Positions 1 through 31,970 of a DNA stretch of 31,970 nucleotides are shown here, piece after piece. Made by a program: the position numbers and the translations under genes. Each line of letters starts with the position of its first letter. The stretch's first letter is position 1. The notes under the pieces were generated by a model. It worked only from the letters and a program-made list of their open reading frames with translations. It was not told the origin of the DNA and made no database searches. The stretch comes from a virus: the IMG/VR virus record IMGVR_UViG_3300010233_000148, positions 516 to 32,485 of that record; one strand, written 5' to 3'.

Positions 1-29
1 TACAATCTTCGCTCATCCGCTAAAAGAAA

Positions 30-45
30 AGCCCCACTGGGGGCT
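30..45 (-). terminator. Rho-independent terminator of the leftward unit
   Basis: Read on the minus strand, a GC-rich hairpin (AGCCCC / GGGGCT-type arms with a 3-4 nt loop) is followed by TTTTCTTTT. It lies downstream of the 249-aa leftward gene and overlaps the stop codon of a tiny ORF at 44-124. Confidence 0.8.
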
Positions 46-124
46 ACCGTGTAAACAGTATGAAGAATAGCGCTAAGGCTATTAGTCCATACAATACGGC
101 TTGTTTCTTTTCTCTTGGATACAT
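44..124 (-). CDS. Possible 26-aa single-span membrane peptide
   Basis: A minus-strand ORF begins MYPREKKQAVLYG and continues as a hydrophobic stretch (LIALALFFILF) ending in TR, then TAG. A basic N-terminus followed by one hydrophobic helix is typical of tiny phage membrane peptides. It sits between the 249-aa gene and the terminator, so it would be the last gene of the leftward unit. The frame stays open upstream of this ATG for about 20 codons without another ATG. A 20-aa ORF in another frame (142-204) lies just before it, so the two could be pieces of one ~50-aa protein split by a frameshift. It is the only ORF listed here that ends in TAG. No family is recognised; the claim rests only on composition and position. 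Confidence 0.35.
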   Translation of the reverse strand: MYPREKKQAVLYGLIALALFFILFTR

Positions 125-141
125 ATACTGTGCTTGGAATG

Positions 142-204
142 TTAACAATACATCGGTGAGATAGCAGCGGGATTGCTCCCACTACTATCACCGAAGTTCA
201 TCAT
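142..204 (-). CDS. Possible 20-aa ORF downstream of the 249-aa gene
   Basis: A minus-strand ORF starts with two ATG codons 9 nt after the stop of the 249-aa gene and reads MMNFGDSSGSNPAAISPMYC before TAA. It is too short to judge by coding statistics. It is listed because it occupies the spot where a tightly spaced next gene would start, and because the hydrophobic ORF at 44-124 continues in a different frame. It may be the N-terminal half of the same small protein. Confidence 0.2.
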   Translation of the reverse strand: MMNFGDSSGSNPAAISPMYC

Positions 205-212
205 GTGCTTGA

Positions 213-962
213 TTAAGCCTCTTCTTCCACTTCTTCAGCAGCACGCAGTGCAACCCTGATTGCATCTTCAGTCATGGCCTTAGTAACCACAACTTTCAGT
301 TCAGGATGTGCTTTAGCATACGCTTTCAATGCCTCTCTGTCCATTGCATCGAACTGGTCAGGTGCAGAAGTTTCTTCAGCAGCACCTTCACCAAGGAATG
401 CTGATACATCGAATGATGTGCCATAATCCAATACTTCAGGTTCTTTAATGCTGATGGTACTTGGGTCAATGGTCAACAAAGAGCCATTCTCTGTATCAAC
501 TTTGATAACAGTGGCTGAAATGTCAACACCATTTGCCAACTTATCAGCAATAGCTGATGGCAATATGATACCGAAGCTTACCTGACATGCATTCAGGAAC
601 TGGTTGTACAGTTCACTGGCTGCCTCTGCATTGCCGGCTTTCTCTGCCTTAGCAGCATCAGCCAACCATTGCCTGTTACGTGGATTACTCAACGCAAGCT
701 GACTGTTGGTTTTGGTGTTGAAGATTCTCTTTTGCAGTATAGTACCTTCCTGTCCGGCAAGGGTTGACAATACCAGTTCGCCTTTAGCGTTCTTTACATC
801 GATAACGTTGCCGTCACCCTGTACTGTCATAACCACTTTTTTACCTACCATGCTAACGGGCAATGTTGCACGTTTCTTCATGATGCTGTTTACTGATTGT
901 GCGTTCAGTGGACGCTGTTGTGTGCTCATTGTGTTTGAGTTTAAATGTGAGTAATATGCCAA
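213..962 (-). CDS. Hypothetical protein with C-terminal HeH-like segment and acidic tail
   Basis: This 249-aa protein is transcribed away from the structural module. The second Met (residue 12, MSTQQRPLNAQ, position 929) may be the better start, because the first 11 residues look like translated leader. The body is mixed alpha/beta: a K/R-rich beta-like stretch (KKRATLPVSMVGKKVVMTV) is followed by a helical region around residues 95-125. The C-terminus (about 208-245, LKAYAKAHPELKVVVTKAMT then DAIRVALRAA) resembles HeH/SAP-like nucleic-acid-binding folds, and the protein ends EEVEEEA. An acidic tail is also seen in phage single-stranded-DNA-binding proteins, so a DNA-binding role is possible but is inference. 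Codon choice favours C-ending codons, as in the MCP gene, which hints at high expression. A terminator lies downstream at 30-45. Confidence 0.75.
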   Translation of the reverse strand: MAYYSHLNSNTMSTQQRPLNAQSVNSIMKKRATLPVSMVGKKVVMTVQGDGNVIDVKNAKGELVLSTLAGQEGTILQKRIFNTKTNSQLALSNPRNRQWLADAAKAEKAGNAEAASELYNQFLNACQVSFGIILPSAIADKLANGVDISATVIKVDTENGSLLTIDPSTISIKEPEVLDYGTSFDVSAFLGEGAAEETSAPDQFDAMDREALKAYAKAHPELKVVVTKAMTEDAIRVALRAAEEVEEEA

Positions 963-980
963 TGAATTCTACCTTATGTG

Positions 981-1011
981 ACAAATGCCACGGGTATTTC
1001 GATTGCAAAAC
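981..1011 (-). promoter_or_regulatory. Possible Bacteroidota-type promoter for the leftward gene
   Basis: On the minus strand a TTTTG element (plus positions about 1006-1011) is followed by roughly 17 nt and then GGCATTTGT, which shares ATTTGT with the phage's rightward -7 boxes. The TA of the TAnnTTTG consensus is not matched, so the call is weak. It lies about 20 nt upstream of the first ATG of the leftward gene. Confidence 0.3.
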
Positions 1012-1049
1012 TTAGGGTGGGACTAAAACCCGAAGTGGTACTACGTACC

Positions 1050-1168
1050 CGCGATCTCAATCCAAAATTTTACAGTATAAAATTTGACCCGGAGTACTTA
1101 TACTAATCCTGAATCTCACACACGCGGTCTCTCTCAAAAATTTTAGCCATATAAAAATTTTCAGTACC
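1050..1168. repeat. Two degenerate copies of an AT-palindromic repeat in the divergent region
   Basis: Copy A (about 1050-1097) and copy B (about 1123-1168) share the order CGCG, purine, TCTC, a short spacer, AAAATTTTA, about 5 nt, TAnAAATTT, GTAC. The AAAATTTTA blocks are at 1064-1072 and 1137-1145, exactly 73 bp apart. In copy A the block forms a perfect inverted repeat (AAATTTTA / TAAAATTT). A further small palindrome, GGTAC-tac-GTACC, lies just before at 1037-1049. The position between divergent gene blocks fits an operator, a promoter-control site or an origin-associated element; which one cannot be told from sequence. Confidence 0.6.
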
Positions 1169-1209
1169 TTACCTAACACTTTACGGTATTACTATTAAAC
1201 TATACACTC

Positions 1210-1583
1210 ATGAAACTACTGGACTACGGTGTAGTATACATGGTTGTGTCCGCAAAGGAAGATATGCCTTCTTCTGCCCTGGATGCGGACACAACCATGT
1301 ATACTACACCGGAGAACAGGAGCAACCTCAGTTCAGGTGGGGATTTAATGGTGATATGAATAACCCAACCTTTACACCATCATTATTAAACCGGTGGGGA
1401 AAGTATGCTAATCCTAACTGGAAAGAACCAGAGGATGCACCGCCGGATAATAAGTGGTCAGGTATCTGTCACCTGTTTGTAACCAATGGAATGATACATT
1501 ACTGTGGAGATTGTACTCATGAATACAGTGGTAAACAGAATGTACCTATGAAGGATATGGATGAAGTTTCTACCACGCCGTAA
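1210..1583 (+). CDS. DUF6527-like Cys/His-rich small protein; 5' end disrupted or frameshifted
   Basis: The clear coding frame (codons starting at 1263) reads RYAFFCPGCGHNHVYYTGEQ and continues through FRWGFNGDMNNPTFTPSLL to CHLF and CGDCTHEYSGK. That pattern of CPGCGH, WxFNGDM, PTFxPSLL, CHxF and DCTHxxxG matches the small phage family usually labelled DUF6527, sometimes mis-annotated as ammonia monooxygenase. The Cys/His pairs suggest zinc binding. The ATG at 1356 is internal to the family, so that start would give a truncated 75-aa protein. The conserved frame is open back to 1155 but contains no ATG, GTG or TTG before 1356. The only sensible ATG (1210, MKLLDYGVVYMVV) is in another frame and ends at 1359. 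A -1 slip at AAAG (1254-1257) would join them into about 124 aa. A 28-bp palindrome covers this junction. It could be a frameshifted gene, a mutated gene or an assembly artefact. Confidence 0.65.
1227..1311. repeat. 28-bp perfect inverted repeat, 29-nt loop
   Basis: The left arm at 1227-1254 begins CGGTGTAGTATACATGG. The right arm at 1284-1311 is its exact reverse complement, ending CCATGTATACTACACCG. The match breaks immediately outside both arms. The right arm encodes the conserved CGHNHVYYTG of the DUF6527-like gene, so the left arm is probably the copy. There is no T-run, so it is not a normal terminator. Confidence 0.95.
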
Positions 1584-1682
1584 TTTCCGCAACCTGGTAG
1601 ATTACGTAATAGTAACGTGCATACAATCACTATCTTAGTACAGAACAATAGTTCTTGCGTTTAAGCTTTGAGTTTAATGACT

Positions 1683-1713
1683 GCCGGGTAATTTCTATTA
1701 CACCGGCGTTTTA
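1683..1713 (+). terminator. Terminator after the DUF6527-like gene
   Basis: A hairpin with GCCGG-x-TAAT / ATTA-xx-CCGGC arms (1683-1707) and a TTCT loop is followed by GTTTTATTT. It separates the gene ending at 1583 from the two-gene unit starting at 1741. Confidence 0.7.
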
Positions 1714-1728
1714 TTTCCGGTAACTCCT

Positions 1729-1740
1729 TAACTTTATAAT
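1729..1740 (+). promoter_or_regulatory. Possible -7 box 4 nt before the 97-aa gene
   Basis: TAACTTTA (1729-1736) matches the TAnnTTTG-type Bacteroidota -7 element except at the last base and lies directly after a terminator. The start codon follows after only 4 nt, which would make the transcript nearly leaderless. No good -33 element was seen. Confidence 0.35.
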
Positions 1741-2034
1741 ATGGTAGCACCTTACAGATGTATACAGTTGCACGAAAGGGATGATGATACCCCCGAGTAT
1801 CTTACACCGCTGAAGAAACCCAGGTCACCCGGTGATTATGATCAGGTACAAACTGAACTGGATTTGATGGAAGTGATAGCAGTGGCTGAGGCACTTAGTA
1901 AGGTGGGGAGTATAATTACATACCGGTGCGGATTATCCATGCATGTACTGGTACCAATACTGGAGATGTACACGGTGATAGATAATATGCGTATCAACCA
2001 GCTAAAGTATAATCTGCTTAATAGCGCACAGTAA
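1741..2034 (+). CDS. Hypothetical protein, 97 aa, upstream of the Acb2-like gene
   Basis: No family is recognised. The N-terminal third is charged and Pro-rich (HERDDDTPEYLTPLKKPRSP). The rest is predicted mostly helical, with a moderately hydrophobic stretch around residues 55-75 (SIITYRCGLSMHVLVPILEM) that is short and interrupted for a membrane span. The start at 1741 is the only Met before residue 43 and follows a terminator plus a -7-like box. The gene ends 15 nt before the Acb2-like gene, and a single terminator follows both, so the two are probably co-transcribed. That linkage makes a host-interaction role plausible, but this is position only. Confidence 0.7.
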   Translation: MVAPYRCIQLHERDDDTPEYLTPLKKPRSPGDYDQVQTELDLMEVIAVAEALSKVGSIITYRCGLSMHVLVPILEMYTVIDNMRINQLKYNLLNSAQ

Positions 2035-2049
2035 ATAAACACTCATTAT

Positions 2050-2295
2050 ATGGATCAGACACAATCATTAACCTTCGGTCAGAAAGCTGTAGGGTTAACA
2101 TTCAACCACGGTGAAGGAGAGATATTCGAGATGGTAAATAAGGCTAAGCAAACCTGCGCAGATGCCATAGACCAGATGAAAAGTATTATGGATACTGAGG
2201 GCAGAAGTGAGCGTGCGGCGCTGGCTACTATTGCCTACAGGAAACTGCAGTCAGCACAGATGGATATGGTGAAAGCCATTACCTGGAAAGATTAA
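2050..2295 (+). CDS. acb2: Acb2/Tad1-hairpin-like protein, putative anti-CBASS cyclic-nucleotide sponge
   Basis: The 81-aa protein carries the hallmarks of the Acb2 family. Residues 9-19 read FGQKAVGLTFN, close to the family's FGxKAVGxxFNPSG segment. A central helix (about 27-46) follows, then a Ser-Glu-Arg turn, and a C-terminal helix ends AQMDMVKAITW (69-79), matching the usual AQMWAVKAITW. Acb2 proteins are small helical oligomers that bind cyclic di- and trinucleotides made by CBASS (and, for some members, related signals), so host effectors are not activated. They act in the host cytoplasm early in infection. The length is at the short end of the usual range. The gene follows the unknown 97-aa gene closely and is followed by a terminator. 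The family match is by eye; the ligand is not predictable from sequence, and the W to D change before VKAITW could affect specificity. Confidence 0.75.
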   Translation: MDQTQSLTFGQKAVGLTFNHGEGEIFEMVNKAKQTCADAIDQMKSIMDTEGRSERAALATIAYRKLQSAQMDMVKAITWKD

Positions 2296-2363
2296 TTTGG
2301 GGTTATCAATTACAGTTTGTATTTTGGTATCCTTCTCATAAGCAGTTAGTTTTGGTAAAAGCG

Positions 2364-2390
2364 GCCCTTGTTTCTACAGGGGCTTTTATT
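2364..2390 (+). terminator. Terminator after the Acb2-like gene
   Basis: An 8-bp hairpin (GCCCTTGT 2364-2371 paired with ACAGGGGC 2376-2383, one G-U) with a TTCT loop is followed by TTTTATTT. Confidence 0.85.
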
Positions 2391-2397
2391 TGGATTA

Positions 2398-2415
2398 ATA
2401 TTTGTAGTATATTTA
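2398..2415 (+). promoter_or_regulatory. Promoter region of the Ig-like protein gene
   Basis: ATATTTGTA (2398-2406) is shared with the -7 boxes before the portal gene and before the gene at 11410. A second candidate, TATATTTA (2408-2415), lies 4 nt before the ATG at 2420. Either would place the start of transcription between the preceding terminator and this gene. Confidence 0.45.
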
Positions 2416-2419
2416 CATC

Positions 2420-2884
2420 ATGAGCCTATTTACAATCAGGATAAAGAAAGTGATCATTGAAGAATGTACCTGCTGTAAGGAAGATACCAAACCAGCAGTA
2501 AGTTACATCTCAAACCTTTCTGTACTCCGGGGCAATCAAATATTGTTAACAATAAAAGGAAAACTTAACGTTATGGCATTCTCATTAAAAGACAACCAAA
2601 AAGCCGCCTTTCAACTGAAATTTGTTGATGCAAAAGGCGCAGATACTGATGCAGCATCAGTAGAATTAACTCTTGACCCTAATCCTGGTAATGCAACTGT
2701 TGCCTACGATGACCCAAGTAACACAGTTACTTTCGTAGCAGGTACACCAGGGGTACATGGTATTAAGATAGTTGCTAAGGATTCAGCTGGTAATGTTTTA
2801 CCATTTGCTGATGTAGCTGCAGAAGTAACTGCCGGCGATGCAGTATCAGGTTCAGTTACTGAACCTGTTATCACTGCCCAATAA
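2420..2884 (+). CDS. Small Ig-like domain protein, possible capsid decoration or accessory virion protein
   Basis: Residues about 52-150 form a compact beta-rich domain: MAFSLKDNQKAAFQLKFVD, then an ELTLDP strand, an AVATYDD-like turn, FVAGTPGVHGIKIVAKDSAG and VAAEVTAG. This resembles the Ig-like proteins that many Bacteroidota phages encode and that often decorate heads. Two starts are possible. Position 2420 lies just after promoter-like boxes and gives 154 aa with a Cys-containing N-terminal part (EECTCCKED). Position 2573 (MAFSLKDN) begins exactly where the Ig-like domain begins and gives 103 aa. The family architecture favours 2573; the promoter spacing and the open frame favour 2420. 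The gene has its own terminator and sits just before the packaging unit. The structural role is inferred. Confidence 0.7.
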   Translation: MSLFTIRIKKVIIEECTCCKEDTKPAVSYISNLSVLRGNQILLTIKGKLNVMAFSLKDNQKAAFQLKFVDAKGADTDAASVELTLDPNPGNATVAYDDPSNTVTFVAGTPGVHGIKIVAKDSAGNVLPFADVAAEVTAGDAVSGSVTEPVITAQ

Positions 2885-2910
2885 GCCGGTAACTTTAAAC
2901 TTGCTAAAAG

Positions 2911-2935
2911 CCCGTACCTTGTGTATGGGTTTTTT
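2911..2935 (+). terminator. Terminator after the Ig-like gene
   Basis: A 7-bp hairpin (CCCGTAC 2911-2917 with GTATGGG 2923-2929, one G-U) with a 5-nt loop is followed by six T. It isolates the Ig-like gene from the packaging unit. Confidence 0.85.
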
Positions 2936-2937
2936 AT

Positions 2938-2949
2938 TATCTTTATGTC
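2938..2949 (+). promoter_or_regulatory. Possible -7 box of the packaging/head unit
   Basis: TATCTTTA (2938-2945) fits TAnnTTTG at seven of eight positions and is followed by 4 nt and the ATG of the IHF-like gene. It lies immediately after the T-run of the preceding terminator. No convincing -33 element is visible. Confidence 0.4.
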
Positions 2950-3258
2950 ATGACTGACATCAAGACAAACATCAACCAGATACCAGTAGTTAACAAGAGA
3001 TTATATAAGGAAACAGCAGGCATGAATAAAGTAGAACCTGCAGTGGTAAAGGATATAGTGGAACACATTGGTAAGTTTATACATGACACTATCAAGCGGG
3101 GAATGATGGAAACGGTGATGATCAATGACTTTGGTAAGTTCAGGCCCAAGACCAAAATACTGATAGCCATGTATAAAAAAGGCCTTAATGAGGGTAACAA
3201 TATGCGTACTATGAGTAAACTACTGGCAGGAAGAAAGATTAAAACCAAGGATAAATGA
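2950..3258 (+). CDS. IHF/HU-like DNA-bending protein
   Basis: This 102-aa basic protein contains the HU/IHF core. Two helices (about 28-50, VEPAVVKDIVEHIGKFIHDT) are followed by the beta turn VMINDFGKFRPK (about 57-68), equivalent to the I-x-x-F-G-x-F segment of HU and IHF. The protein then becomes Lys/Arg-rich (RKIKTKDK). Crassvirales genomes carry IHF-like genes in the structural half, which fits this location. The likely role is DNA bending or compaction, in packaging or in the infected cell; which one is not shown by sequence. The DNA-gripping arm seems degenerate compared with bacterial HU. The stop codon overlaps the next start as ATGA (3255-3258), so the two genes are probably translationally coupled. 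Confidence 0.8.
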   Translation: MTDIKTNINQIPVVNKRLYKETAGMNKVEPAVVKDIVEHIGKFIHDTIKRGMMETVMINDFGKFRPKTKILIAMYKKGLNEGNNMRTMSKLLAGRKIKTKDK

Positions 3259-4004
3259 GACTATTTGAAATTGACCCGGACACCTCAACTATCAAACTCA
3301 ACAAGGAATGGATCCTGCTTATACCCGAGTTCGCTGAACTGTTTAAGCGTGACAAAGGTTCTGAAGGAGACTACCGTGGTGATAAGAAACTAAAGACCAA
3401 AAAGGAGCTTACCTTCGTCTACTTCTATGTAGATTTTGCCTCACCGATAACAGATTACGAAGAATCAGAACGCTGGCGTGAAGCCCTGTACTATGCTGAC
3501 CTCACCGAGAAAGATATTGATGAGAAGGTGATCAATGCCTATAAGAAATATGGAGAGATACAGGTAAAAGGTTCACGTTCCCTGCGTACTTACAAGTCCC
3601 TGCTCAAGACACAGGATGCAATGGATAGTTACTTTGAGAACCTGGATATGCGTAAGCTTGATAAGAAAGGGGAACTGCTTAATGATCCGGTGCGCGTAGC
3701 TAACTCAGTTACAGGATTAAAGAAGATGTATGATGCTATTAATGACTTCCGTAAACGGGTGGAAACTGAACTCAAGGATGCAAGTACTGGTATTCGTGGT
3801 ACTGCAGAGCTGGGGGATAATGAAGGTAAGGCCCGTATCTTCTCAGAGATGGATGTTATTAATGGCAGTAAGCATTCAGCTGAGGGAAGCACACCAACAG
3901 GAGCCAGTTTTGGTGAAGTAATGAGCAGTATACATACCCTGGCCAAACAGGAATTAAATATATCACAGGCAGAACTTGAAGCCACTAAAGATGATGAAGA
4001 GTAA
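3255..4004 (+). CDS. Protein upstream of TerL, candidate small terminase subunit
   Basis: This 249-aa protein is charged and mostly helical. Its N-terminus is MRLFEIDPDTSTIKLNKEWI; the middle (about 60-170) contains Tyr- and Lys-rich helices (ERWREALYYADLTEKDIDE) and the C-terminus is acidic (ELEATKDDEE). A conserved-looking segment, KKYGEIQVKGSRSLRTYKSL, precedes the helical region. Its position between the IHF-like gene and TerL, with 4-nt and 1-nt overlaps on each side, fits a small terminase or a packaging accessory protein. No DNA-binding motif is evident, so the assignment is contextual. The conserved location next to TerL in crAss-like genomes would be the first thing to compare. Confidence 0.75.
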   Translation: MRLFEIDPDTSTIKLNKEWILLIPEFAELFKRDKGSEGDYRGDKKLKTKKELTFVYFYVDFASPITDYEESERWREALYYADLTEKDIDEKVINAYKKYGEIQVKGSRSLRTYKSLLKTQDAMDSYFENLDMRKLDKKGELLNDPVRVANSVTGLKKMYDAINDFRKRVETELKDASTGIRGTAELGDNEGKARIFSEMDVINGSKHSAEGSTPTGASFGEVMSSIHTLAKQELNISQAELEATKDDEE

Positions 4005-6121
4005 TGGGATTCCACAAACTGGTTAATACCGCACAGTTCTCCTACACTGCCCGTGATTTTAAGGCTAACGGGGGAAGATATACTACAGCACCTAAAGGTA
4101 GCCGTGATTACTTCCGCTTCTGGGAAGAAGAAGAGAAACGCTGCTTATATGGATACAAATGTGCAGACCTCTGGATACCGGGCAGGATGTATTTCTACAT
4201 GAACTTCTTTCCCATGTCGAGGGTACCTGAAGCTGTTATGCTCAGGGCCTTAGAAGAACGCCGCTCATCAAAGACTGGACGTATATCACAGGTTGCAGTA
4301 GAGAAGACCATTGAGTTTCCTGCATTCTGGGAAATATCCTATGAATGGTGGAACCTGAAGCATATTGCCTGGTATGGTGGTGAGTTTATGGGTGTACATT
4401 CTGAAGGTAATAAACACATGTGTGCCCTGAAAACCAGGGGTGCTGGCTTCTCTTATATGGAAGCTGCAGATGGTGTATATAATTACAATTTTATACCAGG
4501 TTCTAAATCTTACTACTTCGCAGGTACTGAACCTTATCTTGTCGGTGATGCTATCATGGATAAGGTACAGGCAGGGTTGGACTGGATAAACCAGCACTCA
4601 CCTTACTGGAGACAGAACAGGCAGGTAAAGAAATCTGTAATGCACCAAAAAGCATCTTACCTGGATAGCTATGGTGTGGAGAAAGGTTCCTTCTCTGAGA
4701 TCATAGCTCAGGTAGTGGATAAACCTTCCAAAACAAGGGGTAAACGTGGACGTAAGATAGTAATGGAAGAGGGTGGTTCATTCCCTAAACTGGAAGATGC
4801 AGTGGAGGTATCACTGGGTAGTATATCCGAAGGTAGCATATACGTAGGGCAGATGTCAGTATTTGGTACCGGTGGTGAAAAAGGGCCGGGTATCCAGGGA
4901 TTGGAAAACATATTCTCAAATCCGGTAGCCTGGGATATGCTGGCATTTAATAACATCTGGGAAGAGGGTTATCAGAATACAAAGTGCGGATACTTCGTTC
5001 CCTGCTACCGGGCCAACTCCTGGTATATGGATGAAGCGGGTAATGTGGATGTAATTGGTGCCATGAGGGCCGATACTATCCAGAGGGAAAAGAAGAAACT
5101 TACCGGTAAACCTAAAGATCTTGACCGGCGTAAAGCTGAGTATCCGCGTACACCGAAGGAAGCCCTGCAGCGTATGACTGGTAATGGATTTAATATTGAA
5201 GAGTGTGAGGCACAGATAAGAAGGATAGAAACCAGTAAAGCTTTGCAGGCAATGATACGCCATGGTAAATTCCTGCGTAATCCTGAAGCCGAGAAGAATG
5301 ATCCGCATAGAGGGGTAGAATTCCTGCCACAACCAATAGCAATAGCTAAACCTATACTGGATTACCCACATAACCAAAAAGATGACCTGACAGGTTGCGT
5401 AAGTATTATTGAACGTCCCTTCACCGATGCGTCTGGCAGGGTACCTGATGATATGTACCTGCTTACTTTTGATAGCTATTATAAGGAACAATCAGAAGAC
5501 CAGACCTCACTATGGAGCTGGAAGATATGGAAGCTGGCTAATCCTTATGACCAGTCATACGTTGACTTACCAGTAGCCTGGTGTGCTGGCCGCCCGGTGA
5601 AGTACCAGGATAATATTGACAGGATGTTTGCTGCTATGGATTACTATAATGCTAAAACGCAGGGTGAGATCGCTGGTGGTGGACAGGCTGTAGTAAACCA
5701 TGCACGTACACACCGCAGGCTGGATAGCTTAAAGCATGAACCTGAAATGGCCCATAATAAAGAACTGGCCAGTAAATCTGCCGGCAATTCCTACCTGATG
5801 AATATGTCTGAAGGACGTAAAGCTTTAGGTATAACCTATATGGAAGACTGGCACATGCAGCCACGTGGAGTGGATGAGAAAGGTAATATTATACTAACAG
5901 TACACCGTATATACGATGTGGCGTGGCTCAGGGAGATGGCCAAGCATAATCCTGAAGAAGGTAACTTTGACCGTATATCTGATGGTATAATAGCCATGTA
6001 CGAGATCAAGGAAAATTATGCTACACAGATAAAGCGCCGACGTAAGAAGAGGGAATTCTTTAACCGGCAGCTATATGGGGATGGACAGGAAAGTTCCTCT
6101 GGTACTACTACGGCGTATTAA
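4004..6121 (+). CDS. terL: Terminase large subunit (TerL)
   Basis: The 705-aa length and the motif order identify the packaging ATPase/nuclease. An N-terminal region rich in aromatic residues (DYFRFWEEEEKRCLYGYKCA) is followed by a Walker A-like loop at about 143-151 (KTRGAGFSYM). A Walker B follows at 251-256 (KIVMEE, then GGSFP), with a coupling motif FGTGG near 287-291. The C-terminal RNase H-like nuclease begins with YLLTFDSYYK (Asp 490) and ends with ISDGIIAMYE, where the Asp is the usual final metal ligand. The Walker A loop lacks the usual GKS/T lysine (GFS instead). The protein powers DNA translocation through the portal and cuts concatemers. It starts inside the stop of the previous gene (TAATG) and is followed by a promoter-like box before the portal gene. 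Confidence 0.93.
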   Translation: MGFHKLVNTAQFSYTARDFKANGGRYTTAPKGSRDYFRFWEEEEKRCLYGYKCADLWIPGRMYFYMNFFPMSRVPEAVMLRALEERRSSKTGRISQVAVEKTIEFPAFWEISYEWWNLKHIAWYGGEFMGVHSEGNKHMCALKTRGAGFSYMEAADGVYNYNFIPGSKSYYFAGTEPYLVGDAIMDKVQAGLDWINQHSPYWRQNRQVKKSVMHQKASYLDSYGVEKGSFSEIIAQVVDKPSKTRGKRGRKIVMEEGGSFPKLEDAVEVSLGSISEGSIYVGQMSVFGTGGEKGPGIQGLENIFSNPVAWDMLAFNNIWEEGYQNTKCGYFVPCYRANSWYMDEAGNVDVIGAMRADTIQREKKKLTGKPKDLDRRKAEYPRTPKEALQRMTGNGFNIEECEAQIRRIETSKALQAMIRHGKFLRNPEAEKNDPHRGVEFLPQPIAIAKPILDYPHNQKDDLTGCVSIIERPFTDASGRVPDDMYLLTFDSYYKEQSEDQTSLWSWKIWKLANPYDQSYVDLPVAWCAGRPVKYQDNIDRMFAAMDYYNAKTQGEIAGGGQAVVNHARTHRRLDSLKHEPEMAHNKELASKSAGNSYLMNMSEGRKALGITYMEDWHMQPRGVDEKGNIILTVHRIYDVAWLREMAKHNPEEGNFDRISDGIIAMYEIKENYATQIKRRRKKREFFNRQLYGDGQESSSGTTTAY

Positions 6122-6130
6122 GTATATGCT

Positions 6131-6138
6131 TATATTTG
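6131..6138 (+). promoter_or_regulatory. -7 box before the portal gene
   Basis: TATATTTG is a perfect TAnnTTTG match, inside GCTTATATTTGT, a 12-mer repeated before the gene at 11410. It lies 16 nt before the portal ATG. A -33 element is not obvious, so it may act as an internal promoter in the packaging/head unit. Confidence 0.5.
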
Positions 6139-6154
6139 TAACAAAGTAACCATT

Positions 6155-8587
6155 ATGGAGCAATCAAATACTGTAACAGCTGTACCCAATTCGCTCAACA
6201 CTGGTGTAAGGCCTGTACAGATATTACCTTACAGTGAAAAGACTGACGATTGGTTTATCAGTAATGTCAACTTCTTTATCAGTAAGACCAATTATAATTA
6301 TGGCACTGAATCATCAACACGTAAAGATCTCTACACCTTATATAATGTATACAATAACCAGTTCCCGCTTAACTGGTTTGATCATATCACAAATCCTCTC
6401 TCAGCAAAGAAGAAAGAGAATAAAGCATTCCCGGCGAAAATAAGGCCGGTTACCATACTTCGTCCAAACATAGACTTGTTACTGGCTGAGTTTCGTCACC
6501 GGCCCTTTACCTATGACGTGGAAAACTTAGGGGATTCCGGATACAGTGCCTATATGAACAGCATGTCCCAGGCTGCACAAAAGAACTTAACCGATCATTT
6601 TATACAGGCAGCCCTGCAGGAAGCGCAAGCCTCTGGCCAGCAACTTACACCGGAACAACTACAGCAACTACAGCAAAATCCACCACTACCAGATGAGGTA
6701 AAGGAAGAATTCCAATCTTCATACAAAGATGCTATGGCTATCAAAGCCCAGAAGTGGATGAACCGTACTGTACGTGAACATGAAATACGCCGTAAGCAGC
6801 ACCGTATGTTCAAGGACTGGCTGATTGCCGGTGAGGCATATTCTTATAAAGGGGTGGATAATGACAGACTGGTATATAACCATATCTCTCCAATGAACCT
6901 GGATTATGATATGAGTGAAAAAGAAGAGTTCATTGAAGATGCTGAGTGGGTGGTACACCGTGATTTCTGGACATTATCAGATGTAGTGGATACCTTCTAT
7001 CCGGTATTGCAGGAAGAACAGATGCAGAGATTGGAAAAGAATTCTTCTTATTCCATGTACTATACTACACCGGGAAGATTCTTTGATTACATGAATAATA
7101 GAGGTACCCATGGTAAGATACCGGTATTCCATGTACAATGGAAGGGTAAAAAGAAGATAGGTTTCCTTAGTTACCTGGATATGCAAACCTTCCAGTTAGT
7201 GGAAGAGGTAGTGGATGAGGATTATATCGTGGACAGATCCCGGGGAGAGCAGGTAGAATGGCGCTGGGTAAACGAAGTATATGAAGGCTGGAGATTAGGT
7301 GATGATATATACACCCGCATGCGTCCCGCTACTATACAGCGTACTGAAATGAATAACCATTCCATGTGTAAGCTATCTTACAATGGACGTAAATATTCCA
7401 ATGCACACTCTGCTAATATATCTGTACTGGAGATTGGTATACCATTCCAGATCATGTATATTATTGTGACCTATATACTGGAACGTACTATTGCCAAGAG
7501 TAAGGGTAAGATAGTGCTGATGGATATTAATACCATTCCGGATAATGAAGACTGGGATGAGGAAAAGTTCTTCTACTATGGTGAGGCTATGGGTTATGCA
7601 TTAATAGACCGTAGCCAGACTGGTGTGGATAAAAGCTGGAACCAGTACCAGGTTCTTGACCTGAGCCTGTTCGACCAGATTAAACAACTCATTGAATTGC
7701 AGCAGCATTTCAAACAGGAGTGGGATGATATACTGGGTATCAACCGTCAGCGTAAAGGACAAACTCTGTCCAGCGATGGGCAAGGTGTAAATGAGAGGGC
7801 CACTTTCCAGAGTACGGTAATGACCGATATGATATTCATTGGATTTGAAGAGTTCACTGCCCGTGATATGCAGGGTATACTTGACCTTGCCCCTTACCTC
7901 ACCGCGAAAGGACAGTATGCACAGTATAATGACAGTGATTACGGTAATGTGCTTATGCAGATAATGCCCGGTGATTTCATCAACGAAGACCTGGGAATAT
8001 TCATGCAGGATGCCAGTACAGCTATCCAGCGTATCAACGAGATGAAGCAGTATGCACAGGCTATGATACAGAATAACCACCAGCCCAGTACAGTAATGGA
8101 AGTATTATCAGCGGTAAATGTAGCTGACCTGAAAGCTAAGCTTAAACAGATTGAGCAGATTGATCAGCAGATTCAGCAGGCTACACAACAGAGTGAACAG
8201 GATGCTGAAGCACAGGCTGATGAGCGTAAGAAGGAATTCGCCCAGTTTGAAGAACTGCTTACTGAAAAGAAGATTAACCTGGAGTACGACCGCAAAGAAG
8301 ATATTGAATACATTAAAGGTATGTTCAACACCTTTACTTTTAAAAACGGGGATAGCGATGCCAATGGGGTACCAGATGCAGAACAGGTAATGAAAATGGA
8401 TCTGGAACGTACCCGCATCAAGCAGGATTATGAGCAAAAGTTACACGACCGTAACCAGAAGTACAGTGACCTTGACCGTAAGGAAAGAGAACTGAATGCT
8501 ACCATTGCACAGAATAAGGCAGGCAATGCCCTTAAGGCTAAACAGATACAAGTATCAGCAAAGAAGAAGACAACACCATCTAAATAA
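6155..8587 (+). CDS. Portal protein
   Basis: The 810-aa protein follows TerL and precedes the scaffold and capsid genes, the classical portal position, and its length is that of crAss-like portals. The N-terminal half contains a Gln-rich helical insert (about 150-180, LTPEQLQQLQQNPPLP). The central region (about 400-560) includes ILERTIAKSKGKIVLMDINT and a helix-rich part with ELQQHFKQEWDDILGINRQR. The last ~170 residues are a strongly charged, coiled-coil-like Gln/Lys/Glu segment (QIEQIDQQIQQATQQSEQDA onwards) ending in a basic tail (KKKTTPSK). Portals form the dodecameric ring at one capsid vertex, the docking site for terminase and later for tail proteins. No frameshift or unusual feature was seen. 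Confidence 0.88.
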   Translation: MEQSNTVTAVPNSLNTGVRPVQILPYSEKTDDWFISNVNFFISKTNYNYGTESSTRKDLYTLYNVYNNQFPLNWFDHITNPLSAKKKENKAFPAKIRPVTILRPNIDLLLAEFRHRPFTYDVENLGDSGYSAYMNSMSQAAQKNLTDHFIQAALQEAQASGQQLTPEQLQQLQQNPPLPDEVKEEFQSSYKDAMAIKAQKWMNRTVREHEIRRKQHRMFKDWLIAGEAYSYKGVDNDRLVYNHISPMNLDYDMSEKEEFIEDAEWVVHRDFWTLSDVVDTFYPVLQEEQMQRLEKNSSYSMYYTTPGRFFDYMNNRGTHGKIPVFHVQWKGKKKIGFLSYLDMQTFQLVEEVVDEDYIVDRSRGEQVEWRWVNEVYEGWRLGDDIYTRMRPATIQRTEMNNHSMCKLSYNGRKYSNAHSANISVLEIGIPFQIMYIIVTYILERTIAKSKGKIVLMDINTIPDNEDWDEEKFFYYGEAMGYALIDRSQTGVDKSWNQYQVLDLSLFDQIKQLIELQQHFKQEWDDILGINRQRKGQTLSSDGQGVNERATFQSTVMTDMIFIGFEEFTARDMQGILDLAPYLTAKGQYAQYNDSDYGNVLMQIMPGDFINEDLGIFMQDASTAIQRINEMKQYAQAMIQNNHQPSTVMEVLSAVNVADLKAKLKQIEQIDQQIQQATQQSEQDAEAQADERKKEFAQFEELLTEKKINLEYDRKEDIEYIKGMFNTFTFKNGDSDANGVPDAEQVMKMDLERTRIKQDYEQKLHDRNQKYSDLDRKERELNATIAQNKAGNALKAKQIQVSAKKKTTPSK

Positions 8588-8601
8588 TTAAAACAAACAC
8601 C

Positions 8602-9849
8602 ATGACAACAATCAGATTTTTCAGGGAAGGCGGCGCCGGGGACAGTGGCGCTGGAGGTACCACATTACAGAATATTATTGACATTCAGCAGGCAGGTGGT
8701 GCAGCACCATCACCTACCCTTACCGAGCAGCAACTTGCTGAACAAAAACTGGCAGCACAAACAGCACAGGAAGCATTGGTAAAAGAAGCTACCAACGATG
8801 ACGGTACTTTAAAGCCAGGCTATATTAAGGATGCCACTACCGGAATAGTAACTAAGGATGAAACTTATGTAGCACCGGTAGAAGGATTAAACGATGATGG
8901 CACTCTGCAGGAAGGTTATAAGAAAGATGAGCAGGGTAATGTTATTAAGGATCCCGACTATAAACCAACTGAACTCACCGATGAGCAGAAGATAGAGCAA
9001 TTCTTTGACACGGTTAAATCCATTACCGGTAATGAACTGGTAGTGGAATATCCAGAAGGAGTGGATCCTCTTACACCACAGGGTATTGCTATCCGTGATA
9101 ATGTATTGATAGAACAGGCACAGATACAGTTTGAAGAGCATCTGGCGGCTACTGACCCAAGAGGATATGCTTACCTGTTACACCGTAAGAATGGATTACC
9201 TGATGAGGATTTCTTCGGTGATAACAAAGGATTTATACTGCCGGCTAAAGCAGACTTTGAAGCTTCAGCTGATATGCATGCAGCAGTACTTCGTCATGAC
9301 CTGCGTTCACGCGGACTGGATAATGATACAGTAGAATTACTGGTTAAAGACGCTATTACCAAAAATCAGCTTAAGGAAAAAGCTACTACGGCCTATACTA
9401 ATATAGAAGCTGACCAGAAGAAAGTTTTGGATAACATCACCAAATATAATGCAGAGCGTGAAATGGCCCAGAACAATGCTATCAGTGGTATGGTAAAAAG
9501 CCTGGATGAGACGATCAACAGTGCTACAAAGTTTGTAATACCTGATGCTGATAAGCCTGCATTCAGAAAGTATGTATTAGACAGTTTGCGCTATGATGCA
9601 CAGTCCAATACCTTTTCCCTGGTACAGAAAATAGAAGGGGAATCACTGGCCCAAACAGTGGAAGCACTCTTCTTTCAGCATAAAAAGGGGGATTTAAAAG
9701 CACTTATTGAAAGGAAGGCAAAGACACAAACTGCACAGAATATCAGACTGAAAACTGGTGTAAGTAATCCTGTTCCAGGAAGTGGTAAAAGTGCAACGCA
9801 AACTGCAGGTGGTTTCATACCTTTAAGCCAGATTACAGTAACTAAATAA
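8602..9849 (+). CDS. Scaffold-like capsid assembly protein
   Basis: The 415-aa acidic, helical protein lies between portal and major capsid genes, where phages encode the scaffold. It starts with a Gly-rich N-terminus, then a Gln/Ala-rich helical stretch (EQQLAEQKLAAQTAQEAL). Two degenerate repeats follow, each reading NDDGTLxxGYxKD (about residues 72-85 and 97-110). A long helical region spans about 230-370, and the basic Gly/Ser/Thr-rich C-terminus ends FIPLSQITVTK. Scaffolds guide shell assembly and are then lost or cleaved, and a basic C-terminal capsid-binding segment is common. No protease gene was seen nearby. The function is inferred from position and composition. Confidence 0.7.
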   Translation: MTTIRFFREGGAGDSGAGGTTLQNIIDIQQAGGAAPSPTLTEQQLAEQKLAAQTAQEALVKEATNDDGTLKPGYIKDATTGIVTKDETYVAPVEGLNDDGTLQEGYKKDEQGNVIKDPDYKPTELTDEQKIEQFFDTVKSITGNELVVEYPEGVDPLTPQGIAIRDNVLIEQAQIQFEEHLAATDPRGYAYLLHRKNGLPDEDFFGDNKGFILPAKADFEASADMHAAVLRHDLRSRGLDNDTVELLVKDAITKNQLKEKATTAYTNIEADQKKVLDNITKYNAEREMAQNNAISGMVKSLDETINSATKFVIPDADKPAFRKYVLDSLRYDAQSNTFSLVQKIEGESLAQTVEALFFQHKKGDLKALIERKAKTQTAQNIRLKTGVSNPVPGSGKSATQTAGGFIPLSQITVTK

Positions 9850-9871
9850 TTAACCCATAAATTGTAACAAT

Positions 9872-11308
9872 ATGAACGCGTTTTTGCCCCAGTTGAAGTT
9901 CCAGGTGCAGGAAAGTATGTTCGACTCCAAGTCGATGCTTGACGAAACCAACTTCTATCACCAAAGGCAGGGTATGCCATCAGAGCTGACAAAGCAACTG
10001 ACCTATATCCTTGGTTCCTATACCAAAAATTATCCGATCTCTACCATGACCCTTGGTGGTGTGGGCTTCGGTAACAACAACACCGCTATCGAACTGGACG
10101 ACGTTCAGTTTACCTACCCTGTTATGGGTCAGGATACCAAGGCATCGGTGATCTACTCAACAGAGTATACATCGAGCGATAAACCTGGTATAGGGAACAG
10201 CATATTCTATGCTACCTTCCCCGATAACTGGATCAAGCGTTATTACATTATACAGAGTACCAACCGTATTGAGGCTTACGTACATAGCGATAACACCAAA
10301 TGGGTAGAACTATTTACCCAGGTTGCCGAAAGTGAATCACGTTCTACTGAGAGCAAAATGGTTATGCCAGGTTTGTTCAAGAACCAAATGGGTTTCATGA
10401 GGGCTGGTATGAGCTGGGCCGGTAATGCTGCCAACAAAATGATGAAGATCAATGTAGGTGTGGCACAACCTGATGGTAGTATGAAAGAAACCATGGTGTG
10501 GATGGATTACTTCATGTGGCAGTTTGAAAAACGCTGGTTAGAAGAATGCGAACATTACTACTGGTATAGCCGCTATAACAGGCAGGCAGATGGTACTATC
10601 GACCTGAAAGACTTGTTAACCGGCAAGGTTATTCCTACTGGTTCAGGTTTACTGGAACAGATCATCAACAAATCAACCTATTCAAGCCTTACCTATAAAT
10701 CACTGGCTGCAAAGATCGGTGATGCATTGTTCGGACAGAATGATTCTGCTGGTATGAATATCACCTTGTATGGTGGTACAGGTGCGCGCAGGGAGTTCCA
10801 TAAAGCTATCCTTGCTGAGGGTGGTACTTACTTAACCAACTACCAGGCGGTGGCTGATAAGTTTGTAACTGGTTCAGGTAGTAACCTGATGCTGGGTGGA
10901 TACTTCGATGGTTTCTATCATATCGATGGTTACACTATCAAGTTCAAACACAACCAAATCTACGATACAGGACGTGTGGCTAAAGCTTCACCATTGCATC
11001 CTCAAACCGGTTTACCCCTGGAATCTTACCGTATGACCTTCATCGATGATGGAGATGTTGACGGTCAGCCAAACATCCGTCACGTAGCACAGAAAGGACG
11101 TGCTTACCTGGATGGTGTGGTACCTGGTCTTACACCAATGCCAAATTCATTAAAGATACTGGTTGGACAAAACAGTGGTGGCGCTGAATCCAAAGTACTG
11201 GCAACAGTACAGGATAAGAGCGAATATACCCGCTTTAAATCCGGTGGTATCCAATTAATGAGGGGTAACCGTTGCTTCGACTTACAGTGCGTTGCAGGTT
11301 TATCATAA
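9872..11308 (+). CDS. Major capsid protein (HK97-fold expected)
   Basis: The 478-aa protein matches the length and place of crAss-like major capsid proteins, after portal and scaffold. The N-terminus (FQVQESMFDSKSMLDETNFY) is helical. The middle is rich in aromatics (WMDYFMWQFEKRWLEECEHY, about residues 210-229), and the C-terminal third has the alternating strands and glycines expected of an HK97-type P/A domain (LYGGTGARREFHKAILAEGG; GYFDGFYHIDGYTIKFKHNQ). Codon choice shifts towards C-ending codons relative to neighbours, as expected for the most abundant virion protein. A strong terminator follows directly, so this gene ends the packaging/head transcription unit. Confidence 0.87.
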   Translation: MNAFLPQLKFQVQESMFDSKSMLDETNFYHQRQGMPSELTKQLTYILGSYTKNYPISTMTLGGVGFGNNNTAIELDDVQFTYPVMGQDTKASVIYSTEYTSSDKPGIGNSIFYATFPDNWIKRYYIIQSTNRIEAYVHSDNTKWVELFTQVAESESRSTESKMVMPGLFKNQMGFMRAGMSWAGNAANKMMKINVGVAQPDGSMKETMVWMDYFMWQFEKRWLEECEHYYWYSRYNRQADGTIDLKDLLTGKVIPTGSGLLEQIINKSTYSSLTYKSLAAKIGDALFGQNDSAGMNITLYGGTGARREFHKAILAEGGTYLTNYQAVADKFVTGSGSNLMLGGYFDGFYHIDGYTIKFKHNQIYDTGRVAKASPLHPQTGLPLESYRMTFIDDGDVDGQPNIRHVAQKGRAYLDGVVPGLTPMPNSLKILVGQNSGGAESKVLATVQDKSEYTRFKSGGIQLMRGNRCFDLQCVAGLS

Positions 11309-11340
11309 GTCTGTCTGGTGTTTGTTTACTCATTTATCCA

Positions 11341-11366
11341 ACCCCTGTAGCAATACAGGGGTTTTT
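11341..11366 (+). terminator. Strong terminator after the major capsid gene
   Basis: A perfect 8-bp hairpin, ACCCCTGT (11341-11348) with ACAGGGGT (11355-11362), 6-nt loop, is followed by TTTT. Confidence 0.92.
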
Positions 11367-11382
11367 ATATTAGTGGATTGCT

Positions 11383-11390
11383 TATATTTG
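11383..11390 (+). promoter_or_regulatory. -7 box of the post-capsid unit
   Basis: TATATTTG, within GCTTATATTTGT, is identical to the 12-mer before the portal gene. It follows the capsid terminator and precedes the next ATG by 19 nt. A T-rich stretch at about 11361-11366 could serve as a weak -33 element. Confidence 0.6.
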
Positions 11391-11409
11391 TTGTACTAAA
11401 ATCATTTAT

Positions 11410-12351
11410 ATGGATACGAGTAAACACCCAAACAGTCACAAGATTACCATTCACCGACTTGGAAACTTCCTGTCTAATGCACAAAGAAAGAGCAATGATA
11501 TGTTCTTTGCCGGTGCCAGGGAATCAATAGGCTCCTATTTTGAAAACCAAAACTCTCACCGTGTAGGCTCAGGCCTTACTATGGAAGAGGAGAAAGTATT
11601 AATGCCACTGGTGATTGATACTGAAGTTACTGACCGGGACTTTCGTAAGAAGGTAACCGAATTCTTTAATGACATTACTACACCGGTACCTTATGATACT
11701 GGTGTAGAACTGGAGATCGGCCTGGAAAAGGATAACAGTTTGCCAATAGCAGCTGATAACCTGCCATTAAACACGATGGAATTTATTCGCTACCGTCATG
11801 CAGCTAACCATCCATGGACAGCGCCAAGTAAAGAAGAGGGAATTGGTAACCAAAGTAAGAAGTATTACATCTTTGATAAGGAAATGCTGCAGGGTAGCAA
11901 GACCAAAACCCGTAAAGAGCAGGATGCTGCTATGGCCATCTATCTAAAAGTAAAAATAGATAAGGAAGCTATTGACCAGATGCTGACATTACTGGGTGAG
12001 GATGTAAGAAAATATGTGGGCGATAAGAATGCAGAAGAAAATAAACTGGAGAAATTGCATGAGTTAATGATACTTGACCCGGTTAAGTTTAAGGAAACTT
12101 ATGATGAGGGAGAACTGTCCACCCGTTCATGGATAAATGGAATGATTATCACCGGTGTATTAAAGAAAGTGGGTAAACGTATACTGGATACTGAAACCTC
12201 AGAAGAGATTGGTGGTAGTATGGAAGAGGCCATATTCTTCTTCCTGGATGAGAAGAACTCGGCTTTCGTTGGAGCCTTAAAGGCCCGTCAGCAGGAAGCA
12301 GCCAGCCATCCGGTATCAAAAGAGATCAGGAAAACAGTCGTAAATAAGTAA
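11410..12351 (+). CDS. Virion structural protein downstream of MCP
   Basis: This 313-aa protein is not assigned to a specific family. It begins with a polar segment (MDTSKHPNSHKITIHRLGNF) and contains a central alpha/beta region (FFNDITTPVPYDTGVELEIG) and aromatic-rich MEFIRYRHAANHPWTAP around residues 117-133. A helical second half follows (EAIDQMLTLLGEDVRKYV; AIFFFLDEKNSAFVGALKAR). A protein of about this size directly after the capsid gene is typical of crAss-like structural modules, so a head or head-neck role is the best guess. It opens a new transcription unit after the capsid terminator and lies 3 nt upstream of the next gene. Confidence 0.7.
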   Translation: MDTSKHPNSHKITIHRLGNFLSNAQRKSNDMFFAGARESIGSYFENQNSHRVGSGLTMEEEKVLMPLVIDTEVTDRDFRKKVTEFFNDITTPVPYDTGVELEIGLEKDNSLPIAADNLPLNTMEFIRYRHAANHPWTAPSKEEGIGNQSKKYYIFDKEMLQGSKTKTRKEQDAAMAIYLKVKIDKEAIDQMLTLLGEDVRKYVGDKNAEENKLEKLHELMILDPVKFKETYDEGELSTRSWINGMIITGVLKKVGKRILDTETSEEIGGSMEEAIFFFLDEKNSAFVGALKARQQEAASHPVSKEIRKTVVNK

Positions 12352-12354
12352 CGT

Positions 12355-13407
12355 ATGACAACAAGAGATATGCACATTGAACTGGATCAGTCTACACAGG
12401 TAGTAGCTGCTAACCGTACACGAAAGTGGTATCCGGAAGAGAAAGACTGGGTATTAAATAAAATCCAGGAACAATTCATACGCTCAAAGCTGCGTCCGCT
12501 TAAAGACAGGGAAGGTAAACTCACCGGAGGATTTGAACTTGACCAGGCTGGCACAGATGATATAAGGATGCTGCTTAGTATTAATGTACCGCTAAAAGCT
12601 TATATACAGGATAATGAAAGATATAAATGTTATTTGCCTGCTGATTATGCTTATCTGGTTGGTGATGGTAGCAGAACTTCATTGTTATGTGGCGCTGCTC
12701 CTGCAGTAAGTAATGAGACTTTATATATAAGCTTTCTGCAGCAACAGCGTTCAGCATTAAGTTCAGGCCCGTACTATGCTACTGAATCCATATCAATGCC
12801 TAATACCACACTAACACTGCCTAATGATATGCCGTATGGCAATACTTATACAGGATATGCAGATAAAAATGATATTGATTTCCTGGTACCATGGATATTA
12901 TGGAAAGGCGGATGGAGATGGGAGAGGTTTGATAACTTTTATAAACCATCTTCTTACATCTGGGTACAGAGTAGTAATCCGTCTATACCAGCTATTATTG
13001 TAGATGGTAATGCAGCAACTGTTGAATCTACCAGTACTATGGCCATGTCTTACCACACAGCGTCTGGTTCTAAATTAGTCAATAACAGGCTATCATCCAG
13101 TGATACTATACGAAGCTTAAGGCAGGCATCCTTTTATAAAACCGCTGCATACTCTCCATTAAGTGAACTGGAAAAGGATATTTTATGGGTGTATAGAGAT
13201 GATAACTTTATAGTTAGCGCAGTCGAGATTTCGTATATTAGGAAACCTCGGCCTATTGATATAAGTTTGAATAGTAATTGTGAACTGGCTGAAGGAACCC
13301 ACCGCATAATTTGCGATCTTGCTGCAGAATATCTGCAGGGCAGGGCCAAAGATTTACAAGGCAGGGAAGTTTCAGAGGCACAATTAACAAAACGGATCGT
13401 TTTATAA
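12355..13407 (+). CDS. Structural protein, head-tail connector or ring-type
   Basis: The 350-aa protein starts with a helical segment (WYPEEKDWVLNKIQEQFIRS) and then a region around 85-220 rich in Tyr, Ser and Thr (YKCYLPADYAYLVGDGSRTS; YGNTYTGYADKNDIDFLVPW). The C-terminal part (VSAVEISYIRKPRPIDISLN, then a CELAEGTHRIICDLAAEYLQ helix) resembles a conserved tail of neck/ring proteins in crAss-like phages. That points to a ring stacked under the portal, but the family match is from memory of the pattern only. The middle is noticeably AT-rich: 12601-12660 has 17 G/C of 60, against 22-23 per 60 near the gene's ends. The surface region may therefore be diversified. Confidence 0.65.
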   Translation: MTTRDMHIELDQSTQVVAANRTRKWYPEEKDWVLNKIQEQFIRSKLRPLKDREGKLTGGFELDQAGTDDIRMLLSINVPLKAYIQDNERYKCYLPADYAYLVGDGSRTSLLCGAAPAVSNETLYISFLQQQRSALSSGPYYATESISMPNTTLTLPNDMPYGNTYTGYADKNDIDFLVPWILWKGGWRWERFDNFYKPSSYIWVQSSNPSIPAIIVDGNAATVESTSTMAMSYHTASGSKLVNNRLSSSDTIRSLRQASFYKTAAYSPLSELEKDILWVYRDDNFIVSAVEISYIRKPRPIDISLNSNCELAEGTHRIICDLAAEYLQGRAKDLQGREVSEAQLTKRIVL

Positions 13408-13425
13408 ACCCATAAAAATATTATC

Positions 13426-14703
13426 ATGGTTAAGAATCGTTATTTTAAAGATACACTCGGTAACTTCAGCGAACTGGCTATTGTTACCCAGGTTGATGCT
13501 TCCGGTAGTACATCTGCCACCCAGCAACCTTCTGTAGCTACTGTTTCAGTAACTGTTTCAGGCTCACCTACAGCAGGCCATGTTTTAACCCTTACATTCA
13601 GTAATGGTTTAGTAGTAAACTATACAGCGCCAGCTACACCTACTACAGCTATCCTGAATGCAGGTATAGTAGCAGCTATTGAAGCTTTATTGCCTGCAGG
13701 TTCAAGTGTAACCTCAACCGGTACCACCACACAGGTAATTACTATTGGTGTGCCAGGTGCTTCTTATAATGCAGTGACTATTACCACTACTGCTTCAGGT
13801 GCGAGCTGGACTCCGGGTTCTGTTGCAACCTTTGCAGGTGGTGTGAATGCTGATGCTACTGCAGCTGACAGTTATAAATTATTTGCAGCCAATGCACTAG
13901 CAGGTTCTATATGGGCTTTCTGGTATGATACTAACCTTGCCCTTGCGCCCGGCGATACAGCTAATGCTCTTAATGCAGGCCGTAAATATTACTACGCATG
14001 GAAGCAAAATGATGGTGTGATGATTCACAGGACAAGTCCTATTACAGTAACTGGTAAAACGGTTACCACACAGGCTTACCAGGCAGGTACACCGCAGATC
14101 ATGACACTTACCTCAACTGGTACCTTCTCTTTAGGGCAGATCGTACACGTAAGGATAATTGATATGACACCAACCCAGTTACCTTATGCATCTTATGATT
14201 ATGTTGCAACGATTGGTGCCAGCGGTATTAACCAGGCAATGACTGATCTGGCTACTGCTATCAACGCAGAAAAGACTGATCCTATCGTTACTGCCACTGC
14301 CTCAACCAACGTATTAACTATCACCGGCATTAAGAACTATGTTATCTTTAAGATAGCAGCCTTTAACGAGGTGACTACCGCCCAGCCAAGTGACTTAAGT
14401 GTATTTACTTTTGCCACTACACAAAAGGCCCTGATGACTATTGGTGATATTAACTACGTAAAGGAGTTGGAATTATATTACAACAATAATGCTGGTGGTA
14501 TCAACTACGCACCAGAAGGAACACGGCCGATTGAGTTTGGTGATATTCTTTCCAACATCGGAACCAATAGCGTAACCCAGTTTGGTTTATTGCTGGTAAC
14601 TGATGAGAAACTGGAAAAGGGTGTTACCCGTCAGTATAATCATACACAGAAAATACTGATTGCGATCAAGAATACTGATTTGGCTACACTGGCCGCACTG
14701 TAA
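13426..14703 (+). CDS. Beta-rich capsid-accessory or decoration protein candidate
   Basis: This 425-aa Ala/Thr/Ser-rich protein has two related beta domains. The first (about 36-140) runs from SVTVSGSPTAGHVLTLTFSN to SASYNAVTIT-like strands. The second (about 222-315) runs from TPQIMTLTSTGTFSLGQIVH through a helix (INQAMTDLATAINAEKTDP) to TATASTNVLTITG. The strand - helix with AIxAINA - TVTATxxxNVLTIT order is a frequent add-on module in phage tail-tube, sheath and head proteins. A core segment at 145-215 and a C-terminal part (LYYNNNAGGINYAPEGTRPI) lie around them. The place between a ring-type gene and a terminator suits an abundant head or neck component. The role is inferred from composition and location. 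Confidence 0.65.
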   Translation: MVKNRYFKDTLGNFSELAIVTQVDASGSTSATQQPSVATVSVTVSGSPTAGHVLTLTFSNGLVVNYTAPATPTTAILNAGIVAAIEALLPAGSSVTSTGTTTQVITIGVPGASYNAVTITTTASGASWTPGSVATFAGGVNADATAADSYKLFAANALAGSIWAFWYDTNLALAPGDTANALNAGRKYYYAWKQNDGVMIHRTSPITVTGKTVTTQAYQAGTPQIMTLTSTGTFSLGQIVHVRIIDMTPTQLPYASYDYVATIGASGINQAMTDLATAINAEKTDPIVTATASTNVLTITGIKNYVIFKIAAFNEVTTAQPSDLSVFTFATTQKALMTIGDINYVKELELYYNNNAGGINYAPEGTRPIEFGDILSNIGTNSVTQFGLLLVTDEKLEKGVTRQYNHTQKILIAIKNTDLATLAAL

Positions 14704-14725
14704 TTAACCCTCTGTAAAATATAGA

Positions 14726-14758
14726 AATCCCTGTGCAGCCACTGCATGGGGATTTTTA
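14726..14758 (+). terminator. Terminator before the tail unit
   Basis: A 12-bp stem (14726-14737 with 14743-14754, two G-U pairs) with loop GCCAC runs straight into TTTTT. It separates the decoration-type gene from the tail/cargo unit. Confidence 0.9.
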
Positions 14759-14760
14759 AT

Positions 14761-14768
14761 TACCTTAG
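14761..14768 (+). promoter_or_regulatory. Weak -7-like box of the tail/cargo unit
   Basis: TACCTTAG partly fits TAnnTTTG and is 14 nt before the ATG at 14783, immediately after a terminator. A promoter is required here for a separate unit; the exact element is uncertain. Confidence 0.3.
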
Positions 14769-14782
14769 ATAAAAATTACCAC

Positions 14783-15457
14783 ATGGCAGAGTACAATTCA
14801 TTAAGCAGTATCACTGCAGAAATTGCCAGCCACCTGAAAAAGGAACTGGATGAGCCATTCAAACGTATGCTGGGCCAGTCAGTGAATAACTGGAGGAGCC
14901 GGCTACTCAGGAACTCACTGCAGGATAAACCTAATGAGAGTAAATTCTTCAGGCAAACTATATATATACCAATGATCAGTGCAACGGCATTACCAGGCTG
15001 CATCAAAGGCCCTTCTCTTTGCCCGGTGATGCAATCAGCTAAACCATTGCCTAAATTAGTACGGTACCAGACCTCACTGGTGGATTATATTGGAAGTGTG
15101 GATGGTAGTTATCCCTTTGCAGAGGAAACCCCCGGAATGGGAGTTTACCTCACCGCAGGTAAGTACTCCTCTAAGCAAGTATTCTATAGCTTTATTAACC
15201 GGTATATACAGGTTAAGAATCATCCAAACCTTACTATAATAAGAGCAGATGGGGTGTTTGAGGATGCTATGGAAGTAATGCAGTTCAACTGCGATGCGGG
15301 AATGAACTGTGATTACTGGGACTTGCCTTACCCATGCACCGGTGATGTGGTACAAATAATCATCGCTGCAATAGTGGATAGTTATAAACTGGCCCCGGCC
15401 GATAAGGATATTGAAGTTTCACCTCAAAACCAGGAGCATGCCCCGGACGGTAAATAA
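14783..15457 (+). CDS. Tail or neck structural protein, 224 aa
   Basis: The N-terminus is helical (SLSSITAEIASHLKKELDEP), followed by SVNNWRSRLLRNSLQ and a Pro/Cys-containing middle (PGCIKGPSLCPVMQSAKPLP). The C-terminal half has aromatic strands (YSFINRYIQVKNHPNLTIIR; FNCDAGMNCDYWDLPYPCTG), so six Cys occur in the protein. No specific family is recognised, but a ~220-aa protein here, before the gp4-like gene, fits a ring or connector subunit of the crAss-like neck. It is the first gene of a long unit that runs to the window end without a further terminator. Its 3' end overlaps the next gene. Confidence 0.7.
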   Translation: MAEYNSLSSITAEIASHLKKELDEPFKRMLGQSVNNWRSRLLRNSLQDKPNESKFFRQTIYIPMISATALPGCIKGPSLCPVMQSAKPLPKLVRYQTSLVDYIGSVDGSYPFAEETPGMGVYLTAGKYSSKQVFYSFINRYIQVKNHPNLTIIRADGVFEDAMEVMQFNCDAGMNCDYWDLPYPCTGDVVQIIIAAIVDSYKLAPADKDIEVSPQNQEHAPDGK

Positions 15458-16046
15458 AAAAACATATACCCTGGTAGACATCTGGCAGGATTATGTAAAA
15501 CAGGTATTGACAGAACACCCAGAATACTGGACAAGATTTAAGAACTATATGTCCAATTATGTTATTTACCGTAAAGTAGGTAACAGGGTAGAGGAAGTAA
15601 TGAGTTATGTACGATACCGCAAGATAGTGGCAGAGTATATCACCAGGGCCAAGAAGGCTATCATAAAAGGAGAGGCAGTTAATATTACCGGAAGTGTAGG
15701 TAAGATATGTGCCCGGCGTGTGGAAAGGGATTTCAGGGCTACCAAAAAGAAGGTGGATTATCATAAAACGCGTCAGCAACCACTCGTCGAAGATCCGGTA
15801 ACAGGTAAGAAGAAATATGCTCATGTGATTTACTTTAGTGATGATGACTGGTGCAGGATTGGATGGCATAATACCCATAAAATAAAGAATGAAAAGGTGT
15901 ATGAATTCAAGCCAACCAATCCCAACAGTGCCGGCAAAGGTGATACAGGATTTAAAGCACAGTTCGTGGCAGCATTAAGGGCAGACCCTTTATTAAAATA
16001 CCAGTATCTGTATTTCACGATCAAACAAAATAAGGAAACAACATGA
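15438..16046 (+). CDS. Basic structural or neck protein, ~202 aa
   Basis: The likely start is the ATG at 15438 (MPRTVNKKTYTLVDIWQDYV), because the 9 codons before it (from 15411) lie deeper in the previous gene. The protein is strongly basic and helical (GNRVEEVMSYVRYRKIVAEY; GKICARRVERDFRATKKKVD) and ends with an aromatic segment (LKYQYLYFTIKQNKETT). SDDDWCRIGWHNTHKIKN near residue 140 is a compact Trp/His-rich turn. It overlaps the preceding gene by 20 nt and shares ATGA with the next, so it is tightly embedded in the neck/tail gene cluster. Basic charge may reflect contact with DNA or an acidic partner. No family is named with confidence. Confidence 0.7.
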   Translation: MPRTVNKKTYTLVDIWQDYVKQVLTEHPEYWTRFKNYMSNYVIYRKVGNRVEEVMSYVRYRKIVAEYITRAKKAIIKGEAVNITGSVGKICARRVERDFRATKKKVDYHKTRQQPLVEDPVTGKKKYAHVIYFSDDDWCRIGWHNTHKIKNEKVYEFKPTNPNSAGKGDTGFKAQFVAALRADPLLKYQYLYFTIKQNKETT

Positions 16047-17215
16047 TATACAAATCAACTTCCATAGAAGATGTTATCGGCCGGGTATTACGCAATACCA
16101 GGGTACAGGACAGTTCCTATATCACTGATATGGGAGAGTGGATACCTGAAGCGATGGATTATATGAAAACCCGGGTATCCCTCCAGCTACTATGGAAGGA
16201 TGTGGAGATAGATTTCTATAAAGGAAAATTACCTTGCGGATTACGTACACTCAGGGCAGTATCACATAATAACTGCAGGCTAAGGCCTTATGAAGGGGTT
16301 AAAGCTGCCAGCGCAGGAAGGGAAAGAGATGAAGACCGGACTTTAATGTTTGTATCAGCTCCTGTTGGCCCGATAACCACTACCCATTCAGGAACACTTA
16401 CTGAGTACGATTACGTATGGACAATACCAACTGATAATACCATAGGATTTATATACCTGATAGTAAGTATGGTGATTAATGGAACCACTACTTCTGTCAA
16501 TGTATCGGTGAATACCAGTACCACACCAAATATAAACAGCACGATCGCGGCATTACAGACAGCGTTAAACGCACTGGGTAAGGGTACCTTTACAGTAACC
16601 TTTGATTTGTCTAACAATATAGTGATCTCCACACTGGCCAATACCAATATACTGGGCCAGATACAGGAAGCTACCACCAAGTTCTCTCCATCAGGCGCTC
16701 CATTCAATTATTATTCTCCATCAGTGACCACTAACACAGTGCCCATCGGTGTAGACACATTACTGGAAAGTAACGTGCCTTATATTCCGGCACAGACCTT
16801 CAATATAGAAACAGTAATGTCATTACCCTATTCAGATGAAACTTACTACACCGAACTGGATTGGATAAATACCTCATTCAAATGTGGTAAGGTAAGGTTA
16901 TACTATATGGCCATACCTGTAGATGCCAATGGATTCCCACTGGTACCGGATAATGGTAATTATAAGGAAGCCATATACTGGTATGTGAGAAGCAGGATGA
17001 TTGGCGCAGGTTATAAAGATACTGTATTCAAGTACCAGGAGTGTGAACAGAAATTTGAACTGCATGCTGCACGGGCCATGGGCCAGATACGTTATCCTTC
17101 AGTTGATCAGGCAGAAACCCGCATGCAGCAGGGTAGCCGGTTGATAATGGATATGAACTACTTTGATACCTTTTTCAGTAACCCGGGTAATGAAAGTTAT
17201 ACACAAATGTTATGA
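16043..17215 (+). CDS. Tail tubular / connector protein, P22 gp4-like
   Basis: The 390-aa protein has the split architecture expected of gp4-like connectors. An N-terminal helical part (IEDVIGRVLRNTRVQDSSYI then WIPEAMDYMKTRVSLQLL) is joined to a C-terminal helical part (EAIYWYVRSRMIGAGYKDTV, FELHAARAMGQIRYPSVDQA). Between them, at about 118-230, lies a Thr/Asn-rich beta insertion (YDYVWTIPTDNTIGFIYLIV; a helix STIAALQTALNALGKG; then FTVTFDLSNNIVISTLANT). This resembles the add-on modules of the decoration-type protein at 13426. Such proteins form the ring that joins the portal to the tail. It starts inside the previous stop (ATGA) and overlaps the next start in the same way. Confidence 0.8.
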   Translation: MIYKSTSIEDVIGRVLRNTRVQDSSYITDMGEWIPEAMDYMKTRVSLQLLWKDVEIDFYKGKLPCGLRTLRAVSHNNCRLRPYEGVKAASAGRERDEDRTLMFVSAPVGPITTTHSGTLTEYDYVWTIPTDNTIGFIYLIVSMVINGTTTSVNVSVNTSTTPNINSTIAALQTALNALGKGTFTVTFDLSNNIVISTLANTNILGQIQEATTKFSPSGAPFNYYSPSVTTNTVPIGVDTLLESNVPYIPAQTFNIETVMSLPYSDETYYTELDWINTSFKCGKVRLYYMAIPVDANGFPLVPDNGNYKEAIYWYVRSRMIGAGYKDTVFKYQECEQKFELHAARAMGQIRYPSVDQAETRMQQGSRLIMDMNYFDTFFSNPGNESYTQML

Positions 17216-20200
17216 AGCAACAAAAGCTATTTCTTGACTCCAGGCCAGAGGGCCAGCCGGAAGGTACTTATCCTTATGGTAAGAACGGTGTGCAGAATGA
17301 CGTGGAAGGTACAGTATATAATGAACCTGGGTTTGCTAAAATGGCTGCAGTTACGCCCTATACACTGATGGGGGTAATAGAAACAGATGATAAACCGGTA
17401 TTATTCTCAACCAATAATACTGACTCTGCTATTGGATACTTCGATCCGGTAACAGGAAATTACGTACCGGTAATACATGATAAACCGGGATCCCTGGTAA
17501 ACTGGCCCACTGATGGTAGCAGATTAAACTTTAATACTGCTAATTACATAACTGGCGAGGCACAAAGAAATTATAAGGGGCAGATAGTTGCAGCCTTTAC
17601 CGATAAGAATACCTTTCTAAAATATATTAACCTTGATGCGCCCAATATACAAAAGTTGGATGATATTAGGTTCTTCCCTGTAAATACACCGCCTGATATA
17701 GTATTGACTGAAAGTTCCGGTGGATCCCTGCAACCAGGGACTTATTATGCATCGGTGAATTATGAACGCAATGATGGTACTATTACACAACGCTCAGAAA
17801 TATCCGGGTCTATTACGATAGCCCCAGGTGATTTTGGATTGGCAACCAGTAAAGCAATACTGGTAACCATTAATAATGCAGATACCGATTATGATTTCAT
17901 AAGGGTAACTATTATATCTAAGATCAACGGAATCACAAGTGCTGCTGAATTGCAGGATACTGTACAAATAACCAATACTACTGCAGAATTATTATTTACA
18001 GGGGATAACCTGTCAACTGCAGTAGATATATCAGAAGTATTAACGCCACCTGCAGTATACACCAAAGTAAAAACTATGGGCCAGCTTAACGATAAGCTTT
18101 ACATGGCAGATGTGGAGGTAGAACCTGATATTAATGATATGCAGCCTTATGCCAGTATAGTTACATTAAAGTGGACAAGCCAGTTACTTAATGCAGTATC
18201 AGCACCGGCTGATCATGTTAATGGTACTATACGGGGATTCATGCACGAAGAGGTGTACTCATTTTATATAAGGTATCGTAAAACACGCGGAGGCTATACT
18301 AAAGCCTATACTATCCCGGGCCTTACACCAGTGAGTGGTGATCTGGCAGCATCTTCAGAAGCCACTGCTTCAGGATATACAGGTGGCAGCGTACCTAAAT
18401 TTAAAGTAGATGATACGATACATAGCTTCTCAAGCCTTACCGGGGATTGCGGAGTATGGCAAAACGCTACAGAGGTTTATCCGGATATAGCTGATTTTGA
18501 CTCTACTGGTTTAGGTGGCCGTAACCTTCGCGCCCAGCCAGTACTGCATCATAAAATGCCTTCACTGCGTTGGTGTAAGGCAAACTTGTATTCATCAGAA
18601 ACAGAATACGGTAAAACTAAACTGGATATACTGGGTATTACACCATCCAATGTTACCATACCTGCAAAATATACAGGTATCATCGACGGGTACCAGATAC
18701 TATACGCTAAACGTACACCGGGTAATATGACCAATTACGGTCAGAGTGTATTATTACATGGCGCTGTAGATGTACCAGGTACAGCCCTGGGAACCGGAAC
18801 GGCACCCATATATACATCAGGGGGTAACTGGAGTACTTCGGTATGGCATCAGGGAAAGGGTGATTATAACGATGACTGGGAACTGGTACAATTAAGACAG
18901 GATACTATAAGGTTTCATGCTTTTGATATATTGTTTAATAAACCATCCATGTCCCCGACCTTTATCTCTTCACAATTAAAACTGAGGAGAAACAGTCTCA
19001 GGGCAGAAGGTTACCTGGAAGATGGGGCAGATGGTAATACAGAGGAACCAATCAGTCATTTAGTGGATTATACCCGTGGTATTACACCAGTAGTGGCCAG
19101 TACCGGTCATTATTTACGGGCGATCAATAATAGTTTCTACCTGACCAATGGATTAAGTGCAGAAACCTTTGTTAACTCAAGGCATGAGAACTGTTATGCT
19201 GCTACATTAAAAGGTACTGCATGGGCCTTGTCCTATGGGGATAGTGGTATACGTATCAGCGGACAAAGCTATACTGAAGCTGCTGTGGGTTCACCGGATT
19301 ATGAAGAGACATACCTAATCAACCTGATAGCATTAAAACAGGATATTTACAGTAATTTCTATAACCAGCGACTTGTAACAGCCGGTAATTCGAGGATACT
19401 GACAGATCTAAGTACCATATATGGCGGGGATACCTTTGTAAGTGATTATACTTTCCATACCTATGGACGTCATGATAGTGTGGATACACGCGGTTCAGGT
19501 AACCAGGGTATCAAGGTAATACGCCGTTTTGTATGTGAATCAGTATCGAATATACACCTGCGTTATGAGATAGCAGGTAATGAATACAGTAAGTGGTATC
19601 CTGCCACACAGGTAACGCCAAACAACCCCGCGCAGTGTTATATTACCACTCACGACCGTAGTAAGGATCCTAACCAGTTTGGTTACACCAGGGACTTAAA
19701 TGCGGTCAATGACTTTGTACCATCTACAGTATTCAATCCCTTCCTGGAAGAGATCACTGTATTTCCTTACAGGATACACCGGAGCGGTAAGCTAAGCCGG
19801 CAAAATAAGTTTAGTAACTGGAGAACAGTATTACCACTGGATTACTATGAATGCCAGAAGAACCGTGGTAAGATAATCAAAGTACTGGGTATGAACGATA
19901 GATTGGTTATACATCATGAGAAGGCCCTGTTCCGCACGCAAGATAAAGCTAAGCTCGATGCAGGTTTACTATCCATTACACTGGGCACCGGTGATATATT
20001 CCAGTTCGAGCCACAGGAAGGTAAGGCAAGTAAACTTGGCTATGCTGGTACTCAGCATGAACTTGCCTGCCTGCAGATACCGGGAGCCTACATATTCGTT
20101 GATGCCTCACAGGGTAATATCCATATTATGGAAGATGCTGTATCAGGAATGAATGGTGGTATTAATACCTTCATCAGGGATATACTGATAGCTACCACAG

Positions 20201-20913
20201 GCACCAATCCATACACCGGTGATGGTATCATACTGGGCTGGGATAATAGGTTTAAAAGGGTGTTTATGACCATTAAGAATGGCAGTAATAAACTTACCAT
20301 GTCCTATACCATGTATTCTAAAGCCTGGGTATTCTTTCATGATTATGCACCCGATATGTATATCCATATCAGGGAACAATTATATACTGCTAAGGCTAAT
20401 ACAATATATGAGCATAATGCAGGCTTACCGGGAATGTTCTATCAGCCTAATACTGACCCGCCATATCCATTCTTTATAGATGTCATATTCCCCGGTGATG
20501 CTGACATGACACTGGCTACAGTAAACTGGCGTTCAGATTATATCACCGGAATCACTAACCAATTATTCCAGACATTATCTCATATAAGTGTATGGAATTC
20601 ACACCAGCACAGTGGAAGAATATCCCTGGTGGAAAATCTGCCATTACTGGATAAACAGATACGCCGCACAGCCGGAGAATGGTCATTTAATGACTTTAGA
20701 AATATACTCAAGTCTAAAGGAGTACAATTCCTTCAGGATGTGTATCATGACTGGCTATTAGACAGTACTCAGGCTGATTCAACATTACCATGGTACTTTA
20801 AAGAGCTTTTGACAGATACATGGTTTTGTGTTAGATTTGAGTTCGATAATACAGAGGAAGGTACCATATACCTGAACAATGTTAATATCACCGCAGAAAA
20901 ATCAGGACGATGA
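17212..20913 (+). CDS. Tail stabilisation protein (P22 gp10-like), 1233 aa
   Basis: Length, order after the gp4-like protein and composition match the large stabilisation or tail-hub protein conserved in crAss-like phages. The N-terminus (QQKLFLDSRPEGQPEGTYPY) is followed by repeated beta-strand units typical of a propeller (ETDDKPVLFSTNNTDSAIGY; GTYYASVNYERNDGTITQRS). Fibronectin/Ig-like strands continue through about residue 330. The second half contains aromatic and Gly-rich strands (RLVIHHEKALFRTQDKAKLD; IFVDASQGNIHIMEDAVSGM; FKRVFMTIKNGSNKLTMSYT) and ends with a short module (EEGTIYLNNVNITAEKSGR). It likely caps the tail tube and contributes to host contact. It overlaps both neighbours by ATGA. 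Confidence 0.82.
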   Translation: MKQQKLFLDSRPEGQPEGTYPYGKNGVQNDVEGTVYNEPGFAKMAAVTPYTLMGVIETDDKPVLFSTNNTDSAIGYFDPVTGNYVPVIHDKPGSLVNWPTDGSRLNFNTANYITGEAQRNYKGQIVAAFTDKNTFLKYINLDAPNIQKLDDIRFFPVNTPPDIVLTESSGGSLQPGTYYASVNYERNDGTITQRSEISGSITIAPGDFGLATSKAILVTINNADTDYDFIRVTIISKINGITSAAELQDTVQITNTTAELLFTGDNLSTAVDISEVLTPPAVYTKVKTMGQLNDKLYMADVEVEPDINDMQPYASIVTLKWTSQLLNAVSAPADHVNGTIRGFMHEEVYSFYIRYRKTRGGYTKAYTIPGLTPVSGDLAASSEATASGYTGGSVPKFKVDDTIHSFSSLTGDCGVWQNATEVYPDIADFDSTGLGGRNLRAQPVLHHKMPSLRWCKANLYSSETEYGKTKLDILGITPSNVTIPAKYTGIIDGYQILYAKRTPGNMTNYGQSVLLHGAVDVPGTALGTGTAPIYTSGGNWSTSVWHQGKGDYNDDWELVQLRQDTIRFHAFDILFNKPSMSPTFISSQLKLRRNSLRAEGYLEDGADGNTEEPISHLVDYTRGITPVVASTGHYLRAINNSFYLTNGLSAETFVNSRHENCYAATLKGTAWALSYGDSGIRISGQSYTEAAVGSPDYEETYLINLIALKQDIYSNFYNQRLVTAGNSRILTDLSTIYGGDTFVSDYTFHTYGRHDSVDTRGSGNQGIKVIRRFVCESVSNIHLRYEIAGNEYSKWYPATQVTPNNPAQCYITTHDRSKDPNQFGYTRDLNAVNDFVPSTVFNPFLEEITVFPYRIHRSGKLSRQNKFSNWRTVLPLDYYECQKNRGKIIKVLGMNDRLVIHHEKALFRTQDKAKLDAGLLSITLGTGDIFQFEPQEGKASKLGYAGTQHELACLQIPGAYIFVDASQGNIHIMEDAVSGMNGGINTFIRDILIATTGTNPYTGDGIILGWDNRFKRVFMTIKNGSNKLTMSYTMYSKAWVFFHDYAPDMYIHIREQLYTAKANTIYEHNAGLPGMFYQPNTDPPYPFFIDVIFPGDADMTLATVNWRSDYITGITNQLFQTLSHISVWNSHQHSGRISLVENLPLLDKQIRRTAGEWSFNDFRNILKSKGVQFLQDVYHDWLLDSTQADSTLPWYFKELLTDTWFCVRFEFDNTEEGTIYLNNVNITAEKSGR

Positions 20914-22079
20914 CATCATTATATAAAACATACAGGAAAGCAAAACTCGCCGATGGTGGTGGAATGGATTACATGAGTTTGATACAAAGTGTGGCAGCCA
21001 TGGGTAATGCTGTAGTGGATGCTACTGCTAAACCTGATCCAGTATCCGGAAGAACATCGATATTGGATGATACAATAAAAGGGGAGTTCAGTATGGAGCC
21101 ACTCGGCCCAACACTGGCACTACTCAAGGGATTAAAAGAGAAGATGGCTGCAGGAAATGAATTAAAACAGCAGGCTCTTGCACAAAACCTGGCAGAGAAA
21201 AATAATAATGTAGGACTTCATCCTGAATTACTGGAAGGATATAAGAACTCCGGTTACTATGCTTTTGGAGGCCCTATGGATGATGGAGGTGGTAGAAAGA
21301 AATCTAAGCTCAACTCAACTGTACGCACTCCATTTAACCGGTATTCAGCCCAAATAGACTTTGATGGTAAAACTGGAAACTTTGATCCGGATAAAACAAT
21401 GAAGATAATGGCCAGTTTCATGCGTAATAACATGCCACCGGAATCTGACAGGCCATCTAATAATTATAATCCGGACTGGCAGCATACCAGTTTCGATCCT
21501 GCGATAGATGGTAATGCAGTAACTTATGCAGCCAATGGTGGTTCGATACATATCGATCCTGCTAATAAAGGAAAGTTCAATGCCTTAAAAGCAAAGACTG
21601 GTAAGAGTACCGAAGAACTCACCCATAGCAGTAATCCCCTTACCCGTAAGCGTGCGGTATTTGCACAAAATGCATCTCACTGGAATAAGAAAGCTAATGG
21701 CGGGGAGATGACTAAATTTGCAGAAACTGGTACGGATATATCAGCTCCTATTGCACGTATGTTTATGTCAGGTGGTAAAGCAAAACCACTGTCCTCTGAT
21801 AACGCGATCATGGTGGGTAAATCACATGCTGAAGGTGGTATTGATATTCCCGAAATGAATGCAGAGGTGGAGGGTGGAGAAACCACTAAAGGGGATTATG
21901 TATTCTCTAAACGTCTAGGCTTTGCAGGTTTACATAAACCAATAGCCATGGCAAAGGGTAAGATAGAGGCTAAGCCACTTACTCCTGACAGGGTTAATGC
22001 TTTAAAATTACTCAGTGGAAAAGAGGATGTATTAAGGCAGCAACAGGAATTATTAAAATCTAAACTCGGTGTACAATGA
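20910..22079 (+). CDS. Cargo-type virion protein with GG motifs, 389 aa
   Basis: The protein contains a module at about 211-262 (GSIHIDPANKGKFNALKAKT, then GKSTEELTHSSNPLTRKRAV and FAQNASHWNKKA). This recurs in virion proteins of crAss-like and other Bacteroidota phages. A second familiar element follows at 302-323 (KSHAEGGIDIPEMNAEVEGG), the HxxGGI / AEVEGGE pair. Short aromatic-GG motifs (KLADGGGMDYM, YYAFGGPMDD, YAANGGS, KKANGGEMTKF, FMSGG) occur throughout. The first helical part (70-105) is Gln/Lys-rich. The likely role is a capsid- or tail-resident cargo protein delivered with the genome, inferred from position after the stabilisation gene and from the shared modules. It overlaps both neighbours by ATGA. 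Confidence 0.7.
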   Translation: MTSLYKTYRKAKLADGGGMDYMSLIQSVAAMGNAVVDATAKPDPVSGRTSILDDTIKGEFSMEPLGPTLALLKGLKEKMAAGNELKQQALAQNLAEKNNNVGLHPELLEGYKNSGYYAFGGPMDDGGGRKKSKLNSTVRTPFNRYSAQIDFDGKTGNFDPDKTMKIMASFMRNNMPPESDRPSNNYNPDWQHTSFDPAIDGNAVTYAANGGSIHIDPANKGKFNALKAKTGKSTEELTHSSNPLTRKRAVFAQNASHWNKKANGGEMTKFAETGTDISAPIARMFMSGGKAKPLSSDNAIMVGKSHAEGGIDIPEMNAEVEGGETTKGDYVFSKRLGFAGLHKPIAMAKGKIEAKPLTPDRVNALKLLSGKEDVLRQQQELLKSKLGVQ

Positions 22080-23020
22080 CAACCTTGGTAAAATATAAGA
22101 AGTTTGCAATGGGTGGATTCGCATTAAGCAATCCTGATGATCCCCCTATTGACTGGAATAAAATATCTAATCTGGGTATCAGCTCACTAAAGCCATTATC
22201 CTCGTTTAGTAATGCACCAGTACCTTTAAGTACTGCTACACCGGCAGCGCGTGCCTTAGCAGTTACCCAGCCAATGCCTGGATTACAGTCACGTTCCACT
22301 CCTGATATACCCAACACTTATACTACAGCATCAGGTAGTAGCCTGGAAAGTATAATAAGTAAGATTGCCAGTAAATCAAGTGAGGTAACACCTTATTTAT
22401 CCAATATCAGTAATGCTTCTAGAAAAGTACCCAAGCCAACTATGCCGATACTGGATACTTTTAATAATCTGCAGAAGGTAAACTTCGCCAATGAACGTAA
22501 TGATATTAATACGCAGGGGGCTGCTGCTGACCGGGCTACGGAGCGTAATGTAGATGCTAACACCGCTGAGGCAATTAAGAAGTTTAACCAGGGCCAGCAA
22601 TTCACCAGGTTATCTGCAGTTAACGAAAGAGAGAGTAATACCAATGTGAACATAGGTAACCAGCAGGCACAAATGGATGCACGCACCAAAGAATTGAATA
22701 GTGATAAGATGAATGACTTCTATAGTGCCCGTACTGCTTCTCAAATAGCACAGCAAAGGGAACAGTCAGCCAATGTAGCCAATGCCGGTGATAAGATGGT
22801 AGAGATTGGTAATGAGAAAAGGAAAGCGCAGGTGGAACAGGATAAGACCCGTACACTGGCCAGTATGTTTGCCACCTCCGGTGTAATGGACAGGAATAGG
22901 GCTAAATTAAAAGCATCCGGTGTACCTGACCCATTGGGAATTGATTATAAAGACCTGGAAGAAAAGAAAGCTTATGGTGGTATGATGAAAGCTATACCAT
23001 CAGTTAAATTATACAAGTAA
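22076..23020 (+). CDS. Cargo-type helical virion protein, 314 aa
   Basis: The protein begins with a short motif (KYKKFAMGGFAL) and ends with a related one (EKKAYGGMMKAIPSVKLYK). Residues 20-120 are Ser/Pro/Thr-rich and probably disordered. About 135-270 forms a long Asn/Gln/Glu/Arg-rich helical region with coiled-coil character (ERNDINTQGAAADRATERNV; QIAQQREQSANVANAGDKMV). Similar GG motifs occur in the preceding gene, so the two probably share a packaging or processing property. No enzyme signature is present. It is coupled to the preceding gene by ATGA and to the next by TAATG. Confidence 0.65.
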   Translation: MTTLVKYKKFAMGGFALSNPDDPPIDWNKISNLGISSLKPLSSFSNAPVPLSTATPAARALAVTQPMPGLQSRSTPDIPNTYTTASGSSLESIISKIASKSSEVTPYLSNISNASRKVPKPTMPILDTFNNLQKVNFANERNDINTQGAAADRATERNVDANTAEAIKKFNQGQQFTRLSAVNERESNTNVNIGNQQAQMDARTKELNSDKMNDFYSARTASQIAQQREQSANVANAGDKMVEIGNEKRKAQVEQDKTRTLASMFATSGVMDRNRAKLKASGVPDPLGIDYKDLEEKKAYGGMMKAIPSVKLYK

Positions 23021-25383
23021 TGGCAATACCAAAAGCATCATTATATGACAGGTACAAGCTGAGCAATAGTTCAGCTATTCCTATGTTTGAGGGTAGCAAT
23101 GGCCCTGAATCTATTCAGGTAGCCTCTCATCTGCAGGGAATATACGATACTGCCTCACAGGGAGCGGCTGATATTGGTGATGCAGTGAATAATGTACAGG
23201 CATTAGGGCCTGACCAGTCTTTAGCTAAGGAGTTACAAGATAACATCCATAGTAAGATCGATGAGTATTCCAAAGCTGGTAACTGGGAAGACATGCTTCC
23301 GCAGGTTCGTTCCCTTGGCCGGCAGTATGCCGCACGTTCAGCAGAACTTTATCAGCCAGTACAGCAGTTTAATGAGTGGCAGAAAGGATTGGAAAATAAA
23401 GACCTGAATCTTACACCCTACCAGAAGGATTCTCTTAAATCTATGGCGCTATCTAATTACCAGGGTTTAAGGAAAGACCCCTCTGGTAAACTCGTGGGTA
23501 AGTTTGACTCACCGGAGATAGCCAAGAATGTAGATGTGAACAAGAAAGTAGATGAATGGATGAAGGATATTGCCATACAGAAAGGTGGTTCAGAAATAGC
23601 CAATGTTAATGGTGAATGGAAGATAAAGAAGGGTAATAACTGGGAAACCTTAGCACCAGGCACTATTGAAAGAACGCTTAACGATGCTATGGCCAATGAT
23701 AATGAGTTCATGGCCCATGTAAAACAGGAGGGTGATATTGCAGGCTATAACGGAATGAAAGCAGTACGCAGTATGGATCAGCTTGCACCGGCTGTACAGC
23801 AAATAGTAAAAGATAATATAGCCAAAGGTTATCCATTAAGACAATCAGTACAGGCTGCGCTGGCTACTGCACAGCAACAGCATATCATGAATACTGCCAA
23901 AGATTATGCAGTAACCAAGTACCAGTATAATAAACGTGTAACCAGCAGCGATATTGAGGACAATCCTAATTACTGGAAGGAACGTGAAGAGAAAGCCAAA
24001 GCACAGAATGGTATCTTCGGTGATGTGGTGACTGGTGGTGGTATTGATGTTAGCAAGTATAATAGTGCTGATGACATCGAAACTAACCGTACTGCTGCAG
24101 TTAAAGACCTGGAACGTGCAGGTAACGAGATAGGAGCAGCTAAAAATGTAATCGCCGCTAAACTGGGTACTGCAGTAGATAACCTCACCGACAAACAAAT
24201 ACAAGACTACTATGCTAAATACGACCCTGCAGGACTGGGTAAATATAAATCTAACCTGCAGGCTATGCAAAGCAATCAATCCAGTATTGATGAGGCTGAC
24301 CAGATACGTACTGCAGCAATGGATTTAGCTACCCGTAAGAAAAACCCGGGATTATCCTATGATGAATTACAGAAAACCAGTACTGATAACTTCCAGAAAA
24401 CAGCTAAGGGCCTAAAACTGGTTGCTGAGGATGGTACTAAAATTACAGATCCTTCTAAGTATACTGTTATCGATGGGGCACAGCATGCCTTCGGTGATAA
24501 CTATGTAGAATTAAAAGACAGGTCTACTGGTAAAGTATTGAAGCTAATAACTGCGGGACAGAGTGGCGATAACGCCAATGATAATGATAAGCTTACTAAT
24601 ATAGCCGGCAAGTTCAATGGTATCAACTGGAAGGATACCTGGAAGGATGCGGCTACCAATATACGTTCCAACAGTATGTGGATGCCATTACTTAACAAGA
24701 GTACACCAGATGGACAAACCACTAAAGCCGGTGAATATGAAACCAGGGTTAAATCCGTACTGGAGGCTGGTAGTGGCGGATTAAATGTAAAAAATGCGGA
24801 CTTCGGTGATATTAAGGGAGATGATGCACAGGAGATGCGTGATAGAATTGCTTCTGGTAAATTTGAGGTTAAAGGTATTGGTAAAGTAAAAGCCGATGGT
24901 AAAATGTATGTACAGTTATCTGTACAAACATCCAGTGAGAAGGACGAACCAGATCCGGCCAAACGTTTCAAAACTATAGTAGTTGGTGTAGAAAGTAATG
25001 TGGCCAATAAACTGGCTGGCTATGCAGTGGATGCAGGACGCAGGGACAATGATATACGCACTTATCAGTTCGGTCGGGCCATGGCACCAAACAGTGGCTA
25101 TGAACAGGTATTAAATATGGGTAGTACCGGAAGACTCCAAATAACTGAAAAAGGAATAGCATCAGGACGTGGAGGCAATGAGATTGTACAACGCCCTACC
25201 GAAGAGGTGGTACCTAATATCACCGGTTCTTCTTCAGATGCTATGACCTATGAAGTATACAAACTCGATAGTGAGGGTAAACGTACAGGCCAGGTAGAAA
25301 CCTTCAATGATGCATTTGATTTAGGGGCTTACCTGGATGCTCATAAAGATGCAGGAAGAACAATAGTAAAGAAGACTAAGTAA
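23020..25383 (+). CDS. Large helical cargo or structural protein, 787 aa
   Basis: The N-terminal third is helical and resembles internal virion proteins (MAIPKASLYDRYKLSNSSAI; SLAKELQDNIHSKIDEYSKA). The central region (about 220-470) is Gln/Lys/Asp-rich with possible coiled coils (VQQIVKDNIAKGYPLRQSVQ; EREEKAKAQNGIFGDVVTGG). The C-terminal half contains beta-like segments (VELKDRSTGKVLKLITAGQ; KGIGKVKADGKMYVQLSVQT). No catalytic motif is visible. In crAss-like phages, long proteins in this location, between the tail stabilisation gene and the giant ejection or RNA-polymerase-bearing genes, are virion cargo; that assignment is inferred here. It starts in the stop of the previous gene and its own stop overlaps the next start. 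Confidence 0.7.
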   Translation: MAIPKASLYDRYKLSNSSAIPMFEGSNGPESIQVASHLQGIYDTASQGAADIGDAVNNVQALGPDQSLAKELQDNIHSKIDEYSKAGNWEDMLPQVRSLGRQYAARSAELYQPVQQFNEWQKGLENKDLNLTPYQKDSLKSMALSNYQGLRKDPSGKLVGKFDSPEIAKNVDVNKKVDEWMKDIAIQKGGSEIANVNGEWKIKKGNNWETLAPGTIERTLNDAMANDNEFMAHVKQEGDIAGYNGMKAVRSMDQLAPAVQQIVKDNIAKGYPLRQSVQAALATAQQQHIMNTAKDYAVTKYQYNKRVTSSDIEDNPNYWKEREEKAKAQNGIFGDVVTGGGIDVSKYNSADDIETNRTAAVKDLERAGNEIGAAKNVIAAKLGTAVDNLTDKQIQDYYAKYDPAGLGKYKSNLQAMQSNQSSIDEADQIRTAAMDLATRKKNPGLSYDELQKTSTDNFQKTAKGLKLVAEDGTKITDPSKYTVIDGAQHAFGDNYVELKDRSTGKVLKLITAGQSGDNANDNDKLTNIAGKFNGINWKDTWKDAATNIRSNSMWMPLLNKSTPDGQTTKAGEYETRVKSVLEAGSGGLNVKNADFGDIKGDDAQEMRDRIASGKFEVKGIGKVKADGKMYVQLSVQTSSEKDEPDPAKRFKTIVVGVESNVANKLAGYAVDAGRRDNDIRTYQFGRAMAPNSGYEQVLNMGSTGRLQITEKGIASGRGGNEIVQRPTEEVVPNITGSSSDAMTYEVYKLDSEGKRTGQVETFNDAFDLGAYLDAHKDAGRTIVKKTK

Positions 25384-28300
25384 TGATACAGAATCCGGAC
25401 GATCTATATACAGGCGGCCCGGGGCCTAAAGCCCCTCTTCCTAAACCAGCAGCAGCGCCTGCAGGTAATCCCGTGGATAATTATATGGCCATGCGTGCTA
25501 CCGCACAACCTTCTATGCAGCATGCCGGTTCTTCTTTTAAAGTAGAGGGAGTAGATAACAGTGACCAGGCAAAATTATTCGGTGATACTGGTATTTATGA
25601 TCCTGGCCTTACTGGTGAGAATATATCTCAGCAGGCAGGAGCCAGGCAGAGCTTTGGTAATAAACTGGCCCGCCGTGCTATTAATATAGTTCCAAATATG
25701 GTAGCTGGCTTAATTGATATGGTGGGTAATGTAGGTTCACTGGCCTTTGAATGGGGTGATAACCGCAATTATCATAACGGACTAAATGATATAGCTGATA
25801 GTATCAAAGACCCCGATGGTAAGGTATATCACCAGAGTAATGATACCTGGGCTATTAATGACCCTGCCTGGTGGGTAGACCACATTGGAGGATTCGCTGA
25901 AATGGCAGGTACTTTTGCTGTGGGTGGACTTGGCGCTTCTAAATTATTAGGGTTGGGAGCTGAGGCTTTAGCCGGAGTGGATGATATTTCACAGGCTGGT
26001 AAACTATGGCAAGCCGGCACACAAATGGCCAACTCATCCCTGATGTCTTATGTAATGGGTGCGCAAGGTGGTGCCAATGTATATAAAGAAGTTTATGATA
26101 ACCAGTTCACGAAGCTTATGGCTCAGGGCTTGTCTTCTGATGAAGCGCATACCCAGGCTACACATATCGCTGCACAATCTGCAGCCTCTACAGCTCAGTT
26201 GACTACCATGCTTACTATGGGGATGAATGTAGGGGCTTTCGCGCCATACTTTAAATCCCAGGAAGATGCTGTCACCGATGTCATTGCCAAGAACATAGCT
26301 GGTGCAGAAGATCGTACTGCAGGTGGATTAGCCGCCAGTGTAAGAGGTATGAATGCTGAAGATTATGCTGACCAGTTATTTCATCATAGTACTATACTGC
26401 AGAAAGTAGGTGAGATGGGTAAGATCGGTACGGAGATGCTGGCTATCAAGTTCGCTGAGAAGACTGGTACTGATCTGGGTAACAAAGGAAAGACCAGAGG
26501 CTTCCTGGATCAACTCGGTGAATTAAGTAACGTAGTGGACAGGGTAGGTAACTCAGAAGGTTTACTATCCTTTGTGATGGGGGCTGCTATGGGCGGGCTG
26601 CAGCATTACCTCACTAATAATATTATACCTGGCCGCAGTATTGATAAACTGGATCCTGATGGTACACCAATGCAGGCAGTGGATAAAGAAGGTAATCTGA
26701 TGACTGATGACAACGGCGTACCGGTTATACAGAAATCATTTGTTACACCAAGGGCTTATGAAAAGGACTTCACTAAACGGAGGTTTAATAATATAAGGGA
26801 TGCCATTGCTGCAGACTTCGATGCACATGACCAGGCTCAGCAGGATCTTATAAAAGCAGTGAAGGACAATAAACCCCTGGATGCTGAGGAGGCTAAGGAC
26901 AGGATGTTCAATGTAACTAAACTATCAGCTATTAAGATGGGCCTTACCGAACCATGGAAGAAGACCTTTGATAGCATAGCCAATATGTCCCCGCAGGATG
27001 CACTCTCAGCTGGCTACACCAATGATGTAAAGGATGATAGCTATAAGACTAAAGCCAATGATGCAATAGCTGATCTCAGTCATCTTACTGATTTATATCA
27101 GGGATTAAAGAAGAAGTACGGCAGTAGCCCTACGATGGATCCACTGGTTGATATGGTATTCGGCCGCATGGCTGACATCTATGATACTGGCAAAAGGCTG
27201 GAGAAGTTTGAGAAGAACCTTACCGATAAAGAGACTGAGGAGAATTATATGACCAAGCTCACTAATCCACAGGAATTCTCTGATAATCTGAATGAGTATT
27301 TACGTCAGCATAATTCAGCAGTGGAAGTAGAGAAGCAATTACTGGAAGATCACAAAGCTTTAATAAAAGGTGATCCTAAAACAGTACAGGATCTGTTAAC
27401 CAAATACCGGGCTACTGGCTTTGGTGATGGAGATACAACTGGTTCAGCAAGGGGTCTGGCTATCAAACTGGGTAATAAGCATGAAGAAGTTATTGCAAAG
27501 GTTAAGCAGGCTGAAGAGAACCTGCTTAATAGCTCTGACTACGTTAAATGGTTAGAAGACCACCCTGATGGAAAGTTTGACCAGTTCATGGAAGAAGTGA
27601 ATGACCATGCTAACCTTTCTGCAGAGAACAGGTACATGCGGGCTGAGCTGGATAAGGCTAAAGAAGTACATGACATTGCCAAAAAGAATATGAGTGATAT
27701 GACAGCGGACAGCAGTGTACGTAAGTTTAGCCGTAAAGCTAATGAATGGATTGACCAGTTGAAGAAACAAACTGATGAGGATAATAAACGTGATACGGTA
27801 AGGCTTGCTGAAATGACCAAGGATAAAACTACCCTTGACCAGTTACAGAAAATAGAACTTAACCGTATCGCTGAGGCGCATCGCGTGGAAAGAGATAAAA
27901 CCTATACTACCATTAATGATAATGTAGCTAAGATACAGAAACTTAAAACTGCTATGGACAGCGTAAAGTCCAGTGACATACTACGCACCCTGGGATTAAA
28001 ACGCCAGATAAAAGAACTACAGAAGCAGAATGAATCTTTATCAGCCAGGGCAAAGAAATTGGATACCCTGTTCAATGAGTATCATGTAGATACTGCACCG
28101 GATACTAAACCTGTAGATGTGGAAGAAGTGACAGGTGAACAGGATGGTAAGATAACTGAAGATGCCAGCCAGTTTCCAACCACAGCAACTATTACAGCAC
28201 CTTCTATCAAAATAGTAGGAGAACCAGAGCAGATTACTGAACCCATTGAATTAAGCACTGAGGTACCGGAGGAGGAAACTAAGAATGAAAATGATTATAG

Positions 28301-30551
28301 CCACCTGTATAGCCACCTGTATAGCCACCTGTATAAAGGTATTACCTCACCAGCGGTTAAGTTATCAATGAATAGGATACTGGATGGCCTATTCGATGGC
28401 ACAGTAGGATTTTCTCTTGATCTGCTGAATAAAGAAATAGCAGCCGGTATTATCACACAGGAGAAGGCAGTCAAACTGTTAAGTAAAGCACAGGACTATG
28501 TTAATGATATTCAGGAAACTTACGACCTGCTAAACCAGCAATTTGATGTTGAAGATAATCAGCCAGTACCTGCAGATACAATACAGATCGAAGGTATTGA
28601 GGAGCCAACTACACCGGTAACCAATAACAGTGATGAGCCTGCACCAGATGATATTCCCATTCCACTGGGATACCATGCCGGCTATAAGATAGTGGAAGCT
28701 GCATCTACCGGCGCTACCAGTACCATCAATTATGATGAAGGTACCCGTAAAGATAAAGATGGTAAACTGGTTTACTTTAAAGTGGCCAGACCTAATGAAC
28801 TAAATCCTAAACTTAACCAGGATATTCTGCATCCGGATAAATTATTGCCTAATACCAAACTCATCTATGAAGTGGATACAGAGTATGATGGTGAGAAGAA
28901 TATAACCAATAACCTGAGTTGGGATAATGAAGGTAATGCAGTAAAAGAACGGGAAAAGGGTAGTGACTACCTGGATAATAATGGTAAGGTATTATCTCAT
29001 CCCCGTAATATCGGTAACGTACCCATCCGTGTAATGGATGCCTCTACTGGTAAATATCTTTTTCACATCCGTAAACTGGATTGGCTGGAAGCGAAATTCC
29101 CAGACACTACAGATTACCGTAATATTGTGGATAAAATTCCTTCGCCAGATGGGGATGGATTTGTGGATAACTTAGATGCACAACGTGTGGAACTAATAAA
29201 TTTCCGTTCAGCCATTGTGGATAAATTTAATCATGATGGTAAAGGAACTGAAGGGAAGATCTCATCTGAAGGTAAAGGAACCGGTAGATTGATACTCAAT
29301 AATGAGACTACCAAGGGTGATGGTACTTCAATGAAATCAAAGGTTAAGCAGGAGTTTGCCATCAATAAGGCTAACCCTGAAAAATCTATGCTGCCTGATA
29401 AGTCATTACAACTGGTTATAACAGATAAAGATGGTACAATATACTCATTCAAAAACCATGAATTCGATAAACCACTGGGATTTGACCCATCTAAATCAAA
29501 CATGGTTAAGGGCGGTGTAGGCGCAATGGTACCCGGGGCGAATGGTAAACATCTGTATGCGCCACTTACAGGTGTGAAGATAGTTGAAGGCGATAAACCT
29601 TCTGCCGGACTAAACTCAATTACCCGGGCTATCGAACTATTCTTACTTAACGACGGAACTATACCTGCTGTTGGTGACGAAATTAATAATATCAAGAGCA
29701 ATACTGGCTTCAACATTGCAACGCCCAAGGGCCTTAAAGCATTCGTTAACCAGTACTACACTTACTCCCAGGGCTTCCAGGATTCCGTACTATCACCGGG
29801 AGTGGTGGATGATGAGCGTTTCCTATTCCATATTGAGGATAATGATAGCCGGTTACTGGATAAGACCAAGCAAATAAAGATTGGCTGGACAGGCCGTGGC
29901 GACGGTGTACGCTACGCTGATCTCACTAATGGTAGCCTTACACCAGCGTTTAAAGATATGCTAAAGGAAGGCCTTGCCACGCGCTCCCGTGCAGTTGTAT
30001 ACACCGACGCTTCTCAGGGATTGAAAGGTATCAACAGTATGGATAAATTTATCGATGCCATTCATATACCCGGGCAGGGATGGAAATTCAACGACTACGA
30101 AAACTATAATGAATATGTTAAGTCATTCTCTAAGACAGCGGTGTATGGCCGTAACCAGCTCGATGATGGTACATACGTATACACAGCTAATCCTTCACTA
30201 CCCATTGATACAAAGGGTACAATTAATAATAGCTCATTCCTCATAGATGAGAATAAGACTGCTCAAACAGTTAAGGTACCGGAACCTGACGTAGAGAAGA
30301 CTGGCGCTGAAATGCTGGACAGTCTTTTCGATATGTCGATCAGGGCCTCTAAACCTAAAGTAGTGGATGAGGCTGGTACCGGTTCAGATAAAAGCCGGCC
30401 ACTCACTGTTCAAACCTTGGAAGAAATCTATAACTTTACCCCTGAAGCACAGCGTAACGGTAAAACTGTAAGGGAGGTATTTGAGGATCTTTCATCAAGG
30501 GGGCATGGTTATCTTTCTGATGGGTTCAACCCGTTTTCCCGCTGTCTTTAA
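25383..30551 (+). CDS. Giant cargo/ejection protein, 1722 aa
   Basis: The N-terminus is Pro/Ala-rich (PGPKAPLPKPAAAPAGNP). Amphipathic or hydrophobic segments follow: about 97-122 (ARRAINIVPNMVAGLIDMVG), 168-200 (FAEMAGTFAVGGLGASKLLG) and 260-290 (HIAAQSAASTAQLTTMLTMG), as in ejected inner-membrane-interacting phage proteins. Helical, coiled-coil-rich sequence covers roughly 470-930, with a charged linker holding a YSHL repeat (972-983). A C-terminal beta-rich region (about 1110-1600) contains IPVRVMDASTGKYLFHIRKL-like and GTGRLILNNETTKGDGTSMK strands. It ends SDGFNPFSRCL. No RNA-polymerase DxDGD motif was seen. It is in the same frame as the next ORF, separated by one TAA and 6 nt. Confidence 0.75.
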   Translation: MIQNPDDLYTGGPGPKAPLPKPAAAPAGNPVDNYMAMRATAQPSMQHAGSSFKVEGVDNSDQAKLFGDTGIYDPGLTGENISQQAGARQSFGNKLARRAINIVPNMVAGLIDMVGNVGSLAFEWGDNRNYHNGLNDIADSIKDPDGKVYHQSNDTWAINDPAWWVDHIGGFAEMAGTFAVGGLGASKLLGLGAEALAGVDDISQAGKLWQAGTQMANSSLMSYVMGAQGGANVYKEVYDNQFTKLMAQGLSSDEAHTQATHIAAQSAASTAQLTTMLTMGMNVGAFAPYFKSQEDAVTDVIAKNIAGAEDRTAGGLAASVRGMNAEDYADQLFHHSTILQKVGEMGKIGTEMLAIKFAEKTGTDLGNKGKTRGFLDQLGELSNVVDRVGNSEGLLSFVMGAAMGGLQHYLTNNIIPGRSIDKLDPDGTPMQAVDKEGNLMTDDNGVPVIQKSFVTPRAYEKDFTKRRFNNIRDAIAADFDAHDQAQQDLIKAVKDNKPLDAEEAKDRMFNVTKLSAIKMGLTEPWKKTFDSIANMSPQDALSAGYTNDVKDDSYKTKANDAIADLSHLTDLYQGLKKKYGSSPTMDPLVDMVFGRMADIYDTGKRLEKFEKNLTDKETEENYMTKLTNPQEFSDNLNEYLRQHNSAVEVEKQLLEDHKALIKGDPKTVQDLLTKYRATGFGDGDTTGSARGLAIKLGNKHEEVIAKVKQAEENLLNSSDYVKWLEDHPDGKFDQFMEEVNDHANLSAENRYMRAELDKAKEVHDIAKKNMSDMTADSSVRKFSRKANEWIDQLKKQTDEDNKRDTVRLAEMTKDKTTLDQLQKIELNRIAEAHRVERDKTYTTINDNVAKIQKLKTAMDSVKSSDILRTLGLKRQIKELQKQNESLSARAKKLDTLFNEYHVDTAPDTKPVDVEEVTGEQDGKITEDASQFPTTATITAPSIKIVGEPEQITEPIELSTEVPEEETKNENDYSHLYSHLYSHLYKGITSPAVKLSMNRILDGLFDGTVGFSLDLLNKEIAAGIITQEKAVKLLSKAQDYVNDIQETYDLLNQQFDVEDNQPVPADTIQIEGIEEPTTPVTNNSDEPAPDDIPIPLGYHAGYKIVEAASTGATSTINYDEGTRKDKDGKLVYFKVARPNELNPKLNQDILHPDKLLPNTKLIYEVDTEYDGEKNITNNLSWDNEGNAVKEREKGSDYLDNNGKVLSHPRNIGNVPIRVMDASTGKYLFHIRKLDWLEAKFPDTTDYRNIVDKIPSPDGDGFVDNLDAQRVELINFRSAIVDKFNHDGKGTEGKISSEGKGTGRLILNNETTKGDGTSMKSKVKQEFAINKANPEKSMLPDKSLQLVITDKDGTIYSFKNHEFDKPLGFDPSKSNMVKGGVGAMVPGANGKHLYAPLTGVKIVEGDKPSAGLNSITRAIELFLLNDGTIPAVGDEINNIKSNTGFNIATPKGLKAFVNQYYTYSQGFQDSVLSPGVVDDERFLFHIEDNDSRLLDKTKQIKIGWTGRGDGVRYADLTNGSLTPAFKDMLKEGLATRSRAVVYTDASQGLKGINSMDKFIDAIHIPGQGWKFNDYENYNEYVKSFSKTAVYGRNQLDDGTYVYTANPSLPIDTKGTINNSSFLIDENKTAQTVKVPEPDVEKTGAEMLDSLFDMSIRASKPKVVDEAGTGSDKSRPLTVQTLEEIYNFTPEAQRNGKTVREVFEDLSSRGHGYLSDGFNPFSRCL
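28296..28334 (+). repeat. 12-bp in-frame minisatellite (YSHL x3)
   Basis: TATAGCCACCTG occurs three times in tandem and is followed by another TAT. It encodes YSHL-YSHL-YSHL-Y in a charged linker of the giant cargo protein. The units are identical at the DNA level, which suggests recent slippage. Confidence 0.95.
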
Positions 30552-30557
30552 TACTAC

Positions 30558-31970
30558 ATGGCAATATGCGGTCACTTAGCAACTAACGGGGAAAAATCAA
30601 TTCTATACGATGAACTGTACCAGAAGTATGGGGAAGAAAAAGCGCACGACATCTGGGAAACAGTACGCTCACAGCAATTCCTGAATAAATATGGTGACTG
30701 GCTGGATGGAGAGAAAACTCAACCAGATAATACAGCTATAGCAGAAAAGATCATGGCATTCAAAACGAAAGATGAGTTTGATAATGCTTATAATAAAGCT
30801 ATAGAAGATTACCTGATGCCTGTATTACCAGAAGACAGTATGGGCACTGATGATTTTACATTGCCTGAGATTAAAAAGATGGTAACTAAGTTACAGTCTA
30901 AGAATAAAACAGTACCTGCTTTAAATAAGGTATCACTAGATACTAATGGTGAACCCACTACTGAGTGGGTAGAGAAGACACTTGGGTTGAATAAGCAAAC
31001 TATATCCTTTAAAGAAGAGCCTACTACAGGGTATAGGAATCGTACCATAAAGAATGCCTCTGCAGATGCTACTATAGCAATAGCTACGGACTTTGGATCA
31101 GCTGGGGAAAGGCTAACACATAACTCGGTGGTTAGTCAAGGCAAAAAGTATATACCGTTAGATGCAGATAGCTTTACATTACTATTAAGACCCGATAATA
31201 TCAAGAAGATAGTGAACCAGCTTAATTCAGTAAATGCAAAATCATTGAATATTGCTGGTAATGGTATATATACAATGAAAGGAATTTATACACAAACTCA
31301 AGTAGACGATTTTACCTATAAGTTATTGAAAGCAGTTACAGAACATCCAGACTTAAAGAATAAAATAGAATCAGTAAGGACAGGTGGACAAACTGGTTTT
31401 GATGAAGCAGGAGCAAAAGCTGGACTACGGTTAGGAATAGCCACAAATATACTAGCGCCTAAAGGATGGAAGTTTAGAAATGAATTTGGTACAGATATAT
31501 CAAATGAATCAGCATTTAAAGATAGGTTTAAAGGAATAGAACCTCCAGAAGGAAGTATTAATAAACTACCAATTACAAAAGAGAAAGTTAGCGATACCAG
31601 TGCTATCGAGCATAAGTTTGAAGGTGCACGTGATAAGTCTGGCCGTATCACCGAAAAGAATATGCTATCCCAGGTGGATAAATTATATAAAGATGCTACA
31701 GCTAATCCTGATAAGACTTACGTACTACCTTATGAAATGGTAAGTGAGAAAGGCAAACTGGATACCGGTCATACTGCCAGGGAACTGGCCAAATTTTTGG
31801 ATAGCCAGCCCATTCCGGATAATGTATCTATTAGCCCGGCTATACGTACACTCATCGATAACTCTCAAAAGAATCTTATAAAGGAATTCTCTATTGGCGC
31901 AGTACCACCGGAATTCATGAATAGCAATACACCAGCGGTAATGGAATCTGCTGCTAAGTTACTCATACCC
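30558..31970 (+). CDS. Partial polyvalent-type protein with GGQTG (SLOG-like) domain, open at window end
   Basis: The frame is open for 471 codons to the window edge. Residues 1-50 (ICGHLATNGEKSILYDELYQ to FLNKYGDWLDGE) resemble the start of large phage polyvalent proteins, with the ATNGExSxLY and YGDW motifs. Residues about 159-206 (NASADATIAIATDFGSAGER to GKKYIPLDADS) and 229-320 (LNIAGNGIYTM, then SVRTGGQTGFDEAGAKAGLR, LAPKGWKFRNEFGTDIS) together resemble a Rossmann-type SLOG/MoCo-carrier-like nucleotide-binding domain; the core motif is GGQTG at 276-280. Such domains bind nucleotides or nucleotide-derived ligands. The stretch around 31020-31600 is AT-richer than its flanks, consistent with domain acquisition. 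It likely enters the host with the DNA. The remainder after residue 345 is helical and unassigned. Confidence 0.7.
   Translation, partial: MAICGHLATNGEKSILYDELYQKYGEEKAHDIWETVRSQQFLNKYGDWLDGEKTQPDNTAIAEKIMAFKTKDEFDNAYNKAIEDYLMPVLPEDSMGTDDFTLPEIKKMVTKLQSKNKTVPALNKVSLDTNGEPTTEWVEKTLGLNKQTISFKEEPTTGYRNRTIKNASADATIAIATDFGSAGERLTHNSVVSQGKKYIPLDADSFTLLLRPDNIKKIVNQLNSVNAKSLNIAGNGIYTMKGIYTQTQVDDFTYKLLKAVTEHPDLKNKIESVRTGGQTGFDEAGAKAGLRLGIATNILAPKGWKFRNEFGTDISNESAFKDRFKGIEPPEGSINKLPITKEKVSDTSAIEHKFEGARDKSGRITEKNMLSQVDKLYKDATANPDKTYVLPYEMVSEKGKLDTGHTARELAKFLDSQPIPDNVSISPAIRTLIDNSQKNLIKEFSIGAVPPEFMNSNTPAVMESAAKLLIP

Follow-up and report, generated by a model that had tools for sequence, protein, structure and literature searches.

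A giant open reading frame (ORF) at the 3' end of a viral contig joins a nucleotide-binding domain of the SLOG type to other protein segments, which raises the question of what such a domain does on a giant phage protein and at what point of infection it would act. The stretch analyzed here, referred to as the window, comprises 31,970 nucleotides (positions 516 to 32,485 of IMG/VR record IMGVR_UViG_3300010233_000148). An original prediction, made from the letters of the window, described a virion-region polyvalent protein carrying a SLOG-like domain and potentially acting at the first moment of infection, together with an Acb2-like protein.

A giant ORF at the end of a Crassvirales contig

The major capsid protein, portal, terminase large subunit, and ring protein typical of the order are all present and place the window contig in the Crassvirales. 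The features on which the analysis draws are as follows.

4004 to 6121, plus strand: terminase large subunit (~30% identity to named crAss-like phages)
6155 to 8587, plus strand: portal protein (phrog_6547, E 6e-107)
9872 to 11308, plus strand: crassvirus major capsid protein (PF23898, E 8e-48)
16043 to 17215, plus strand: CrAss tail ring protein 1 (PF24228, E 5e-38)
25383 to 30551, plus strand: 1722-aa ORF immediately 5' of the 30558 ORF, occupying the place where cr111_1 has the gp47-like RNAP-associated giant
30558 to 31970, plus strand: giant ORF truncated at the end of the record (471 codons from its ATG, with no stop codon reached)
30558 to 31001, plus strand: N-terminal leader, residues 1 to 148, of the NGExSxLY...YGDW type (weak likeness to the N termini of ORFs after the virion RNA polymerase gene)
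31002 to 31529, plus strand: permuted YpsA-type SLOG domain, residues 149 to 324, as predicted from PF12694, phrog_10774, AlphaFold2, and 3imk
31032 to 31046, plus strand: YRNRT motif, residues 159 to 163 (kept in fused and standalone copies)
31248 to 31265, plus strand: NIAGNG motif, residues 231 to 236 (from motif comparison among homologues)
31383 to 31397, plus strand: GGQTG motif, residues 276 to 280 (invariant in 43 polymerase-fused copies, near-invariant in 38 standalone copies)
31635 to 31835, plus strand: residues 360 to 426, probable remnant of a macro-type module, matching its C-terminal half (own profile, tblastn)

The partial ORF contains the motifs first quoted for it, namely TGGQTGFDEAG (residues 275 to 285), LAPKGWKF (residues 299 to 306), and an N terminus reading ATNGEKSILY...YGDW. 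The full gene that the original prediction had hoped to obtain lies beyond this record, which is 32,485 bases long and shares its final base with the window, and the ORF has no stop. It closes a run of large ORFs of 1233, 389, 314, 787, 1722, and at least 471 aa. In cr111_1, two ORFs (742 and 591 aa) are followed in the equivalent stretch by an RNAP-associated giant of 1638 aa, then by the virion RNA polymerase (vRNAP) and a further RNAP-associated giant. From its position in the run, compared with this stretch and with crAss001, the window ORF probably belongs to a crAss-like cargo/transcription block. The earlier assignment to a virion region holds in this sense, as the giants gp47, gp49, and gp50 of phicrAss001 were found in virions by mass spectrometry and the giants of the vRNAP block are expected to be ejected along with the DNA (PMC10172136).

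The leader weakly resembles ORFs located 3' of the vRNAP gene in three other loci (L163, L077, and L164; E 8e-4 to 2e-3 over 43 to 53 aa), and because of this likeness the window ORF may be either the polymerase itself or the product of its neighbor gene. The ORF stops before any RNAP core with a DxDxD motif could appear; such a core is visible in relatives. The C-terminal part of the ORF had no relative among viral contigs, and the 1722-aa ORF upstream had no homologue in viral contigs or named phages. The term polyvalent protein fits loosely, as a SLOG domain and a partial macro-type module are the domains visible in 471 residues. The latter, at residues 360 to 426, matched positions 65 to 128 of our own 134-position macro-type profile (E 9e-8 and 3e-5) and a giant of cr50_1 (tblastn E 5e-3), and is probably the leftover of an earlier cassette, as judged from these alignments.

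Two small ORFs on the plus strand are also worth describing. An 81-aa ORF near the terminase gene (2050 to 2295) weakly matches the Acb2/Tad1 hairpin family (PF24729, E 0.0076, 16.9 bits, below the cutoff of 27) and is probably the Acb2-like protein of the original prediction, a partner for which the case is therefore weak. A 102-aa ORF (2950 to 3258) resembles IHF/HU-like DNA-binding proteins (PF00216, E 5e-4, slightly below the cutoff), which fits the IHF gene as a marker of crAss-like genomes.

A permuted YpsA-type SLOG domain

The assignment to SLOG was upheld by profile searches. Two stretches of the domain matched PF12694, the cpYpsA family of the SLOG superfamily (38.3 bits; cutoff 26.2). 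The domain also matched phrog_10774 (E 2.9e-27) and our own SLOG profile (E 1e-70), and it was 61 to 76% identical to ORFs of other viral contigs. A chance occurrence of the motif was rejected on the E-values. Structure prediction with AlphaFold2 recovered the Rossmann-like fold on which the earlier assignment hinged, with strands alternating with helices (pLDDT 93.8, pTM 0.90). In a Foldseek search of the PDB, 3imk was the sole match with E < 0.001, and VIA also ranked it first (Z 8.7 over 107 residues at 3.0 A, against Z 6.3 for the runner-up).

When a profile built from 36 sequences (the window domain and relatives) was compared with the PDB, 3imk matched with E 5e-17 and with the halves exchanged: profile positions 119 to 157 correspond to chain residues 3 to 41, and positions 5 to 88 to residues 53 to 136. 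The window domain thus shares the motifs GGQTGxD, YxxRT, and PKG and the fold with the cpYpsA family (PF12694; 3imk), but departs from the GGQTG-half-first order of its strict members and forms part of a fused phage giant. By profile and predicted structure, it is a YpsA-clade SLOG in the phage-type permutation of phrog_10774. The swapped halves, the macro-type half at residues 360 to 426, the Crassvirales origin of the contig, and the vRNAP-borne relatives described below all go beyond the original prediction. A giant of cr127_1 (BFVD A0A7M1RZT2_3) also has a SLOG-like fold (Foldseek E 1.7e-4; 13% identical to the window domain), and is perhaps a diverged copy.

Other SLOG homologues are standalone genes of ~180 aa. 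These phrog_10774 proteins, found in ICP1 and other Vibrio phages, have the same domain, order, and conserved residues, whereas the window domain belongs to a cargo giant. In fused and standalone copies alike, one set of 24 residues is >90% conserved, and this conservation argues that the fused copies keep the putative binding site. To our knowledge, no ligand or activity has been reported for phage YpsA-type SLOGs. The standalone gene of ICP1 (ORF146; locus L018, 2986 to 3752) overlaps the next gene, ORF145, by 4 bp. ORF145 is adfB, an antitoxin mimic whose anti-DarT activity is proven in ICP1 (PMC11481870), as its number, length, and Gly62 (allele) agree. An adfB homologue (56% identity) is also found closely downstream of the SLOG gene in Vibrio phage vB_CoeS_P1, and no adfB homologue was found near SLOG outside these two Vibrio phages. 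Vibrio phage 1.121.O has a NADAR gene two positions upstream of its SLOG gene.

Exchange of modules on virion RNA polymerases

A profile search of viral contigs for SLOG gave 79 loci, and 45 ORFs combined the domain with a vRNAP core, each of those listed having the DxDxD catalytic motif. The commonest position of SLOG is C-terminal to the core; it is N-terminal to it in PhiCrAssBcn1 and in loci L035, L076, and L077. In the closest relative of the window domain (L028, 76% identity), SLOG lies upstream of a DLDGD motif, and the core was missed by our own profile. The domain occupies a separate ORF in L006 and, preceding the vRNAP, in L061, and in the vRNAP ORFs of L066 and L089 (residues 2169 to 2475) a macro-type module sits inside SLOG, between its halves. 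SLOG is present in a minority of vRNAPs, 4 of 80 ORFs in a sample not chosen for it. The carrier in these relatives is the vRNAP represented by crAss001 gp50 and phi14:2 gp66, and gp50 is found in the virion (PMC10172136). However, the slot of crAss001 gp50 is empty, and the copy with mass-spectrometry evidence is one without a SLOG module.

Comparison of closely related phages revealed that SLOG moves as an exchangeable module among crAss-like vRNAPs. PhiCrAssBcn1 gp13 is crAss001 gp50 (99.4% identity over 2340 aa) with an insert of 196 aa, and that insert is the SLOG domain. Among 25 crAssBcn isolates, 5 have the SLOG insert, 9 have a helical insert of ~115 aa nearby, and 11 are empty. According to the crAssBcn paper (PMC10354031), PhiCrAssBcn20, which has the SLOG insert, and crAss001, which does not, belong to one species. 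At nearly the same slot cr112_1 carries a macro-type module of ~149 residues; the insertion points of these various modules are no more than about 25 codons apart. Kolpuevirus cr126_1 has NADAR (PF08719, E 2e-15) near the vRNAP N terminus, while the 87% identical Kolpuevirus 'frurule' has none at that place and has a macro-type module further down. The polymerases of L007, L010, and L011 are ~98% identical and share the same SLOG, with either no NADAR or two different NADARs. L036 and L051 are 99% identical in the core region and 63% in SLOG. Identity between SLOGs did not track identity between polymerases (rho -0.01, p 0.79; 29 fused representatives, 406 pairs, tree structure not corrected). 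This rank correlation and the Fisher tests below ignore shared ancestry, and vRNAPs evolve fast; the near-identical vRNAP pairs need no such correction.

The ~115-aa insert of crAssBcn4 to 12, seen for example in the N-terminal vRNAP slot of PhiCrAssBcn10 (L021, 9001 to 9560), is a candidate effector. It had no match in Pfam or PHROG and is not recognizably related to ADP-ribose (ADPr).

Other modules accompany SLOG on the polymerases. NADAR, which takes ADP-ribose off guanine in DNA (PMC11125620, PMC11543638), was present in 7 of 30 SLOG-bearing vRNAP clusters and in 1 of 76 SLOG-less ones (Fisher p 5e-4, ancestry not corrected). The macro-type module was not significantly enriched among SLOG-bearing clusters (3 of 30, against 2 of 76; p 0.14). 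This module had no Pfam match and was identified by our own profile, PHROG (phrog_2072), AlphaFold2, and PDB comparison. Its model (pLDDT 79) had macro domains as top structural matches, with TARG1 at Z 10.1 and DarG at 8.6, and its sequence profile matched TARG1 at only E 0.016; by this model, it folds as a TARG1/DarG-like macro domain. DUF7831 and ART-PolyVal modules were also found in ORFs of the vRNAP block. DUF7831 (PF25176) follows SLOG at the C-terminal end of the vRNAP in L010 and L011 and lies beside NADAR in cr130_1, which suggests that it, too, belongs to the cartridge set. The giant ORF of cr130_1 (L179) has 33 in-frame stops under table 11 with its domains otherwise recognizable, which suggests stop-codon recoding.

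Possible roles of a packaged SLOG domain

A virion-packaged NAD-ADPr toolkit and polyvalent proteins have already been proposed (PMC9503650, PMC5512222), with ART, Macro, NADAR, and SLOG domains acting at the start of infection. In that proposal, phage Macro, NADAR, and SLOG domains are typically standalone (PMC9503650), whereas here they are fused to the crAss vRNAP. A term search of these two papers found no mention of crAss phages. The crAssBcn paper describes the RNA polymerase as only slightly variable (PMC10354031), and a swappable vRNAP slot was found neither in its passages on variable ORFs nor in the open-access texts searched. The vRNAP fusion and the slot swapping appear to be unreported so far.

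The reading we favor, with a probability of roughly 55%, is that of a packaged crAss-like giant with an exchangeable SLOG cartridge, selected by the host and serving counter-defense on NAD/ADPr chemistry. SLOG would be carried on packaged proteins, chiefly the vRNAP, and ejected into the host alongside the DNA. There it would bind an NAD- or ADP-ribose-derived nucleotide or adduct from a host defense system, and might also cleave the N-glycosidic bond of this ligand, so that the genome would be protected ahead of all phage gene expression. Which cartridge is kept, whether SLOG, NADAR, macro-type, ART, or DUF7831, would depend on selection by the particular host, and cartridges would therefore come, go, and replace one another on a nearly constant polymerase. 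Such delivery and prompt action on an NAD/ADPr molecule are proposed because of the giants found in virions, the NADAR activity, the prediction that viral SLOGs degrade cADPR-like signals (PMC9503650), and the module data. We infer packaging of the window protein, the class of its ligand, and its counter-defense role.

Alternatively, SLOG could be a sensor that detects a host nucleotide (NAD+, an ADPr derivative, or an alarmone) and adjusts how active the vRNAP is or when early transcription takes place. That it is attached to the polymerase with which transcription begins would make sense in such a role, and SLOG sensors fused to nucleic-acid enzymes were proposed by Iyer in 2022 (PMC9503650). 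However, the domain may be N-terminal, just 5' of the catalytic region, C-terminal, or encoded by its own ORF, a placement more in keeping with a passenger than with an allosteric regulator, and near-identical vRNAPs do without it, which leaves sensing doubtful.

It is also conceivable that the cartridges act on the template, stripping ADP-ribose in cis from incoming phage DNA (or RNA) while the polymerase to which they are tethered reads it, and countering DarT-type toxins. The removal of guanine ADPr in DNA by NADAR (PMC11125620, PMC11543638), the TARG1 (Z 10.1) and DarG (8.6) matches of the macro-type module, and the adfB gene adjoining a standalone SLOG are all consistent with this. However, soluble signals as targets fit equally well, and some ORFs of the vRNAP block carry ART, an enzyme that adds ADPr. 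Furthermore, we know of no SLOG that strips ADPr off nucleic acid, and we judge template clearing by the cartridges unlikely. Its fuller form, in which rotating ADPr erasers on the vRNAP (NADAR, a TARG1/DarG-like macro domain, and SLOG) undo DarT-type marks in cis before phage genes are expressed, is likewise doubtful; if true, SLOG would represent a novel enzyme class, either of nucleic-acid ADP-ribose hydrolases or of ADPr-signal glycosidases.

A selfish or neutral insertion, tolerated as a passenger and spread through recombination with no benefit to infection, might explain why insertion points vary, why most vRNAPs lack SLOG, and why the partial macro module of the window resembles a decayed copy. 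Yet no mobility gene would fit into the inserts, the fused copies preserve 24 residues, and the recognizable inserted domains share one functional theme, with the NADAR association besides, all of which makes a passenger quite improbable. Finally, carriage of molybdenum cofactor, a frequent annotation of such proteins that 3imk and several phage genes bear as a name, was rejected because its basis is this name: it is an annotation rather than a tested function, Pfam now places the family under YpsA-type SLOG, and no molybdenum-cofactor genes were annotated beside the standalone copies viewed.

Under the favored reading of an exchangeable, packaged cartridge, the slot system would make phage YpsA-type SLOG domains accessible to experiment. 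The SLOG-less phicrAss001 and the SLOG-bearing phicrAssBcn20 are cultured, nearly matched members of the same species, which makes the function directly testable. Few viruses of the human gut are as abundant as the crAss-like phages, and their early encounter with Bacteroides immunity is little understood; should the slot prove real, the module it holds would mark the host defenses that each phage faces.
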